From Haloarcula halophila (lineage in GTDB: Archaea > Halobacteriota > Halobacteria > Halobacteriales > Haloarculaceae), in the NCBI RefSeq assembly GCF_029278565.1, contig NZ_CP119560.1:186001-250000 (forward strand): a stretch of DNA of 64,000 bases, written 5' to 3'. Both the position numbers and the translations under genes were made by a program. Position 1 is the first letter of the stretch; every line of letters starts with the position of its first letter. Below are positions 1-64,000 of this stretch, in pieces. The notes under the pieces were generated by a model that saw only the letters and a list, made by a program, of their open reading frames with translations, was not told where the DNA came from and did no database searches.

Positions 1-1158
1 GGCGGCCTCGGCGGCATCTGGCTCGGTTCCCACGGCTACTTCGGCGACCTCTGGTGGGTGTTCGGCAACGAAGGGCTGGAGTACCTCGAAGTCGGGAAAA
101 TCTGGCAGGTCGGACTGCTCGCTGGCTTCGGGATCTGGGCAGTGCTGTCGATCCGCGGTCTCAAGCCGTTGCTCGACGAGGAGCCTGTCTTCGGTCTCGG
201 CCACATGATCCTCTATGCCGGCGGCTCCATCGCACTGCTGTTTACCGCCGGATTCCTCTTTACCCCCGACACCAACATCGCCGTCACGGAGTTCTGGCGC
301 TGGTGGGTCGTCCACATGTGGGTCGAAGGCGCCTTCGAGTTCTTCATCGTCGCCATCGTCGGACTGACGCTGGTGTCGATGAACCTCCTCTCCCGGCGTA
401 GCGCCGAGAAGGCCGTCATGCTACAGGCGCTGCTCGTGATGGGGACCGGCGTCATCGGCGTCTCGCACCACTACTGGTGGGTCGGGATGCCCGACATGTG
501 GATTCCCATCGGGAGCGCCTTCTCTACCCTGGAGTTGATCCCGCTCGTGTTCATCCTCTACGAGGCGCTAGGTCAGTACCAGGCGATGTCCGAGAGCGGC
601 GGCTTCCCCTACAAACTCCCGTTCATGTTCATCATCGCCAGCGGCGTCTGGAACTTCGTGGGCGCCGGCGTGCTCGGGTTCTTCATCAACCTCCCGCTGA
701 TCAACTACTACGAGCACGGGACCTACCTCACCGTCGGCCACGCCCACGCCGCGATGTTCGGGGCTTTCGGTTTCCTCGCGCTGGGGATGGTCAGCTACAT
801 GCTCCAGCTGTCGATCCAGCCCAGTCGGTGGGACGGTTCCTGGCTCCGGGCCGCCTTCTGGTGTTGGAACGTCGGCCTGGCGTTGATGGTGTTCGTCTCC
901 GTCCTGCCGGTCGGGTTCCTGCAACTGGAGACGGTGTTCACCCAGAGCTACGACGCCGCGCGCAGCCTGGCGTTCTACAACCTACCGATCGTCCAGACGC
1001 TGTTCTGGGCACGACTCCCTGGTGATACGCTAATCATCCTGGGGACGGTCATCTACGCTGCGGACCTGATCCGCAAGCGGTTCGTGCTCAGGCAGTCCGC
1101 GGACGACCCGAGCGTCGACGACGTCGCCGTCGCGGACGGCGTACTCAACGACGATTGA
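1..1158 (+). CDS. norB: Quinol-dependent nitric oxide reductase (qNOR), C-terminal part
   Basis: The 5' end lies outside the window and the open frame runs from base 1, giving 385 visible residues. qNOR is a membrane enzyme that reduces NO to N2O with quinol electrons, as part of denitrification or NO detoxification. The visible part is almost wholly hydrophobic helices. It has a His-His pair (SHHYWW, visible residues 156-157) expected to bind the non-haem FeB. It also has the HAHAAMFG motif (His247 and His249) expected to bind haems b3 and b. The spacing between the two motifs, about 90 residues, fits NorB. The haem-copper family assignment is firm. The qNOR subtype rests on overall resemblance, because the N-terminal quinol-oxidase extension is not visible. 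No other denitrification gene is seen downstream. Confidence 0.9.
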   Translation, partial: GGLGGIWLGSHGYFGDLWWVFGNEGLEYLEVGKIWQVGLLAGFGIWAVLSIRGLKPLLDEEPVFGLGHMILYAGGSIALLFTAGFLFTPDTNIAVTEFWRWWVVHMWVEGAFEFFIVAIVGLTLVSMNLLSRRSAEKAVMLQALLVMGTGVIGVSHHYWWVGMPDMWIPIGSAFSTLELIPLVFILYEALGQYQAMSESGGFPYKLPFMFIIASGVWNFVGAGVLGFFINLPLINYYEHGTYLTVGHAHAAMFGAFGFLALGMVSYMLQLSIQPSRWDGSWLRAAFWCWNVGLALMVFVSVLPVGFLQLETVFTQSYDAARSLAFYNLPIVQTLFWARLPGDTLIILGTVIYAADLIRKRFVLRQSADDPSVDDVAVADGVLNDD

Positions 1159-1860
1159 ACTCGTCGGTCGGACATTCGACCGATATCGTTCGTCTCGCGG
1201 TCCGAGACACTGCTACTGGCGGTTTCAAACGAACCGTATCAAAAAGCGGGCTAGCCGCTCTCCCCCATAGTTTCTCGAAAAATCTATCGAAATAAGCTCT
1301 TCGGACGGCGTGGCTCTCGCTGAACTCGGCGTTCGATTCCGTGGGTTCCCACGCGTCAGGAGAAGTCGGTCGGAGTGAACTCGGGGAAGACGCCGATCCG
1401 TTATTCGGTCGGTTCTTCGTCGTTCCCGCCACGGCGGCGGAGACCGATGACGACGATAGCGACGATAGCGACGATCGCGATGAGTTTTGTTCGATTCATC
1501 GTGGATTGGCGTTCCCCCGTCTCGGATATAAAGATTTGCGTGGGAGGAGAGTCGAACAGCGACGACTCGTCTCACGATCGGGACGCGTCTGTCCGGTCTA
1601 TCGTGGTGTGTTCACACACCGCTATCGATGTGTATTGTTGCTCGGTATCGCCGGGTAGGCCGACTGAGACGGGACAACTACCGATCCGTCCTCTCTCGAC
1701 ACGGCAGCTCGTTTCCATCCCTATCCCCTGGAACGCCAGCGACGAGTGTGCGCCGCAGAAAGCGAACCACAAGCTCGATCTGCCGTCGTCGAACTACGAC
1801 AGCAGGCCCGATCCGAACGGCATTCCCCCTACGATCGTCGGTCGAGGCTCGGACTGCCCA
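1159..1860. other. 700-bp gene-poor stretch
   Basis: Apart from the 32-residue gene at 1401-1499, no reading frame here has haloarchaeal codon character. A 6-bp hairpin (GGTGTG, loop TTCA, CACACC) lies at 1605-1620, upstream of the small gene's TATA box. No RNA gene was recognised. Confidence 0.5.
1401..1499 (-). CDS. Very small single-span membrane protein (32 aa)
   Basis: This gene is below the usual gene-calling cutoff. The ATG at 1499 opens a 32-codon frame ending in TAA at 1401. The product has a short basic start (MNRTK), a run of about 15 Ile/Val/Ala residues long enough for most of a membrane span, three arginines, and an acidic tail. The charge pattern suggests the N-terminus is outside or the protein is a small tail-anchored type. 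A good TATA box on the minus strand (TTTATATCC, 1524-1532) lies about 27 bases upstream of the ATG, as in leaderless haloarchaeal transcripts; this is the main support. Three tandem 9-bp units (1452-1478) encode the IVA repeats. No family is recognised. Confidence 0.5.
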   Translation of the reverse strand: MNRTKLIAIVAIVAIVVIGLRRRGGNDEEPTE

Positions 1861-2406
1861 TTAGTCCGTGAACTCCCCGTCGATCGCTGCTTCTGGCGAA
1901 TTCGCCATCACACTCCGGAGCCCTTTCAAGGCGTTGTGTTTACGCGTGTAGCCTTGCCCGCCGGTCGCGATGATGTTCCCGTTGTGGTGGCGGAGTCGCC
2001 AGCGCCACGTGTCGTCACGACCCCGGTAGACCTCGAACCGGGCCAGTGACTGGGAGCCATCGGCCGCTCCCACGACTGTTGGTTCCTCGGCCGTTTCCTC
2101 GGAAGCGGGCTCGGCGGACGATACAGGCGACTCACCGCTCGATACGGACCATTCTAGCTCCAGTTCCAGACTCGCCCCGTCGTCCTCGGTCTCGAATTCG
2201 ATCTCCAGGGTGAGTTCTTCGGGCGTTTCGACGGTCACAGCGTCCGTCTCGTCACCTAACCGAACGGCACCCGTCCGGAGCCCGTCAGCCACACCGTCCA
2301 ATACCGAGGCGATCTCCGCACGACTGCCGGTCAGCTCAGTTTCGTATTCGTCTCGTCGTGACACGGTTCCATTCGTGTCGGTGAGCCGATAAGGCTTCGC
2401 TTGCAT
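1861..2406 (-). CDS. Amphi-Trp domain plus YegP/DUF1508 (HVO_2922-type) protein
   Basis: The protein has 181 aa from the ATG at 2406; a GTG at 2442 is a possible longer start. The first ~95 residues match the small haloarchaeal amphi-Trp domain: a helix with ADGLRTGAVRL, then alternating acidic and hydrophobic strands ending LELELEW. A low-complexity Ser/Glu linker follows. The last ~55 residues are a YegP/DUF1508 unit, with RFEVYRGRDDTWRWRLRH and NGNIIATGGQGYTRKHNA. DUF1508 proteins form small beta-alpha dimers of unknown function and are often stress-linked. The two domains occur separately or fused in haloarchaea. The gene is divergent from the bat-type regulator; the region between them holds a TATA-like element (about 2511-2518) that is readable on both strands. 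Confidence 0.75.
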   Translation of the reverse strand: MQAKPYRLTDTNGTVSRRDEYETELTGSRAEIASVLDGVADGLRTGAVRLGDETDAVTVETPEELTLEIEFETEDDGASLELELEWSVSSGESPVSSAEPASEETAEEPTVVGAADGSQSLARFEVYRGRDDTWRWRLRHHNGNIIATGGQGYTRKHNALKGLRSVMANSPEAAIDGEFTD

Positions 2407-2539
2407 CCGGTGTCCCGCCGCCGACGGTGGCAGTGGCTCCACCGACTCCGCCAGTTGTGTCCGTTTCCACGCCGACGGTGACGATGCAACCGGTTTCGGC
2501 GAGCCGGTGGCTTATATCTCGCCGGCACCAAGCCGGTCT

Positions 2540-3289
2540 ATGCGTGAGCTCGTCTTCGCTCTCGAATACAAACCCGGCTGTAACCGGGTCGCTGACGCTC
2601 TCGCTGACCACCCCGACGCCCGCGTCCGCTCGCTCTCGCTGCACGCAACCGCCGACCGTCTCTGGCGGGTCGACCACGCGACCGGACCCCCGGCCGCAGT
2701 TGCGGCCATCGAAGAGGCCTTCCTCAACAGCGACTACTACGCCGACTGTCTCACAACCGAGGACTGCGGTGCCACACAGACGACTCGCGTCCTCGACCGC
2801 ACCGAAGACACGCTCGTCCTCTACTCCGACTGGGAGCGCACCCCGTCCTGTGCGTCTGTCCCGCATATCGCCCACGATCACCTCGGCGACGGCGTGTTGT
2901 TCGAGACCCGCCACGAGGGTCGACACTACACGTGGCGACTCATCCACTCCGGTGCGGGTGACGTGGCGGCGTTTTTCGACGCTCTCCAGGCTGCCATCGG
3001 GGAGTGTGCACAGATGGAGATGCTCCGAACGGCGGAGACGGCGGCATCAGCAGGGGGTAGAGACGGGGCGTCGACTGATCTGACTCCGGAGCAGGAAGCC
3101 GCACTCCGGGGCGCCGTCGAACACGGGTACTACGAGTCCCCGCGTGAGGTCGATGTCGGTGAACTGGCCGAACACCTCGACGTCCCACGGTCGACGCTCA
3201 CGTATCGACTCCGACGGGCCGAAGAACACCTCGCGAAACAGCACGTCACCGGCGAGGGAGTGACTGACGGGCCGTCACCACCGATCTGA
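2540..3289 (+). CDS. Bat-type HTH_10 transcription regulator beside the metal ATPase
   Basis: The ATG at 2540 is chosen because a TATA box (CTTATATC, 2511-2518) sits 27 bases upstream, giving a leaderless 249-aa protein starting MRELVFALEY. The N-terminal ~150 residues are a sensory domain with several cysteines (CNR, CLTTEDCG, CASVPH) that could bind metal. The last ~55 residues are the HTH_10 domain: LTPEQEAALRGAVEHGYYESPREV, then the recognition helix LAEHLDVPRSTLTYRLRRAEEHL. HTH_10 proteins of haloarchaea usually act as activators or dual regulators. The gene stops 60 bases before the ATPase start, with a perfect palindrome between them, so it is probably the metal-responsive regulator of that pump. 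Metal sensing is inferred. Confidence 0.8.
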   Translation: MRELVFALEYKPGCNRVADALADHPDARVRSLSLHATADRLWRVDHATGPPAAVAAIEEAFLNSDYYADCLTTEDCGATQTTRVLDRTEDTLVLYSDWERTPSCASVPHIAHDHLGDGVLFETRHEGRHYTWRLIHSGAGDVAAFFDALQAAIGECAQMEMLRTAETAASAGGRDGASTDLTPEQEAALRGAVEHGYYESPREVDVGELAEHLDVPRSTLTYRLRRAEEHLAKQHVTGEGVTDGPSPPI

Positions 3290-3297
3290 CGGCAGGA

Positions 3298-3313
3298 GTT
3301 GGAATATTCCAAC
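3298..3313. promoter_or_regulatory. Perfect 16-bp palindrome upstream of the P1B ATPase
   Basis: GTTGGAATATTCCAAC is a perfect palindrome. It lies directly upstream of the TATA box CTTATCG (3319-3325), which is about 28 bases before the ATPase ATG at 3350. The position upstream of TATA/BRE suits an activator site. The obvious candidate protein is the adjacent HTH_10 regulator. Confidence 0.65.
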
Positions 3314-3349
3314 AAAGGCTTATCGAACTAACACCCCTACCTCAGGGTA

Positions 3350-5716
3350 ATGACCGACGGATCACACGAAGACGAGGGGGCGGGCGGTGACGGTCGACGC
3401 CGGGAGTTGACTGCCCGTCTCGTCGTCCCCGAGATGGATTGCCCCTCCTGTGCGCAGAAGGTCGACAAGAGCCTCCGGCGCGTCGACGGTGTCGTCGACA
3501 CGACGCTCCAGCCGACTACCGGCACGGCCACCGTCACCTACGATTCCGACCGGATCAGCGAGGCCGATGTCATCGAGGCGATCGAGGCCGCCGGCTACGA
3601 GGTCGCAGGTGGTTCGAGCACCGACGACGACGGCCGAGGGGAGACGGGCGATGGCGTCGACATCGCGCCGCCGTCGGAGGTCTGGACGACGCCCCGCGCG
3701 AAGAAGACCTGGATCGGCGCGGTGTTTGTCGTCGCCGGGCTCCTCTTCGAGTTCCTCCTCACGACACAGAACGTCGCGGTGGCGAGTGTCCTCGACTATC
3801 CGCTTTCCATCGCGGACGTGCTGTTCCTGGCTGCCGTCGCCGCCAGCGGCATCCCTGTCGTCCGGAGCGGCTACTACTCGGCGAGAAACAGGAGTCTCGA
3901 CATCGACCTGCTCATGGGGACGGCGATCATCGCCGCGACCGGCATCGGCTACTTCGTCGAGGCTGCGACGCTTGCCGTCCTGTTCAGTATCGCCGAACTG
4001 CTCGAAGAATACGCGATGGATCGGGCGCGGGACTCCCTGCGTGAACTGATGGAACTGTCGCCCGACGAGGCCACAGTCCTCCGCGCGGGCGAGGAACTGA
4101 CGGTGCCGGCCGGCGAGGTCGAAGTCGGCGAGACAGCCGTCGTCCGGCCCGGCGAGAAGATCCCGCTCGACGGGACGGTTCGGGAGGGCGAGAGCGCGGT
4201 CGACCAGTCGCCGATCACGGGCGAGAGCGTCCCCGTGGACAAGGCAGCGGGCGACGAGGTGTACGCCGGGGCGATCAACGAGGAGGGCTATCTCGAAATC
4301 GAGGTCACGTCGACGGCAGGTGATTCGACGCTCTCGCGGGTCATCGAGATGGTACAGGGCGCACAGGCAAAGCGGACCGAGACCGAGCAGTTCGTCGACC
4401 GCTTTTCCGGGTACTACACACCGGTCGTGGTCGTGCTGGCGATCCTGACTGCTGCTATCCCGCCGCTGGTCATCGCCGATCCCGTGTCGGTCGAGGTTGC
4501 GGGATACGGGTTCGTCTTCGCCGGCGACTGGCAGACGTGGTTCGTCCACGGACTCACCCTGCTCGTGATCGCCTGTCCCTGTGCGTTCGTCATCTCGACG
4601 CCGGTCTCCGTCGTCTCGGGTATCACTAGCGCTGCCAAGAACGGCGTCCTGATCAAGGGCGGCAACTACCTCGAAGCGATGGGGGGAGTCGACGCCGTCG
4701 CCGTCGACAAGACGGGGACGCTCACGAAAGGGGAACTCGCCGTCACGGATGTCCTCTCACTCGACACGACCGACGACGAGCTGCTCCGCTACGCTGCCGG
4801 ACTGGAGCGTCGCAGCGAACACCCTATCGCCGCGGCCATCCTCGCCCGGGCCGACGAGGCGGGTTTGGGTGACCTGCCCGAGCCGACGAGCTTCGAGAGC
4901 CTGACGGGCAAAGGCATCCGTGGAGAAATCGACGGTGAGACGTACTACGCGGGGAAGCCCGCGCTCTTCGAGGAGTTAGGGTTCGACCTCTCGCGCGCCC
5001 GCCGTGAGACCGACGGTGGCGTCGTTGCAGAAGAGACGAGCCAGTCCGACAGCGGTGCGTTCGCCGAGGATACCCTCGCCGCGCTGGAACGGGAGGGAAA
5101 GACGGTCGTCGTCGTCGGCACGGGATCGAAGGTACTGGGCGCCATCGCCATCGCCGACGAGGTGCGTCCCGCCTCGAAGCGGGCCGTCGAACGGCTCCAC
5201 GAACTCGGCGTCGAACGGGTCGTGATGCTGACCGGCGACAACGAGGGGACCGCCCGTGCGATCGCCGAGGCGGTCGGCGTCGACGAGTACCGCGCCGAAC
5301 TCCTGCCGGACGAGAAGGTCGACGCGGTCGAGGCACTGCAATCCGAGTACGGTGCGGTGGCCATGGTCGGTGACGGAATCAACGACGCGCCGGCGCTGGC
5401 CACCGCGGAGGTCGGCATCGCGATGGGCGCGGCCGGCACCGACACCGCACTGGAGACCGCCGACATCGCGCTGATGGGCGACGACATCGGGAAGCTGCCG
5501 TACCTGTACGACCTGTCACACACCGCCAACGGCGTGATCAGACAGAGCATCTGGGTGAGCCTCGGCGTGAAGTTCCTGCTCGCACTGGGTGTGCCCCTGG
5601 GATTAGTGAGTGTCGCGCTGGCCGTCGTCGTCGGCGACATGGGAATGAGCCTCGGTGTGACTGGCAACGCGATGCGACTCTCCAGAATTACGCCCGAGGA
5701 ACTAAATTCACAGTAA
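3350..5716 (+). CDS. zntA: Heavy-metal P1B-type ATPase, Zn/Cd/Pb class
   Basis: This 788-aa membrane pump exports soft or divalent metal ions with ATP. In order it has: an N-terminal HMA domain with MDCPSCAQKVD (about residues 28-38); a linker; paired membrane helices; the actuator TGES motif (ITGESVPVDK); the CPC metal site in VIACPCAFVISTP; the phosphorylated Asp in DKTGTLTKG; and the hinge GDGINDAPALA. The last helices carry a lysine (GVKFLLALG) and GDMGMSLGVTGNAMRL. This Lys/Asp-Gly pattern is typical of the P1B-2 (Zn, Cd, Pb) subgroup rather than copper pumps. The transcript is leaderless, with a TATA box at 3319-3325. Substrate is inferred from motifs; the symbol reflects the closest class. 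Confidence 0.9.
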   Translation: MTDGSHEDEGAGGDGRRRELTARLVVPEMDCPSCAQKVDKSLRRVDGVVDTTLQPTTGTATVTYDSDRISEADVIEAIEAAGYEVAGGSSTDDDGRGETGDGVDIAPPSEVWTTPRAKKTWIGAVFVVAGLLFEFLLTTQNVAVASVLDYPLSIADVLFLAAVAASGIPVVRSGYYSARNRSLDIDLLMGTAIIAATGIGYFVEAATLAVLFSIAELLEEYAMDRARDSLRELMELSPDEATVLRAGEELTVPAGEVEVGETAVVRPGEKIPLDGTVREGESAVDQSPITGESVPVDKAAGDEVYAGAINEEGYLEIEVTSTAGDSTLSRVIEMVQGAQAKRTETEQFVDRFSGYYTPVVVVLAILTAAIPPLVIADPVSVEVAGYGFVFAGDWQTWFVHGLTLLVIACPCAFVISTPVSVVSGITSAAKNGVLIKGGNYLEAMGGVDAVAVDKTGTLTKGELAVTDVLSLDTTDDELLRYAAGLERRSEHPIAAAILARADEAGLGDLPEPTSFESLTGKGIRGEIDGETYYAGKPALFEELGFDLSRARRETDGGVVAEETSQSDSGAFAEDTLAALEREGKTVVVVGTGSKVLGAIAIADEVRPASKRAVERLHELGVERVVMLTGDNEGTARAIAEAVGVDEYRAELLPDEKVDAVEALQSEYGAVAMVGDGINDAPALATAEVGIAMGAAGTDTALETADIALMGDDIGKLPYLYDLSHTANGVIRQSIWVSLGVKFLLALGVPLGLVSVALAVVVGDMGMSLGVTGNAMRLSRITPEELNSQ

Positions 5717-5958
5717 ACGGTTCTACTTCGAACCCCTCTACAGTTAGAACACCCCTCGAAAACCCCTATTTCTCGAATCGACTACGATAGTGGTGAATTA
5801 TGGAATTAAATACGGCTAACATTCATTTTTAGAACCGACTAAGACACTTTGCCGGCAAAAAGTAACGACAAAAAGACAGTTCCATCTCCACAACTCCAGA
5901 AAACGATGAGAAACGCGAGAACGGCGCGGAGACGCTATCGGCGTCTTCCTCCCTGCGC

Positions 5959-7194
5959 TCAGTAGTTGCCGGTCGAGACGATCGGCGGCGCATCGTGTGG
6001 GCCGTAGGGGGCGTCGTCGAGGTACTCGCCGGCCGGTTCGAAGTAGTCGGCCAGCGAGGCGGCGGCCTCCTTCCGGAGGACGGTCGCGGGATTGTCCCCC
6101 TGGAGGTACTCCAGGGCCTGCCCGGCCGCGTTCAGGTTGTATTCGGAGGCTTTCTCCCGCCGGGCCGCGTACAGTTCGACCTCGTCACGGGCCACGGCCG
6201 AACTCTGGGCGCGATAGGCGACAGCGATCGCCGAGGCCGCCTCGTCGGCGTCGGCGATCCCGGAGTTCATCCCGCGTGCGCCGAACGGCGCGAGGAGGTG
6301 GGCCGCTTCGCCGGCCAGCAGGACACGTCGGTGATCGTCGACGAACGTATCCGCCATCACCTGGAGGAACTTGTAGCTGGACACCCACGTCAGGTTGTCG
6401 GCGTAGGCGTCGCCCATCACCGCGGTGACGAACTCCCGCATCTTCTCGTCGGTGACCAACTCGTCCGGGTCGTCGCCCTCGATACACTGGATGTCGAGGC
6501 GCCATCCGCCCGTGAACGGAACCAGCATGACGTTGCGGCCGCCGACGCTCGGGTCGTCGTAGTGGAAGAGACGCTCCAGTGGCCACTGTTCGTCCTCGTC
6601 GTCGAGTTCGTCCACGTCGGCGATGATGAAGGAGTTCTTCGACTGGTCGCCCTCGAACTGTGCGCCGATCTCGTCACGGACCGTCGAACCGCCGCCGTCC
6701 GCGCCGACGAGGTACGGTGTCTCCCACTCACGGCCGTCGGCCGTCTCGACGTGGACGCCGTCGGCGCTGCTCTCGACGGTTTCGACGGCTGCGTCCCAGT
6801 GGATGTCGATCCCGGCCTCGTCCAGCGCCTCGTGCATGAACTCCTCGGTGCGGACCTGCGGGACGCTGGTGAAGTGTGGGAACTTCCCGTCGCCGCCGGG
6901 GTTGTCGTAGGTCCGCTTGAACACTTCCTTCCCTCGCCAGCAGGTCCGTCGGGTGGGCCAGACCAGCCCCTCCTCGACGAGGTTCTCGCCCAGGCCCGGG
7001 TGGACCCGTTCGAGGGTGTGGAGCGTTGTCCCGTGGACGTAGATGGCGCGACTCCCCGACCGGTCGCGGTCCGCGGACTCCGCTTCGAGAATCGTCGCGG
7101 GCACACCGCGTGCGTTCAGTGCGAGCGCCGTGGTCATCCCGACTGGCCCCGCACCTGCAATCAACACTGGGCGTTCCGCATCAGTAGTGGTCAT
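5959..7194 (-). CDS. FAD-dependent aromatic monooxygenase (PHBH/UbiH fold)
   Basis: This 411-aa soluble flavoprotein has the Rossmann GxGxxG for FAD near the start (VLIAGAGPVGMTTALAL), the central LVGADGGGSTVRD motif shared by FAD and NAD(P)H binding, and the second FAD motif VLLAGEAAHLLAPFGARGMNSG. These are the three hallmarks of class A hydroxylases. The enzyme would hydroxylate an aromatic acid or its CoA ester with O2 and NAD(P)H. CoA ligases, a 4-HBT thioesterase and gentisate dioxygenase nearby make a gentisate-forming step plausible, for example hydroxylation of salicylate, 3-hydroxybenzoate or a hydroxybenzoyl-CoA. The substrate cannot be read from the sequence. A palindrome at 7242-7260 lies upstream of its AT-rich promoter (about 7226-7238). 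Confidence 0.85.
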   Translation of the reverse strand: MTTTDAERPVLIAGAGPVGMTTALALNARGVPATILEAESADRDRSGSRAIYVHGTTLHTLERVHPGLGENLVEEGLVWPTRRTCWRGKEVFKRTYDNPGGDGKFPHFTSVPQVRTEEFMHEALDEAGIDIHWDAAVETVESSADGVHVETADGREWETPYLVGADGGGSTVRDEIGAQFEGDQSKNSFIIADVDELDDEDEQWPLERLFHYDDPSVGGRNVMLVPFTGGWRLDIQCIEGDDPDELVTDEKMREFVTAVMGDAYADNLTWVSSYKFLQVMADTFVDDHRRVLLAGEAAHLLAPFGARGMNSGIADADEAASAIAVAYRAQSSAVARDEVELYAARREKASEYNLNAAGQALEYLQGDNPATVLRKEAAASLADYFEPAGEYLDDAPYGPHDAPPIVSTGNY

Positions 7195-7241
7195 CGTGTC
7201 TACCCATTCCTTGTGACACGACCATCATAATTATTGTGGTC

Positions 7242-7260
7242 TTCCCGAGAAATTCGGGAA
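7242..7260. promoter_or_regulatory. 19-bp palindrome upstream of the flavin monooxygenase
   Basis: TTCCCGAGAAATTCGGGAA has 7-bp perfect arms around a 5-base centre. It lies just upstream, in the minus sense, of the AT-rich TATA region of the monooxygenase gene that starts at 7194. It is probably a dimeric regulator's operator. The regulator is unknown; the IclR protein encoded at 13069 is one candidate. Confidence 0.5.
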
Positions 7261-7326
7261 TAGAGACGCTATATCGGCCGAGACGCCCACGGCTATCCGG
7301 AGGAGCGGACGCCCCACGAGAGCCAC

Positions 7327-7647
7327 CTATAGGCCCAGTTGCGTCTCGACCCAGTGGTCCCGGGCCGCAAACACCATCGCCTCTTCGTCTTCGAACACCG
7401 TCGTCTCTGCGACGAACGTGTCCCAGGTCCCGTCGGGCACTAACTCCAGTTCTCCGGCGTCCTCGGCGTCCGACGGACTGGCCGCGACCATCTCGTCGAA
7501 GGTCTCGAAGTCGGTGTGTTCCTGCATGAACGTCTCGTCGAAGATCTCCTCGACGGGGATCTCCTCGTGTTCTCCGACGACGTCACGCGGGTGCGGGAGG
7601 TCCTCGGCTTCAGCAGCCACTTCTGCCAGGTCGCTTTCTCGAACCAT
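7327..7647 (-). CDS. Conserved-looking hypothetical protein
   Basis: The protein is 106 aa from the ATG at 7647, chosen because an AT-rich promoter element (GTTTAGTTGATATC on the minus strand, about 7663-7676) lies at leaderless distance. It is very acidic and soluble, has no cysteine or membrane segment, and ends with VFAARDHWVETQLGL. It sits between the orphan CoA-ligase alpha gene and the flavin monooxygenase, all on the minus strand, with about 50 and 130 bp gaps. No family is recognised. The codon usage is typical, so it is likely real. Confidence 0.65.
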   Translation of the reverse strand: MVRESDLAEVAAEAEDLPHPRDVVGEHEEIPVEEIFDETFMQEHTDFETFDEMVAASPSDAEDAGELELVPDGTWDTFVAETTVFEDEEAMVFAARDHWVETQLGL

Positions 7648-7699
7648 GTGGTAGATAATGGACGATATCAACTAAACGCTTCTGGTGATGTAGGCGTGC

Positions 7700-9025
7700 C
7701 TACCGCGACGTTTCGGCGAGGACGGACGCGGCGTAGGCACCACGCTCCGGTGTGTCGAACGTCGCGACACCGAGCTCTTCCAACCGTTCGCGGTCCTCGG
7801 CCAGCGCGTCGTCGGGGCCGGCGACGGTGAAAACGACGGGTTTGTCGATATCGGCCGTCAGCCGTTCGAGTTCCTCGACGGGGTACCCCAGCGAATGCTC
7901 GAAGATCTCGTAGACGAGGACGATGTCGACGTTGTCGTCCCGTCCCACGGCGTCGATGACGTCGCCGAACTCCGGCATCGGCCGGCCCGTATCCACCGGG
8001 TTCTTGTCGTAGGTGAACCCCAGCAGGATCTCGTCGAGTCGTTCGCGGGTCTCCTCGGTCAGTTCGGGGAAGGTCACGCCGCGTTCCTGGAGGGAGTCCG
8101 CCATCATGATCCCCGGGCCGGCCTGTGCGGTGACGAGGCCGACGTTCGGACCGTCCGCCTGCGGACACTGTGCGAGGACGCGTCCCGCGTCGAGCAGTTC
8201 GGTCAACGAGTCGGCCATGACGGCCCCCGCGTCCCTGAACGCCTGTTCGTAGCGCTCGTACTCCTGTATCGGCGCTGCGGTGTGTGCCTCGACGAACTCC
8301 GCCATCCGGTTGCCCGACTTGAGCGCAGCGACGGGCGTGTCGGCCTCGTCGATCGCGTCGATCGCGGCGTCGATCTCGTTCGTCCCCTCGATGTGGAGCG
8401 CGATGGCCTCGGCCGCCGGGTCCTCGTCGAGCATCGGAACGACGTCGTCGAAGTCCGTGTTCACACGGTTTCCGAGCCCGTACATCCCGGCGGTCCCGTA
8501 CCCCTCGCGGTCCAACTGGAAGGTCGCGGTCACACCGACGCCCCCGCTCTGTGCGGCGATCGCCACGTCACCGGACTCGATCTCGTCGAACCCCGGCACG
8601 AAGGAACTGAACAGGTCCCGGTGTGGGATGATGTGTCCGGCGGTGTTCGGTCCGAGGACGGCGATATCGTACTCGTCTGCGGTGTCCCGGATCTGGGCCT
8701 GGAGCTCTCTCCCGCGGTCACCCGACTCGGCGAAGCCGCCGGCGAAGACGACGGCTGCACCGACGCCGGCCGCGCCACACTCCTCGATGACCTCCGGGGT
8801 CGCCGGGCCGGGGACACAGCAGAGCGCGAGATCCGCGTCGGTGTCGCCCACGGAGTCGACGAACTCGTAGCCGTAGACCGCTCCCTCGCCCGAGGGATTG
8901 ACCGGGTACACCGGGCCGTCGAACTCCTTCGCGTTCGCCATCGCGTCGTTTCCGAGTTTCCCCGGTGTCTTCGACGCACCGATGACTGCGATGCTGTCCG
9001 GATCGAACAACGCTGTGAGACTCAC
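7700..9025 (-). CDS. CoA-binding / ADP-forming acyl-CoA ligase alpha-like protein, orphan
   Basis: The GTG at 9025 is chosen because a clear TATA box (AAATTATATTC on the minus strand, 9048-9058) is 27 bases upstream and the start VSLTALFDPDSIAVIGAS matches the paralogue encoded at 19336. The protein has 441 aa: a CoA-binding Rossmann domain (AVIGASKTPGKLGNDAMAN, VYPVNPSGEGAVYG), then two succinyl-CoA-ligase-like domains. The family interconverts acyl-CoA plus ADP and Pi with acid plus ATP, through a phosphohistidine. The His is kept (EAHTAAP), but the surrounding glycines (SHTGALTG in the paralogue) are changed. No ATP-grasp beta gene adjoins. It may pair with the beta subunit encoded at 20705 or have lost ligase activity. 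Confidence 0.8.
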   Translation of the reverse strand: MSLTALFDPDSIAVIGASKTPGKLGNDAMANAKEFDGPVYPVNPSGEGAVYGYEFVDSVGDTDADLALCCVPGPATPEVIEECGAAGVGAAVVFAGGFAESGDRGRELQAQIRDTADEYDIAVLGPNTAGHIIPHRDLFSSFVPGFDEIESGDVAIAAQSGGVGVTATFQLDREGYGTAGMYGLGNRVNTDFDDVVPMLDEDPAAEAIALHIEGTNEIDAAIDAIDEADTPVAALKSGNRMAEFVEAHTAAPIQEYERYEQAFRDAGAVMADSLTELLDAGRVLAQCPQADGPNVGLVTAQAGPGIMMADSLQERGVTFPELTEETRERLDEILLGFTYDKNPVDTGRPMPEFGDVIDAVGRDDNVDIVLVYEIFEHSLGYPVEELERLTADIDKPVVFTVAGPDDALAEDRERLEELGVATFDTPERGAYAASVLAETSR

Positions 9026-9195
9026 ACGTACGCTTCTCCACTGGACTGAATATAATTTTCGACTGTGCAGTTCGATCGCGCTCATCTGCTCCGCTGGACA
9101 CGCTGGCAGATCAACTAGAGGCTACGCACTACCTCAGGGACACCTGCCGACGGCAGCACGTCGGTTTTTTGTCGGTCCATCGCCACCACACCGAC

Positions 9196-9639
9196 ATGCG
9201 CTTCTACGACGACATCTCGATCGGCGACGAGTATCGCTCGGAACCCTACCGGATCTCCCAGTCCGAGATCATCGAGTTCGGCGAGAAGTACGACCCCCAG
9301 CCGTTCCATACGGACCCGGAGGCGGCAGAGAACTCCGTTTTCGGTGGGTTGGTCGCTTCGGGGTGGCAGACGGCCGCTCTCTGTATGCGCCTCCACGTCC
9401 AGAGCAGCGAGGAGACGGCGACCCAGGCCGGGGTCGGCATCGACGACCTCCGCTGGCACCGCCCACTCCGGCCGGGTGATTCGCTCCGACTTCGCAGCGA
9501 GATCATCGGGAAGCGTCCCTCCGAGAGCCGCGGCGATCGCGGGTTCGTGACGACCCGCCACGAGGGCGTCAACCAGGACGACGACCTGGTCATCTCCTAC
9601 GAGGCGACCGCGATGGTCCGGCGGCACAGCGACGAGTAG
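9196..9639 (+). CDS. MaoC-family dehydratase (hot-dog enoyl-CoA hydratase)
   Basis: The protein has 147 aa from the ATG at 9196 (MRFYDDISIGDEY). A T-rich element lies about 27 bases upstream, and the family normally starts at this point. It is a single hot-dog domain with the R-specific hydratase signature FGEKYDPQPFHTDPEAA, which holds the catalytic Asp and His. The next helix motif is FGGLVASGWQTAALCMRL. MaoC enzymes hydrate enoyl-CoA thioesters and related substrates. The gene is divergent from the CoA-ligase alpha gene (170 bp between starts), so it may act on the same CoA-thioester pool. Confidence 0.85.
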   Translation: MRFYDDISIGDEYRSEPYRISQSEIIEFGEKYDPQPFHTDPEAAENSVFGGLVASGWQTAALCMRLHVQSSEETATQAGVGIDDLRWHRPLRPGDSLRLRSEIIGKRPSESRGDRGFVTTRHEGVNQDDDLVISYEATAMVRRHSDE

Positions 9640-9780
9640 CCGTTCCGGGGTCGTCGGGTAGGTCCGTCAGGTTTCCTGCACTCTCCGAGACGATGGGGCC
9701 ACCGGTGCGACTGGTCACCCTCCACAAGCGTTAGTGAATGGACAGTTACCTTTATCACAGATGATCCGACACGTCAGGGT

Positions 9781-11133
9781 ATGTCAAAGAGCGCCTCGGA
9801 CGACGCGACACTCGATCCTCCCCTCCCGGAGGAAGCAGACGAGACCGAACGGCTCCGTGCCGAGCGTGACTACTGGCGTCACCTCTTCGACCAGTTGGTC
9901 GCGTCGTTTCCCGAACCGGTCATCGTCGTCGACGACGACGGACGATTGACACACTGGAACGACGAGCAAGTGGAGTTTATCGGGACGCCGGCCGACGAGG
10001 CGCTGAACCGGCCGGCACACGAGGTGGTCGGAACCGAAGACGTGACAGAGACCCTCGCGGAACAAGTCGCGAGAACCGGCGAGGCCGTCCGGGAGACCGA
10101 TGTCAGATCGGGGACCCACGAGGACGGCACCGACTGGCACGTCCGAGCGACCGGTGTGCCACTGGTCGCTCCCGGCGGCGACGTCGTCGGCTGTTTCGAG
10201 TACGTCAGTCGTGTCACCGGACTCGTCGAACAGCGTAAGTCGATGCAAGACGTCCAAGAACAGGTCCAGAGAGACATCGAGACGTCCGTCAGCGATCTCG
10301 AATCCGCGTCGGCACAGGTGACCGAGAACGCCGAGGAGATCGCCGACATCGCGGAACAAGAGGCCGACAACATCGACGGTATCGACCAGGAGGTACAGAC
10401 GCTCAGCGCGACCACCGAGGAAGTCGCATCGAGCGTCGAGACGATCAGCACACAGAGCACCGAGACGGAGGCGCTGGCCGAAGAATCCGAGACTGCGACT
10501 CGGGACCTCCTGGAAACGGTCGACGCCGTCACCGACGCGAGCGAGCAGATGGCGACGGATGCGACCGAGTTGGCCGAGCAGATCGACGAGATAGACGACG
10601 TGGTGGCGACGATCGACGACCTGGCCGAGCAGATCAACATGCTCGCGCTGAACGCGTCGATCGAAGCGGCGCGTGCCGGCGAGGCCGGCGCGGGGTTCGC
10701 CGTCGTCGCTGACGAGGTGAAGAACCTGGCCTCGGAGTCCCAGACCGAGGCCGACCGGATCGAGCGACTGATCGACAATATCTCCGCGATAGCGACTGAC
10801 ACGGTCGATAGCGTCGAAGAGACGACCCGGCAAGTCGCGGACATCGAAACGGAGATCCGGGCGGTGAACGAGAACCAACGGCAGATCCAGGACGCGATCA
10901 CGGATATCTCGACGCAGTTGGGCCAGATCGCCGATGCGACCGACGACCAGGCGACAAGCGCCGAGGAGATCGCGGCAGTACTGGATCGAACCGTCGAGGG
11001 CGTCAAGCAGGTCGCCGAGGAGGTCGCCGAACTCGCATCGGCGAATCAGCGCCAGACCGCCCAGATCCGGACGATTCGCGAGGGCGTGGAGGCGCTGGAG
11101 CAGAACCTCGACGAGGTCGTCGAGACGAACTGA
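9781..11133 (+). CDS. Soluble methyl-accepting transducer with PAS domain (Htr-type)
   Basis: The protein has 450 aa and no membrane helix, so it is a cytoplasmic chemoreceptor. A short coiled N-terminus is followed by a PAS domain (about residues 35-145; [18 protein letters not shown]). A long coiled-coil methyl-accepting domain follows. The CheA/CheW-binding tip is canonical: [19 protein letters not shown], then [13 protein letters not shown]. It likely senses an internal ligand or redox state and feeds the CheA phosphorelay to the archaellum. The TATA box (CTTTATCAC, about 9750-9758) gives a leaderless start. It is convergent with the UspA gene, 3 bases apart. Its location among aromatic genes may indicate metabolism-dependent taxis, which is inference. 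Confidence 0.92.
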
Positions 11134-11136
11134 CGC

Positions 11137-11535
11137 CTACTCCTCCGTACTCCCACAGACGAGCACCGGGCGGTCAGTTCCGAGAATCACGTCCTGTGTG
11201 ACACTTCCGAACAGCGCTTTCCCTGCAGGGCTTCGCTTGCGGCCACCGACGCAGATCTGATCGACGTCGTACTGTTCGGCGTGTTTGAGTGTCTCCTCCG
11301 CCGGGTCCCCGCTGGATTCGAGGAGTTCGACGGTGACACCTGCGGCCTCGAGACGGTCCGTGGTCTCTCTGACCGCCTCTACCTGGTTGACCGAGGCCCC
11401 TTCGGGGTTGTCGTCGAAGACGTGGAGGAGGAACGCCTCCGCGCCCTCCGCCGTCTCTACCATGTCCTCGATCGCTTCGATCTGTGCCTGTGCCTGGGAT
11501 AGATCGTCGTCGAGCGCCACCAACAATCGTACCAT
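11137..11535 (-). CDS. UspA-family universal stress protein
   Basis: This 132-aa single Usp domain begins MVRLLVALDDDLSQAQ and ends with the ATP-binding type loop (VGGRKRSPAGKALFGSVTQDVI), which follows the G2xG9xG(S/T) pattern. Usp proteins form soluble dimers and respond to stress or nutrient state; the exact role is unknown. A TATA box (GTTATAAGG on the minus strand, about 11560-11568) lies about 30 bases upstream. It is convergent with the transducer gene. Confidence 0.88.
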   Translation of the reverse strand: MVRLLVALDDDLSQAQAQIEAIEDMVETAEGAEAFLLHVFDDNPEGASVNQVEAVRETTDRLEAAGVTVELLESSGDPAEETLKHAEQYDVDQICVGGRKRSPAGKALFGSVTQDVILGTDRPVLVCGSTEE

Positions 11536-11634
11536 GAGGTCCCGTTCGTCGTATGCGTCCTTATAACTACTGCGTGTTCCTGGCAGGAGGCGTTCGCGGT
11601 ATCTGTTAAGTATCTATAGATGATATCTGTTCAC

Positions 11635-12234
11635 ATGGGTCGAGAAGACGACCTGGCCTGTGACGGCTGGGACAGCAGTCAGTGTGTAGGGACACCGCTC
11701 TGTCCGCCGCGCTGTCCACGCTTTACCGACCGTGAGGCGGCGAGAGGGATCGTTCGGCCCCACGAACCCGAAGACCTGGAGGCACTCGTCGGGATGTACC
11801 TCGACTTCGATCCGGACGATCGGACGATGGGCCTCCCTCCTGCTACGGAGACCAAACTCCGGCGGTGGCTCGACCGGTTCGTCGACGACGGCTGGAGCCT
11901 TGTCGCCGAGGTGGACACGACTGTCGTCGGCCACGCGGGCGTGACACCGGGGGACGCGGCGGCACCCCATCTCGTCGTCTTCGTCGCCGACGAGGCCCAG
12001 GGCCGGGGTATCGGCTCGGAACTGATACGGCAACTGGTGGCCTACGCGGCCGACCGCGGTCACGAGACGCTCGTGCTGACTGTGAAGGCTGACAACGACG
12101 CGGCTATCACCGTCTACGACAACGTAGGGTTCGATGTCATCGAACAACTCGGCGGCGAACTCGAGATGCACCTCTCGCTTTCGTCCCCAGTCGTCGATGC
12201 AGTCCAGCGTCCACCGGCCGAGCGTGAGGGGTAA
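11635..12234 (+). CDS. GNAT N-acetyltransferase with Cys-rich N-terminal segment
   Basis: The protein has 199 aa from the ATG at 11635. This start is preferred over the ATG at 11620 because the TATA-like GTTAAGTATC (11605-11614) is 27 bases upstream. Residues ~5-35 hold four cysteines (CDGW, CVGTPLCPPRCPRF), a pattern seen in a haloarchaeal GNAT subgroup and possibly metal-binding. The GNAT fold follows, with acetyl-CoA motif A VADEAQGRGIGSELIRQL and motif B VKADNDAAITVYDNVGF. It transfers an acetyl group to an unknown amine. Confidence 0.85.
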   Translation: MGREDDLACDGWDSSQCVGTPLCPPRCPRFTDREAARGIVRPHEPEDLEALVGMYLDFDPDDRTMGLPPATETKLRRWLDRFVDDGWSLVAEVDTTVVGHAGVTPGDAAAPHLVVFVADEAQGRGIGSELIRQLVAYAADRGHETLVLTVKADNDAAITVYDNVGFDVIEQLGGELEMHLSLSSPVVDAVQRPPAEREG

Positions 12235-12263
12235 ACGACCTGGCATCCCGGCCGGCCCGGTCT

Positions 12264-12280
12264 GTTCGATAACGTCGAAC
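12264..12280. promoter_or_regulatory. Imperfect 17-bp palindrome upstream of the gamma-CA gene
   Basis: GTTCGATAACGTCGAAC matches 14 of 17 bases of the perfect palindrome at 12977-12993. It lies about 25 bases upstream of the TATA-like GTTTTAG (12305-12311) of the gene starting at 12336. Probable second binding site of the neighbouring IclR protein. Confidence 0.5.
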
Positions 12281-12335
12281 GGTCTATCAGGAACGTTTGG
12301 CCAGGTTTTAGTCGCTCGCCGACGGTGCGGTAGCT

Positions 12336-12848
12336 ATGCAACGACCGTTCGACGGTACGACTCCACGGGTCGCGGACGAGGCGTTCGTCTCGGAGATGGC
12401 ATACGCAGTCGGCGATGTCGACGTGGGTCCACGGGCGAGCATCTGGCCGTTCGTCTGTCTCCGTGGCGATGGCGGGACGGTCACGGTCGGCGAGGAAAGC
12501 AACGTTCAGGAGTTCACGATGCTGCACGGGGCGACCATCGGCGAGGAAGTGACGATCGGCCACGGGGCGGTCGTCGACTACGCCACCGTCCACGACCACG
12601 CACTAGTCGGGATGGGGAGCGCCGTCATGGGCGGTGCAACGGTCGAATCGGACTGTATCGTCGCGGCGAACGCGGTCGTGCGGCAGGGACAGCGGGTCCC
12701 GTCGGGACATATGGCCTACGGCATTCCCGCCGAGACACGCCCGCTAACCGACGAACAGTTGGCACAGATCGGCGAGACCCACGAGAGCTACGTCGAACTC
12801 GCGGCGACCTACCGCGGGACGGCGGCGGAAGCAGGAACCGACGACTGA
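12336..12848 (+). CDS. Gamma-carbonic-anhydrase-like hexapeptide-repeat protein
   Basis: This 170-aa left-handed beta-helix protein resembles the Cam/YrdA/PaaY group: ASIWPFVCLRGDGGTVTVG, NVQEFTMLH, TIGHGAVVD, LVGMGSAVMGG. Members are Zn/Fe trimers with carbonic anhydrase activity or, for PaaY, thioesterase activity in aromatic-CoA degradation. The expected metal ligands would be His64, His76 and a third His five residues later. Here that place is Asp81, with His86 and His88 just after, so metal binding may differ. The aromatic setting makes a PaaY-like hydrolase role worth considering. The promoter is leaderless, and an IclR-type palindrome lies upstream. Confidence 0.85.
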   Translation: MQRPFDGTTPRVADEAFVSEMAYAVGDVDVGPRASIWPFVCLRGDGGTVTVGEESNVQEFTMLHGATIGEEVTIGHGAVVDYATVHDHALVGMGSAVMGGATVESDCIVAANAVVRQGQRVPSGHMAYGIPAETRPLTDEQLAQIGETHESYVELAATYRGTAAEAGTDD

Positions 12849-12976
12849 TCGAAGGCCGAACAACGGCCGTTCGCCCAGTTCCTCGCGTCCACCGAAAGCC
12901 GGCAGCGTGACGGCACCGGATCGGCATAATAGATGTACGGCTGTTATCCAGTTGACGCCGACTCCGTGGATTGGCG

Positions 12977-12993
12977 GTTCGATAGTATCGAAC
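12977..12993. promoter_or_regulatory. Perfect 17-bp palindrome upstream of an iclR gene
   Basis: GTTCGATAGTATCGAAC is perfect, with 8-bp arms around one central base. This is the odd-length geometry typical of IclR-family operators. It lies 45 bases upstream of the TATA box GCTTAATTG (13038-13046) of the iclR gene, suggesting autoregulation. Confidence 0.65.
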
Positions 12994-13068
12994 AGCTTTT
13001 CGAAGGGCTGTCGACGGCTCCTCGACCGGTCAGTAATGCTTAATTGTGACGTATCCGTAGCTGTGGGT

Positions 13069-13836
13069 ATGGAACAGCCCCCGAAAACCGGGCGCGGGAT
13101 AAAATCGGACGAAACGCTGTTCGCTCTCATCGAATCACTCAGGGAGCTAGACGGGGCGGGCGTGACTGAACTGGCCGAACGCCTCGATGTCGCAAAGAGC
13201 ACTATCCACGGTCATCTGACGACGATGCGCGAGCACGGCTTCGTGGTGAAACACGGGACGGACTACCATCTCGGGCTGGGGTTTTTCGACTACGGACAGT
13301 ACGTCAGAGGCCAGCAGAGCATCTTCCGGTCCGGGATGCAAGCAGTCGACGAACTGGAGGAGGCAACCGGGGAGATGGCGTGGCTCATCACCCACGAGAA
13401 CGGGAAGGCCATGTACCTCTACGGCCGTGGCGGTCAGAACGACATCGACATCAACACGATCCTCGGCACGTGGGCGTACATGCACTGCAACTCCGGCGGG
13501 AAGGCGATCCTCGCGCACCTGCCCGAGGAACAGATCCACGCTATCGTCGACGAGCACGGGCTACCGGCCCGGACCGAGAACACGATCACCACGCGGGAGG
13601 CCCTGTTCGACGAACTCGCACAGATCCGCGACCAGGGGTACGCGCTGAACCTCAGCGAGGATCTGAAGGGTGTCCACGCGATCGGGATCCCGCTGACGTT
13701 CGAGGGGGAGATACAGGGTGCCCTGAGCATCGCAGGGCCGGCTCACCGGCTTTCACGGGCACGCTGCGAGGGTGAGGTACTCGATCAACTCCGGGCCGCG
13801 ACCGACGAGATCGAACTGAACCTGGCGTACCGCTGA
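13069..13836 (+). CDS. IclR-family transcription regulator
   Basis: The protein has 255 aa from the ATG at 13069, with a TATA box 27 bases upstream (13038-13046). The N-terminal winged helix covers about residues 10-75 (LFALIESLRELDGAGVTEL, DVAKSTIHGHLTTMREHGFV). The C-terminal effector domain has the usual IclR core: the WAYMHCNSGGKAILAHL segment, then LSEDLKGVHAIGIPL. IclR proteins often bind aromatic acids or sugars and control the neighbouring catabolic genes. Two palindromes of matching type (12264-12280, 12977-12993) are its likely sites. The 3' end overlaps the convergent UbiA-like gene by 84 bp. Confidence 0.9.
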   Translation: MEQPPKTGRGIKSDETLFALIESLRELDGAGVTELAERLDVAKSTIHGHLTTMREHGFVVKHGTDYHLGLGFFDYGQYVRGQQSIFRSGMQAVDELEEATGEMAWLITHENGKAMYLYGRGGQNDIDINTILGTWAYMHCNSGGKAILAHLPEEQIHAIVDEHGLPARTENTITTREALFDELAQIRDQGYALNLSEDLKGVHAIGIPLTFEGEIQGALSIAGPAHRLSRARCEGEVLDQLRAATDEIELNLAYR

Positions 13837-14715
13837 GAGCGGGGCCACCTTGGTCACCACTGTCCACCCGGCACACGCACCGTCACAGCGAGCGGCAACC
13901 AGCGTGCCAACGAACACGTAGCTCAGGCCCATCTGGACTCGCACGGCCGATCGAGCCGGGACGAGCAGCGTGGCCACAGCACACCCGCCCGCAGCGACTG
14001 CGGCGACGGCGGCCATCGGCGGGAGGACGCCCACCCAGACGACGCCGCCCACCGACAGCGCCGCGGTAGCGAAGCTCCCGACCGCGACCGCCTGAGCACC
14101 TGTCGCCCCTGCGATGACGGGGACGGTCCGTTTCTCGATCGTACGGTCGAAGGCGGCGTCGAGCCGGTCGATGCCGACCTTGATCCCCGCCAACAGCACC
14201 GCTGTGCTCGCGGCCACCGCGACGACGCCGGCCGGCAGTCGCCCGGTCTGTGTGGCGAACCCGCCGGCGAGCGTGATCGCGATACCGATCGGATAGTCGA
14301 CCGTCACCGGGACCGGATGCCGGTCGAGGTACGGGGCGTGCAACAGCGCGAGACCGAGTAACACGAGGACTGACCCGCCGGCCAGGGCACCGGCGCTCAT
14401 GGTCAGTGAGGCCGCCAGCAGGAGCGCTACGGCGGTCCCAGCCCCTGTCGCCCATCGATACGCCGATACCGACAGCGGCGGTTCCTCCTCGCCACGCACG
14501 TGGCCGTCGACGAGGCCGTCCCGCAGGTGGGCGACGAACAGCGCCGTTCCGACGGCGACGGCGTGCTGGACCCCGAGCCAGCCGCTCACGGTCGGTGCGA
14601 GCAGCGCGCCACAGACCGATGTCCCGACCACCGGCAGCATGAACGTGGGACGGACGTGTGCGGCAAGCCCGGCGAGGCGTCCTGCCATACCACGGATTAC
14701 TCGATAGACTGCCAT
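13753..14715 (-). CDS. UbiA-like membrane prenyltransferase
   Basis: The protein has 320 aa from the ATG at 14715 and about eight or nine hydrophobic helices. Two Asp-rich motifs sit where UbiA enzymes bind Mg-prenyl diphosphate: LRDGLVDGHVRGEE (about residues 65-80) and GIDRLDAAFDRTIEKR (about 180-195). The first is degenerate compared with NDxxDxxxD. UbiA enzymes attach prenyl chains in quinone, lipid or haem biosynthesis; the acceptor here is unknown. The last ~28 residues lie within the 3' end of the convergent iclR gene. This is unusual and could mean that the true C-terminus was extended by stop-codon loss. The start region is shared with the divergent CoA-ligase promoter. Confidence 0.7.
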   Translation of the reverse strand: MAVYRVIRGMAGRLAGLAAHVRPTFMLPVVGTSVCGALLAPTVSGWLGVQHAVAVGTALFVAHLRDGLVDGHVRGEEEPPLSVSAYRWATGAGTAVALLLAASLTMSAGALAGGSVLVLLGLALLHAPYLDRHPVPVTVDYPIGIAITLAGGFATQTGRLPAGVVAVAASTAVLLAGIKVGIDRLDAAFDRTIEKRTVPVIAGATGAQAVAVGSFATAALSVGGVVWVGVLPPMAAVAAVAAGGCAVATLLVPARSAVRVQMGLSYVFVGTLVAARCDGACAGWTVVTKVAPLSAVRQVQFDLVGRGPELIEYLTLAACP

Positions 14716-14796
14716 AAGCCACACTGTCCCGGTCACACCGGCGTAACCAGAACTATTAATACTGCAGTTAGTCTGGTATTCGGTACCGACACCACC

Positions 14797-16344
14797 ATGC
14801 AACTCAGAGAGGCATTCGCCCGGTCAGTACGGTGTTACCCCGACGAGACGGCGATCATCACCGAGGCCGGGCGGTCGATTACTTATGCGACCCTCGACCA
14901 GCGGAGCACACGCCTGGCGAACGCACTCCAGCAGCGGGTCGGCGACGGGCGGTGTGCCGTGCTTGCCTTGAACGGACTTCCGGCCATCGAGTCGATGCTT
15001 GCCAACAACAAGCGAGGGGTGGGGACCGTACAGCTGTCCTACCGGGCGCCGCCGGCAGAACTGGAACGGATGGTCGAGACAGCGTCGGCGCGTGCGCTCG
15101 TCTTCGACGACGACAACGCCGAGACGGCGCTCGAACTGCTCGACCGCGATGGGTTCGAGGCCGCGATCCACGCCGGCGACCGGGAGATCGACCACGAGCT
15201 GGTCGAGTCCTACGAGGCCGTCGTTGCCGACGCTGACGCCGAGAGCGACCCGGCGCTCCCGGTCGGCGACGAATGTGGCATCCTCTATACGAGCGGGACG
15301 ACTGACACGCCCAAAGCAGTCCCCTTCGACCAGGAACAGTTGTGGTACGGTGCCATCCAGGTCGTGATGGAACACGGGGTCGACGAGACGGACACGGCAC
15401 TGTGTACGACACCGTGGTACCACATGGTGACCACCGACGCGTGGCTCTACCCCCACCTGGTCGCCGGTGCGACGATCGTCCTCCAGTCCTCGTTCGATCC
15501 GGCGGCGTCGCTGGGGCTCATCGAAGAGCACGACGTGACTGGCCTGCTCGCCGTCCCGACCCAACTGACGGCGCTCAACGACGTCCAGCGCGAGGCCGAC
15601 TTCGATGTCGGGACGCTTGCGTACATCAGGACGGGTGGCTCCATCGTCACCGAGGACCTCGTCGAGGAGACGACCGAACAGTTGACCGATCAAGTCTACA
15701 ACACCTACGGGATGACCGAGGCCGGCCCGGACCTCACCTTCGCCCACCCGAGCGCTCAGGACGACCATCCGGGTACCATCGGGAAGGAATCGTTCTCGTG
15801 GGAGATCCGTGTCGTCGAGACGGCACCCCTCGACGAGCATCCGGACCCGGAGGCGACGGTCAACGCCGGCCAGCGCGGCGAGATCATCGCTCGCGGCCCC
15901 GGGAAGTCCGAGGGCTACATCGACAACCCCGAGGCGGCCTCGAAGACGTACTTCGACGGCTGGCTCCGCACCCGAGACGTGGCGACCGTCGACGAGGACG
16001 GCTACCTCTACATCGTCGACCGAGTCGACAACATGATCGTCAGCGGCGGTGAGAACGTCTATCCCGCCGAAGTGGAGACTGTCCTCGAAAGCCACCCGGA
16101 GGTCGAGGAGGTCTGTGTCTTCGGCCTCGACGACGAACAGTGGGGCCAGGTCGTCACCGCGGTCGTCGTCACCGACAGCGACCTCACGGCCGAGCAACTG
16201 GACGACTACTGCCTCGAAACGGAGTCGCTGGCCGACTTCAAACGCCCCCGGGAGTACGCCGTGACCAGCGACCCCCTCGCGCGGTCGGACACCGGGACCG
16301 TCCTCCGGAACCGACTCGTCGAGGACCACTTCCCCGACCGGTAG
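14797..16344 (+). CDS. AMP-forming acyl/aryl-CoA ligase-like protein lacking the A10 lysine
   Basis: The 515-aa class I adenylate-forming enzyme starts at the ATG at 14797. The motifs are A3 LYTSGTTDTPKAVPF, A5 YNTYGMTEAGP, A7 GWLRTRDVATVDEDGY and A8 DRVDNMIVSGGENVYPAEVE. Such enzymes activate a carboxylic acid as an acyl-AMP and transfer it to CoA. Two oddities stand out. In the P-loop, the usual GxPKG is DTPKA. In the C-terminal A10 motif, the usual TGK is TGT (SDTGTVLRNRL), so the lysine that drives adenylation is absent. Either activity is altered or another residue substitutes. The setting suggests an aromatic acid substrate. It is convergent with the SLC13 gene, with a 1-base gap. Confidence 0.85.
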   Translation: MQLREAFARSVRCYPDETAIITEAGRSITYATLDQRSTRLANALQQRVGDGRCAVLALNGLPAIESMLANNKRGVGTVQLSYRAPPAELERMVETASARALVFDDDNAETALELLDRDGFEAAIHAGDREIDHELVESYEAVVADADAESDPALPVGDECGILYTSGTTDTPKAVPFDQEQLWYGAIQVVMEHGVDETDTALCTTPWYHMVTTDAWLYPHLVAGATIVLQSSFDPAASLGLIEEHDVTGLLAVPTQLTALNDVQREADFDVGTLAYIRTGGSIVTEDLVEETTEQLTDQVYNTYGMTEAGPDLTFAHPSAQDDHPGTIGKESFSWEIRVVETAPLDEHPDPEATVNAGQRGEIIARGPGKSEGYIDNPEAASKTYFDGWLRTRDVATVDEDGYLYIVDRVDNMIVSGGENVYPAEVETVLESHPEVEEVCVFGLDDEQWGQVVTAVVVTDSDLTAEQLDDYCLETESLADFKRPREYAVTSDPLARSDTGTVLRNRLVEDHFPDR

Positions 16345-16345
16345 C

Positions 16346-17755
16346 TCAGAAAAACAGCGCGAACAGCCCGATCTGGATCGGCACCAGCAGGAGCAGCGTC
16401 GCCAGCGAGCAGACGCTGGCCATCTTCGTCAGTTCCATCGAGTCGACGACGTCGAGGCCCAGAATCGCCACCAGCACCGCCGACTGGTACGGGAAGAAGT
16501 AGGCGTTCAGCGCGACGGCCTCGATCATCGCCACGGGGACGAGGGGAACTCCGGCGCTACTCGCGAACGAGACCAACACCGGGGTGAGCACGCTTGCGAC
16601 AGCCAGCCCTTCCATCACGAGTGTCAGCGCCAGCGCCGCTACGACGACGACCGCGAGCACCAGCGGCAGGGACGGGTCCGCCGGGAGCGTCGACAACAGT
16701 CGGTTCGCCGCGAGGTCGGTAAAGGCCGTCTGTCGGAGCCCCTCGGCGATGGCGAAGATCGCGCCGAGGAAAAAGAGGATCGAGAAGTCGGCGTCGCCGA
16801 CGGCGTCGGCGCCGACGACGCCGATCCGTGGCGCGAACGCGAGCAGCGTCACCACGACCGCGCCGAACAGCGGATGCAGACCGTGGAGGAAGTCCGTCGC
16901 CCAGATTGCCACCCCGAGCAGGAGAAAGCCCAGCATCCGCCGTTCCCGTGGCGTCGTCGAGACGCTCCCGCCGCGGTCCGGCGCGCTCACGCCGTCACGG
17001 TCCCGCGGGCGGTACAGGAGGTACGTGATACCGACGATGAGTGCGACCCGACCGATCCCCATCACCGGCCCGAGCCACAGCGTCCACTCGGTCCAGGTGA
17101 TCGCCGGGCCGCCGCCCGACTCGACGAGGCCGGTGACGATGATGTTCGCCAGCGAGCCCGTGAGGATCCCCGACGCGCCGTAGAACGTCGCGAACAGCGG
17201 ACCGAGGAAGATGCCGATCTTCGCTCGCCGCTCCTCGAACCGCTCCCCCAGCGACTGGAGGATCGGTGCGAGGATGAGCACCCGGACGAGCGACGACGGG
17301 ATCAACACCGCGAGCGCGAGGCTCCCGAACGAGAGAACGACTAACAGGTACCGGTAGGCCGCGACGGCGTCGGTCGCGACACCCGCGGGCATCCGGGACA
17401 ACGCCAACCGTTCGACGAGGTCGGCCAGTCCGCTCTGTCGGGCGGCCTCGCCGATGAGGATGCCCACGACGACGAGCCACGTCGCCGGCGATTGGAACCC
17501 CGTCAGCGCGAGTTCGGTCGAGAACGTGATGCCGATGAGGCCGATGCCGATCAGGGCAGTGAACCACGGTTTGACCGGGGCGCCGACCCACAGCGCGATA
17601 CAGAACAGCGTGATACCGAGCATCCGGGCCGCGTCGGGAGCCAGCGGGGCAAACCGGAGGACGGCACCCGCTGCGAACAGTCCGGCCGGGACGGAGAGCC
17701 AGGCCGGGTCGACACCTCGGAGGACGGCTGTTGGACTCACAGTTCGGTCCGACAT
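16346..17755 (-). CDS. SLC13/DASS-family anion transporter
   Basis: This 469-aa integral membrane protein has 11-12 hydrophobic helices and the divalent-anion/Na+ symporter architecture of two repeated halves with hairpin loops. Recognisable segments are the WLVVVGILIGEAARQSGLADL and FGASGILTGSLANIIVTGL type loops in the first half, and FFLGAIFAIAEGL in the second. The family moves dicarboxylates, sulfate or related anions with Na+. In an aromatic-degradation region it could carry pyruvate/fumarate-type acids or an aromatic acid; this is inference. The start is MSDRTVSPTAV, and the region upstream leads toward the divergent MBL gene at 17840. Confidence 0.85.
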   Translation of the reverse strand: MSDRTVSPTAVLRGVDPAWLSVPAGLFAAGAVLRFAPLAPDAARMLGITLFCIALWVGAPVKPWFTALIGIGLIGITFSTELALTGFQSPATWLVVVGILIGEAARQSGLADLVERLALSRMPAGVATDAVAAYRYLLVVLSFGSLALAVLIPSSLVRVLILAPILQSLGERFEERRAKIGIFLGPLFATFYGASGILTGSLANIIVTGLVESGGGPAITWTEWTLWLGPVMGIGRVALIVGITYLLYRPRDRDGVSAPDRGGSVSTTPRERRMLGFLLLGVAIWATDFLHGLHPLFGAVVVTLLAFAPRIGVVGADAVGDADFSILFFLGAIFAIAEGLRQTAFTDLAANRLLSTLPADPSLPLVLAVVVVAALALTLVMEGLAVASVLTPVLVSFASSAGVPLVPVAMIEAVALNAYFFPYQSAVLVAILGLDVVDSMELTKMASVCSLATLLLLVPIQIGLFALFF

Positions 17756-17839
17756 TCTCAGTACCGAGTGACACAGTGTGAACCACTATCAGCGTACCGG
17801 TCCCGAAAGAGGCTTGCTGCTGTCGACCCACGCTCCGGT

Positions 17840-18460
17840 ATGGCCACCGAGATCGCCCCGGACGTGTACGACATCACGGTCAAGACTGCCCCGGACGCCC
17901 GCTGGCGCGTCCACCTCTTCGACGGGGAGACGCCGACGCTCGTCGATACCGGGTTCGAGGACACGGTCGATGTCCTCGCCGACGAACTCGACGACCTGGA
18001 CATCCGTCCGGAACGCGTGATCGTCACCCACGGCGATCCCGACCACGTCGGCGGACTCGCCGGGATCGTCGACCGCTACGGCGCCGAATCGTGGGTTCCC
18101 GACGGTGTCGAGACCGAGGTTTCGGTCGACCATCGGTACGGCGACGGCGACACGGTCGGCCCGTTTACCGCCGTCCACGTGCCCGGCCACACGGCCGACC
18201 ACCACGCGCTCGTCGACGAAGCACGCGGGATCGCAGTGCTGGGCGACGCCGTGTTCGGGTCGGACGCACGTGGGCTCCCCGCGGGGTATTTCGTCCTCCC
18301 GACGGCCTTCTTCTCGGCCGACGTGGCCGCCGCCGACGAGCACCTCGAACGGCTGCTGGACTACGAGTTCGAGGTGGGACTTGTCTACCACGGGTCGAGC
18401 GTCACCGACGGCGCGAGCCGGAAACTCGCCTCGTTCGTCGATTTCGCCGGAAAACCGTAA
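17840..18460 (+). CDS. MBL-fold metallo-hydrolase
   Basis: The protein has 206 aa from the ATG at 17840 (MATEIAPDVYDI). It has the metallo-beta-lactamase fold with metal motif VTHGDPDHVGG, where the usual second His of HxHxDH is Asp. Later metal ligands are the VPGHTADHHAL His, the GDAVFG Asp and the YHGSS His. The HxDxDH form is found in other archaeal MBL proteins. The family includes glyoxalase-II-like thioesterases and lactonases; the substrate is unknown. It precedes the LivG gene, which is convergent. Confidence 0.85.
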   Translation: MATEIAPDVYDITVKTAPDARWRVHLFDGETPTLVDTGFEDTVDVLADELDDLDIRPERVIVTHGDPDHVGGLAGIVDRYGAESWVPDGVETEVSVDHRYGDGDTVGPFTAVHVPGHTADHHALVDEARGIAVLGDAVFGSDARGLPAGYFVLPTAFFSADVAAADEHLERLLDYEFEVGLVYHGSSVTDGASRKLASFVDFAGKP

Positions 18461-18493
18461 CTGCGGCCGTCTGCGTCGTCCGTGCCGGACCGG

Positions 18494-19243
18494 TCAGTCG
18501 CCGGCGACGGCGTTCGAGAGGTCCTCGTTCGCGTTCTCGCCGAGGTACGCCTCGATGACTTCGTCGTCGTTCTGGATCTGGTCGGGCGTCCCCTCGGCGA
18601 TGAGCCGGCCGTTGTTCAACACCATGACCCGCTCGCTGACACTCATCAGCGCCCGCATCACGTGGTCGATGAGGAAGACGGTCTTGCCCTCGTCCTTGAT
18701 GTCGCCGATGAGGTCGATGATGTCTTCGGTCTCCTCGGGGTCGAGCCCGCCGGCGACTTCGTCGAAGAGGACGAGTTCCGGGTCGGTCGCCAGCACCCGG
18801 GCGATCTCCAAGCGTTTGAGCTGCCCGACGCTCAGCTCGTCGGGTTCGCTGTACTGCAACTCCGCGAGATCGACGAACTCCAGCATCTCCTTGGCACGCC
18901 CCCGAACGTCGTCGAACTCGCGGCCACCGAACTCGGCGCCGACCGCGACGTTCTCCAGCAGCGTCATGCTCTCGAACGGGCGGACGATCTGGTGTGTCTT
19001 CGCGAGCCCGCGGTGACAGATCTCGTGTGGTGCCTTGCCGGTGATCTCCTCATCGTCGAAGAACACCTGCCCCTCGGTGGGTTCGTGGACGCCGGTGACG
19101 GTCCGAAACAGCGTGGACTTCCCGGCCCCGTTCGGCCCGATGAGCCCGATAGCCTCGCCGCGGTCGACGGAGAACGAGACGTCGTCGATGGCGACGACGC
19201 CGCCGAACTTCTTTGTCAGATGCTGCCCTTCGAGTAGCGTCAT
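18494..19243 (-). CDS. livG: Liv-type ABC transporter ATPase (LivG)
   Basis: The protein has 249 aa from the ATG at 19243, with the TATA box GGTTTATTTG (minus strand, 19267-19276) 27 bases upstream. Walker A is GPNGAGKS, the signature is the unusual LSVGQLKRLE, Walker B is LVLFDEVAGGLDP, and the switch His is in LIDHVMRAL. The insertion typical of LivG/BraF is present (FESMTLLENVAVGAEFG). The Liv system at 23460-27424 has LivK, LivH, LivM and LivF but no LivG, so this gene, 4 kb away, completes it. Its promoter shares AGGGGTAGG followed by an AT-rich box with livF. Substrates are probably branched-chain or aromatic acids. Confidence 0.9.
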   Translation of the reverse strand: MTLLEGQHLTKKFGGVVAIDDVSFSVDRGEAIGLIGPNGAGKSTLFRTVTGVHEPTEGQVFFDDEEITGKAPHEICHRGLAKTHQIVRPFESMTLLENVAVGAEFGGREFDDVRGRAKEMLEFVDLAELQYSEPDELSVGQLKRLEIARVLATDPELVLFDEVAGGLDPEETEDIIDLIGDIKDEGKTVFLIDHVMRALMSVSERVMVLNNGRLIAEGTPDQIQNDDEVIEAYLGENANEDLSNAVAGD

Positions 19244-19335
19244 TGCCAGTTGGTACCTTATCCACTCAAATAAACCTACCCCTGTCACGTCCTGGCGGGG
19301 AAAACGATTTGAGGGTGTTGCGATAACTACCGGCT

Positions 19336-20712
19336 GTGACTCTGCAACAGATGTTCGATCCAGCCGCCGTGGCCGTCGTCGGGGCCTCCGCGACCGAGGG
19401 CAAGATCGGCTACGAGGCGATGGCCAACGCGGTCGAGTTCGACGGCCCGGTGTACCCGGTCAACCCGTCCGGGGAGGGGAGGCTATTCGGCGAGGCCTTC
19501 GTCGACTCGGTGACCGACATCGAGGACGACGTCGACCTCGCGCTCTGCTGTGTGCCCGGCGCGGCGACCCCGGAGGTCATCGAGGAGTGCGGGGCGGCCG
19601 GCATCGGCGCGGCGGTCATCTACGCCGGCGGCTTCGCCGAGGCCGGCGAGGAGGGCGAGCGGTTACAGGAGGCGGTCGTCGCCGCGGCAGACCGCCACGA
19701 CGTCTCGCTGTTGGGGCCGAACACGAGCGGGTTCGTCGTCCCCGAACGGGACCTGCTGTGTTCCTTCGCCAGCGGGGCCGAGAAGCTCCCGGCGGGAAAC
19801 ACCGCCGTCATCGCACAGAGCGGCGGCGTCGCTCACGCGCTCGCGTTCCAGTCCCGACGCCAGGGACGGGGCGTCTCCGCGATGGTCGGCCTCGGAAACC
19901 GCGCGAACGTCGGCTTCACCGAGACTATCGACTACTTCGACGGCGACGACCGGACCGACGCTATCGTCCTCCACGTCGAGGGGACCGACGACGGGCGTGG
20001 TCTGCTGGAAGCCTGCCGGGCCAGCGAGACGCCGGTCGTCGCCTACAAGGTGGGTCAGTCGGACGTGGGAGCCTTCGCCGAGTCCCACACGGGGGCACTC
20101 ACGGGCGACCACGAACTGTACACCGCCGGCTTCGCCCAGTACGGCGTGCCGACGGTCGACGCGACCGACGATCTGCTCGACGCGGCCGCGGCGCTCGCCG
20201 ACTCGCCGGCACCGGCCGGCCCGAACGTCGGCGTCGTCACCGCACAGGCCGGTCCGGGTATCATCATCAGCGACCGCATCCAGCGCGGCGGTGGCCGGCT
20301 TCCCGAACTGAGTTCCGAGACCCAACAGCGGGTCGACGAGATCCTGACGGGGGTCACCTACACCGGGAACCCGGTCGACACCGGGAGGCCGATGCCGGCG
20401 TTCGGCGACGTCGTCACGGCCGTCGCCGAGGACGACGGCGTCGACATCGTGTTGGTCTACGAGCTGTACGAACAGGCGATGGGGTTCCCCGTCGAGGCGC
20501 TTTCCGGCCTCGCCGAGCGCGTCGGCAAGCCGATCCTGTTCTCTACCGACGGCATCGAGGAGGACATGGCCGACGATCTGTCCGCGCTTGCCGACGCCGG
20601 TGTCCCGGTGTTCGAGACGCCGGAGCGGGCCGCAGACGCCGCGGCGGTCCTGGCCCGCTACGCCGGGATGGCTGGCCCCGCTGCGGGACAGGAGGTGGTC
20701 GCCGATGACTGA
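19336..20712 (+). CDS. ADP-forming acyl-CoA ligase, alpha subunit
   Basis: This 458-aa protein begins at the GTG at 19336. It has a CoA-binding Rossmann domain (AVVGASATEGKIGYEAMAN, VYPVNPSGEG) and two ligase-CoA domains. The phosphohistidine is in FAESHTGALTG. With the beta subunit it catalyses acid + CoA + ATP to acyl-CoA + ADP + Pi, or the reverse to save ATP. It overlaps the beta gene by 8 bases, so the two are translationally coupled. It is paralogous to the orphan protein at 7700-9025, sharing YTxNPVDTGRPMPxFGDV-like segments. A hot-dog thioesterase follows in the same operon, so the substrate may be an aromatic or short-chain CoA ester. Confidence 0.9.
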   Translation: MTLQQMFDPAAVAVVGASATEGKIGYEAMANAVEFDGPVYPVNPSGEGRLFGEAFVDSVTDIEDDVDLALCCVPGAATPEVIEECGAAGIGAAVIYAGGFAEAGEEGERLQEAVVAAADRHDVSLLGPNTSGFVVPERDLLCSFASGAEKLPAGNTAVIAQSGGVAHALAFQSRRQGRGVSAMVGLGNRANVGFTETIDYFDGDDRTDAIVLHVEGTDDGRGLLEACRASETPVVAYKVGQSDVGAFAESHTGALTGDHELYTAGFAQYGVPTVDATDDLLDAAAALADSPAPAGPNVGVVTAQAGPGIIISDRIQRGGGRLPELSSETQQRVDEILTGVTYTGNPVDTGRPMPAFGDVVTAVAEDDGVDIVLVYELYEQAMGFPVEALSGLAERVGKPILFSTDGIEEDMADDLSALADAGVPVFETPERAADAAAVLARYAGMAGPAAGQEVVADD

Positions 20713-21451
20713 CGACCCCATCGCGGCCGCCCGTGCGGACGACCGGCACACGCTGACGGAGGCCGAAGGGAAACGGCTGCTCGCGGGCGCTGGCATCGAG
20801 ACACCGCCCTTCGCGGTGTGTGAGACCGCCGAAGAAGCCGTCGAGGCGGCCGAGGAGATCGGCTATCCCGTCGTCCTGAAGGTGTCCTCGCCGTCGGTCA
20901 CCCACAAGAGCGAGTGGGGCGGGGGCGCGGGCGTCACGGTCGGCGTCACGTCCGCCGAGGGCGTCCGAACTGCCGTTGAACGCATCTTCGAGACGGCTAC
21001 CGAGCAGGACATCGACGCGGATGTCCTCGTCGAGGCGGCGATGGATGTCGACGCCGGAACGGAGGTCATCGTCGGTGGCCTGCGTGATCCCTCGTTCGGT
21101 CCGGTCGTGCTCACGGGACTTGGCGGCGTCTTCACCGAGGTCTTCGAGGACACGAGCCACCGGATCGCCCCGATCGACCACGCCGAGGCACGGGCGGCCA
21201 TCGAGGAACTCCAGGCAGCGGAACTGTTAGCGGGATATCGGGGGAGCGAACCGGCAGATATCGAGGCCCTCGCCGAGGTCGTGGCGACGGTCGGCGACCT
21301 CGTGACCGACAACCCGATCGCGGAACTCGACGTCAACCCCGTGCTCGTCTCGGCGGACGGGGCCATTGCGCTCGACGCGCTCGTGGTCCTCGACTCGGAC
21401 TCCGCCGTGGACCGCGAAGGTGGAACCGCGGCCGCGGAGGTGGACCGATGA
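20705..21451 (+). CDS. ADP-forming acyl-CoA ligase, beta subunit (ATP-grasp)
   Basis: The protein has 248 aa from the ATG at 20705, inside the end of the alpha gene. It is an ATP-grasp fold (ligase beta, ACD type): LTEAEGKRLLAGAGIETPPF, nucleotide-binding YPVVLKVSSPSVTHKSEWGG, and the C-terminal ADP/Mg segment ELDVNPVLV. It carries the nucleotide site of the two-subunit ligase. It overlaps the downstream thioesterase gene by 4 bases (ATGA), which argues for a three-gene operon in which a CoA ester is made or used and can also be hydrolysed. Confidence 0.9.
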   Translation: MTDDPIAAARADDRHTLTEAEGKRLLAGAGIETPPFAVCETAEEAVEAAEEIGYPVVLKVSSPSVTHKSEWGGGAGVTVGVTSAEGVRTAVERIFETATEQDIDADVLVEAAMDVDAGTEVIVGGLRDPSFGPVVLTGLGGVFTEVFEDTSHRIAPIDHAEARAAIEELQAAELLAGYRGSEPADIEALAEVVATVGDLVTDNPIAELDVNPVLVSADGAIALDALVVLDSDSAVDREGGTAAAEVDR

Positions 21452-21849
21452 GCTACGACCGCGTCTGGACGGTCCGGTTCTCCGATACGGACCCGTTCGG
21501 TATCGCCCACTACCCGCGTATTGTCGACGCACTTCACGAGACTTCGGACATGTTCATGGAGGAGATCGGCTATCCGTTCTGGGAGATCTCACAGGACCAC
21601 GGCTTCGGCCTGCCGCTGGTCGAGATCGACTTCGAGTTCGAATCCCCCGTCGAGGCCGGCGACGACGTGACGATCGCCCTGACGCCCGAGGTCGGAACCC
21701 GGAGCGTCCGCTTCGACTACACGGCGACGTGTGGCGGGAGCGTCGCGTTCGAGGGGTACGAACAGCGGGTGTGTGCCGAACACGGTGGCGGCGGTGCCAT
21801 CGAGGTTCCGGCCGATCTCCGGGACGCAATGGTGCCCTACGAGGAGTGA
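21448..21849 (+). CDS. 4-HBT-type hot-dog acyl-CoA thioesterase
   Basis: This 133-aa single hot-dog domain has the catalytic Asp motif FSDTDPFGIAHYPRIVD, which closely resembles 4-hydroxybenzoyl-CoA thioesterase (DxDxxG...YPxY). The rest fits the family length and strand pattern. It would hydrolyse an aromatic or short acyl-CoA to the free acid. It is the last gene of the alpha-beta-thioesterase operon and lies 400 bases before gentisate dioxygenase. It is therefore a good candidate for releasing gentisate or a hydroxybenzoate from its CoA ester. Substrate is inferred. Confidence 0.87.
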   Translation: MSYDRVWTVRFSDTDPFGIAHYPRIVDALHETSDMFMEEIGYPFWEISQDHGFGLPLVEIDFEFESPVEAGDDVTIALTPEVGTRSVRFDYTATCGGSVAFEGYEQRVCAEHGGGGAIEVPADLRDAMVPYEE

Positions 21850-21918
21850 CTCGTGCGGACGAAAGTATGGTTTGGAGGTAGCGAAGCGTTTTTATCGATT
21901 CCGAAACGACGTATCGAC

Positions 21919-22089
21919 ATGGCTGAATTCGAGAACCCCTACGCCGAGGAAGACCCGTTCGTCGAAGCGCACTTCGACTGTCTGGACTGTGGCGGGAAAC
22001 TCTGGGAGTACGCGATCCAACGACAGATGGTCTGTGAGGACTGCCGGTCGGTGTTCGCCGCTGCCGATGTCTTCGAGGTCCAGGCATAG
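21919..22089 (+). CDS. Small zinc-ribbon protein (56 aa)
   Basis: The ATG at 21919 is set by a strong TATA box (GTTTTTATC, 21888-21896) 27 bases upstream, so the transcript is leaderless. The product is acidic and has two CxxC knuckles (CLDCGGKLWEY and MVCEDCRSVF), about 20 residues apart, which should bind one zinc. Haloarchaea encode many such small zinc-finger proteins, most without known function. It sits alone between the thioesterase and gentisate dioxygenase genes. Confidence 0.75.
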   Translation: MAEFENPYAEEDPFVEAHFDCLDCGGKLWEYAIQRQMVCEDCRSVFAAADVFEVQA

Positions 22090-22243
22090 CGCCAGCGCGC
22101 CGATACGGAACACAGCCGGTGTCTGTAGAGGATGATCAGGAGTAGCTGTACGACTGAACTCCCGTTTTATGCCATCTCACGGCTGCTCAGTGGTGTTTGT
22201 CCAGTAGACTTATGATGATCGTGTGGTAACGTGTTTGTACAGT

Positions 22244-23344
22244 ATGGCACAGACAGAGCCCGACGATCAGGAGCTAGAGGAGCAACTGGAGCTGAGTTCC
22301 GGGACGCGAGACATCCTCGAACGGAACAACCTCCGGCCGCTGTGGGAGGTCGAGGACGACTTCGGCAACACTATCGACGATCTGGAGGCGGACATCTGGA
22401 AGTGGGAGGACATCCAGGCCGCCATCGACGGTGTCGAGGCCGACGTTCCCATCGCGGACCTGCCACCGGGGTTCCAGCGCCGGGTGGCGGTCCCGATCAA
22501 CGCCTCCTTCGGGAACGCTATCTCGAACACGATCTACGTCGGCGTCCAGACCGTCTCGCCCGGTGAGACGGCGCCCTCGCACCGACACGGTGCGAACGCG
22601 CTCCGGTTCTCTATCGACGGCAGCGAGGACATGAAGACCGTCGTCGCGGGCGAGGAGTTCCCGATGGAGGACAACGACCTCATCACCACACCCCAGTGGG
22701 AGTGGCACGACCACGTCAACGACTCCGACGAGACGGCGGCCTGGCTCGACGTGCTCGACCTCCCGCTGGTGCTGGACTCGATGAACGCCCGGAACACCTT
22801 CGAGAACCACGAACTCGAACGACAGCCGGTCACCAAGACACAGGGGTACTGGGAGTCCCAATACGGCCGTGGTCGCCCGGAGGAATCGACCACCGACGAC
22901 GGCATCCCCGGCCCCTTCGAGGGGATCCGGGAGGCGACGCCGCCGTACCGCTTCAAATGGTCCGAGATGGTCCAGTCGCTGCGCCAGCGGGCCGACAACG
23001 ACGAACCCGACCCCTACGACGGCTACAGCCTCTCGTATGTCAACCCCGCCACCGGGTCGCCGCCGCTGTTCCCGACGATGTCGTTCCGTGCACAACTGCT
23101 CCAGGAGGCGACCGACGCCCACTTCCACAACACGACGGAGGTCTACTTCGTCGTCGACGGCGAGGGCGCGACCCACGTCGACGGCGAGGCCCTGGAGTGG
23201 TCCGAGCGTGACATCTTCGTCGTCCCGCCGGACGCCACCCACCACCACGAACCGGACGGCGAGGAGGCCATCCTGCTGGGGATGTCCGACCGACCGGTGT
23301 TCGAGGCCATGAACTTCTACGCCGAGGCCAGTCCCTCGTCGTAG
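22244..23344 (+). CDS. Gentisate 1,2-dioxygenase
   Basis: The protein has 366 aa from the ATG at 22244, with TATA-like ACTTATGATG (22208-22217) upstream. It is a bicupin. The N-terminal cupin carries the iron site motif APSHRHGANALRFSIDG with the His-x-His typical of gentisate dioxygenases, and TPQWEWHDHVN. The second cupin (DAHFHNTTEVYFVVDGEG, ATHHHEPDG) is also His-rich. The enzyme opens the gentisate ring between C1 and C2 with O2 and Fe(II) to give maleylpyruvate. Length and motifs match the family well. Hydrolysis of the product by the FAH-family protein at 27553 would follow. No maleylpyruvate isomerase gene is seen nearby. Confidence 0.9.
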   Translation: MAQTEPDDQELEEQLELSSGTRDILERNNLRPLWEVEDDFGNTIDDLEADIWKWEDIQAAIDGVEADVPIADLPPGFQRRVAVPINASFGNAISNTIYVGVQTVSPGETAPSHRHGANALRFSIDGSEDMKTVVAGEEFPMEDNDLITTPQWEWHDHVNDSDETAAWLDVLDLPLVLDSMNARNTFENHELERQPVTKTQGYWESQYGRGRPEESTTDDGIPGPFEGIREATPPYRFKWSEMVQSLRQRADNDEPDPYDGYSLSYVNPATGSPPLFPTMSFRAQLLQEATDAHFHNTTEVYFVVDGEGATHVDGEALEWSERDIFVVPPDATHHHEPDGEEAILLGMSDRPVFEAMNFYAEASPSS

Positions 23345-23459
23345 CAGCGCCGTCGACCGACTGGGTCGTCCCAGCCGCTCGTCCGACTGGGTCGGTGTGG
23401 CGTCACCCCCGCAATAACGGGTATCTTTATAATCGATCATCTACATCAGCCTATACGGT

Positions 23460-24704
23460 ATGGTAAACGACGATAGTCCAGTCTCACGTCGGTCGTATCT
23501 CAAAGGAACTGCCGGTGCTGCTGCGGTCGCCAGCCTCGCAGGGTGTGCGTTCAGCGGTGGCGGCGGTGGCGGCGACGACACGCTGACGATCGCCGGCACG
23601 GTTCCCGAGACGGGATCGTTCTCGTCGCTCGGACAGGACCTCAGGCGCGGGTACGAACTCGGCCAGGCACGGATGAGCGAGCAACTCGACCGCGACGTGG
23701 AGCTCATCCTCCAGGACGACGAGAGCGACGCCCAGACGCTCCGACAGAACCTCCAGCAGATAACCAGCAACAACGACGTCGACATGATCTGGGGGAGTTT
23801 CTCTAGTCTGTTAGTCACCGCCGGAAGTGCCTTCGCGGAGAACCAGAACCTCCCGTTCCTGGGCATCGCCTTTGCCTACGAGGAGCCACACCGCAACGAC
23901 AACTACGAGTGGACGTACGCCCCGTTCCCGAAGTCCCGCGACGTCGCCCGGTCGACACTCGGGACGCTTGAACTCATCCCCGAGAGCGAGCGACCGACTA
24001 ACGTCGGTATCTGGGAGCCCAACTCCGGGTGGGGCAGGGAACAGGCCGAATACTGGGAGAACCGGCTGGGCGAGGAAGGGTACGATATCGTGCTGCGCGA
24101 GACGTTCGAGATCGGCTCTCAGGACTTCTCGACGCTGATCAGCCAGTCGCAGAACGCCGAGGTCGAAGTGTTGCTGTCGAACCCGACCCCGCCGGGCGGT
24201 ATCACGGCCGTCAACCAGATGCAGTCGAACAACTGGTCGCCACAGATGCTCAAGTTCGTCCGCGGGGCCGACCCCTCGGCGTGGTGGTCGGCGCTGGGTG
24301 AGGCCGGTGCCTACGCGCTGATGTGTCCGGGGTGGGTCCCCGGGCTGACGGGCAACGGCAACCAGCGCCTCCGCGAGGCCTACACGAGCGAGTACGAGAC
24401 CGAGAGCGAGTTCATGCCGGTCAACGTCGGCGGGTCGTACAACCTCACGCAGGTCGCGCTCCAGGCCGTCCAGGCCGCGGGCTCCACCGAAGCCGAGGCC
24501 ATCAGGGACGCCCTCCGCAGCGAGACGTTCCAGACGGTCATCGGCGAGTTCGGCTTCGAGGACAACGGCCTCCCGGCCGAGGGCGATTTGACGGCGCCGA
24601 CCGGGCAGTGGTGGGACGGCGCACAGCGGCTGGCCTACCCGAACACCGACTCCGACCGGTCGCTCGACTTCAGATACCCGATCCCGCCGTGGGGCGAGCG
24701 CTGA
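23460..24704 (+). CDS. livK: Liv-type ABC transporter substrate-binding lipoprotein
   Basis: This 414-aa protein has a Tat lipoprotein signal: SRRSYLK, a hydrophobic stretch, and the lipobox LAGC with Cys29. A Gly-rich linker precedes the mature type I periplasmic-binding fold (LTIAGTVPETGSFSSLGQDL). The folded protein would be exported by Tat and lipid-anchored outside the cell. The class binds branched-chain amino acids, urea, amides or aromatic acids. The gene heads livK-livH-livM, with only 3 bases before livH. The TATA box CTTTATAATC (about 23426-23435) lies 30 bases upstream. Given the gentisate genes next door, an aromatic acid ligand is a reasonable guess. Confidence 0.9.
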   Translation: MVNDDSPVSRRSYLKGTAGAAAVASLAGCAFSGGGGGGDDTLTIAGTVPETGSFSSLGQDLRRGYELGQARMSEQLDRDVELILQDDESDAQTLRQNLQQITSNNDVDMIWGSFSSLLVTAGSAFAENQNLPFLGIAFAYEEPHRNDNYEWTYAPFPKSRDVARSTLGTLELIPESERPTNVGIWEPNSGWGREQAEYWENRLGEEGYDIVLRETFEIGSQDFSTLISQSQNAEVEVLLSNPTPPGGITAVNQMQSNNWSPQMLKFVRGADPSAWWSALGEAGAYALMCPGWVPGLTGNGNQRLREAYTSEYETESEFMPVNVGGSYNLTQVALQAVQAAGSTEAEAIRDALRSETFQTVIGEFGFEDNGLPAEGDLTAPTGQWWDGAQRLAYPNTDSDRSLDFRYPIPPWGER

Positions 24705-24707
24705 GCG

Positions 24708-25589
24708 ATGGTCGCAGGCGAACTCGTCTCTCAGTCGATCGTCAACGGCATCCTCCTGGGCGGCATCTACGCCGTCGCAGCCCTCGGGCTGTCGCTCGTG
24801 TTCGGTATCATGGACATCGTGAACCTCGCGCACGGCCACATGCTGATGGTCGGTGCCTACGTCGCGATCCTCGTGTTCGCCGCGACGGGTATCACACCGC
24901 TGGTCGGGATGTTCCTGGCGATGGGACTACTGTTCGTCTTCGGGATCGTCCTCCAGAAGGTGCTGTTGAAACACGTCGTCGGCGAGGGGATCGAACAGCC
25001 GATCATCGTGCTGTTCGGGCTCGCGTTGATCCTGCAGAACATCGGCCAGCTCGTGCTTGGCGGTGACGCCCGGACGGCGGACCTCGGCATCCCCGGCGAC
25101 GGGATCGACCTCGGGTTCGCCTTCCTGTCGCTGCCCCGGACGGTCACGTTCGTCGTCGCCGTCGTGCTCATCGGCGCGACGTGGGCGTTCCTGCAGTACA
25201 CCAAGACGGGCCAGGCGATCCGGGCGACCGCACAGAACCGGAAAGCCGCCCGCTATATGGGGATCGACACCGACCGCATCTACGTCATCACCCTCGCCGT
25301 CGGGACGGCGCTGGCTGGCGCGGCCGGGGCACTCCTCTCGATGCTGTTCCCGATCAATCCCTTCGTCGGCTGGTCGTACCTGCTGAAGGCCTTCGCCGTC
25401 GTCGTGTTGGGCGGGGTCGGGAGCATCCTCGGGACGCTGGTCGGCGGCGTCATCCTGGGGGTCTCCGAGAACCTCGGCGCACTCTATCTCGGCGGCGGGT
25501 ACCGCAACGTCGTGAGCCTGCTCATCTTCCTCGGCGTGTTGTTGCTCAAGCCCGAGGGGCTGTTCGGTAGCGGAGGTGGCGGGGAGTGA
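24708..25589 (+). CDS. livH: Liv-type ABC transporter permease LivH
   Basis: This 293-aa membrane protein has about eight helices and the LivH signature: NGILLGGIYAVAALGLSLVF, then MDIVNLAHGHMLMVGAY. The conserved cytoplasmic coupling segment is ATAQNRKAARYMGIDTDRIY. It forms the channel with LivM. Its stop overlaps the livM start by four bases (GTGA). Confidence 0.92.
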   Translation: MVAGELVSQSIVNGILLGGIYAVAALGLSLVFGIMDIVNLAHGHMLMVGAYVAILVFAATGITPLVGMFLAMGLLFVFGIVLQKVLLKHVVGEGIEQPIIVLFGLALILQNIGQLVLGGDARTADLGIPGDGIDLGFAFLSLPRTVTFVVAVVLIGATWAFLQYTKTGQAIRATAQNRKAARYMGIDTDRIYVITLAVGTALAGAAGALLSMLFPINPFVGWSYLLKAFAVVVLGGVGSILGTLVGGVILGVSENLGALYLGGGYRNVVSLLIFLGVLLLKPEGLFGSGGGGE

Positions 25590-26665
25590 GTTTCCTCGAA
25601 CGCCACCCCGAGGAACCGCTCGTCGCGAACCGGCGGCTCCAGGCCGTGCTCGGCGTCGTCGTGCTGGCGCTGCTCGTGGTCCCGTTCGTGACGACCGACG
25701 CGCTGACCGGTCTCGTGCTCACGGGACTGGTGTTCGTGATGTTGGGCGTCTCCTGGAACCTGCTCGCGGGATACGCGGGACAGATCTCGCTGGGTCACGC
25801 TGCCTTCTTCGGCATGGGTGCGTTCGTCGCCGCGTGGCTGACCACGCCCTCGGCGGCGGGCTTTCCCGCGTCGATACAGCTCCCGATACTAGTCGCGGTG
25901 GTCCTGGGCGGTCTGGCGGCCGCACTGATCGCGCTGGTGATCGGGCCGGTCATCTTCCGGCTCAGCGGCCACTACTTCGCCATCGGGACGCTCGCGCTGG
26001 CTGCGGTCATCGAGCTGGTGATGCTGGACCAGCGGTCGCTCACCGGGGGCTCGACGGGCTACTACGTCCAGGGCGATCTCGGCCTCAATGAGTTCGTCAG
26101 CCACGGGGACGTGATGTTCCTCCTGACGCTCGTCGCGACGATCGTCACGATCGCCGTAACCTACCGGATCGTCCGTGGCGCGGGCGGACTGGGAATGAAG
26201 GCGATCCACGACGACGAGGAGGCCGCGAGCAGCCTCGGGGTCAACCCCCTGAAGTACAAGATGTACGCCTTCGTCGTCTCCTCGTTCTTCGCTGGGCTGG
26301 CGGGGGGACTGTACGGCCACTACACGCTGTACATCAACCCCGAATCGACGCTGGCGGTCACCTGGACGATCGACTCGCTGGTCATCGTCATCCTGGGCGG
26401 GATGGGGACGTTCGCCGGCCCGGTCCTCGGTGCGGCGCTGTTCCTCCTGCTCGATACCGGTCTGGCCGCGATCGTCGGGAGCGTCGCGACGACCATCGAG
26501 GGCGCGCTCATCATCCTGTTCATCATCTACCTCCCGCAGGGGCTGTACGGCCTCGCGGAGGACTACTTCATCACCGACGTCGGGAAGAGCGGTGGGGCAC
26601 AGGCTCCCAAGTCCACCGACGCGACACCGGAGACGGACCCGGACATCGCCGCCGACGAGGACTGA
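25586..26665 (+). CDS. livM: Liv-type ABC transporter permease LivM
   Basis: The 359-aa second permease starts with GTG inside the end of livH. It has about ten helices. Family motifs are LGVSWNLLAGYAGQISLGHA and the coupling segment GLGMKAIHDDEEAASSLGVN, followed by the WTIDSLVIVILGGMGTFAGP block. The C-terminus is acidic and unstructured, as is common in haloarchaea. It partners LivH, with ATPases LivF (convergent, 26720) and LivG (18494). Confidence 0.92.
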   Translation: MSFLERHPEEPLVANRRLQAVLGVVVLALLVVPFVTTDALTGLVLTGLVFVMLGVSWNLLAGYAGQISLGHAAFFGMGAFVAAWLTTPSAAGFPASIQLPILVAVVLGGLAAALIALVIGPVIFRLSGHYFAIGTLALAAVIELVMLDQRSLTGGSTGYYVQGDLGLNEFVSHGDVMFLLTLVATIVTIAVTYRIVRGAGGLGMKAIHDDEEAASSLGVNPLKYKMYAFVVSSFFAGLAGGLYGHYTLYINPESTLAVTWTIDSLVIVILGGMGTFAGPVLGAALFLLLDTGLAAIVGSVATTIEGALIILFIIYLPQGLYGLAEDYFITDVGKSGGAQAPKSTDATPETDPDIAADED

Positions 26666-26719
26666 GCGCCCCGTTTCGATTCCGTTCTGGAGAAAGCGGC
26701 TCGACGTTCGTTCTTCGAG

Positions 26720-27424
26720 TCAGGCTCCGAGGTACGACTCCTCGACGCGTTCGTCGCCTGCGAGTTCCGCCGCAGTCCCGGAGAGTGTCATCCGCCCGGT
26801 CTTGATGACGTAGCCCCGATCGGCCACCCGAAGCGCGTTGTAGATGTCCTGTTCGACCAGGAGCACGGTCGTCCCCTGCTCGTTGATGCGCTCGATCGCC
26901 TCGAACACGTCGTCGACGAGGACGGGTGCGAGCCCGAGACTCGCCTCGTCGAGCAACAGCAAGTCGGGATCGCTCATCAACCCGCGGCCGATGGCGAGCA
27001 TCTGTTGTTCGCCGCCGGAGAGCGTGCCCGCGCGCTGACTGGCTCGTTCCTCCAGCCGGGGGAAGATCTCGTACACCGTCTCTAAGCGCTCGTCGATCTT
27101 GCTCCGGTCGATATACGCGCCGAGTTCGAGGTTCTCCCGGATGCTGCTGTCCGTGAATATCTCCCGGCCCTCCGGGACGTGTGCGATGCCTTTCCCGACG
27201 ACGTCCTCGAAGGGCATCTCGCCGATGTTCTCGTCCCTGAACCGGACCTCGCCGGCTGTCGGCGTCAGGTCACCACAGATGGTCTTGAGCGTGGTCGTCT
27301 TGCCGGCGCCGTTCGCGCCAAGCAGCGCGACCGTCTCGCCGCGCTCGACGGAGAGGCTCACGTCCCACAGCACCTGGATGTTCCCGTACGACACGTCTAT
27401 CGAGTCGACTTCGAGGAGTGCCAT
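26720..27424 (-). CDS. livF: Liv-type ABC transporter ATPase (LivF)
   Basis: The protein has 234 aa. Walker A is LLGANGAGKTT, the signature LSGGEQQMLAIGRGL, Walker B LLLLDEASLGLAP, and the switch region VEQDIYNAL. Length and the LGAYIDRSKIDERL segment fit LivF/BraG. It is convergent with livM rather than in its operon. Its promoter (AGGGGTAGG then CTTAAGAAAA on the minus strand, 27449-27468) resembles that of livG. Confidence 0.92.
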   Translation of the reverse strand: MALLEVDSIDVSYGNIQVLWDVSLSVERGETVALLGANGAGKTTTLKTICGDLTPTAGEVRFRDENIGEMPFEDVVGKGIAHVPEGREIFTDSSIRENLELGAYIDRSKIDERLETVYEIFPRLEERASQRAGTLSGGEQQMLAIGRGLMSDPDLLLLDEASLGLAPVLVDDVFEAIERINEQGTTVLLVEQDIYNALRVADRGYVIKTGRMTLSGTAAELAGDERVEESYLGA

Positions 27425-27552
27425 CGATTATCACGTCTTTCGTCGGCGGTTTTCTTAAGCCTACCCCTCAGCTTTCCCGGGTTGTGCCGGTGTCGCAACT
27501 GCGGACCGTGCGGAACCGCGAAGAAGTGGTACGAGCCGACCGCCGTCGTCGT

Positions 27553-28431
27553 CTACTCCTGGCCGCCCTTCTTGACGTCGGCCTCGGCGTAGCTCACGTC
27601 ACGTTCGGTGACGTCGACGGTCATCGAGCCGACGGACTCGATCTCCGCGTCGATCGTGTCGCCGTCGGAGAGTTCGCTGACGCCCTCGGGCGTCCCAGTA
27701 GTGATGACGTCGCCGGTCTCCAGCGTCGCTCCCAGCGAGGCGTACTGGACGACGTCGGCACACGTATAGACCATGTCGCCAGTGTTCTCGTACTGGCGGC
27801 GTTCGCCGTTGAGTTGCAGTTCCATCTGGAGGTCCTGCGGGTCCTCGATCTCGTCGGCGGTCGTCACGCACGGGCCGATGACGGTGAACGTGTCGTAGGA
27901 TTTCCGGTTCGAGCGGTCCTGATCGCCCCGCAGCGAGATGTCCAGCAGGATCGTGTAGCCGAAGATGTGGTCCCAGGCCTCCTCGGCGGGGACGTCTTTG
28001 ATGTCTCCTTCCATGACGAAGGCGAGTTCGACTTCGTGGTCGGTCCGGCGGTCGGAGAAGGGGAGTTCGATGCCGTGATCCGGGCCGACGACGCTGGAGG
28101 GGGCCTTCAGGAAGTAGCCCTTGTCCTTGATCGAGAACCACTCGTCGGTGGTGATGTCCCGGTCCGAGAGCGCCTCTTCGATGTGGTTCTCGTAGTTCAG
28201 CGGGGCGGCGATGACCTTCCCGGGACGGCCGACGGGGGACCCCACCTCTACGTCCTCGATGTCGTGGTCGGGGTCGGCGTCGACGTACTCGCTGGCGTCG
28301 TAGTCGCCCTCGATGTACTCGACGAGTGGTTCGTCGGCGTCGATGCCGAGCCGGTCGTTCAGCGCGACGATGCCGGTACCGTCGTCTGTGAGCAGCCCTA
28401 ACTGGCCGTCGTCGTAGCGGACGAATCGCAT
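27553..28431 (-). CDS. Fumarylacetoacetate hydrolase-family enzyme, candidate fumaryl/maleylpyruvate hydrolase
   Basis: The protein has 292 aa from the ATG at 28431, which has TATA TCTTTTATG (minus strand, 28456-28464) 29 bases upstream. After a small N-terminal domain it has the FAH beta-roll fold: IAAPLNYENHIEEA, LKAPSSVVGPDHGIELP, metal ligands in DHEVELAFVMEGD and YTILLDISLRGD, and the C-terminal TTGTPEGV motif. The family cleaves C-C bonds of acylpyruvates. Next to gentisate dioxygenase it most likely hydrolyses maleyl- or fumarylpyruvate to pyruvate plus a C4 diacid. Diketo-deoxy-sugar hydrolases belong to the same family, so a sugar role is an alternative. Confidence 0.85.
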   Translation of the reverse strand: MRFVRYDDGQLGLLTDDGTGIVALNDRLGIDADEPLVEYIEGDYDASEYVDADPDHDIEDVEVGSPVGRPGKVIAAPLNYENHIEEALSDRDITTDEWFSIKDKGYFLKAPSSVVGPDHGIELPFSDRRTDHEVELAFVMEGDIKDVPAEEAWDHIFGYTILLDISLRGDQDRSNRKSYDTFTVIGPCVTTADEIEDPQDLQMELQLNGERRQYENTGDMVYTCADVVQYASLGATLETGDVITTGTPEGVSELSDGDTIDAEIESVGSMTVDVTERDVSYAEADVKKGGQE

Positions 28432-28521
28432 AGACGAACCATCGTCCGAGACCGGCATAAAAGATGCCTTTCTGTCCGGTCGGTGACCGGTGCCCGAACG
28501 CCGGGAGAGCGGGCCGCCCGC

Positions 28522-29412
28522 TCAGAAGTGGCTGTCCGTGCGGGTCAACTCCACGTCGGTGGCCACGTCCTCCCGGAAGTGGTCTGCCAGCGAGTCGAGG
28601 CTCCAGCCGTCTGGTTCCACGCCGACGGCCTCCGTGGCGGGATCCGTGAGCACTCCGACGCGGTCCCCGCCCGCGTAGAGGGTACAGCCGGTCACGTCCT
28701 CGGCGGCCTCGCTCGCGAGGTACGCGACCATCGGGGCCACCTTCTCCGGAGGCATCTCCTCGCGGGTGTACGGGCGGTGTTCCTCGGGGACGGTTTCGGT
28801 CATCCGCGTGTAGCCGTTCGGGACCAGTGCGTTGACCCGGACGTCCGAGCGGTACAGCTCCGTCGACACCGACCGGACCATCCCGAGGACGCCGGCTTTC
28901 GCGGCCGCGTAGTTCGCCTGTCCGAGGTTCCCGCGGGCGGCCCCGGCGCTGACCGCGAGATACGAGCGCTGGCGGTCGAACCCGCCGTCCTCGCCGGCCG
29001 CTTTCCAGTGGGCCGCGGCCGCCCGCAGCGGGGCGAACTGGCCGGTGAGGTTCGTCTCGACGACGGCCGTCCAGTCCTCGGGATCGAGTTTGTAACTCAT
29101 CCCGTCCCGGAGGATGCCCGCGAAGTTCGCGACGAAGTCCAGTCGCCCGTGCTCGTCGACCGTCTCTGAGACGAGGCGTTCGGCGTACTCGAAGTCGCTC
29201 ACGTCGCCGTGGTGGGCCGTCGCGTCGCCGCCCGCCTCACGGATGTCGGCGGCGACCGACTCGGGGACTGTGGGGTCGCTGCCCTCACCATCGACGCCGG
29301 TCCCCAGGTCGTTGACGACGACGGTCGCGCCGCGATCGGCGAGGTGGTGTGCGGCGGCCTCTCCGAGCCCGTTCCCGCCGCCGGCGACGACACAAACGGT
29401 TCCCGACAGCAT
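28522..29412 (-). CDS. SDR-family oxidoreductase (hydroxyacyl-CoA dehydrogenase-like)
   Basis: The protein has 296 aa from the ATG at 29412, one base after the stop of the aldehyde dehydrogenase gene, so the two form an operon. The cofactor motif is VVAGGGNGLGEAAAHHLA. The NFAG motif is present, as are the catalytic Ser (YLAVSAGAA) and the YAAAK Tyr-Lys pair. The layout and the ~45-residue C-terminal extension resemble the dehydrogenase domain of multifunctional beta-oxidation proteins. It probably oxidises a hydroxyacyl-CoA or an alcohol intermediate with NAD(P). The substrate is unknown. Confidence 0.85.
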   Translation of the reverse strand: MLSGTVCVVAGGGNGLGEAAAHHLADRGATVVVNDLGTGVDGEGSDPTVPESVAADIREAGGDATAHHGDVSDFEYAERLVSETVDEHGRLDFVANFAGILRDGMSYKLDPEDWTAVVETNLTGQFAPLRAAAAHWKAAGEDGGFDRQRSYLAVSAGAARGNLGQANYAAAKAGVLGMVRSVSTELYRSDVRVNALVPNGYTRMTETVPEEHRPYTREEMPPEKVAPMVAYLASEAAEDVTGCTLYAGGDRVGVLTDPATEAVGVEPDGWSLDSLADHFREDVATDVELTRTDSHF

Positions 29413-29413
29413 C

Positions 29414-30913
29414 TCAGAAGGGGAACTCGCGGGCCTCGTGCTGGAGCGAGATCCACTTCTGCTCGGTGACCTCCTCGAGGAAGTCGTCGGTGTTGTAGCC
29501 GCCCACGCCGGAGGCACCGGTCCCGCTGAAGGGGACGTGCGCCTCGTCGTTGATCGGTTGGTCGTTGACGTGGATCATCCCCGTCTCCAGCCGCTGGGCG
29601 ATGCGTTTGCCCGCGCCGACGTCGCCGGCGTGGACCGATCCGGAGAGCCCGTACTCCGTGTCGTTGGCGATCTCGACGGCTTCGTCGACGTCCGAGAACG
29701 GGATGACGGGGACGACCGGGCCGAAGTGTTCGTTACACGCCGCGGCCATGTCGTTTGTCACGTCCGAGAGCACGGTCGGCTCGACGACCAGCGAGTCCTC
29801 GACGCCGTCGACCTCGACTGTCTCGCCCCCGGTCTCTAGGGTCGCACCGGCTTCGACGGTCCGTTCGACGTACTCCAGGATCTCGTCGCGCTGTGACTCG
29901 TCGATGATGGGGCCGACGACGACGTGGTCGTGGGCGCTGCCCGCCGGCAGGTTCGCCGCCCGCTCGGTGATCCGTTCCACGTACTCGTCGTAGACGTCCT
30001 CGTGGACGAGATGGCGGTTGATGGAGATGCAGACCTGCCCCTGGTGGGCGAAGGAGCCGAAGACGCCGGCGTCGACCGCCTGGTCGAGATCGGCGTCGGC
30101 GGTGACGACGTGGGCGTTGTTCCCGCCCAGTTCCATCGCGGCCTCCGCGAGGTTCTCGCCGGCCGCGGCGGCGACGCGGCGACCGACTTCGGTCGACCCG
30201 GTGAAGGCGACGACGTCGCTCTCGTCGTGGCTGGCGACCGCGTCACCGATCTCCGAGCCACGGCCGGTCACGACGTTGATGACGCCGTCGGGGAAGCCCG
30301 CGTCCTCGAACAGCCGGGCGAACAGGAGCCCGCCCACGATCGGCGTGTTCGTGGCGGGCTTGACGACGACGGTGTTGCCCGCGGCGACGGCCGGGGCGAT
30401 GGCCCGGGCCGAGAGGTTCAGCGGGAAGTTCCACGGCGAGATGACGGTGACGACGCCCTGTGGCTCGCGCTGGACGATGTTCTCCTTCCCGGGGATGTTC
30501 GACGCGGCGTGTTCGCCTCTCATCCGCCGTGGGAGGGTCGCAGCCTCGGCGATCTGGTCCTCGGCGAGGTGGACGGACGTCTCGCCCATCCCCTCGATCT
30601 GGCCGGCCTCCGTGGCCAGCAACTCGACGATCTCCTCGCTGTGTTCCTCCATCGTCTGCAGGAGGGTCTGGACGAGTTCCTCCCGGCCCGCCGGCGGTGT
30701 CTGTTCCCACTCGGTCTGTGCCGCGGCCGCCGCCTCGTAGGCCGCGTCGACGTCCGCCTCCGTGCCCCGCGGGACTTCCGTCACCGTCTCGCGTGTCGAC
30801 GGGTCCGTCACGTCGAGGGTCTCCCCGCTCTCGCTTTCGACCCACTCGCCGCCGATGTAGTGGGTGCTCCAGTCGGCGTCGATGCTGTACCTGGACAGGC
30901 TGTCTTGTGCCAT
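29414..30913 (-). CDS. NAD(P)-dependent aldehyde dehydrogenase (benzaldehyde/vanillin-like)
   Basis: This 499-aa ALDH-superfamily enzyme has the cofactor region VVTVISPWNFPLNLSARAIA, the loop FTGSTEVGRR, the general-base Glu in AAMELGGNN, the nucleophile Cys in FAHQGQVCISINR, and the C-terminal EHFGPVVPVIPF. The GQxC context and the SPWNFPLNLS motif are shared with benzaldehyde and vanillin dehydrogenases. It would oxidise an aldehyde to the acid. It is the first gene of a two-gene operon with the SDR. Confidence 0.9.
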   Translation of the reverse strand: MAQDSLSRYSIDADWSTHYIGGEWVESESGETLDVTDPSTRETVTEVPRGTEADVDAAYEAAAAAQTEWEQTPPAGREELVQTLLQTMEEHSEEIVELLATEAGQIEGMGETSVHLAEDQIAEAATLPRRMRGEHAASNIPGKENIVQREPQGVVTVISPWNFPLNLSARAIAPAVAAGNTVVVKPATNTPIVGGLLFARLFEDAGFPDGVINVVTGRGSEIGDAVASHDESDVVAFTGSTEVGRRVAAAAGENLAEAAMELGGNNAHVVTADADLDQAVDAGVFGSFAHQGQVCISINRHLVHEDVYDEYVERITERAANLPAGSAHDHVVVGPIIDESQRDEILEYVERTVEAGATLETGGETVEVDGVEDSLVVEPTVLSDVTNDMAAACNEHFGPVVPVIPFSDVDEAVEIANDTEYGLSGSVHAGDVGAGKRIAQRLETGMIHVNDQPINDEAHVPFSGTGASGVGGYNTDDFLEEVTEQKWISLQHEAREFPF

Positions 30914-31006
30914 ACTTCAACATATGGCGAACCAACCATGAAGATTTGGTGACACCGGTGTTATCGGCCCGCACTATCGGCTCCACCGAGGCCGAAGCGC
31001 CGTCGG

Positions 31007-34000
31007 TCAGCGATCGTGTCCGACCACGGCCGCGTCGAGTGCCTCGATCGGTGTCGGTGGCTCGTCCCGGTCGACGCCGGCGTAGGCCCCGTCGGTCTCG
31101 ACAGCGAGGTCGGCCAGTTGGGTCCGACAGGACGCGCCGGGCGCGACGACCGACTCGGCCTCGCTCCCGGCCACCTGGCCTTCGAGCGTGTCCCCGATCG
31201 CCATGCTCATCGCGTGGTGTTCGGCCTCGTAGCCGAAACTGCCGGCCATGCCACAACAGCCCGAGTCCAACGGGTCGACCTCGTAGCCGGCCCGCCGGAG
31301 GACGCCGACCGCGTGGTGGTCCTTCCGGGTCGCCTTCTGGTGACAGTGGCCGTGGTACGCCAGCGAGCGCTCCGGGGCCTCGACTGTCAGCTTCTCGTCC
31401 AGCCGGAAGCTATCGAGGTACTCACAGACGCCGTAGCTGCTGGCCGCCAGCGAGGACACGTCCTCGCCCGAGAGCAGGTCCAGGTAGTCCGACTGGAGCA
31501 TCACCGCGTCGCTGGGCTCGACGACGACGACGTCCCAGCCGTCCGCGACGCGGGGAGCCAGTGCGTCGACGGCCTCCCGGGCCGTCTCGCGGGTCGTGTC
31601 GACGAACCCTTTGGAGTACGACGGCCGCCCGCTGTCGGTCACGTCGGCCACCTCGACGTGGACGCCGGCGGCTTCGAGGACCCGAACTGCCGCCTTCCCG
31701 ATGTCGGGGTGGCTGAAGTTCGTGTAGGTGTCGGGAAAGAGGACGGCCTTCCGGTCGGCCTCGGTCTCCTGAACCTGCGGGCCGCGCGCTGCGAACCAGT
31801 CCTGTAAGCTCTCCCGTTCGAACGTCGGGAGCGACCGCTCGCGGGCGATCCCGAGCGTCTTCTCCATCACCGCTCGTGCGCCCGGCACCTTCGGACCGAG
31901 GTTCGAGAGCGGGGCCAGCGCGCTCCCGACGCGGGCGAGCGTGTCGACGTTGGCGAACACCTTCTCGCGGAGGCCGGCCCCGTGCTCCTGGTGGTGGGCG
32001 TGTTCGACTTCGACTTTCAGCTTCGCCATGTCGACTTCGCTGGGACAGTCGTGCGCACACCCCTTACAGCCGATACAGAGGTCCATCACCTCGGTGACGA
32101 ACTCGTCGTCGGTCGGGTCGTCGGGCAGGTCGCCGCTCATCGCCTGGCGGAGCATGTTCGCCCGGCCCCGAGTGGACGTGACCTCTTCGTCGGCCGCCCG
32201 GAACGTCGGACACATCACGCCCCCTTCGGACGCCTGGGTGCGACAGCCGCCACAGCCGTGACAGAGTTCGACCATCCCCTGCATCCCGTTCTCGTTGTCC
32301 CACTCCAGGGCGGAGTCGAAGCCGGCGTCGAACTCGTAGTCGGGATCGAACCGCAGGTTCTCGGTCAACGAGACGTCCCCACAGACCTGGCCGGGGTTCA
32401 ACAGCCAGTCGGGGTCGAAGGCCGTCTTCAGGTCCCGGAACGCCTCCCAGAGCCGGTCGCCGTACAGTTTTCGGTTCCACTGGGTACGGGCGCGCCCGTC
32501 ACCGTGTTCGCCCGACACCGACCCGCCGAACTCCACGACGAGGTCGGTAACGGCCTCGCCGATCGCCTCCATCGCGTCCAGATCGGTCTGTGACTTCGTG
32601 TTCACGAGCGGGCGAACGTGCAACACGCCCGGCCCGGCGTGGGCGTAGAAGGAGGCGAACGTGTCGTTTTCCTCCAGTACCTTCTGGAACTCGCTGACGA
32701 ACGCCGGGAGGTGTTCGGGCGGGATCGCACAGTCTTCGAGGAAGCTGATGTGTTTCGCGTCGCTCGTTCGGCCCAGCAGAATCGGGAGACCGGATTTCCG
32801 GAGTTTCCAGAGTTCTTTGCGCTCGGTGGCGTCGTACGCCTCCAGCGCGTCGAAGGCGTAGCGGTCCGGGTCCGACTCTGTCTCGTCCTCCCCGTCGTCG
32901 CTATCGCTCGGGACCCGATCGGCCAGCAACCCGGCCACCTGCTCGCGGCCGTGGTCGTCGTCTTCGGCGTAGAACTCCACGAGTAGCGCGGCCCGCGCCC
33001 GGTCCGGGAGCCGCGCGGCCACGTCGGCGAACTCCGTCGTGTCCGACGCGAGGTCGATGAGCACGTCGTCGATGAGTTCGACGGCCGCGGGGTCGTGTTC
33101 GAGGACATGCTGGACGTCGCTGACCGCCTCGACGACGCTGTCGTAAGTCAACAGGGCGACCGACTTTGTCTCCGGGAGCGGTTCCAGCGTGACCGTCGCT
33201 TCGGTGACGATCGCCAGCGTGCCCTCGCTGCCGGCGAGCAACCGGGCGAGGTTGACCGTTCCCGTTTCGCCGTACTCGCCCTTGTACTCGGCGACCAGGC
33301 GGTCGAGGTTGTACCCCGAGACGTTGCGCTTGAGTTCGGGGTAGCGGTCGTCGATCTCGTCGGCGTGGCCCTCCAGCAGCGACACGACGCCCGCCGCGAT
33401 CCGTGCTTCGAGGTCGTCGCTCTCCGGATCTGCCCGTTCCCGGAGCGTGTCGACAGACACCTCGCCGAACGTGGTGACGGTCCCGTCCGCGAGGACGACC
33501 TCACACTCCTGGACGTAGTGGTCGGTCTTCTCGTAGACCAGCGAGTGTGCCCCCGTGGAGTTGTTGCCGATTGCGCCGCCGACGGCACTCCGGTTGCCTG
33601 CCGCCGGATCGGGACCGAACGTCAGGCCGTACTCGGCGGCCCGGTCGTTCAGGTCCGCGAGCACCGTGCCGGCCTGGACACGGGCCTCTCGACTCTCGGA
33701 ATCGAGTGACACGACAGCGTCCATGTGTCGTGTGAAGTCCAGGACGACCGCCTCGTTGACCGTCTGTCCGGCGAGGCTCGTCCCGCCACCCCTCGGCAGG
33801 ACGGGGATCTCGCGGTCGGCGCAGTACGAGACCACGCTGGCCGCCTCCGCAGTCGATGTGGGGAATACTACGCCGATCGGCGTCACCTCGTAGGCACTCG
33901 CGTCCGTCGCGTACAGTTGGCGAGTGTAGGTGTCGAACCGGACCTCGCCGTCGATCCGGGCTTCGAGGTCGGAGACGAGGCCCGGCCGCTCCACGGACCC

Positions 34001-34093
34001 GCCGACGTAGTCGTAGTCCGCTCGGTCGTCGCTCGCCGTCGGGGCGAGTTGGATACCACCGTCTGTGGCGGCATCGCTATCGTCGTCGCGCAT
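31007..34093 (-). CDS. dld: Giant FAD/Fe-S D-2-hydroxyacid (D-lactate) dehydrogenase
   Basis: The protein has 1028 aa from the ATG at 34093, with TATA-like GATTAAGTG (minus strand, about 34114-34122) upstream. One chain joins three units. The first is an FAD_binding_4/GlcD-type oxidase (residues ~40-560; VVFPTSTAEAASVVSYC, PRGGGTSLAGQT, GEHGDGRARTQW). The second is a ferredoxin module with CHGCGGC and CIGCKGCAHDCPSEVD for two 4Fe-4S clusters. The third is a GlpC/LutA-like pair of CCG domains (YHGHCHQKATR, GCCGMAGSFGYE). It would oxidise D-lactate, glycolate or a related hydroxy acid and pass electrons to the quinone pool. Such fused forms are usual in haloarchaea. The substrate is not certain. 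Confidence 0.88.
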   Translation of the reverse strand: MRDDDSDAATDGGIQLAPTASDDRADYDYVGGSVERPGLVSDLEARIDGEVRFDTYTRQLYATDASAYEVTPIGVVFPTSTAEAASVVSYCADREIPVLPRGGGTSLAGQTVNEAVVLDFTRHMDAVVSLDSESREARVQAGTVLADLNDRAAEYGLTFGPDPAAGNRSAVGGAIGNNSTGAHSLVYEKTDHYVQECEVVLADGTVTTFGEVSVDTLRERADPESDDLEARIAAGVVSLLEGHADEIDDRYPELKRNVSGYNLDRLVAEYKGEYGETGTVNLARLLAGSEGTLAIVTEATVTLEPLPETKSVALLTYDSVVEAVSDVQHVLEHDPAAVELIDDVLIDLASDTTEFADVAARLPDRARAALLVEFYAEDDDHGREQVAGLLADRVPSDSDDGEDETESDPDRYAFDALEAYDATERKELWKLRKSGLPILLGRTSDAKHISFLEDCAIPPEHLPAFVSEFQKVLEENDTFASFYAHAGPGVLHVRPLVNTKSQTDLDAMEAIGEAVTDLVVEFGGSVSGEHGDGRARTQWNRKLYGDRLWEAFRDLKTAFDPDWLLNPGQVCGDVSLTENLRFDPDYEFDAGFDSALEWDNENGMQGMVELCHGCGGCRTQASEGGVMCPTFRAADEEVTSTRGRANMLRQAMSGDLPDDPTDDEFVTEVMDLCIGCKGCAHDCPSEVDMAKLKVEVEHAHHQEHGAGLREKVFANVDTLARVGSALAPLSNLGPKVPGARAVMEKTLGIARERSLPTFERESLQDWFAARGPQVQETEADRKAVLFPDTYTNFSHPDIGKAAVRVLEAAGVHVEVADVTDSGRPSYSKGFVDTTRETAREAVDALAPRVADGWDVVVVEPSDAVMLQSDYLDLLSGEDVSSLAASSYGVCEYLDSFRLDEKLTVEAPERSLAYHGHCHQKATRKDHHAVGVLRRAGYEVDPLDSGCCGMAGSFGYEAEHHAMSMAIGDTLEGQVAGSEAESVVAPGASCRTQLADLAVETDGAYAGVDRDEPPTPIEALDAAVVGHDR

Positions 34094-34120
34094 GTACGTT
34101 TCCCTGTGTGAACCAGTCAC

Positions 34121-34694
34121 TTAATCCCCCCGTTGTCGGCCGCTGACTCGACAACAGCGATTCGGTGCTGGTCCCCCTCGTAAGCAGGACTCTTCACCGT
34201 CCCTCTCGGTTGTCCCGGCTGACGATACGGGTCCAGTTCTGCATGTTCGTCATGGCGATCGGATCGGCGAGGGAGGGGACGCTGTCGAGTTCGTACCGTC
34301 GCCTTTTCGTCGGATTCCACGCCCCATGGCGGTCCGTATTTATGACTGACCCCTCCCACGTTTAGAAAATATACCGGAAATAACCGTATCACCCCAAAGA
34401 AAATCTAAACTACTGGAGGGCAGACACCAATCTCGGAGAAAAACCCTCAAAAACGAAAAACAAATATAGATACGAAAATATAAGAAAAAATAGATCATAT
34501 ATGAATACAAATACGGATAATGAGAGTCATATATCGCGTATCGTATCTCGACTCCCGGATAACTGGCCTCGGTTCCGCTCCCCGAGTATCACTAGCCCAT
34601 CTGTTATCCCCGCCTGGCATGATCTGAGTTCTTAGCCGACGAATCCACGCCGGTTAGAATAACGGATGTACCCTCGTTATTTGATGCACGCTGG
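34121..34694. other. AT-rich intergenic island
   Basis: No gene is supported in this stretch. From about 34360 to 34550 it is strikingly A/T-rich, with A-runs, against the GC-rich surroundings. It separates the aromatic region from the sugar region. No tRNA, inverted terminal repeat or integrase was seen. Confidence 0.5.
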
Positions 34695-35462
34695 TCACTG
34701 TCCTGTGAGATCGACCTGTATCGATTTGGCAGTGCTGAGGACCTGACCCGTGATGTCCTCTTCCAGGTATCGGCCGTTCAGTCGGTCTACCGGGCCACAG
34801 ATGCCCAGCGCAGCGACGCGGTCGACATCGTTGTTCGTCACCGGTGAGGCGACACCCACGATCCCCTCGTACTGTTCTCCTCTGCAGAACGCTACGGTAT
34901 CCTCCCGAACGCCTCGCAACGCGGCCTTGAGCTCGTCGTGTTGGGTTATCGTTGCGCTCGTCGGCTCGACCAGATCAGTCGCTGCGAGGATCTCGTCGAC
35001 GCGTTCGTCGGAGAGCGATGCCAGAATCGCTTTTCCCGGTGCGTTCACGTGTAGCGGGAGTCGCTGCCCCTCGTGAAAGCGGGGTGACCATCCCTCACCA
35101 GCCTCCGCGATGTAGACCGGGACTCCCGAGTTCTCCTCCAGGACGAACAGCACTGTCGTTTCGCCCGAGGCGGCCGCGAGGTTGTCGAGATGTCGGCGTG
35201 CGGACTCGTAGAGCGGCATCGCTGTCCGCGTGCGCGAACCGAGATCGAGGGACCTGAGCGAGGGTTCGTACCGGTCGCCCCGTTTGATCACGTAGCCACG
35301 AGTCCGTAACGTCGAGAGGTGATTGTAAGCGACGCTCTTCGAGACCCCGAGACGATCGGCAAGTGCCGTCACACCCATCGGGTCCGCCGAGTCGACGAGT
35401 GTTTCGAGCAGATCCAGCGACGTTTCCGTCGAGTCGATCGTGTAGCCTGGTGTCTCGCTCAT
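34695..35462 (-). CDS. IclR-family transcription regulator of the sugar region
   Basis: The protein has 255 aa. The winged helix is at residues ~10-70 (SLDLLETLVDSADPMGVTAL, VSKSVAYNHLSTLRTRGYV), followed by the IclR ligand domain (LPLHVNAPGKAILASL, CRGEQYEGIVGVASPV). It stands at the edge of the ABC-sugar/dehydrogenase cluster, downstream of the MDR gene on the same strand. TATA GTTATACC (minus strand, 35488-35495) is directly followed, further upstream, by an 18-bp perfect palindrome, so autoregulation is likely. In haloarchaea IclR proteins control several sugar pathways, often as activators. Confidence 0.9.
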   Translation of the reverse strand: MSETPGYTIDSTETSLDLLETLVDSADPMGVTALADRLGVSKSVAYNHLSTLRTRGYVIKRGDRYEPSLRSLDLGSRTRTAMPLYESARRHLDNLAAASGETTVLFVLEENSGVPVYIAEAGEGWSPRFHEGQRLPLHVNAPGKAILASLSDERVDEILAATDLVEPTSATITQHDELKAALRGVREDTVAFCRGEQYEGIVGVASPVTNNDVDRVAALGICGPVDRLNGRYLEEDITGQVLSTAKSIQVDLTGQ

Positions 35463-35495
35463 ATTTCCTCATCGTACGGTTCCGACCGGTATAAC

Positions 35496-35513
35496 TCTGT
35501 TCTTTAGAACAGA
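35496..35513. promoter_or_regulatory. 18-bp perfect palindrome upstream of iclR
   Basis: TCTGTTCTTTAGAACAGA has 8-bp perfect arms around TT. It abuts the TATA box at 35488-35495 on its upstream side. An 18-base part (35499-35516) recurs at 35610-35627 with 16 of 18 identities. Confidence 0.65.
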
Positions 35514-35609
35514 ACGAGCTTCGAGTGACAACTGTCCACCCCTCGTCTTCATATCATGAATGACTATGTAGAACATGTTTGTACGCAGTATTTGGCGTGA
35601 AATCATATC

Positions 35610-35627
35610 GTTCTTGAGAGCAGAACG
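35610..35627. promoter_or_regulatory. Second copy of the iclR-upstream motif
   Basis: GTTCTTGAGAGCAGAACG matches 35499-35516 at 16 of 18 positions and stands 111 bases further upstream. The spacing is close to a whole number of helical turns (10.6 turns at 10.5 bp), so looping or cooperative binding is possible. A 6-bp stem with a GAGA loop (GGGACC/GGTCCC, 35634-35649) follows. Confidence 0.5.
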
Positions 35628-35731
35628 GGTCCGGGGACCGAGAGGTCCCGGTGACGACTGGGCAGCGTCGCTATCGACTCCCAACCATTGCGAACAGTAG
35701 AGCACCGGCGTGGTGAGCAGAACAGTCCCGC

Positions 35732-36766
35732 TTAGCCGTCGATACCGGGGACGACGACTTTCTTCAGTCCCTCGCCGTTTTCCATGCGGTCGAACGCGGT
35801 GGGGAGGTCGTCGAGCCCGATCCGTTCGGTGATAAGCGTCTCAGCGTCGATACGGCCGTGCTGGAGCAGCGTCACCGCCCGTTCGAAGTCCTCGACGGTG
35901 AGCGAGAACGATCCGCGGTAGTCGACCTCGTCGAAGAAAATGTCGAATGGGCTGACCTCCATCGTCGCCGCTTGGTCGGGTACACCGAACACGAGGGTCG
36001 ACCCGCCCTCTGCGGTCACCGCGTTGGCCTGTTTGATCGTCGGAACCAACCCGATCGCTTCCGCGGCGACGTCGACCTTACCGCCGGCGGCGTCGGGGAT
36101 GGCCGTCTCGGGATCTTCCTCGTCGGGGTCGACGACGATGTCCGCGCCGAGTTCGGCGGCCAGTTCACGCCGCTCGTCGTCGGGTTCGGAGACGACGATA
36201 GGGGCGGCACCGGCGTTGCGGAACGACTGCAACAATAGGAGTCCGATCGGACCCGCGCCGATGATTGCGACGCTATCGCCCGGCGTGAGATCGGTCTGCT
36301 CGACGCCGTGGAGACAACAGGCCAGCGGTTCGGCCAGTGCGGCCCGCTCGAAGGACATGTCACCGATGTCCTCGACGTTGATCGCAGGGACGCGTACGTA
36401 CTCGGCGAACGCGCCGTCGAGGATCGTCTCGCCGGCCCCACCGATGCTCGTGTTGTTCTCACAGAGGTGTGTCTCGCCGCGCTTGCAGTACGAACAGGCG
36501 TTACAGGGGACGGTCGGGTTGATCGCGACGCGGTCGCCGACGTCGAACGTCTCGACCGCCGTCCCGACCTCCGTGATGGTTCCGGCGCTCTCGTGGCCGA
36601 GGACCAGCGGAGTCGGCGCGGCGAACGTCCCATGATACATGTGATAGTCGGTCATGCAGACACTACAGGCACCGACTTGGACGAGGACTTCGTCGGCCTT
36701 CGGCTCGGGACGATCCCGTTCCTGGACTTCGATCTCTCCGACGCCCGTGAGTGTGGTCGCTCGCAT
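35732..36766 (-). CDS. Zinc-dependent MDR dehydrogenase (polyol/threonine DH type), first copy
   Basis: This 344-aa medium-chain dehydrogenase has catalytic zinc ligands at the Cys of CSVCMTD and the His-Glu of LGHESAG, with a Glu in LAEPLACC. Structural zinc is held by four cysteines in CNACSYCKRGETHLC. The NAD site is VAIIGAGPIGLLLLQ. Enzymes of this type oxidise sugar alcohols, threonine or secondary alcohols. It resembles the MDR encoded at 45964, and the two flank the transporter and kinase genes. The divergent ABC transporter starts 348 bp away. Confidence 0.9.
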   Translation of the reverse strand: MRATTLTGVGEIEVQERDRPEPKADEVLVQVGACSVCMTDYHMYHGTFAAPTPLVLGHESAGTITEVGTAVETFDVGDRVAINPTVPCNACSYCKRGETHLCENNTSIGGAGETILDGAFAEYVRVPAINVEDIGDMSFERAALAEPLACCLHGVEQTDLTPGDSVAIIGAGPIGLLLLQSFRNAGAAPIVVSEPDDERRELAAELGADIVVDPDEEDPETAIPDAAGGKVDVAAEAIGLVPTIKQANAVTAEGGSTLVFGVPDQAATMEVSPFDIFFDEVDYRGSFSLTVEDFERAVTLLQHGRIDAETLITERIGLDDLPTAFDRMENGEGLKKVVVPGIDG

Positions 36767-37114
36767 TACTGCCCCTCCACGGTGAGTCCGGTATCTGCGA
36801 TGGTTCGGTGCTGTGTTGAGATGCGTTTCTCTCTGGTCATGATAGCTAGTGGTCGGTCAGACTACCGTCAGTGGCTCGGCGTCGAACCCCGGCGAGTACC
36901 GACACTCGATCAGAGCGACGCCGTGGACCGTTTGGCTGACTTGTGCTGTCGTCCCGTGGCTTCGAACCAACTGTTGACTGACCCTCTATTAAAATCTTTT
37001 CACGGTTCGGCCCGGAACTCCCCGGACTTCGGTCGCTCACAGAGCCGATCAGTGCCGAAGAAGGGGATAGGTTTATTATGCATGAACTTTGTTGCTAAAC
37101 CGAGGCAAGTCAGA
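36767..37114. other. Divergent intergenic region before the sugar ABC operon
   Basis: These 348 bp hold no gene. Two AT-rich promoter candidates are seen: CTATTAAAATC (about 36982-36992), readable for the minus-strand MDR gene, and GGTTTATTATG (37072-37082) for the plus-strand transporter operon. A single TCCGGTA half-site lies near 36790. Confidence 0.5.
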
Positions 37115-38563
37115 ATGACTGAGCGCAACAGGCGGAATTTCATCAAAGCGACAGGTGTCGGACTGCTCGGCGGCCTCGCGGGCTGTACGCGAGGGGGCTC
37201 GAACGGTTCGGGGGACGGATCGAGTAGTGACGGATCGAGTAGCGGCGGTTCGGGCGGTAGCTCGACCGATACCGGAACTGGCTCCGACGGCGATCTCGCT
37301 ATCCCGCTCGAAGAGTACCAGAGCGCCGACATCGATTGGCGACAGTTCGAAGGGTCACAGATCAACATCGGTGCCGTCCAGCACCCGTGGGTGTCGGCGA
37401 TCAAGCCCGCGGTGCCCGTCTTCGAGGAGCTGACCGGCATCGAGGTCGTCTGGAACGTCCTCCCGGAACAGCAGTTCCGGACCAAGCGCCAGACCGATGT
37501 CAGTACTGGAGCCGGCCAGTTCGACATCTTCTACATGGATCAGGTGGTCAACCAGTTCCGCGAGGAAGGCTGGATCCAACCCCTCGACCCGTACTTCAAC
37601 GACAGCAGTCTGTACGACGAGGAGTGGTACCAGCCCGACGACCTCTTCGAGGCGTCGAAGTGGCAGGCCCACGGCGGGGGCTACAGCGACACCTGGACGG
37701 GTATCCCCATCACCGTCGAGGTCCAGACACAGTTCTACCGGACGGACCTCTACGAGAAACACGACCTCGAAGTGGCGGAGACGCTCGAACAGTTCCGCCA
37801 GAACGCGCAGACGATCCACGAAAACGAGTCCGACGTGGTCGGGACGGTCGGTCGCGGCCAGAAGGGGTACGGGATGAACATCTACATCCTGAACACGTTC
37901 CTGCGCGAGTACGGCGCAGAGCTCTGGACCGAGTTCCCGTCCGACTCGGGACTCGACTCCGAGGGCGTCATCCAGGCGGCGGAGTGGTACACCAGCCTGC
38001 TGCAGGACTACGGCCCAGAGGGCGCGTCGACCCAGACGTGGTCCGACGTTCTCGCCACGATGCAGGAGGGACGAGCGGGCCACATCGTCGCCGACGCGAA
38101 CCTGTTCTGGCCGGGTCTGACCGGTGAGGACTCCCAGGTCGGCGACAATATCGGTATCGCGAAAGCACCGAAGCCCGCCGACGGGACGTTCTCGCCGAAC
38201 GCGTTCAACTGGCAGATCTCCACGTCGAAGAACGCCTCGAACTCCGAGCAGGCGTTCCTGTTCATGCTGTGGGCGTCCTCGCAACCGACCAACACCTGGA
38301 TGCACCTCGAAAACGAGGCGGCGTTCTCCGTGCGCCAGTCGGTCTGGGAGAACGACGAGTTCCGCTCGCGGGTGGGGGACGACTTCGCACAGGTCACGCT
38401 CGAATCCCTGCAGGCGGCCGCACCGGACCCGTTCGACCGGAAGTACCCCGAGTGGGGCCAGCGCTACTCCGAGGAACTGCAGCGTGCGATCGCCGGCCAG
38501 AAATCCGCCGAGGAAGCGATGACGCGGGCCGCGGAAGTCGCCGAAGACATCTACAGCAACTAA
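37115..38563 (+). CDS. CUT1-type sugar ABC transporter substrate-binding lipoprotein
   Basis: The protein has 482 aa from the ATG at 37115; an in-frame ATG at 37082 is possible but coincides with the promoter. The Tat signal is NRRNFIK, with lipobox LAGC (Cys at about 22), then a long Ser/Gly linker of the type haloarchaea use to hold binding proteins off the membrane. The mature domain is a type II extracellular binding protein (SBP_bac_1; INIGAVQHPWVSAIKPAVPV). It delivers a sugar or polyol to the two permeases that follow. Confidence 0.9.
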   Translation: MTERNRRNFIKATGVGLLGGLAGCTRGGSNGSGDGSSSDGSSSGGSGGSSTDTGTGSDGDLAIPLEEYQSADIDWRQFEGSQINIGAVQHPWVSAIKPAVPVFEELTGIEVVWNVLPEQQFRTKRQTDVSTGAGQFDIFYMDQVVNQFREEGWIQPLDPYFNDSSLYDEEWYQPDDLFEASKWQAHGGGYSDTWTGIPITVEVQTQFYRTDLYEKHDLEVAETLEQFRQNAQTIHENESDVVGTVGRGQKGYGMNIYILNTFLREYGAELWTEFPSDSGLDSEGVIQAAEWYTSLLQDYGPEGASTQTWSDVLATMQEGRAGHIVADANLFWPGLTGEDSQVGDNIGIAKAPKPADGTFSPNAFNWQISTSKNASNSEQAFLFMLWASSQPTNTWMHLENEAAFSVRQSVWENDEFRSRVGDDFAQVTLESLQAAAPDPFDRKYPEWGQRYSEELQRAIAGQKSAEEAMTRAAEVAEDIYSN

Positions 38564-38605
38564 CGTATCACACCGAGCCAGCATCATGAGAACACTTCGA
38601 AACCC

Positions 38606-39538
38606 ATGAGCACACCAACGCAGACAGAAACGGCGAACCAGACGGCCCTCGGTAGACTCCGGGACCTCTGGAACGACTACCTCCCGTACTGGTTCATGGC
38701 ACCGATGGTGCTGGTGATGGTGATGATCACCTTCTTCCCCGGTGCCTACGACCTCTATCTCAGCGTGATCGCCGAGCCGACGTTCAACGTCTTCGAGGCG
38801 GAGTTCGTCGGCCTCCAGCACTTCGAGACGGCCTTCACCCGGGGCGGCGCGTTCCACTCGTTCGTCATCACGATCACTGTCGTCGTCAGCGCGCTGGCTC
38901 TGGAGACGCTGCTCGGGTTCGTCCTCGCCGCACTCGTCGCGGGGGTCGACTCCGGCCGTATGAAGGGGTTCTACCGTGTGCTGTTCATCATCCCGATGGC
39001 GGTCGCACCCGTCTCGCTGGCGACCATCGGTCGGCTCATGCTGAACAGCGAGATCGGGATCATCCCGTACGTGATCGAGACGGCGACGCCGCTTGCGGCG
39101 CCGAACTTCCTCTCGGAAGTGCCGCTGTTGACGGTGATCCTGTTGGATACGTGGAACTGGACGCCGTTCATGTTCATCATCTTCTACGCCGGCCTCTCGT
39201 CGGTGCCGGATACGCTGGTCGAAGCGTCGCGAGTCGACGGCGCGCCCCTGTGGCGACGGTACGTCCACGTCATCATCCCGTACATGAAGCCCGTGGTGTT
39301 CGTCGCCACCCTCATCCGGCTCATCGACCTGTTCCGTACCTTCGGCGTCGTCTACGGGCTGACCAACGGCGGCCCGGGGACGGCGACCCAGCTCGTGAGT
39401 ATCAACATCTACGAACAGATGTTCATCAACAACCAACTGGGCGTGGCCGCGGCGATCGCCATCGTCTACCTCGTACTCGTGGTGGCACTCTGTAACATCA
39501 TCATCGCGAAGGTCGGCTTCGAGGGGGTGTGGGACTGA
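38606..39538 (+). CDS. Sugar ABC transporter permease (MalF/UgpA type)
   Basis: The protein has 310 aa and six helices. The EAA loop that docks the ATPase is EASRVDGAPLWRRYVHVIIP, and the following FRTFGVVYGLTNGGPGTATQ block is typical of CUT1 permeases. Its stop codon overlaps the next permease's start by one base (TGATG). Confidence 0.92.
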   Translation: MSTPTQTETANQTALGRLRDLWNDYLPYWFMAPMVLVMVMITFFPGAYDLYLSVIAEPTFNVFEAEFVGLQHFETAFTRGGAFHSFVITITVVVSALALETLLGFVLAALVAGVDSGRMKGFYRVLFIIPMAVAPVSLATIGRLMLNSEIGIIPYVIETATPLAAPNFLSEVPLLTVILLDTWNWTPFMFIIFYAGLSSVPDTLVEASRVDGAPLWRRYVHVIIPYMKPVVFVATLIRLIDLFRTFGVVYGLTNGGPGTATQLVSINIYEQMFINNQLGVAAAIAIVYLVLVVALCNIIIAKVGFEGVWD

Positions 39539-40416
39539 TGGCGACCTCCGATCCCGACGCCGCGATCGGCTCGCAGCGACTCGACAAGGAGACGCGGGAG
39601 AGGCTCGTCACGGTCGCTCGCCACACGATCCTCCTGGGATGGTCCTTTGTCGTTCTGTTCCCGCTGTACTGGCTCGTCTCCATGTCGTTGAAGCCGCCGG
39701 GACAGGCAAACTCGCTGCCGCCGGACTGGATCTTCCTGCCGACGGTGTACAACTACATCCAGTTGGTCCAGCAGTCCGATTTCGTCGCCGCCTTCGCCAA
39801 CAGCGTGATGATGGTGTCGGCGTCGGTCGTGATCGTCTTGCTGATCGGCGTGCCCGCGGCGTACGTGCTCTCGCGGTACGACATCCCCATGGAGCGGGAC
39901 GTGCTCGTGTGGATTCTCTCCTCGCGGATGCTCCCGCCCATCGCCGTCGTCATCCCGTTTTTCGTCATCTTCCGGGCGCTGAACCTCTTCGACACCCGGA
40001 TCGGGATGGTGTTGATGTACGTCAGCATCAACCTCTCGCTGGTCGTCTGGGTGATGAAGGCCTTCTTCGACGGCATCCCCGAGACCTTAGAGGAGGCCGC
40101 ACGCGTCGACGGCGCGACGCAGTTCCAGGGCTTCCGGAAGGTGGTCCTGCCCGCAGCGAAACCGGGGATCTTCTCGGTGGCCATCATCAGCTTCATTTTC
40201 GCCTGGATCGAGTTGCTGTTCGGCCTCGTGTTGACGAGCTTCGAAGCGGTGCCGGTGACGCTGTTCGTCTACTCGTTCATCGGCTCTCGATCCATCGAGT
40301 GGTCGCTGCTAGCGGCCGCCTCGACGGCGATGATCGTTCCCGTCGTCGTCTTCCTCGTGGCGGTCAACAAGTATCTCGCCGCCGGACTCAGCTTCGGTGT
40401 GGTGATCAAAGAATGA
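39538..40416 (+). CDS. Sugar ABC transporter permease (MalG/UgpE type)
   Basis: The protein has 292 aa from the ATG at 39538, chosen over a GTG at 39529 because it forms the usual TGATG coupling. It has six helices, the EAA loop EEAARVDGATQFQGFRKVVLP, and the C-terminal YLAAGLSFGVVIKE end found in CUT1 MalG-like proteins. It pairs with the permease encoded at 38606. Confidence 0.92.
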   Translation: MATSDPDAAIGSQRLDKETRERLVTVARHTILLGWSFVVLFPLYWLVSMSLKPPGQANSLPPDWIFLPTVYNYIQLVQQSDFVAAFANSVMMVSASVVIVLLIGVPAAYVLSRYDIPMERDVLVWILSSRMLPPIAVVIPFFVIFRALNLFDTRIGMVLMYVSINLSLVVWVMKAFFDGIPETLEEAARVDGATQFQGFRKVVLPAAKPGIFSVAIISFIFAWIELLFGLVLTSFEAVPVTLFVYSFIGSRSIEWSLLAAASTAMIVPVVVFLVAVNKYLAAGLSFGVVIKE

Positions 40417-40508
40417 GCACGACTCCGGTCGAGGACACGCACTGCTCGCGAACCACGCCCCTGCGGCGGCGGGAAACAGCCGCACAACGGAGGCAACATA
40501 ATGGCTAA
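40413..40508 (+). CDS. Possible 31-codon spacer ORF between permease and ATPase genes
   Basis: An ATG at 40413 overlaps the permease stop (ATGA), and its TAA overlaps the ATPase start, so the frame exactly fills the gap. The product is basic and rich in Arg and Thr, with one Cys and no recognisable domain. It may be a coupling leader or chance; no homology can be claimed. Confidence 0.2.
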   Translation: MSTTPVEDTHCSRTTPLRRRETAAQRRQHNG

Positions 40509-41673
40509 AATCACGGTAGACGACGTCACGAAACGGTTCGGAGAGGGAGACGAGTCAGTCGTCGCAGTCGACGACGTCTCCCTGGACATCAGAGACGGCG
40601 AGTTCGTCGTCTTCGTCGGCCCGTCCGGCAGCGGGAAATCGACGCTCATGCGGATCGTCGCGGGACTGGAAACACAGAGCGAGGGCGACGTGAAGATCGG
40701 CGATACCGTCGTCAACCAACTCGGGCCGCGTGCGCGTGACATCGCGATGGTGTTCCAGAACTACGCGCTGTACCCGAACATGACCGTCGAGGAGAACATG
40801 TCCTTCGGTCTGAAGATGTCGACGGAGCTGTCCGACGACGAGATCGAGGAGACGGTCACCTCGGCGGCCGAGATGATGGACATCGGCGAGTTACTGGATG
40901 ACCGCCCCGGGCAGCTCTCCGGTGGCCAACAACAGCGCGTGGCGCTGGGCCGTGCCATCGTTCGGGACCCGAACGTCTTCCTGATGGACGAACCGCTCTC
41001 GAACCTCGACGCGAAACTCCGGGCGGAGATGCGTACCGAGATCAACCGCCTCCAGAGCGAGTTGGACGTCACGACACTCTATGTCACCCACGACCAGACG
41101 GAGGCGATGACGATGGGTGACCGACTGGTCGTCCTCAACTACGGCGAACTCCAGCAGATCGGGACGCCCCTGGAGTGTTTCTACCGGCCGGCCAACCAGT
41201 TCGTCGCCGGGTTCCTCGGGTCCCCGTCGATGAACTTCTTCGAGGGCCACGTCGAAGGCGGGACCCTGCGTGCCGACGGCTTCGACTTCGATCTGACCGA
41301 GCGGATGCAGACCTCGGTCGACGACCGGAGTTCACTGGTGCTGGGTGCCAGGCCGGAAGATATCGTGCTCCACGACGAACCCACCGGCGGCCACGAGTTC
41401 GTGGCAGAAGTCGACGTCGTGGAACCGATGGGGAGTATCTCGTACGTCTACCTGCGTGCCGTCCAGCAAGACCGCGAACAGACGTTCATCGTCGAGACGG
41501 ACGGCCAACGCCTGATCAAGGAAGGGGCGGAGGTCTACATCGAGATCCCCGACGAAGACGTCCATCTCTTCGATGCGAACACCGGTGTGACGATCCACCA
41601 GCGGAAACTCGACGCCGATATCGAGTTCGCCCTCGAAGAAGGCATTCAGACCGCCGACAGTTCCGCGGACTGA
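40501..41673 (+). CDS. Sugar ABC transporter ATPase (MalK/UgpC type)
   Basis: This 390-aa protein has Walker A VGPSGSGKSTL, the Q-loop MVFQNYALYPNM, the signature LSGGQQQRVALGRAI, Walker B VFLMDEPLSNLDAKLR and the switch VTHDQTEAM. The C-terminal ~150 residues form the OB-fold regulatory domain usual in MalK (LVLGARPEDI). It energises the CUT1 transporter and is probably co-transcribed with the aldolase and kinase genes that follow. Confidence 0.93.
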   Translation: MAKITVDDVTKRFGEGDESVVAVDDVSLDIRDGEFVVFVGPSGSGKSTLMRIVAGLETQSEGDVKIGDTVVNQLGPRARDIAMVFQNYALYPNMTVEENMSFGLKMSTELSDDEIEETVTSAAEMMDIGELLDDRPGQLSGGQQQRVALGRAIVRDPNVFLMDEPLSNLDAKLRAEMRTEINRLQSELDVTTLYVTHDQTEAMTMGDRLVVLNYGELQQIGTPLECFYRPANQFVAGFLGSPSMNFFEGHVEGGTLRADGFDFDLTERMQTSVDDRSSLVLGARPEDIVLHDEPTGGHEFVAEVDVVEPMGSISYVYLRAVQQDREQTFIVETDGQRLIKEGAEVYIEIPDEDVHLFDANTGVTIHQRKLDADIEFALEEGIQTADSSAD

Positions 41674-41727
41674 GCACCGACGGGCAGTCACACCCACACA
41701 GCAACTATCTACGCACAAACAACGCCA

Positions 41728-42378
41728 ATGACACAGAATATCCCCCACTACGAGACACGTAACGCAATCTGCGAGTACGGACGGAGCCTGCTCGAAGACG
41801 ACCTGACGACCGGGACCGGCGGCAACCTCAGTGCCCGCCTCGACGAGGACCATATCGCGATCAGCCCCTCCGGAGTCCCCTACGAGGAGATCGCCCCCCC
41901 GGACGTGCCAGTCGTCCGTACCGACGGGACCGTCGTCGAGGGGGAGATCGATCCGTCGACGGAACTGCCGATGCACCTGGAAGTGTACGAACAGCGACCG
42001 GACGTCGGTGGCGTCGTCCACACCCACTCGCCGTACGCGACGACGTTTGCCTCGCTCGGCGAGGCGATTCCGGCCTCACACTACCTGCTCGCCTTTACCG
42101 GCACCGAGGTGCCCGTCGCCGAGTACGAGACACACGCGACCCAGGACCTCGGCGACGCAGCCGTCGAGGCCCTCGGTGACTCGTACAACGCGACGCTCCT
42201 GCGTAACCACGGCGTGTTGACCGCCGACGACTCGCTGGAGGACGCCTACACCGTGGCGCTGATGGTCGAGTACTGTGCGCGCATCCACCACCAGGCGCGT
42301 GCGATCGGCGATCCGGAGATCCTGCCCGACGAAGAGATCGATCGGCTCCGCGGGAAACTCGACAGCTACGGACAGTGA
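41728..42378 (+). CDS. Class II (zinc) aldolase, fuculose/rhamnulose-1-phosphate type
   Basis: This 216-aa FucA/AraD-family protein has the N-terminal phosphate-binding GTGGNLSARL and ISPSGVPYEEI. The catalytic Glu is in STELPMHLEVY. Zinc ligands are in VVHTHSPYATTF and in LLRNHGVLT. It would split a ketose-1-phosphate into DHAP and an aldehyde (lactaldehyde or glyceraldehyde). It lies 54 bases after the transporter ATPase and 4 bases before the kinase, so it is in the same operon. Confidence 0.9.
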   Translation: MTQNIPHYETRNAICEYGRSLLEDDLTTGTGGNLSARLDEDHIAISPSGVPYEEIAPPDVPVVRTDGTVVEGEIDPSTELPMHLEVYEQRPDVGGVVHTHSPYATTFASLGEAIPASHYLLAFTGTEVPVAEYETHATQDLGDAAVEALGDSYNATLLRNHGVLTADDSLEDAYTVALMVEYCARIHHQARAIGDPEILPDEEIDRLRGKLDSYGQ

Positions 42379-42382
42379 CCCC

Positions 42383-43843
42383 ATGAACCACGTCGCCATC
42401 GATATCGGTGCCAGCGGCGGCACTGTGTATCTCGGGAGCGTGACGCCGACTGCCTTCGATGTCAGGGAGGTCCACCGGTTCGACAACCGCCCGGTCGAAC
42501 GGGACGGCCGGTACGTCTGGGACCTCTCGGCGCTCCGTGAGCGGATCGTCGAGGGGATCGAGATCGCGGCCGAACAGGCAGACGGTATCGATACCGTCGG
42601 CGTCGACACGTGGGGACTCGACTTCGGCCTCCTCTCGGACGGTTCGGTCCTCCGAGATCCGGTCTCCTACCGGGACCCGGACGCGACGGCGACTCGGGAG
42701 GAGCTGTTCGACGCGGTCGGCAAACGCCGGCTCTTCGAGGCGACCGGCATCACCAACTGGAACACGCCGAACACGCTCTGGCAACTCCACACGCTCGCTG
42801 AGCGCGAACCGGAACTGCTCGAACGGGCCGACAGTCTGTTGATGATGCCCCAGCTCCTGACGACGCTGCTCGGCGGCCGACAAGCCGGCGAGGTGACGGT
42901 GGCCTCGACCACCCAGATGGTCGACCCGAGCGAGCGGTCGTGGGCGACGGGCCTGCTCGAGGAGCTGTCGCTGCCGACGGAGATCCTCCCGCCGCTCGAG
43001 GAACCCGGTCAGCGACTGGGACCGATCGCCGACGACGTGGCCGAGCGCATCTCGGCGACGCCCGAACTCGTCACGCCGGCCAGCCACGACACGGCGGCGG
43101 CCGTCGCGGGCCTCCCGCTGGACGGGGACGCCGCCTTCCTCAACACTGGGTCGTGGTTCATCCTCGGCGTCGAACGCGACGAGCCGATCCGGTCCGACGC
43201 GGGCTTCGAACACGCCGTCTCGAACGAACTCGGCGTCGACGGGACCGTTCGCCTCCTGCAGAACGTCAACGGGTTCTTCCTGCTCGAAGAGTGCCGCGAG
43301 GCGTGGCGGGCGGCGGGCGAGCCGGTCGCGTACGACCACCTGCTGGATGCCGCCCGGAACGCCCCCCCGCGGGCCGCGCTGGTCGACCCGGACGCCGAGG
43401 CGTTCGGTATCGACGCGCCGATGCCCGACCAAATCCGGGAGTACTGCCGCCGGACCGACCAGCCGGTACCGACCGGCCAGGGCGGTATCGTCCGCTGTCT
43501 CCTCGACAGTCTGGTGACGAAGACGGCACTGGAACTGGAGGGACTCGCCGCCGTCGTCGACGATCCGCCGTCCAGCATCAATCTCGGCGGCGGTGGCGTC
43601 CGGAACGAACTGTTCTGTCGACTGCTCGCCGACGCGACCGACCGCCCGGTCGTCGCCGGGCCGGTCGAGGCGACAGCCATCGGGAACCTACTGACCCAGG
43701 CACTCGCTGTCGACACTGTGCCTGATCTCGCGGCGGGTCGCCGACTCGTCGAGTCGGCCTTCGAGACGACGCGGTACGAGCCCACAGACACCGACGGGTG
43801 GGATCGTGCGAAAACACGGATGACCGACCTCCCGTCGGCGTAA
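42383..43843 (+). CDS. rhaB: FGGY kinase, rhamnulokinase-like
   Basis: The protein has 486 aa from the ATG at 42383. The N-terminal phosphate loop is VAIDIGASGGTVYLG. The RhaB-like segment is HRFDNRPVERDGRYVWDLSAL, then DTWGLDFGLL with the catalytic Asp. It ends with the FGGY-type SINLGGGGVRNELFC motif and an ATP site. It phosphorylates a ketose, probably at C1, supplying the aldolase encoded 4 bases upstream. No matching ketol isomerase is seen in the window. The two polyol-dehydrogenase-like MDR genes could instead make the ketose. Rhamnulose is the closest substrate class, not proven. Confidence 0.83.
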   Translation: MNHVAIDIGASGGTVYLGSVTPTAFDVREVHRFDNRPVERDGRYVWDLSALRERIVEGIEIAAEQADGIDTVGVDTWGLDFGLLSDGSVLRDPVSYRDPDATATREELFDAVGKRRLFEATGITNWNTPNTLWQLHTLAEREPELLERADSLLMMPQLLTTLLGGRQAGEVTVASTTQMVDPSERSWATGLLEELSLPTEILPPLEEPGQRLGPIADDVAERISATPELVTPASHDTAAAVAGLPLDGDAAFLNTGSWFILGVERDEPIRSDAGFEHAVSNELGVDGTVRLLQNVNGFFLLEECREAWRAAGEPVAYDHLLDAARNAPPRAALVDPDAEAFGIDAPMPDQIREYCRRTDQPVPTGQGGIVRCLLDSLVTKTALELEGLAAVVDDPPSSINLGGGGVRNELFCRLLADATDRPVVAGPVEATAIGNLLTQALAVDTVPDLAAGRRLVESAFETTRYEPTDTDGWDRAKTRMTDLPSA

Positions 43844-43889
43844 CTCCGCAGCGTCTTTCTCCGCCCTCGAAACGTAACTATCCGATCCG

Positions 43890-44663
43890 TTACCGGGAGG
43901 TGTACCCACCGTCCATGACGACGGTCGAGCCGGTCATGTACGACGAGGCGTCCGACGCGAGGTAGACGACGAGTTCTTTGAGTTCCTCCGGCCGCCCGAG
44001 CCGTCCGATCGGCGTGTTCTCCAGCCAGGTCTCCTCCATCTCCGGGTTCTCGGCCAGCACCTCGTCGACGAGTTCCGTGCGCATGTACCCCGGCGCGACG
44101 GCGTTGACCCGGACGCCGCGGTCCCCCCATTCGACGGCTAGCGACTGGGTCAACATCCTGACCCCGGCTTTCGTGGTGTTGTAACTCACTTGCTTCTGTG
44201 GGACGTTGACGTCGAAGCCGGACATCGACGAGATGTTGACGATGCGTCCCTCTCCCCGGTCGAGCATCTGCTGGCCGACGTGTTTGGCACAGAGGAAGAC
44301 CCCGTCGAGGTTGACGGCGACGACACGTCGCCAGGAGTCGATGCTCGTCTCCTCGGCCGGCGAGTTCTCGACGATGCCCGCGTTGTTGACGAGCACGTCG
44401 ATCGGACCCAGGCGGGCAGTCACGTCGTCGACCATCGCTTGGACGGACGCCTCGTCGGTGACATCCACCTCGGTCGCGACGACATCGGTTTCGCCGTCGA
44501 GTTCGGCCGCCGTCCGCTGGGCTTTCTCCTCGTTCACGTCGGCGATAGCGACGTCGGCACCCATCTCGGCGAGGCCGCTGGCCATCTGCTTCCCGAGTCC
44601 CTGTGCTGCGCCGGTGACGATAGCCGTCTCTCCGTCGAGGGAGAAACTCTCTAGTAGACTCAT
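43890..44663 (-). CDS. SDR-family sugar/alcohol dehydrogenase
   Basis: The protein has 257 aa from the ATG at 44663, with the TATA box TTTTATAATC (minus strand, 44691-44700) upstream. It is a classical SDR: cofactor motif VTGAAQGLGKQMASGL, NNAG, catalytic Ser (NISSMSG) and YNTTKAG, with the C-terminal MTGSTVVMDGGYTSR ending. It probably oxidises a sugar or sugar acid. It is divergent from the enolase-family dehydratase, with a shared 109-bp promoter region, which supports joint function. Confidence 0.88.
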   Translation of the reverse strand: MSLLESFSLDGETAIVTGAAQGLGKQMASGLAEMGADVAIADVNEEKAQRTAAELDGETDVVATEVDVTDEASVQAMVDDVTARLGPIDVLVNNAGIVENSPAEETSIDSWRRVVAVNLDGVFLCAKHVGQQMLDRGEGRIVNISSMSGFDVNVPQKQVSYNTTKAGVRMLTQSLAVEWGDRGVRVNAVAPGYMRTELVDEVLAENPEMEETWLENTPIGRLGRPEELKELVVYLASDASSYMTGSTVVMDGGYTSR

Positions 44664-44772
44664 GCTAACAGTCGTGGTAGCGATTTCCACGATTATAAAA
44701 CCACACACTGGCGGGCCAGTGACCGCGTCGCTGACCTGCTGTTTCAAGTGTGTACTGTCCGATGTGGGATGC

Positions 44773-45924
44773 ATGCAAATCACCGATTACGAACTGTTCG
44801 CCATCCCGCCCCGGTGGTTACTGCTCAAGTTGGAGACCGACGAGGGGGTCGTCGGCTGGGGCGAGCCGATCATCCAGGGGCGACTGGAGACGGTTCGGGC
44901 AGCCGTCTCGGAACTCGTCGAGGGGTATCTGTTGGGGATGGACGCGCTTCGGACGGAGTATCACTGGCGGAAGCTCTACCAGAGTGGTTACTTCCGTGGC
45001 GGGCCGATCCTGATGAGCGCGCTCGCCGGCATCGACCAGGCGTTGTGGGACATCAAGGGGCGCCACTACGATACTCCGATCCACGACTTGCTTGGCGGCC
45101 ACGTCCGCGACCGGATGCTCGTCTACCAGTGGATCGGTGGGTCCCAGCCCGACAAGATCGCCGAATCCGCGAAACAGGACTACGCACGGGGCTATCGTGC
45201 GTTCAAGCTCAACAACCCTCGGGAGTTCCGGCCGATCGAGACGACCGCGGCTGTCGATCGAGTCGTCGATCGGATCGCCGCACTCAGGGGGGCAGTCGGG
45301 AGCGACGCGTTCGTCGGTGTGGATTTCCACGGCCGCGTCTCGAAGCCGATGGCGATGGAACTGCTCCGACGATTGGAATCGTACAACTTGATGTTCGTCG
45401 ATCAACCGTTGACACCCGAACACGGGGAGGCATACGGCACGCTCAACGAGCAGACCAGCATCCCCCTTTCGACCGGGGAACGGCACTACTCCCGATACGA
45501 CTTCAAATCACTCCTCGTCGACGACGCCGTCTCCGTCGTCCAGCCGGATGTCACACACGTCGGCGGCATCAGCGAACTGCGAAAGGTCGCTTCGCTGGCG
45601 GAGACCTTCGACGTGGCCGTGGTCCCACACTGTCCGCTCGGTCCCGTCGCGTTCGCCGCCAGTTTGCAGGTCGGCTTCACCTCCCAGAACGTCGTCATGC
45701 AGGAACAGGATCTCACACTCCACGAGCCCGAGTCGAGTCAGCGGTTGGCGCTGCTGGAAGACCCCGAGCTCTTCGAGTTCGACAACGGGTACGTCGAACG
45801 GCCGACCGGTCCCGGGCTCGGGATCGAAATCGACGAAGCGTACGTCCGGGAGAAAGCCCGGTCGGATGTCAACTGGTACAACCCGGTGTGGCACCACGAG
45901 GACGGCAGCATTGCCGAGTGGTGA
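44773..45924 (+). CDS. Enolase-superfamily sugar-acid dehydratase (galactonate-dehydratase-like)
   Basis: The protein has 383 aa from the ATG at 44773. The mandelate-racemase-like capping domain begins ITDYELFAIPPRWLLLKLET. FRGGPILMSALAGIDQALWDIKG is very close to DgoD. Catalytic-barrel residues include VGVDFHGR (Asp and His), FVDQPL and the Glu of PLSTGE. A late His (VPHCPLGP) is the likely general base. Enzymes of this kind dehydrate aldonic acids to 2-keto-3-deoxy acids. With the SDR it would form an oxidative sugar route. The exact aldonate is open: galactonate, fuconate and rhamnonate are candidates. Confidence 0.87.
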   Translation: MQITDYELFAIPPRWLLLKLETDEGVVGWGEPIIQGRLETVRAAVSELVEGYLLGMDALRTEYHWRKLYQSGYFRGGPILMSALAGIDQALWDIKGRHYDTPIHDLLGGHVRDRMLVYQWIGGSQPDKIAESAKQDYARGYRAFKLNNPREFRPIETTAAVDRVVDRIAALRGAVGSDAFVGVDFHGRVSKPMAMELLRRLESYNLMFVDQPLTPEHGEAYGTLNEQTSIPLSTGERHYSRYDFKSLLVDDAVSVVQPDVTHVGGISELRKVASLAETFDVAVVPHCPLGPVAFAASLQVGFTSQNVVMQEQDLTLHEPESSQRLALLEDPELFEFDNGYVERPTGPGLGIEIDEAYVREKARSDVNWYNPVWHHEDGSIAEW

Positions 45925-45963
45925 CCCCGTGTATTTTTGTTGCCGTAAGACGTGCCCACGACT

Positions 45964-46995
45964 ATGCGTACTGCCGTCTTAGTCGAGCCTACGGAGTTCG
46001 AACTCGAAGACCGCTCCAGACCGTCACCGGGTCCCGATGACGTCCTCGTCGCCGTCCACGATGTCGGTATCTGTGGGTCGGACGTCCACTACTACGAGCA
46101 CGGTCGTATCGGCGACTACGTCGTCGAGGAGCCGCTCGTCCTCGGGCACGAGAGCGCCGGGGAAGTCGTCGAGACCGGCGAGAACGTCACGGGGCTGGAT
46201 GTCGGCGACCGGGTCGCCCTCGAACCCGGCGTCCCCTGTCGCCGTTGTCCCCACTGCAAACGGGGCGAGTACCATCTCTGTGAAGACGTTACGTTCATGG
46301 CGACGCCACCTCACGACGGCGCGTTCACCGAATACGTCGCGTGGCCGGCGGATTTCGCGTACAAGCTGCCCGATTCCGTCTCCACCGCCGAAGGAGCCCT
46401 CTGTGAACCCCTCTCGGTCGGTATCCACGCCTGCCGTCGGGGGAACGTCGGCACGGGCGATACGGTACTGGTCACCGGGGCCGGCCCGATCGGTCTGATG
46501 GTGATGGAGGCCGCCCGCGCCGCCGGTGCGACAGACATCGTCGTCACCGATGTCGTCGCCGAGAAACTGGCCGTCGCCGAGCAGCGAGGGGCCGATCTCA
46601 CGATCGATGTCACCGAGACGGACGTCGAAACAGCCGTCGACGAGTACACCGACGGCGTCGGTGCGGACGTCGTCGTCGAAGCCTCCGGAGCCGACTCGTC
46701 CATCCAGTCGACGGTCGATACCGTCCGGCGTGGTGGGACCGTCGTCCTCGTGGGACTGGCCGACGAAGCCACGGTCCCGCTCGACGTGTTGGCGCTCATC
46801 GACAACGAGATCGATGTCCACGGCTCCTTCCGGTACAAGAACACGTACGACGCGGCCGTCGAACTGCTCGCAGACGGCGTGGTTGATGTCGAGGGCATCA
46901 TCGACTTCGAAACGTCGCTCGAAGCGATCGACGACGCCTTCCACCGAGCGATGGAACCGACCGTCCTGAAAGGAATGATCTCGGTGGATTCCTGA
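45964..46995 (+). CDS. Zinc-dependent sorbitol/xylitol-dehydrogenase-like MDR, second copy
   Basis: The protein has 343 aa from the ATG at 45964, with TATA-like GTATTTTTG (45931-45939) upstream. It is very close to sorbitol dehydrogenases: GICGSDVHYYEHGRIGDYVV, LVLGHESAGEVVETG, four structural-zinc cysteines in CRRCPHCKRGEYHLC, and the NAD site VLVTGAGPIGLMVMEAA. It oxidises a polyol at C2 to a ketose. It is the second such enzyme in the cluster. Confidence 0.9.
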   Translation: MRTAVLVEPTEFELEDRSRPSPGPDDVLVAVHDVGICGSDVHYYEHGRIGDYVVEEPLVLGHESAGEVVETGENVTGLDVGDRVALEPGVPCRRCPHCKRGEYHLCEDVTFMATPPHDGAFTEYVAWPADFAYKLPDSVSTAEGALCEPLSVGIHACRRGNVGTGDTVLVTGAGPIGLMVMEAARAAGATDIVVTDVVAEKLAVAEQRGADLTIDVTETDVETAVDEYTDGVGADVVVEASGADSSIQSTVDTVRRGGTVVLVGLADEATVPLDVLALIDNEIDVHGSFRYKNTYDAAVELLADGVVDVEGIIDFETSLEAIDDAFHRAMEPTVLKGMISVDS

Positions 46996-47524
46996 CGATC
47001 ACCCAGCCGACCGCATCGCCTCACAGCTATCGTAGCCCGAAGACCAACCATACCCGATCGAACGACAACAGCGTGACCGGTTCGGAAACCTGTCCGATTG
47101 TTCCGATCCCCCCACGGAGGAGTCACCTTCGGGTCCATTGCGGACGACCCAGGACGATCCTTCGGCTGTGCCTCTTCCTACCTATATGGAAAAATTAGAC
47201 TTACGACAAATAGAGAATCAGAATAGCCTCATATAGAGCTGCAACTTAAAAACTCTGAGTAAAAAATACGGTAAAGTAGGGAAAATTTCGTTAATAGATC
47301 TAGTATCGCGGAATATAATTCCACTAGCCCCTAGATACACTTTGATACCGAGTAGTAGTCACGTAACTATCCGTATTGGCTGACGGTCTTCACAAATATG
47401 GAAGCAACCAGTCAGGAACGACCAATCATTTACGATGCTCCTCTCGGAATGTTCCAACCGGCCACGCGGAAGAACAGACCATCCAGCTGAGATTTTATAT
47501 CGGTCTCGTTCGAGTAACCGACCG
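46996..47524. other. AT-rich intergenic stretch
   Basis: No gene is supported. The part from about 47195 to 47345 is strongly A/T-rich. A leaderless promoter (TTTTATATC, 47493-47501) for the next gene lies at its end. Confidence 0.5.
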
Positions 47525-47848
47525 ATGACCGATTGGGAACGTGTGAGACGAGAACTCGAGGCGGCGGGTTATTCTGGATTCGAGTTCGACAGCGGCAATA
47601 CGGCCGTGCCGGGGCTGTCCGGTGAGTGGGTATCCGGGACCATCCCACGCGAGGGAGGACTGAAACACGAGAATCAACCACTCTGGATACGGATTCTCGC
47701 CCTCCCGGGGCGTAGTGCTGTGGAAACTGACCCGGACAATGCCCCGGAAAGCATACGCAACATCGCTACTCGACACGGCCTGGAAGTCATCATAATTAGC
47801 GTCACTGCCGACGAGGCACGTCTCGCACTCTGCGAGTCCTCGGAGTGA
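47525..47848 (+). CDS. Hypothetical protein (107 aa)
   Basis: The ATG at 47525 is supported by a TATA box 27 bases upstream (47493-47501). The product begins MTDWERVRRELEAAGYSGFE. It appears to be a small alpha/beta protein with a hydrophobic strand near the end (EVIIISVTADEARLAL). It has one Cys and no membrane helix. No family is recognised. It is followed by the interrupted kinase gene, 98 bp away. Confidence 0.65.
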   Translation: MTDWERVRRELEAAGYSGFEFDSGNTAVPGLSGEWVSGTIPREGGLKHENQPLWIRILALPGRSAVETDPDNAPESIRNIATRHGLEVIIISVTADEARLALCESSE

Positions 47849-48758
47849 CGTGCACCCACGTCATCGGAACTTCGGGATTCGGTCACAACTCCTGTCGTGT
47901 GAACTTTTCCCAAATACCTTTTGCGCTCCTCAAGCGTATCTGCAGTATGGCTGACTTCGTGGAGGCTCCCGCCGTTGGGTTGGAGAGCACACAGATACGT
48001 GTGCTTCACGTCGACGATGATCCGGATCTCGCTGAGATGGCTGCGACGTTCGTCGAGAGCGCGGACGAACGGTTCGCTGTCGAGACGGCTCCGAGTGCCG
48101 GCGAGGGGCTAGAACGGCTCGCTGACGAGGAGTTCGACTGCATCGTCTCTGATTACGAGATGCCGGGACAGGACGGAATCGCCTTCCTCGAAACCATCCG
48201 TGCGGAGTATCCGGATCTGCCGTTTATTCTCTATACCGGCAAAGGGAGCGAGGAAGTCGCCAGCGAAGCGATCTCCGCCGGCGTGACGGATTACCTGCAA
48301 AAAGAGACGGGGACCAGTCAGTATACGGTCCTCGCAAACCGGATCGCAAACGCTGTCGAACAGTACCGGTCGAAACACGAGATCGAAGCCAGCCGCAAGC
48401 GCCTGTCGCTGTTTTTCGACCAATCACCGCTTGGCGTCATCGAGTGGAACGAGGCGTTCGAAGTCGCCCGCATCAACGAGCGAGCCGAAGAAATCCTCGG
48501 GTATACCGAGGACGATCTGGTGGGTGAGTCGTGGGAACGGCTCGTTCCCGAGTCCGACCGCGAGCAGGTTGCGGATATCGTTTCGAACCTCTTAGCGGCC
48601 GAAGACGGGTATCACAGTATCAACGAGAACGTCCGCGAGGACGGTGAGCGGATCGTCTGTGAATGGCATAACCGGGTCGTCACCGACGACGCCGGGGAGA
48701 CCGTGGCGATCTTTTCACAGTTCCGCGATATCACGGACCGGAGAGAACGCGAGAAAGA

Positions 48759-48766
48759 ACTCGAAC
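48759..48766 (+). repeat. Target-site duplication, left copy
   Basis: ACTCGAAC directly precedes the left inverted repeat of the insertion sequence. Confidence 0.92.
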
Positions 48767-49886
48767 TGCCTTGTTTAATCACAAGACAACGGCCGGATAG
48801 GGCTACTCAGACACATTTTCACAGCGTCAGCGGCACAATTTCGGGACCAGACGATGCAGTAGCTGTCACTACTGGTGCTTGGTGAATGATCAGAACTATG
48901 GCATTTTGTTCCCACGGTCAAGTGACGACGGCGATACCTCTCCTGGATATGTCCGGAGAAGGGGAGCAGGCGGCGAGCCTAACTCGCCGCCTGCGTTAGG
49001 TTATGCACGATGCACTTGCGTGTGAGCTCCCGGAACTGGCCGTGCCAGCTCCGGGAGCGGAGCTTCTCGCCGTCGTCTTTCTTCAACTGCGAGAACCCGG
49101 TTTCACTCATCCAGCGCTGGTTGTAGTCCTCGTTCATTCGTGCATTGTGAGCTTTCTGTAGCGGTGTCTGCTCTCGGTGCTTGATCAACGGCCGCGTTGA
49201 GTTGGAGCGACACTCCTCACGGAGGTCGCTCCAAGAGTAGTTGGCGTCAGCAGACAACACACGCAGGTCTTCCGCGTTCCGGCGGAAGACCTGCATCCCA
49301 ATATGGCCGTCCCACGCCTTCTGCGTCGTGTAATGAGTATCCTTGATTGCTAGCGTGTTCACGTCAATCAGAATCGTCGTCTTCATCTTCTGGAATGAGA
49401 AGTCTGCGCGGTCGCGGTAGTGGTAGCTCGTCTGATCGCGTTGGAAGCCACTTGCATCAATCGCTGCTTCACCGCTCCAGCCCGCCTGCTCCGCCGAAGT
49501 GCGGAGCAGGCGGCGGAGCTCACGCATCCGATACTCATCCTCCCACCGACAAATCGAGCTGTAGTGTGGAGCCTCCTCAAGGCCGAATACAGCTAAAATA
49601 CCGGACATCTCGTTGAGATAGTCTTCAGTTTCTCGTAGACTCTTTTCCAGTTCGACACGGAACAGAATCAACGCTATCTGTGTCCACTCGGCGTACCCGT
49701 CCGCGCCTTCCGGCGCGGCGGGTACGTCAGGATCGTCTACGTGTTCTTTGGCAAGTTCTCGACACATCCACGCTAGCCGTCTGAGCGATACCATATCGCC
49801 AGACGGCGTCCATTTCCGGGTTAGCTTAACGGAATATTCCCGTCTGAGCGTCTGAGGCTGCCGCCATTAGCAGGCAAAACAAGGCA
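48767..49886 (-). mobile_element. ISH1-like insertion sequence (IS5 family), 1120 bp
   Basis: The ends carry inverted repeats TGCCTTGTTT (48767-48776 and 49877-49886). The element is flanked by the 8-bp direct repeat ACTCGAAC (48759-48766 and 49887-49894), the target-site duplication. Length, end sequence, 8-bp duplication and transposase all fit the ISH1 group. Identical flanking repeats and an intact transposase suggest a recent insertion. Confidence 0.93.
48979..49794 (-). CDS. IS5-family (ISH1-group) transposase
   Basis: The full-length protein has 271 aa. A helical N-terminal region is followed by a DDE catalytic core: first Asp in AAIDASGFQRDQ, second Asp in VLSADANYSWSDL, and Glu in RWMSETGFSQLKKDDG, with the basic C-terminal RKCIVHNLTQ. 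It cuts and joins DNA at the element's ends. No frameshift or internal stop, so the element may still move. Confidence 0.92.
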   Translation of the reverse strand: MVSLRRLAWMCRELAKEHVDDPDVPAAPEGADGYAEWTQIALILFRVELEKSLRETEDYLNEMSGILAVFGLEEAPHYSSICRWEDEYRMRELRRLLRTSAEQAGWSGEAAIDASGFQRDQTSYHYRDRADFSFQKMKTTILIDVNTLAIKDTHYTTQKAWDGHIGMQVFRRNAEDLRVLSADANYSWSDLREECRSNSTRPLIKHREQTPLQKAHNARMNEDYNQRWMSETGFSQLKKDDGEKLRSRSWHGQFRELTRKCIVHNLTQAAS

Positions 49887-49894
49887 ACTCGAAC
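49887..49894 (+). repeat. Target-site duplication, right copy
   Basis: ACTCGAAC directly follows the right inverted repeat and is identical to 48759-48766. Confidence 0.92.
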
Positions 49895-52228
49895 TCAAAG
49901 ATCGGGCGATAAACGAATCCCCGGTCGGGATCACGATCTCGGACCCGTCCCGTGACGACAATCCGATCGTATACGCGAACGAACAGTTCGAACACATCAC
50001 GGGCTACGCCGAGGCGGAGGTTCGCGGGCGGAACTGCCGGTTTCTGCAGGGTGAACAGACCGCTCGTGAGCCAGTGGCGGAGATGCGGACGGCGATCGAT
50101 GCGGGTGAACCGGTCACTGTCGAACTGCGGAACTACCGTTCCGACGGGACCGAATTCTGGAACCGTGTCTCGATCGCGCCAGTTCGGGGTGACGACGGTG
50201 AGATAACCAACTGGGTCGGCTTTCAACAGGACGTGACTGTCAAGAAAGAGCGGGAACGCCGACTCCGACGGAAGGAGCGCCGCTACCAATCGATATTCAA
50301 CGATCCGAACATCCTCGTCGGATTGATCGACACCGACGGGACGGTCATCGATATCAACCAGACGGCGATGGAGTATGTCGCTGCGACGCGTGCGGAGATT
50401 ATCGGGACGCCGTTCCCGATAACCCCGTGGTTCGATCATTCGGCGGAGATCCAGCGGGACGTCCGCGAGTGGATCGAGCGTGCTGCGGGCGGGGAATACG
50501 TGGAGTTCGAGGCCGATCTCGTGGGGCCGAGCGGCGACCCGTATACGGTCGCGGGCGTCATCAGGCCGGTCACCAACGACGATGGAGAGGTCGTCTCACT
50601 GCTCATTTCCGACCGCGATATCACCGAGCGCAAGGAGCGGGAACGCAAACTACAGCGGTACGAGGCCTACCTCGAAGGATCGACTGATATCATTACGGTT
50701 CTCGATGACGACGGTACGATCACGTACCAGAGTCCCGCTGTCGAGCGGATATTGGGCTACAAGACGGACGAACTCATCGGCCAGAACGGGTTCGACTTCA
50801 TCCACCCCGACGACGAAGCGGCGGTATTCGAGGAGTTTACCGACCTGATCGCTGAACCGAAAAACACCGTAACCGTTGAATGCCGCTTCAGAACAGCCGA
50901 CGAGGGCTGGCGCTGGATCGAAATCCGAGGGACGAACTACCTCGACGACGACGCGGTTCGTGGGATCGTGGCCAACAGCCGGGACATCACCGATCGGCGG
51001 GAACGCGAGCAAGCCCTCACACAGCTCCAACAGCGGACAGAGACGTTGATGCAAACCACGACGGTAGAAGAGACCGCTCAAGTTGCCGTCGATACCGCAC
51101 AGGACCTGTTGGGCGCTGAACTAAGCGGCTGTCACCTGTTGGGCGACGATCCGGATCGACTCGAACCGATCGCGTTTCTGGATGCTGCTCGGGAGGGGTC
51201 GAACGAACCGCCCACCTACGACCGGCAGGCTGACACCGACCCGCCCTCGAAGCTCGTCTGGGATACCTTCGAACGTGGCGAGCACCTCGTTATCGAGGAT
51301 ACACGCGAGTACGACGGGTTAGCCGAGGTGACGCCGACACGGAGTGCGGTCATCCATCCGCTGGGTGAGCACGGTGTGTTCATCGTTTCTTCGACAACGA
51401 CAGACGCGTTCGACGAATCCGAGAAGACGGTCATCGAGATCCTTGCCACGGCGCTCACGGCCGCTCTCGACCGAGTCGAGCGTGAACAGGAGTTGCGACG
51501 CCAGATCGAGCGTCTCGACAAGTTTGCCAGTATCATCTCCCACGATCTCCGGAACCCGTTGAACGTCGCGACGGGACACCTCGAATTGGCCAGACAGGAG
51601 TGTGCGAGTGAGCACCTCGATGGTGTGAGCAACGCCCACGACCGGATGGAGGCGCTCATCGACGACATCCTGGCGCTCGCACGGGAGGGGAAACAAGAGT
51701 CCGAGTCGGAACCGGTCGATCTCGCAGCCGTGAGTACCGGCTGCTGGCAGACTGTCGCGACGGCGGACGCCACACTGGTCGTCGAGACCGAACGGACGTT
51801 CCAGGCGAACCCGAGCCGACTCCAACAACTGTTAGAGAACCTCTTCCGGAACGCGATCGAACACGGTGGCGCTGACGTGACCGTAACAGTCGGGGAGGTA
51901 GCGGACGGATTCTACGTCGCCGACGACGGGCCCGGAGTTCCCGAAGACGAGCACGACCGGGTGTTCGATCTGGGGTACTCGACTGCGGAGGGTGGCACTG
52001 GGTTCGGTCTGAATATCGTCCGGGAGATCGCCGATACCTTCGGGTGGGACATCCGGGTGACCAGTAGCGCTGCCGGCGGCGCACGGTTCGAGATCACCGG
52101 TGTCGGGGGAAGCGACGCCTGAACGGAGTGTTGTCGTCCCCTCCCGGTATCGCCGATATTCGGCCGAACGGTCAGCGGCAGCAAGCGACGACCGTCCGCT
52201 TGAAGAGTCACTGAACCGGGGCTGATCG

Positions 52229-53392
52229 TCAGTCGTCCTCCGGGGGCTTGGCAGCTGACGTGGTGTGTTGTCCGGTCGTGGCCCCACTCCAATCGAACGT
52301 ACGCTGGAAGTACAGTGCGACGTTGACCAGCGCGAGCAACACCGGGACCTCGATAAGCGGCCCGACAACGGTGGTAAACGCGACGCCGGACCCGACACCG
52401 AACACCGCGACGGCGACCGCAATCGCGAGCTCGAAGTTGTTCGAGGCGGCGGTGAAACCGATCGCCGTCGTCGTCGAGTAGTCCGCTCCGATCCCTTTCC
52501 CCATCCCGAAGCTCACGAGGAACATCACGACAAAGTAGATCGTCAACGGGATGGCGATCAGGAGGACGTCACCGGGTGCAGCGACGATGTTCTCACCCTG
52601 TGTGGCGAACATTACGACGACGGTGAACAGCAGTGCGACGAGGGTCAGTGGATCGATCTTCGGGATCACCGCCTGGTCGTACCACTCCTCGCCTTTGGCT
52701 CGGATGCTGAGGTACCGTGTGAGGAATCCGCCGAGGAACGGGATCCCGAGGAAGATCACGATGGCCCGGACCACCTGCATCGGCGTCACGTCGAAGCTCT
52801 CGATCCCGGCGACGAGCGTCTCCATCCCGAGCAGTGGCGGCAGAAACAGCCCGAAGAACCAGACGTAGACACCGTAGGTAATGATCTGGAAGAGGCTGTT
52901 GAACGCGACCAAGCCGGTGACGTATTCGGTCGACCCCTCGGCGAGTTCGTTCCAGACGAGGACCATCGCGATACAGCGGGCCATCCCGATGAAGACGAGG
53001 CCGAGGAAGAACTCCGGACGGGCAGGGAGCCCAGGAACCAGTCCGCTGAAGAAAATCACCGCGAGCCCGAACATGAGCGTCGGCCCGATCAGCCAGTTCT
53101 GGACGAGGCTCAACCCCAGAACGCGCCAGTTGCTGAATACGGCTCGGAGTTGTGAGTAATCGGCCTTCGCCAGCGGGGGGTACATCATCGCGACGAGGCC
53201 GATCTCGACGAGATGAAAGCCCTGAATCGGCTGGGTCACCGAGGGAGCGACGAATCCGAGTCCGACACCGACAGCCATCGCACCGAGAATCCAGACAGTG
53301 AGGTACTTATCGAGAAAATCCATCGACCGTGGGTCGCCACAACTCTCACAGTCACAGTTCGGGCCGTGCTCGTGGACCTCGGCGTTACTCAT
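52229..53392 (-). CDS. acr3: Arsenite efflux permease, ACR3 family
   Basis: This 387-aa protein has ten hydrophobic helices. The conserved Cys of the transport path is in FIGMARCIAMVLVWNELA, and the family motif FTAASNNFELAIAVAVAVFG is present. It exports arsenite (and perhaps antimonite). The N-terminus carries a His/Cys-rich tail (HGPNCDCESCGD) that could bind arsenite before transport; this is an uncommon extra. It follows arsC by 92 bp and is probably the last gene of an arsR-arsC-acr3 operon. Confidence 0.92.
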   Translation of the reverse strand: MSNAEVHEHGPNCDCESCGDPRSMDFLDKYLTVWILGAMAVGVGLGFVAPSVTQPIQGFHLVEIGLVAMMYPPLAKADYSQLRAVFSNWRVLGLSLVQNWLIGPTLMFGLAVIFFSGLVPGLPARPEFFLGLVFIGMARCIAMVLVWNELAEGSTEYVTGLVAFNSLFQIITYGVYVWFFGLFLPPLLGMETLVAGIESFDVTPMQVVRAIVIFLGIPFLGGFLTRYLSIRAKGEEWYDQAVIPKIDPLTLVALLFTVVVMFATQGENIVAAPGDVLLIAIPLTIYFVVMFLVSFGMGKGIGADYSTTTAIGFTAASNNFELAIAVAVAVFGVGSGVAFTTVVGPLIEVPVLLALVNVALYFQRTFDWSGATTGQHTTSAAKPPEDD

Positions 53393-53484
53393 CCGAGCCC
53401 TCTCGACGCTCGGGGAGTACTAGACAGTGGTGTGGTCCCGTGGTCTGTGTGCTACCGGTCGACTCCGCCGAGACGGGGGTCATT

Positions 53485-53925
53485 TCAGGCATCTCTTGGG
53501 ATCTCTCGTTCGATTTCATCGAAAAGCGCAGTCACGCGGTCCCGGATCTCGTCGCGGATCTCCCGGACACGGTCGAGGTCGTTTCCATCAGGATCAGCAA
53601 GCGCCCAGTCGCGGACGTCGACATCGCTAGCCGGGTCGAGTTCGAGCGTCGAACAACCCATGGTCGCGACGTACTCACACGATTCGAGTTCGGCCGTCGA
53701 TATCTCCCGGGGTGTTCGGTCCGAGAGGTCGAATCCGTCCTCCCGCATTACCTCGACGACAACGTCGTGAACGCGCTCGGCAGGACTGGTCCCACCCGTG
53801 AGGATTTCGATGTCGGCTTCGAGTCCCCGGCGTTCCCGCTCGCGCTCGGCGTACGCGGTCGACATCTGTGATCGCCCGGCGTTCTGGACGCATACGAACG
53901 CCACACGAATCGGTGTGTCGGTCAT
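53485..53925 (-). CDS. arsC: Arsenate reductase, low-molecular-weight phosphatase fold
   Basis: The protein has 146 aa from the ATG at 53925, which overlaps the arsR stop by 4 bases (ATGA). The P-loop CVQNAGRS is the CX5RS active site. Further Cys residues in AELESCEYVATMGCS are in the place used for the disulfide relay in thioredoxin-type ArsC. It reduces arsenate to arsenite for export by ACR3. Confidence 0.9.
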   Translation of the reverse strand: MTDTPIRVAFVCVQNAGRSQMSTAYAERERERRGLEADIEILTGGTSPAERVHDVVVEVMREDGFDLSDRTPREISTAELESCEYVATMGCSTLELDPASDVDVRDWALADPDGNDLDRVREIRDEIRDRVTALFDEIEREIPRDA

Positions 53926-54320
53926 CGGTCGCCCTCTTGCGTTTCGTCGAGGGCAGCCAGAAGCGCCTCGGCCCGTGGAGTCGTCTCGTAGTACCTCCAC
54001 GTTCCGTCCTTGCGACGCGTGACGAGTCCGGCGTCGTAGAGGTCTGAGAGCGCGTGGCTGATCGCACTGTCACTGACCGCGAAGACGGGATTGATCTCAC
54101 AGACACACACTTCTCGATCCGCGGCGTTCAGCAACCGGACGATGTTGTATCGTGTTTCGTTTCCGAGGGTTTTGAGCGCCGTGAGATCGGCGTCGGGGCT
54201 CTCCGGAGCCGCTGACTGATACGAGCGCAACGAATCGAGCCGGTCTTCGACGTCGGCTTCACAGCATCCACCGTTTTCTTCGGTGATGAGTCGTTCGAGC
54301 CGGCCCGTTTGGGAGCCCAT
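53922..54320 (-). CDS. arsR: ArsR-family arsenite-responsive repressor
   Basis: The protein has 132 aa. The winged helix (LKTLGNETRYNIVRLLNA, SDSAISHALSDLYDAGLV, wing RKDGTWRYYE) carries the arsenite-sensing CVC pair in REVCVCEINPVF. A further Cys pair near the N-terminus (NGGCCEAD) may add ligands. Arsenite binding releases it from DNA. It is first in the operon and a matching operator lies in its own promoter. Confidence 0.92.
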   Translation of the reverse strand: MGSQTGRLERLITEENGGCCEADVEDRLDSLRSYQSAAPESPDADLTALKTLGNETRYNIVRLLNAADREVCVCEINPVFAVSDSAISHALSDLYDAGLVTRRKDGTWRYYETTPRAEALLAALDETQEGDR

Positions 54321-54331
54321 GACTGAGTAGT

Positions 54332-54345
54332 TGAACAGTCATTCA
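54332..54345. promoter_or_regulatory. ArsR/SmtB-type operator in the arsR promoter
   Basis: TGAACAGTCATTCA has the TGAA-N6-TTCA core of ArsR/SmtB-family operators. It lies between the minus-strand TATA element TTATCT (54345-54350) and the arsR start at 54320, where bound repressor would block initiation. Confidence 0.6.
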
Positions 54346-54423
54346 GATAACTGTGTCGGGATCGAGACGGTAATTATTGCGATTGCGAGCCATTTATGCT
54401 TGCGTAGTATGATTACAGGTCAC

Positions 54424-56088
54424 ATGTTACACCTGTTCTCGACCGTCAGTGCTGACGAGTCCGACTCAGCCGGGGAGTCTTCCCCTCACAGCCAGTGGGA
54501 CAGCCGGGATGGCTGTTTGGTTGATAGTGACGAGGAGGTCGAGAAGGCGATCGACTCTCCGTTCGAGACAGCCGAGGCAGACGCGCTGTTGTGTAGCTAT
54601 CTCCGGTTCTCCCCCGATCCGATCTTTGTCGTGGACGCCGAGGGACGGTTCGTCTACTCGAACAGTGGCTGTCGCGAGCTCTTCGACAGGGCCGTCGGTG
54701 AACTCATGGACACGAACCTTTTCGAGTACGATAACGCCGACAACACGGCGATGCGGAAGGTACTCGATACGGGCGAACCCCTGTGTGGGCTCGACCAGGA
54801 GATCGTCACCGACGACGGTGAGACGATTTCGGTCGAGCGGTATCTCTACCCGTTGTTCGACGATACCGGCACGCTGGTCGGCGGGATCGAGATCAACCGC
54901 GACGTCTCCGAGCGTGTCAGCGCACAGCGCCGGGAGGCACAACTCGAAGAGTTGCGTGCCTACCAGTCGGATGTCGCCGCGGAGTTCGGGGAGTGGCTCG
55001 CCGCACTCAGCCGCGGGAATTACGCTATCGACCCGTCGGTCCCCGAACCCGACGCCGATTTCGAGGACATCACTGCCGTCTACGAGGTGTTCGACTCGAT
55101 GGCCGACAACCTCGGTGTAGCGGTCGACAGCACCAACGACATGCTGGCCGATGTCGAGCGTGGTGCCGCCCAGCTCGACACCCTCAGCGACCGTCTCGGA
55201 ACCGCCGCCACCGAGACCGAGAACGCGGCCGCTCGCATCGACGACTACAGTACCGACGCCGCGGCGACGGTCAGCGAACAGGTCGAGACCGCTGGGGCGG
55301 CCGAGCAGTCTGCGACGGACCTCTCGGCGTCTATCGAGGAGATAACCGCGACCACACAGAAGATCTCCGAACAGGCATCACAGGCTCGGTCGCTGGCTGA
55401 TACGGGGACCGAGTCGGCGGAGACCGCAGTAAACCGGATGGACGCCGCCGTCGATAGCGCCGAAGAGAACCTCGACCACGTCAGCAACCTCGAAGCGCAG
55501 ATGGAAAACATCGAGGAGATGACCGAGATGATCGCGGACATCGCCGAGGAGACGAATTTACTGGCGTTAAACGCCAACATCGAGGCCGCACACACCGACG
55601 GCGACGGAGACGGATTCGGCGTCGTCGCCGACGAAATAAAGGCGCTCGCCGAGGAGTCGAAAACCGCGGTCGAAGAGATTTCGGCAACACTCGACTCGCT
55701 CCGTACGGATATCGAATCGACGACGGCGGCGATCGAGCACAGTAGTGCGGAGATCGAAGCCGGTGCCGACGCCGTGTCGGACGTTGTCGACCACATCGAG
55801 GAGATAGACACGGCGATCGAGGAAACCGAGACGGGGATCGTCCAGATCGCCGATGCGACCGACGATCAGGCCGAGAACGCACAGACAGTCAAAACCACCG
55901 TCGAAGCGGTCGCCGACCAGAGCCGACAGGTCGACGACCACATGACTGATATCTCGACCGAGGTCGATCAACAGACCGAGAACGTCGACAACGTCAAGCG
56001 CGTCTCCGAGACGATCGACACCCTCTCGGATGAGCTCCACGACGACCTGTCGGCGTTTACACTCGCCGACACCGACGAGGACGGGTAG
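54424..56088 (+). CDS. Soluble methyl-accepting transducer with PAS domain and atypical tip
   Basis: The protein has 554 aa from the ATG at 54424, which has TATA-like ATTTATGC (54392-54399) at leaderless distance; the ATG at 54409 is an alternative. It has no membrane helix. A PAS domain (SPDPIFVVDAEGRFVYSN) is followed by a HAMP-like stretch and a long coiled-coil signalling domain. The hairpin tip is TNLLALNANIEAAHTDGDGD, then GFGVVADEIKALAEES. The usual IEAARAGE is changed to IEAAHTDG, which may alter CheA/CheW coupling. It may sense an internal signal. The arsR promoter is divergent, but no functional link to arsenic is evident. Confidence 0.87.
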   Translation: MLHLFSTVSADESDSAGESSPHSQWDSRDGCLVDSDEEVEKAIDSPFETAEADALLCSYLRFSPDPIFVVDAEGRFVYSNSGCRELFDRAVGELMDTNLFEYDNADNTAMRKVLDTGEPLCGLDQEIVTDDGETISVERYLYPLFDDTGTLVGGIEINRDVSERVSAQRREAQLEELRAYQSDVAAEFGEWLAALSRGNYAIDPSVPEPDADFEDITAVYEVFDSMADNLGVAVDSTNDMLADVERGAAQLDTLSDRLGTAATETENAAARIDDYSTDAAATVSEQVETAGAAEQSATDLSASIEEITATTQKISEQASQARSLADTGTESAETAVNRMDAAVDSAEENLDHVSNLEAQMENIEEMTEMIADIAEETNLLALNANIEAAHTDGDGDGFGVVADEIKALAEESKTAVEEISATLDSLRTDIESTTAAIEHSSAEIEAGADAVSDVVDHIEEIDTAIEETETGIVQIADATDDQAENAQTVKTTVEAVADQSRQVDDHMTDISTEVDQQTENVDNVKRVSETIDTLSDELHDDLSAFTLADTDEDG

Positions 56089-56472
56089 AGAGATACCGGG
56101 GTCACCCGGACAGGGGTCGTCGAAGGCTCACAGCTCGAAACCGACGGTGGTCAGACCGAGGAACCGAGTAGTTCTGGACCCCGAGTCCGTGGCTGTACTC
56201 ACACAGTGACGAACGGTTCTGAACCGGCAGCCACACCCCGCGATTCCCGGGGTGTACAGTATCGTCCAACGCAGCGTCTCCTCTCGACACCGGTTCCGAC
56301 GGGTTCGACCGGCTCGGGGACTCCTCGATCGGATCTAGCGGAACTACCACCCGACCGTGGTCGGCTTCGATACGCTCCGCATTGATCTCGAAGACAGTCG
56401 CCAGCAGTTCCTGGATCACGGTGTTTCTGGCGGACCGCGCATGGGTCGTCCCTTCGCTGAGGGGAGTCGAGG
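56089..56472. other. Intergenic stretch with a strong hairpin
   Basis: No convincing gene. It contains an 8-bp perfect stem (ACACCCCG at 56233-56240 and CGGGGTGT at 56248-56255) around a 7-base loop. This lies between the 3' ends of two convergent genes, where a transcript-end structure is plausible. No T-run follows, so it is not a classic terminator. Confidence 0.45.
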
Positions 56473-58128
56473 CTACTGTTCGAGCGTACTGACACCCGAG
56501 ACGATGATGCGGATGCCGTCTTGATACGACTGATCGAGTGTGGCCTCCCAGCCGTGAGTCTCGGCGAGCATCCGAAGATTCGGGAGCGTCAGCCCGGCTT
56601 CGGCGTCGGGAATCGCGCTGCCGTACTCGAAATACGACGCCGGATCGGTGTCGCCAGTCGGCGTTCCGTCATCGGTAATCGTAAACCCACGATCTGTGGC
56701 AGTGACGGTGATCTCGGTCGCGCCGTTGTGTGCGCCGAACCTGAATGCGTTGACGAACAGTGTCTGCAGTCGCTCGGGGTCAGCCGTAAGCTCGGCATCA
56801 GTGTCGATCGAGAGGGTAACGTCCTCGACGTCGGCGATCGCCCACGCCTCTTCGGCGATACTCCCGATATTGACCGTCCTGGCCTCGTGGTCTTCGACAC
56901 TTTGTCCGTACCGGGCGAGTTTCGCCAGATCGTCGACGATATCGGCCATCCGATCGGACGTGTCCGAAGCGGTTTGTAAGGACTCACGCGCTAGATTCAC
57001 CTCACCGTCATCGATCGCGGTGCCAGCGATATCGACTCTGGCGCTGAGAATTTGCAGCGTATTGAGTAGCTCGTGTCGGATTGCGGCGGCGAACCCCTCC
57101 AGTTGCTCGTTTTGCCGTTCCAGTTCCCGGCGCTGTCGTTCGGTGCGAGTCACCTCGGAAAAGAGTACCATCCGCCCGATATCGGTCTGCCCTAGCGAGA
57201 AACGCGTATCGCTGACCAGATAGTGCTCGGTTTCACCGTCGTCGGTCCGGTCGAGAATCCAGTTCCGGTCACCCAGTTCCGTGTTCGCCGGCGGGACGAC
57301 AGCGTCCAGCGGTTCCCCCGTTGCTCCATCCAGAGCCGGAAAGAGCCGCTCGGCGCGTCTGTTGTAGTGACTGATCCGATCGTCGGTATCCAGATAGATG
57401 ATCGGCGCGTCGACACCGCTCGTGAGCTGGACGGCGAGAAACTCCTCCTCAAAAACGTAGAGGACGCCGATCGCGAAGACGGCCACTCCGAGCGGCTCAT
57501 AGTTGATATCGATGAGGAAGTCGCTCGCGAAGCCGACGATATCGAACACGACCGGTAAACCGGTGATTCCGACGAGTGCCGCCAGCGGTCGCGTGTCGTA
57601 GTCGGCATCCAGAAACAGTTCGTACAACATGAAGAAGCCGACCGCGACGAGGGCGTACGAGAGGCCGGTGACGACCCAGTGGAAAGTGCCGTGCATGATC
57701 GTCAGATGCGGGAACGGCGTGGTGACGAAGGCCGTCTGGAAGTACCAGCCGTGGAGCGGATTCGTGAGTTTCACTGCGACGATCGCGAGATACAGTCCCA
57801 CTGCGAGACGCCTGTATAACGCGTCCCGGTGGAATGAACGTCCGGTGTAGGCGGAGGCGAAGTAGAGCCAGGCGCCGACGGTGGTGAGTCCGACGATCAG
57901 ACTGAGCGTGTAGGCCCCGTAGCGCAGCGCAGGCGTCGGAGCGACGAGAAAGGCCAGTTGTAGTGCTGCCCAGCCGCCGCTTCCGACCAACAATGCGACC
58001 AACCCTCGCCGGGTGTCCAGGTCCGTGATCTGTCTGGCACGGCCGACTGCGACCCCACAGCCGAGCGCTGCGAGCCCGTAGGCGAAAACATACGACAGAA
58101 ATGCCAGAGGAACACCGAAAATATCCAT
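56473..58128 (-). CDS. HisKA_7TM sensor kinase with degenerate ATP-binding site
   Basis: The protein has 551 aa. Residues ~1-225 form seven or so membrane helices of the HisKA_7TM type. A PAS domain follows (VDAPIIYLDTDDRISHYNRRAERLF), then a HisKA-like helix pair with FAAAIRHELLNTLQIL, which keeps the phospho-His. The HATPase fold is recognisable but its motifs are worn. The N-box reads VNAFRFGAHNGA in place of ENLFRNAIEHGG. The G1 box is ITDDGTPTGDTD, without the second Gly. The G2 box lacks GxGxG (DAEAGLTLPNL). ATP binding is therefore doubtful, and the protein may act as a pseudokinase or be decaying. No partner response regulator adjoins. Confidence 0.8.
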   Translation of the reverse strand: MDIFGVPLAFLSYVFAYGLAALGCGVAVGRARQITDLDTRRGLVALLVGSGGWAALQLAFLVAPTPALRYGAYTLSLIVGLTTVGAWLYFASAYTGRSFHRDALYRRLAVGLYLAIVAVKLTNPLHGWYFQTAFVTTPFPHLTIMHGTFHWVVTGLSYALVAVGFFMLYELFLDADYDTRPLAALVGITGLPVVFDIVGFASDFLIDINYEPLGVAVFAIGVLYVFEEEFLAVQLTSGVDAPIIYLDTDDRISHYNRRAERLFPALDGATGEPLDAVVPPANTELGDRNWILDRTDDGETEHYLVSDTRFSLGQTDIGRMVLFSEVTRTERQRRELERQNEQLEGFAAAIRHELLNTLQILSARVDIAGTAIDDGEVNLARESLQTASDTSDRMADIVDDLAKLARYGQSVEDHEARTVNIGSIAEEAWAIADVEDVTLSIDTDAELTADPERLQTLFVNAFRFGAHNGATEITVTATDRGFTITDDGTPTGDTDPASYFEYGSAIPDAEAGLTLPNLRMLAETHGWEATLDQSYQDGIRIIVSGVSTLEQ

Positions 58129-58796
58129 CTACAAGGTATACGTGCCCAACTGGCTTGATTCCTGTGCCGAACTTTCGACAATTGATACTCGCCCCACCGC
58201 GACAGTCCAGTCCCGCTGGACGGATGAACTCCAGGATGTGAGGGGACTCCAACGCGGAGTGGCTGTGTCCGTCACGCGATTCGTTGACGGCACTGGCCGT
58301 TGTGTCTTCCGACACTAGTTTGAGATCGCCGTTCCCCTGGCCTCGAATCGAGCACATCGGTAGTTGATCTGTTCCGACCGCCGTCTTCTCCTCGTCGAGG
58401 GCTCGATTGTCCAGTTCTATTCTGACGATCGCCATTCATAATTCGTTTATTCGAATGTGTGGGTACAAGATCTATATTAAAGTTAAACGGAGAGAATATA
58501 CCACCAATTACGATTATACACTCAGATTTAGAAAATATACTGGGTTATATACGAGAAACATATCCTAATTCGGGTTGGATGTAACTGTATTCTCTGATCT
58601 GTTAGCCGAACCGCCGCCGCCGATCTCCCTCGCATCTTTCCACGTCCCTTCCACATCAACGATATAACAAGCCCTGCCATAGAATAACGTGTGTACTTGT
58701 GTTATGTGATGGCAGTACCGCCGGCAACTCTGTATCGTGTGTCCGGCTATCCGTTTCCCATCGAATTCCGAACTGTGTCGGCTTGAGCGGATATAC

Positions 58797-58811
58797 TCCG
58801 GTATTACCGGA
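58797..58811. promoter_or_regulatory. 15-bp palindrome, site A
   Basis: TCCGGTATTACCGGA is perfect, with 7-bp arms around one base. This is the geometry of many IclR-family operators. It is related to sites at 59132 and 59305. Confidence 0.5.
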
Positions 58812-59111
58812 AAAGTCGGCCACTGACCCAGATTCTGCTGGTTGCGGCAGATCCTTGTGTACCGTAAAGTATCGGCGCTACTGAAGAACAACGCGTACCC
58901 GACCGCATCCGCGGTGGTGCCGATCAGCAGATAATCCATTCTGATCGGTATAGAACGATGTGCCAATGATCTCTCGATCGAGACGGGGAGGGATTCACAT
59001 GAAAAGACTACATTGGACGAACTACACCTGTCCCCTCGTTCTGACCGTCCAGTCGTGAGCGCAATCAGATCGTCCGAAACAACCGGGATTCCTCCGGTGT
59101 TGTCCCTACTG

Positions 59112-59146
59112 TCCGATAATAACAGAGAATATCCGATATTAACGGA
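59112..59146. promoter_or_regulatory. Tandem 15-bp motif, sites B and C
   Basis: TCCGATAATAACAGA (59112-59126) and TCCGATATTAACGGA (59132-59146) stand exactly 20 bases apart, about two helical turns. They share the TCCGATA-TAAC core with site A and site D. Confidence 0.5.
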
Positions 59147-59304
59147 CTTATCACGGTACGAGGAATCCAGTCACAGGCTCTCGTCGTGGCTCGATATCGA
59201 GAGTATGAAGCCGTTGAGGGGCTGCTACTCCACCTAGAACGCCCGAGCGGAACAAACGCCACTCGCTACCATGGCAGTCGCTAACAGTTTTCGATGGAAT
59301 CTGA

Positions 59305-59319
59305 TCCGGTAATATCGGA
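59305..59319. promoter_or_regulatory. 15-bp palindrome, site D, upstream of an SDR gene
   Basis: TCCGGTAATATCGGA has 7-1-7 arms with one mismatch. It lies about 40 bases upstream of the TATA-like element (TTTACGTATATCC, 59360-59372) of the gene starting at 59390. Confidence 0.55.
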
Positions 59320-59389
59320 TCCTGGAAAATATCCCTCCTAACGGCCCCACACCTACACGTTTACGTATATCCGCCACAGAGCGGGAGAT

Positions 59390-60211
59390 ATGTCTGCAGG
59401 AGAGTCAGACGATCGTTCGAGCGAGTTCGATTCGCGCCTCACCGACCGCCATATCGTCGTCACGGGTGGCGCACAGGGAATCGGGCGCGGTATCGTCCTG
59501 CGATGTGCGCAGGCCGGTGCTGACGTTACGATCTTCGATATCGACACCGAGACAGCCGGTGAGACGGCTGTTCGGGTTCGAGAGACCGGGAGTGAGGCGA
59601 CAGTGGTCGAAGTCGACGTGGCCGACGCGGACTCCGTCGACAGCGGTGTTGCGGACGCCCGTGGTGCTCTCGGTCCGATCCACGGCGTCGTCAACAATGC
59701 AGGAATCCAGCGATCGGTCCCGCTCTTGGACACGAGCGAAGCCGAATGGGACAGACATTTCGCAGTCAATACGAAAGGGGCCTTTTTCGTCGCCAAACGG
59801 GTCGCCGAGCAGATGATCGCCGACGATATCGCGGGACGAATCGTCAATATCTCGTCTGTCGGAGCGGAACGCCCGTTCACTGGACAGGGAGCCTACGGGG
59901 CATCGAAGGCGGCGGTACTGGCACTAACGACGGTCTTGGCGAAGGAACTCGCCGAACACGGGATCACGGCGAACGCGATCAAGCCCGGAACTGTCGAGAC
60001 ACCGATGGTCGATACGTGGCTCTCGGAGAAAGCAGCACTGAGCGACCAGTCGGAAGCGGAGATCCTCTCTGAATCGCTCGCGACACATATCCTCGATAGA
60101 CCGGGACACCCAGAGGAGATCGGCCACATGGCAGTGCTGTTGCTCTCAGACGAAGGGGAGTGGATAACCGGGGAGTCAATCGCCGTCGATGGTGGGTATC
60201 TGGAGGCTTGA
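59390..60211 (+). CDS. SDR-family sugar/sugar-acid dehydrogenase
   Basis: The protein has 273 aa. The cofactor motif is VVTGGAQGIGRGIVLRC, with Asp after the second strand (FDIDTE) favouring NAD. NNAG, catalytic Ser (NISSVGAE), YGASKAA and the C-terminal ITGESIAVDGGYLEA are all present. Close relatives include sugar 1-dehydrogenases and 2-keto-3-deoxy-sugar-acid dehydrogenases. The convergent mutarotase, one base away, and the lactonase-like gene point to L-rhamnose or L-fucose oxidation. Confidence 0.87.
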   Translation: MSAGESDDRSSEFDSRLTDRHIVVTGGAQGIGRGIVLRCAQAGADVTIFDIDTETAGETAVRVRETGSEATVVEVDVADADSVDSGVADARGALGPIHGVVNNAGIQRSVPLLDTSEAEWDRHFAVNTKGAFFVAKRVAEQMIADDIAGRIVNISSVGAERPFTGQGAYGASKAAVLALTTVLAKELAEHGITANAIKPGTVETPMVDTWLSEKAALSDQSEAEILSESLATHILDRPGHPEEIGHMAVLLLSDEGEWITGESIAVDGGYLEA

Positions 60212-60212
60212 C

Positions 60213-60515
60213 TCAGATCATCCGGTAGACCTCGTCCATCCACGGATCGTCCTCGTCGAGGAGGATGGGGTCCATCACCTGATCCCACTCCGCCTGCGCG
60301 TCGCTCTCCGCCATGATCTCCTTGATCACCGACGGGTCCTCGACTTCCATGAACCCGAAGACGTGTCCCTCTTTCTCGAACACGCTGTATGTCTCGATAC
60401 CCGCATCGGAATCGAGATATGCGGACTCCAAGGCGTCGGGGACGTCCTCGTGTTCCTCGCGGTACGCCTCTCGCTGTCCCTCCGTGATGCGGAGGTGAAA
60501 CGCTATGCGTGGCAT
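60213..60515 (-). CDS. rhaM: L-rhamnose mutarotase (RhaM/DUF718 family)
   Basis: The protein has 100 aa from the ATG at 60515. It is a small ferredoxin-like fold with the family pattern IAFHLRITEGQREAYREEH, IETYSVFEKEGHVFGFMEVED and EWDQVMDPIL. RhaM interconverts alpha and beta anomers of L-rhamnose. A TATA-like element (AAACTAAGCC on the minus strand, 60541-60550) precedes it. It shares a 78-bp divergent promoter region with the amidohydrolase gene, tying both to the same sugar pathway. Confidence 0.85.
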   Translation of the reverse strand: MPRIAFHLRITEGQREAYREEHEDVPDALESAYLDSDAGIETYSVFEKEGHVFGFMEVEDPSVIKEIMAESDAQAEWDQVMDPILLDEDDPWMDEVYRMI

Positions 60516-60593
60516 ACGCTTCACAATTCTGGCACACTCGGGCTTAGTTTTTCTGTGGTAAGATTTAGTAGCCCGAACGACGACACTCGTGGT

Positions 60594-61463
60594 ATGTTTG
60601 ATACCCATACCCACGCCTGGGGGCCTGCCACCGACGACCACCCGTGGGTGAACGGGCCGATACTGGACCTCGTCGACGCCTTCGACGTTCACACAGTCTA
60701 CACAGCCGACCGGTTGCTGGCCGACATGGACCGGAACGGTATCGACGAGGCCGTCGTCGTCGGATACCCGATCTGTGACTGGACGGACAACTGGTACACG
60801 CGAGAGGTCGTGGCCGAGTCCGATCGGCTGTCCGGTATCGTGATGCTCGATCCGTTCGCGGAGGACGCGCCAGCCCACCTCCGACAGTGTCTGGAGACCG
60901 ATGGGGTTCTCGGATTTCGGCTGGGCGCGGCGTGTCCTTACGATCGGATGTGGGAGACGTTCGATCCGGACGCGACCTGGCTTCGGGAGTCACTTCAGGA
61001 GACTGCGTTCTGGGATGCCGCCGTCGAAACCGACGCCGTCGTTCAACTCCTCTGTGACCATAGCCAACTGGACCAGGCCCTCGAAGTCGTCGAAGCGTAT
61101 CCGGAACTCACCTATCTCTTCGACCACTTCGCACACGCTGGCCCCGAGACGCCGATCGAATCTGGGACGTTCGCACAGTTCGCTGACCTCGCTACCTACG
61201 ACAATGTCGCGGTGAAAGTCTCCGAGATACCGCACATGTCCGACGCTGCGTTCCCGTACACCGACATGCACGACCACGTCCGATGGTTCCTAGACGCGTT
61301 CGGTCGGGACCGCGTGGTCTGGGGCTCTGACTTCCCTAACGTCAGCGACGTTGCCACCTATCCCGAGTCGTACAACTGGCTCCGACAGGTCGATTCGCTG
61401 TCGAAGAAAGACCGCCAGTGGATCACGGGGCGGGCGTTCCGCCGGCACGTCGGCCTCGGGTGA
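60594..61463 (+). CDS. Amidohydrolase_2 family lactonase-like enzyme
   Basis: The protein has 289 aa from the ATG at 60594, with TATA-like GATTTAG (60562-60568) at leaderless distance. It is a TIM-barrel with metal motif FDTHTHAWG at the start, LFDHFAHAG in the middle and the late Asp in VVWGSDFPN. The family includes L-fuconolactonase, L-rhamnonolactonase and decarboxylases of the ACMSD type. With RhaM and SDR neighbours, hydrolysis of a deoxy-sugar lactone is the best guess. A decarboxylase role is less likely but cannot be excluded. Confidence 0.83.
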   Translation: MFDTHTHAWGPATDDHPWVNGPILDLVDAFDVHTVYTADRLLADMDRNGIDEAVVVGYPICDWTDNWYTREVVAESDRLSGIVMLDPFAEDAPAHLRQCLETDGVLGFRLGAACPYDRMWETFDPDATWLRESLQETAFWDAAVETDAVVQLLCDHSQLDQALEVVEAYPELTYLFDHFAHAGPETPIESGTFAQFADLATYDNVAVKVSEIPHMSDAAFPYTDMHDHVRWFLDAFGRDRVVWGSDFPNVSDVATYPESYNWLRQVDSLSKKDRQWITGRAFRRHVGLG

Positions 61464-61481
61464 TGGGTCCGGTGACGCCGG

Positions 61482-63662
61482 CTACTCTGCCAGTAGTTCG
61501 ATCGGATGACTGGGGTGTCGTTCGAGCAGTGCGTCGATCTGTTCGAGACAGGAGGTCCCGCTGGCGACGACTCGGCGATCCTGTACCCCGTTGGCCTCCA
61601 ACTGCTCCCGGAGCCGGTCACCGACATCCATGCTGAGTTCGTAGTAGTCGGACTTGTAGCCGAAGCTCCCGGCCATCCCGCAACACTCGACGTCCGAGGT
61701 CACGACGTCGTACCCACACTGCTCCAGGACGGCGACGGTATGGGCTTCGAGGCCGAGCGTCCGCTGTTGACAGTGGCTGTGGTACGCGAGCGCTTCGTCG
61801 TCCCCGCTCGGGAGCTGACCTACCGCGGCACCGTTTTCGAGGAGTCCGTAGACGTACTCGAACACTTCGTAGCTGTTCTCGGCGAGATCGGTAAACGTCG
61901 CTTCGTCCAGCAGTTTCTCGTACTCACGCTGGAACATCGCGTGGTCACTCGGTTCGATGACGATCACGTCTCGCCCGTCGTCGACGTGCGGTGCCAGCGT
62001 CTCGGTGACTCGCTGTGCGTGGGTCCGGGCCGTCGCAACCATCCCCTGAGACAGGGGCGCGCGGCCGCTCGACGCGACGGCCGGAACGACCACGTCGACA
62101 CCTAACGCTTCGAGGACTTTCACGGCCGCCTTCCCCCGGCTGACCTGGACGTGGTTCGTATAGAGGTCCGGATAGACCACGGCCCGTCGCTGGGGGTCCT
62201 CGACAGTCGAGTCGCGGTTTCGAGCCCAGTCGACGAACGTCTCGCGCTCGAAGCTCGGCAGCTCACGCCGGGGGTCGATATCCAGCGCCCAGGCCATCGC
62301 CTTCCGTGACAACCCGGTACTGGCGAGCCAGTTCGACACGGGTGCGGTCGCCGTTCCCAGTTTGGCGACAGTCTCGAAGTTCCCGAAGAACCGCTTCTGG
62401 AGGGACGGCGAGTCGGGCTCGGCGTCGGGAGTGAGCCCGTCGACAAGCCAGTCGGCGGGTTCGTCGCCCTCGCGGTTGATCCGATCACGGACGACCGTGT
62501 TGATCCACGGGATGTCGATCTCGACCGGACAGGCGTTCACACAGCGGCTACACCCAGTACAGAGGTCGTTGAACTCCGCTGCCACGTCGAGGCCCTCGAT
62601 ACCTGCTTCCCAGCCGGTTGCGATCCCACCGGAGTACGTCTCACCGCCGAAGGCGTGTCCGCCCACGCTCTGGAAGTTCGCACAGGAGTTCGCACAGGCC
62701 GAACAGCGGATACAGTACAGCGTCTCCCGCAGTTGGTCGTCCTCCCGCATCGCCATCCGGCCGTTGTCGATCAACACGAGGTGGAACTCCCGGTCGGTAT
62801 CGAACTCCGAGAGCGGCGTCTCGTCGTCGTCGAAGTCGACGACCGGTGTCTCGACCGGTGGCGTCAACAGCGAGACATACGAGGTGATGTCCTGTCCGGT
62901 GCCCGACCGGCCGATGAGTTCGACGAACGGGTGGAGGTCCCCGACCGTCGGGATCACCTTCTCCACGCCCGCAACAGCGACGTGGGTGTCGGTGGCCGCG
63001 ACGGTCTTCCGTGCGTTGCCTTCGCTCGTGACCAGCGCCATGGTCCCCGACTCCGCCGTGACGAAGTTCGCACCGGTCAGTCCGACCTCGGCGTCGACGA
63101 TTTTCTCACCCAACTTCTCGCGAGCAAAGCGGGTCAGCTCCTCGGCAGTCTCCAGCGGCTCGTCGGGGTCGAACACTTCGTTGAACAGTTCGGCGATGCT
63201 CTCGCGGGACTTGTGGATCGCCGGCGCGACGATGTGTGACGGGGCCTCGTCGGCTACCTGCAGGACCCACTCGCCGAGATCCGTCTCGACGACGTCGACA
63301 CCGTCGGCTTCGAGCGTGTCGTTGACCTCGATCTCCTCGCTGGTCATCGATTTACTCTTGACGACGCGGTCGGCGTCTCGGTCCGCGACCACCTCGCGGA
63401 TGTAGTCGTTCGCGTCGGCAGCGTCGTCGGCTAGGTACACTGTCCCGCCGTTCTCCTCGACAGTTTCGGTCAGCTCGTCGAGCAGTTCCGGCAGCCGTTC
63501 GATCGCGTCCTCCTTGATCGCGCGGGCCTCGGACTTCAGTTCCTCGTAGTCGGATAGCTCCGCGACCGAGCGGTACCGCCCTTCGTTGAATCCCTGGGTG
63601 TTCTCGGCGACTGCTGCCCCCTCGGTCCGCATCAGTTCACGGAGCTCGTCTGCGGTAGCCAT
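61482..63662 (-). CDS. Fused LutB-LutA lactate-utilisation iron-sulfur protein
   Basis: This 726-aa protein has an N-terminal LUD domain (residues ~60-300; GLTGANFVTAESGTMALVTS), then two 4Fe-4S motifs (CIRCSACANSCANF and CTGCSRCVNACPVEIDIPW). Two CCG cysteine-rich domains complete it (AYHSHCQQRTLGL, ECCGMAGSFGYKS). In bacteria LutB and LutA are separate chains; here they are joined. With LutC they oxidise L-lactate to pyruvate. It starts 2 bases after the lutC stop. Lactate is an expected end product of a diketo-hydrolase route for L-rhamnose, giving it a place next to the sugar genes. Confidence 0.88.
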   Translation of the reverse strand: MATADELRELMRTEGAAVAENTQGFNEGRYRSVAELSDYEELKSEARAIKEDAIERLPELLDELTETVEENGGTVYLADDAADANDYIREVVADRDADRVVKSKSMTSEEIEVNDTLEADGVDVVETDLGEWVLQVADEAPSHIVAPAIHKSRESIAELFNEVFDPDEPLETAEELTRFAREKLGEKIVDAEVGLTGANFVTAESGTMALVTSEGNARKTVAATDTHVAVAGVEKVIPTVGDLHPFVELIGRSGTGQDITSYVSLLTPPVETPVVDFDDDETPLSEFDTDREFHLVLIDNGRMAMREDDQLRETLYCIRCSACANSCANFQSVGGHAFGGETYSGGIATGWEAGIEGLDVAAEFNDLCTGCSRCVNACPVEIDIPWINTVVRDRINREGDEPADWLVDGLTPDAEPDSPSLQKRFFGNFETVAKLGTATAPVSNWLASTGLSRKAMAWALDIDPRRELPSFERETFVDWARNRDSTVEDPQRRAVVYPDLYTNHVQVSRGKAAVKVLEALGVDVVVPAVASSGRAPLSQGMVATARTHAQRVTETLAPHVDDGRDVIVIEPSDHAMFQREYEKLLDEATFTDLAENSYEVFEYVYGLLENGAAVGQLPSGDDEALAYHSHCQQRTLGLEAHTVAVLEQCGYDVVTSDVECCGMAGSFGYKSDYYELSMDVGDRLREQLEANGVQDRRVVASGTSCLEQIDALLERHPSHPIELLAE

Positions 63663-63664
63663 CG

Positions 63665-64000
63665 TTACTCACCCCCCTCGACGACGATGACGTGGACTGT
63701 CTCCGGGCCGTGTGCCCCCTTGACGAGCGCCCCCATGTCGGCCGTCGCGCTCGGCCCCGTTGCGATGATCGTACTCCCGCGTGTCCGAGCGAGCGTCTTT
63801 TCGAGGGTTTCGACGGCTTCGTCCATGTCCGGAGCGATATCGTCTTCGTGGAGCAACGCGACGTGACGCTCGACGAACAGACTCACCAACTCGCTCCCGT
63901 CACCGGTCGAAGTCAACGCGAGCGAGCCGTAGTCACCGATTCCGAGTTCGGCGACCGAGACACCTGTCGTGGCTGCTTCGAGGGCCGCCGGCGTGGGATC
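63665..64000 (-). CDS. lutC: LutC (LUD domain) protein, partial
   Basis: The start lies beyond the window edge. The frame is open to base 64000, giving 111 visible residues. Visible motifs are AALEAATTGVSVAELGIGDYGSL, ELVSLFVERHVALLHEDDI, and the C-terminal GPSATADMGALVKGAHGPETVHVI, which is characteristic of LutC/YkgG. It is the third component of the lactate oxidation complex, together with the fused LutB-LutA protein. Confidence 0.88.
   Translation of the reverse strand, partial: DPTPAALEAATTGVSVAELGIGDYGSLALTSTGDGSELVSLFVERHVALLHEDDIAPDMDEAVETLEKTLARTRGSTIIATGPSATADMGALVKGAHGPETVHVIVVEGGE

Follow-up and report, generated by a model that had tools for sequence, protein, structure and literature searches.

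Palindromes upstream of a haloarchaeal L-rhamnose gene unit as predicted operators of an IclR-family regulator

Introduction

Four related 15-bp palindromes lie scattered through a gene-poor gap upstream of a short-chain dehydrogenase (SDR) gene in Haloarcula halophila, which raises the question of which protein they serve and which genes they control. We examined them within a 64-kb window (the whole stretch of 64,000 nt analysed, C2:186001-250000). In Haloferax volcanii, L-rhamnose catabolism is activated by the IclR-type protein RhcR (Reinhardt et al. 2019, cited in PMC11519228), and RhcR, XacR, GacR and MscR have all been reported as activators in haloarchaea (PMC11519228). In the accessible literature, haloarchaeal IclR regulators of sugar use are described mainly from deletion phenotypes. 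For one such regulator, the analysis presented here proposes an operator word, a map of its sites and a regulon, all specific enough to be tested directly.

Results

Four palindromes share one word in the gap upstream of the SDR gene

The gap comprises 1,261 bp (58129-59389), from the start of a histidine-kinase gene to the SDR ATG at 59390 on the plus strand. The palindromes and the genes around them are listed below, with site positions given relative to the SDR start codon and scores taken from the weight matrix described further on.

56473-58128, minus strand: histidine-kinase gene, left border of the gap
58797-58811, no strand: predicted distal operator TCCGGTATTACCGGA, at -593; 22.2 bits, the best score in 64 kb
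59112-59126, no strand: predicted operator TCCGATAATAACAGA, weak tandem member, at -278; 15.5 bits
59132-59146, no strand: predicted middle operator TCCGATATTAACGGA, strong tandem member, at -258; 21.0 bits
59305-59319, no strand: predicted proximal operator TCCGGTAATATCGGA, at -85; 21.7 bits
59355-59369, plus strand: predicted BRE/TATA ACACGTTTACGTATA, centred ~26 bp 5' of the SDR ATG; the block is conserved in the SDR-promoter alignment, and its TATA role is putative
59390-60211, plus strand: SDR, probable L-rhamnose or 2-keto-3-deoxy-L-rhamnonate dehydrogenase (PF13561/PF00106; substrate suggested by context)
60213-60515, minus strand: rhaM, L-rhamnose mutarotase family (PF05336, E 3.9e-15, which passes the Pfam cut-off)
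60594-61463, plus strand: Amidohydrolase_2 family protein, probable L-rhamnono-lactonase and predicted target (PF04909; weak match to L-fucono-1,5-lactonase)
61482-63662, minus strand: lactate-utilisation protein with a LUD domain and 4Fe-4S (PF02589, Fer4)

The original prediction had described four 15-mers here, the one at 59112 being the weaker, with two of them 20 bases apart. All four are present, and the 59112 and 59132 copies are separated by exactly 20 bp. Each palindrome has a single central base, and they share the word TCCGRYAWTRYCGGA. Their arms pair at 7/7 positions in the 58797 copy (a perfect 7-1-7 palindrome), at 6/7 in both the 59132 and 59305 copies, and at 5/7 in the 59112 copy. 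A TTTACG block ~26 bp 5' of the SDR ATG is conserved across the aligned SDR promoters, which suggests that the SDR mRNA may be leaderless.

The SDR gene belongs to a probable L-rhamnose cluster that also contains rhaM, the Amidohydro_2 lactonase, lactate-utilisation genes, a CUT1-type ABC transporter, a Zn-dehydrogenase, an enolase-family dehydratase, a luciferase-like protein, an IclR regulator and a FAH-type hydrolase. Among NCBIfam models, the dehydratase best matches L-rhamnonate dehydratase and the hydrolase best matches 2,4-didehydro-3-deoxy-L-rhamnonate hydrolase, in each case below the equivalog cut-off. The lactate-utilisation gene fits with L-lactate as a product of the pathway, and a GH78 rhamnosidase lies in or beside the rhamnose cluster of one relative (G004). 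As in the RhcR system, an IclR regulator is clustered with a CUT1 transporter and probable rhamnose-breakdown genes; the gene order differs from that of the Haloferax rhamnose cluster, where the SDR gene follows the hydrolase gene.

The word marks the promoters of one group of IclR genes

The IclR-family gene of the cluster (G000:C2:258518-259276) lies outside the window, 13 kb downstream, and its product matches PF09339 (IclR HTH) and PF01614 (IclR C-terminal) above the cut-offs. A further palindrome, TCCGGTAATAGCGGA, is found at C2:258470, 8.5 kb past the window end and at -48 from the iclR start codon; here TCCGRYAWTRYCGGA adjoins a BRE/TATA predicted for the iclR gene itself. Among orthologues with 67-90% identity from seven genera (Haloarcula, Haloferax, Natrialba, Halogeometricum, Halegenticoccus, Halobonum and Halocatena), 22 of the 23 iclR promoters carry TCCG-N7-CGGA at -47 to -70, in most cases with a T-rich, TATA-like stretch no more than ~10 nt beyond it; the one remaining copy, that of G004, overlaps the iclR start codon. 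In other Haloferax species an equivalent cluster contains an orthologue with 76-77% identity, whose promoter has this word at -49. Context and family membership make the C2:258518 regulator most probably the orthologue of RhcR.

Among the IclR gene promoters compared, the motif is confined to this group. TCCG-N7-CGGA is absent from 19 paralogue promoters (~40-55% identity), from the DNA preceding the 12 remaining IclR genes in this genome, and from that preceding 20 other IclR genes of Haloferax gibbonsii. The original prediction of IclR operators, based on the odd-length 7-1-7 form, is essentially right, as shown by the presence of the word in promoters of the cluster iclR and its orthologues, from its absence in paralogues, and from a tandem offset that equals a published IclR spacing. 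In bacteria, the tandem palindromes bound by IclR proteins are spaced by 18-22 nt, an arrangement read as tetramer binding (PMC8222616), and the tandem spacing of 20-22 bp seen here lies within that range. Bacterial operators such as that of E. coli IclR, TGGAAATNATTTCCA, likewise are odd-length 15-bp palindromes with one central base. By eye, the half-site TCCGRYA fits neither GKTYCRYW3-4RYGRAMC nor TGRAACAN1-2TGTTYCA, consensuses that are bacterial only and do not define the family.

These comparisons indicate that the palindromes are very probably operators of the C2:258518 regulator. A different regulator, whether an IclR paralogue or a protein of another family, might recognize them and control the rhamnose iclR gene as well, since the genome encodes 13 IclR proteins, two of them inside the window. 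We consider this improbable: the word tracks one iclR gene and its clade across genera and precedes no other IclR gene in this genome, the genome holds a single member of the word-carrying clade, and the array and that iclR gene co-occur in one cluster.

Two features of other IclR genes on this replicon deserve mention. A perfect odd palindrome, TTCGATAGTATCGAA, lies at window position 12978-12992, a few hundred bases before the match to the C-terminal domain of another IclR gene (C2:199315, window ~13315), and might serve as an operator for that regulator itself; its half-site differs from the one described here. Two further IclR genes with identical scores, C2:36889 and C2:503911, are located near the two ends of replicon C2 and probably represent a duplicated segment.

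The sites are conserved in position while the surrounding DNA is not

In the SDR upstream regions of six Haloarcula species, the proximal site lies at -84 to -96, the middle site at -247 to -271 in this genome and four relatives (-356 in G010), and the distal site at -505 to -568 in the relatives, compared with -593 here. In this genome, G012 and G014, the middle site is preceded at exactly 20 bp by a weaker copy. Apart from the sites, the upstream DNA is essentially unalignable among these relatives, which suggests selection on both the position and the spacing of the sites. Across 86 strong sites, 8 of the 10 distinct pairs of neighbouring palindromes no more than 60 bp apart are spaced by 20-22 bp, whereas the background rate predicts ~0.2. 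The pair in L088, which includes a GC-rich site, is counted provisionally among the eight. When the 20-bp tandem signature was sought class-wide in 391 genomes, these half-sites were found in it only here and in G012, and five other genomes carry it with unrelated half-sites.

In Haloferax, Halegenticoccus, Halobonum and Halocatena, sites are also positioned 5' of genes of the rhamnose cluster, and G004 and G011 have them 5' of transporter operons. In G007, G011 and Haloferax, the array directly adjoins the rhaM 3' end. In genomes that have lost the SDR gene, it is found there between convergent genes, ~400 bp from the lactonase gene, which makes its target in those genomes less certain and counts somewhat against the operator reading. 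G004:C3 (L141:7400-7509) retains a C-terminal remnant of the SDR, GEWIAVDAGYL, between the array and rhaM; these leftover codons imply that the SDR gene was lost and the array kept, and so account for the odd position of the array. In G020 the array directly precedes the lactonase gene. The G004 remnant and the G020 placement together point to the SDR/lactonase unit as the target, with the SDR gene as the main predicted target of the array.

The original prediction had suggested that the array may control the rhamnose/lactate genes. Comparative genomics bears out the rhamnose half of this assignment. The lactate half needs correcting: the site map of this genome contains no strong site belonging to the lactate genes (61482 onwards, opposite strand). 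The ABC transporter of the cluster also has no strong site upstream in this genome, which speaks against the operator reading in so far as a rhamnose regulator might be expected to act on uptake.

An unannotated transcript in the gap had been proposed as the other possible target, and the array might drive or regulate a small RNA or small protein encoded within the 1.26 kb. Few haloarchaeal promoters would need a gap of this length, the sites reach 593 bp upstream of the SDR gene, and the array stands between convergent genes where the SDR is missing, the last of which is explained by the gene loss recorded in G004. Within the gap, we found no tRNA and no Rfam match. Its one 133-aa ORF (58565-58966, minus strand) has no Pfam match and no counterpart in relatives, and of the gap DNA only the palindromes are conserved. 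A hidden transcript of this kind is therefore a very poor prospect, and that part of the original prediction is not sustained.

The left half of the gap includes an AT-rich tract (window 58400-58599) with 34-37% GC, compared with 53-66% in its neighbours; it is not conserved in relatives.

The motif is rare and concentrated in the rhamnose cluster

The consensus written in the original prediction, with three mismatches allowed, occurs 15 times in the window where 17.1 occurrences are expected, and hence shows no enrichment. Because the loose consensus behaves as background, the case needed an independently defined motif, and we used a weight matrix trained only on the iclR promoters of other genomes. 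This matrix ranks the sites at 58797, 59132, 59305 and 59112 as 1, 3, 2 and 5 in 64 kb. Three matches in the window reach at least 16 bits, against ~0.1 expected per 64 kb, and these are exactly 58797, 59132 and 59305. The 59112 copy falls in a range where ~0.9 window matches are expected at 14 bits or more.

A genome scan had been proposed alongside the original prediction, with many random matches as the outcome that would speak against it. The consensus TCCGNYANTRNCGGA occurs at six places in the 4.04-Mb genome and its reversed control at none. Four of the six are in the cluster (three in the gap and one at iclR), and they constitute every intergenic match of the genome. The remaining two (C4:37565 and C1:1562021) are inside coding ORFs and were set aside, as was a near-match at C2:277793 that likewise falls within an ORF. 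In 120 kb of a Haloferax contig scanned with the matrix, six of the seven matches belong to the rhamnose cluster.

That the palindromes are chance occurrences, or a repeat or terminator with no regulatory role, has next to no probability: 15-mers with at least 6/7 paired arms are indeed common (202 in the window) and the loose consensus is no commoner than expected, but the six genomic places against none for the control, the four in one cluster and the positions conserved in other species all argue otherwise, no T-run follows the palindromes, and searching the genome for repeats of the gap returned nothing, leaving it as single-copy DNA in which no mobile element was found.

A recognition-helix aspartate marks the regulator clade

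The presence of the word in a regulator's own promoter coincides with an Asp in its recognition helix, which reads STxHDHL or nearly so. The word accompanies 29 of the 30 proteins with this Asp, compared with 0 of 47 others. All proteins with word-bearing promoters contain this Asp, and one Asp protein lacks the word. Asp-C is among the highly specific amino-acid/base contacts (PMC8222616). The Asp trait changes only once on the tree, however, and is for this reason a clade marker rather than independent evidence for a base contact. One supported haloarchaeal IclR clade combines the recognition-helix Asp with TCCG-N7-CGGA in its members' own promoters, and could be used for predicting the operators of other members.

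A model for control of the SDR/lactonase unit

Taken as a whole, the locus is best explained as a set of operators through which an RhcR-type regulator would drive the rhamnose SDR/lactonase unit, a reading to which we assign a probability of about 0.92 on the comparative sequence evidence. One dimer would occupy each 15-mer, and at the 59112/59132 pair two dimers could come together as a tetramer along a single helical face. By analogy with RhcR, XacR, GacR and MscR, binding of rhamnose or a pathway intermediate would allow the regulator to activate the SDR(-lactonase) unit from the proximal site. The same analogy makes activation a somewhat better guess than repression. The single site at iclR would serve autoregulation.

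The distal sites might add cooperativity or hold the promoter off when no inducer is present. Their involvement in long-range control is a possibility to which we lend less than even weight. The spacings within the array show no consistent helical phasing, and simple looping is less likely for it. Most bacterial IclR sites have their centres between -20 and -80, and very few fall between -300 and -400 (PMC8222616), whereas the array described here extends ~600 bp upstream. A more elaborate and rather doubtful version is that the array forms a distance-acting archaeal element, in which the tandem pair and other sites as far as ~600 bp upstream hold IclR tetramers that form a bridge with the proximal site. 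The promoter would then be off without sugar and boosted with it, an enhancer- or silencer-like logic in archaea. The same low estimate covers, jointly with this element, the notion that the haloarchaeal IclR clade marked by Asp would share a TCCG..CGGA operator.

A possible parallel exists in the XacR-dependent xacEA promoter of Haloferax volcanii, which is constitutive with 250 bp of upstream DNA and xylose-responsive with 750 bp; its operators were not identified in that work (PMC10448506). In both cases a haloarchaeal IclR protein, known or predicted to be an activator, serves a promoter for sugar catabolism that is preceded by a long upstream region, which xacEA requires for its control; xacEA differs in involving pentose genes and another IclR protein. 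The difference between 250 and 750 bp is what a far-reaching operator array might be expected to produce. A conserved array extending ~600 bp upstream provides a concrete model for the unexplained upstream requirement of xacEA, and a distance-acting array, if real, would account for the 250-750 bp of upstream DNA that a haloarchaeal sugar promoter requires.

The kind of control element proposed here, an IclR-family operator, is already known. This sequence word, the array and the predicted gene set appear to be unpublished: we found no paper reporting a TCCG..CGGA operator word, array or regulon in the accessible literature, which excludes Reinhardt 2019 and Johnsen 2015. The locus could also yield a rhamnose-inducible expression promoter for haloarchaea.

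Additional sites in relatives

Several sites were encountered in relatives beyond the arrangements described above. In G011:C11, two strong operator-like sites (L140:4626 and 4782) are located at some distance from the main rhamnose cluster, 5' of a gene for a family-4 glycosidase, and this gene is a possible extra member of the regulon. The rhamnose cluster appears to occur twice on one contig of G010 (G010:C2, L080-L083), and the two copies differ in how the iclR, luciferase-like or lactate genes are split, which looks like an assembly overlap with sequencing errors. Finally, a single strong site of 21.9 bits (L142:9486, G002:C29:117486) lies between divergent genes, one of which resembles phosphoenolpyruvate synthase in its N-terminal sequence.
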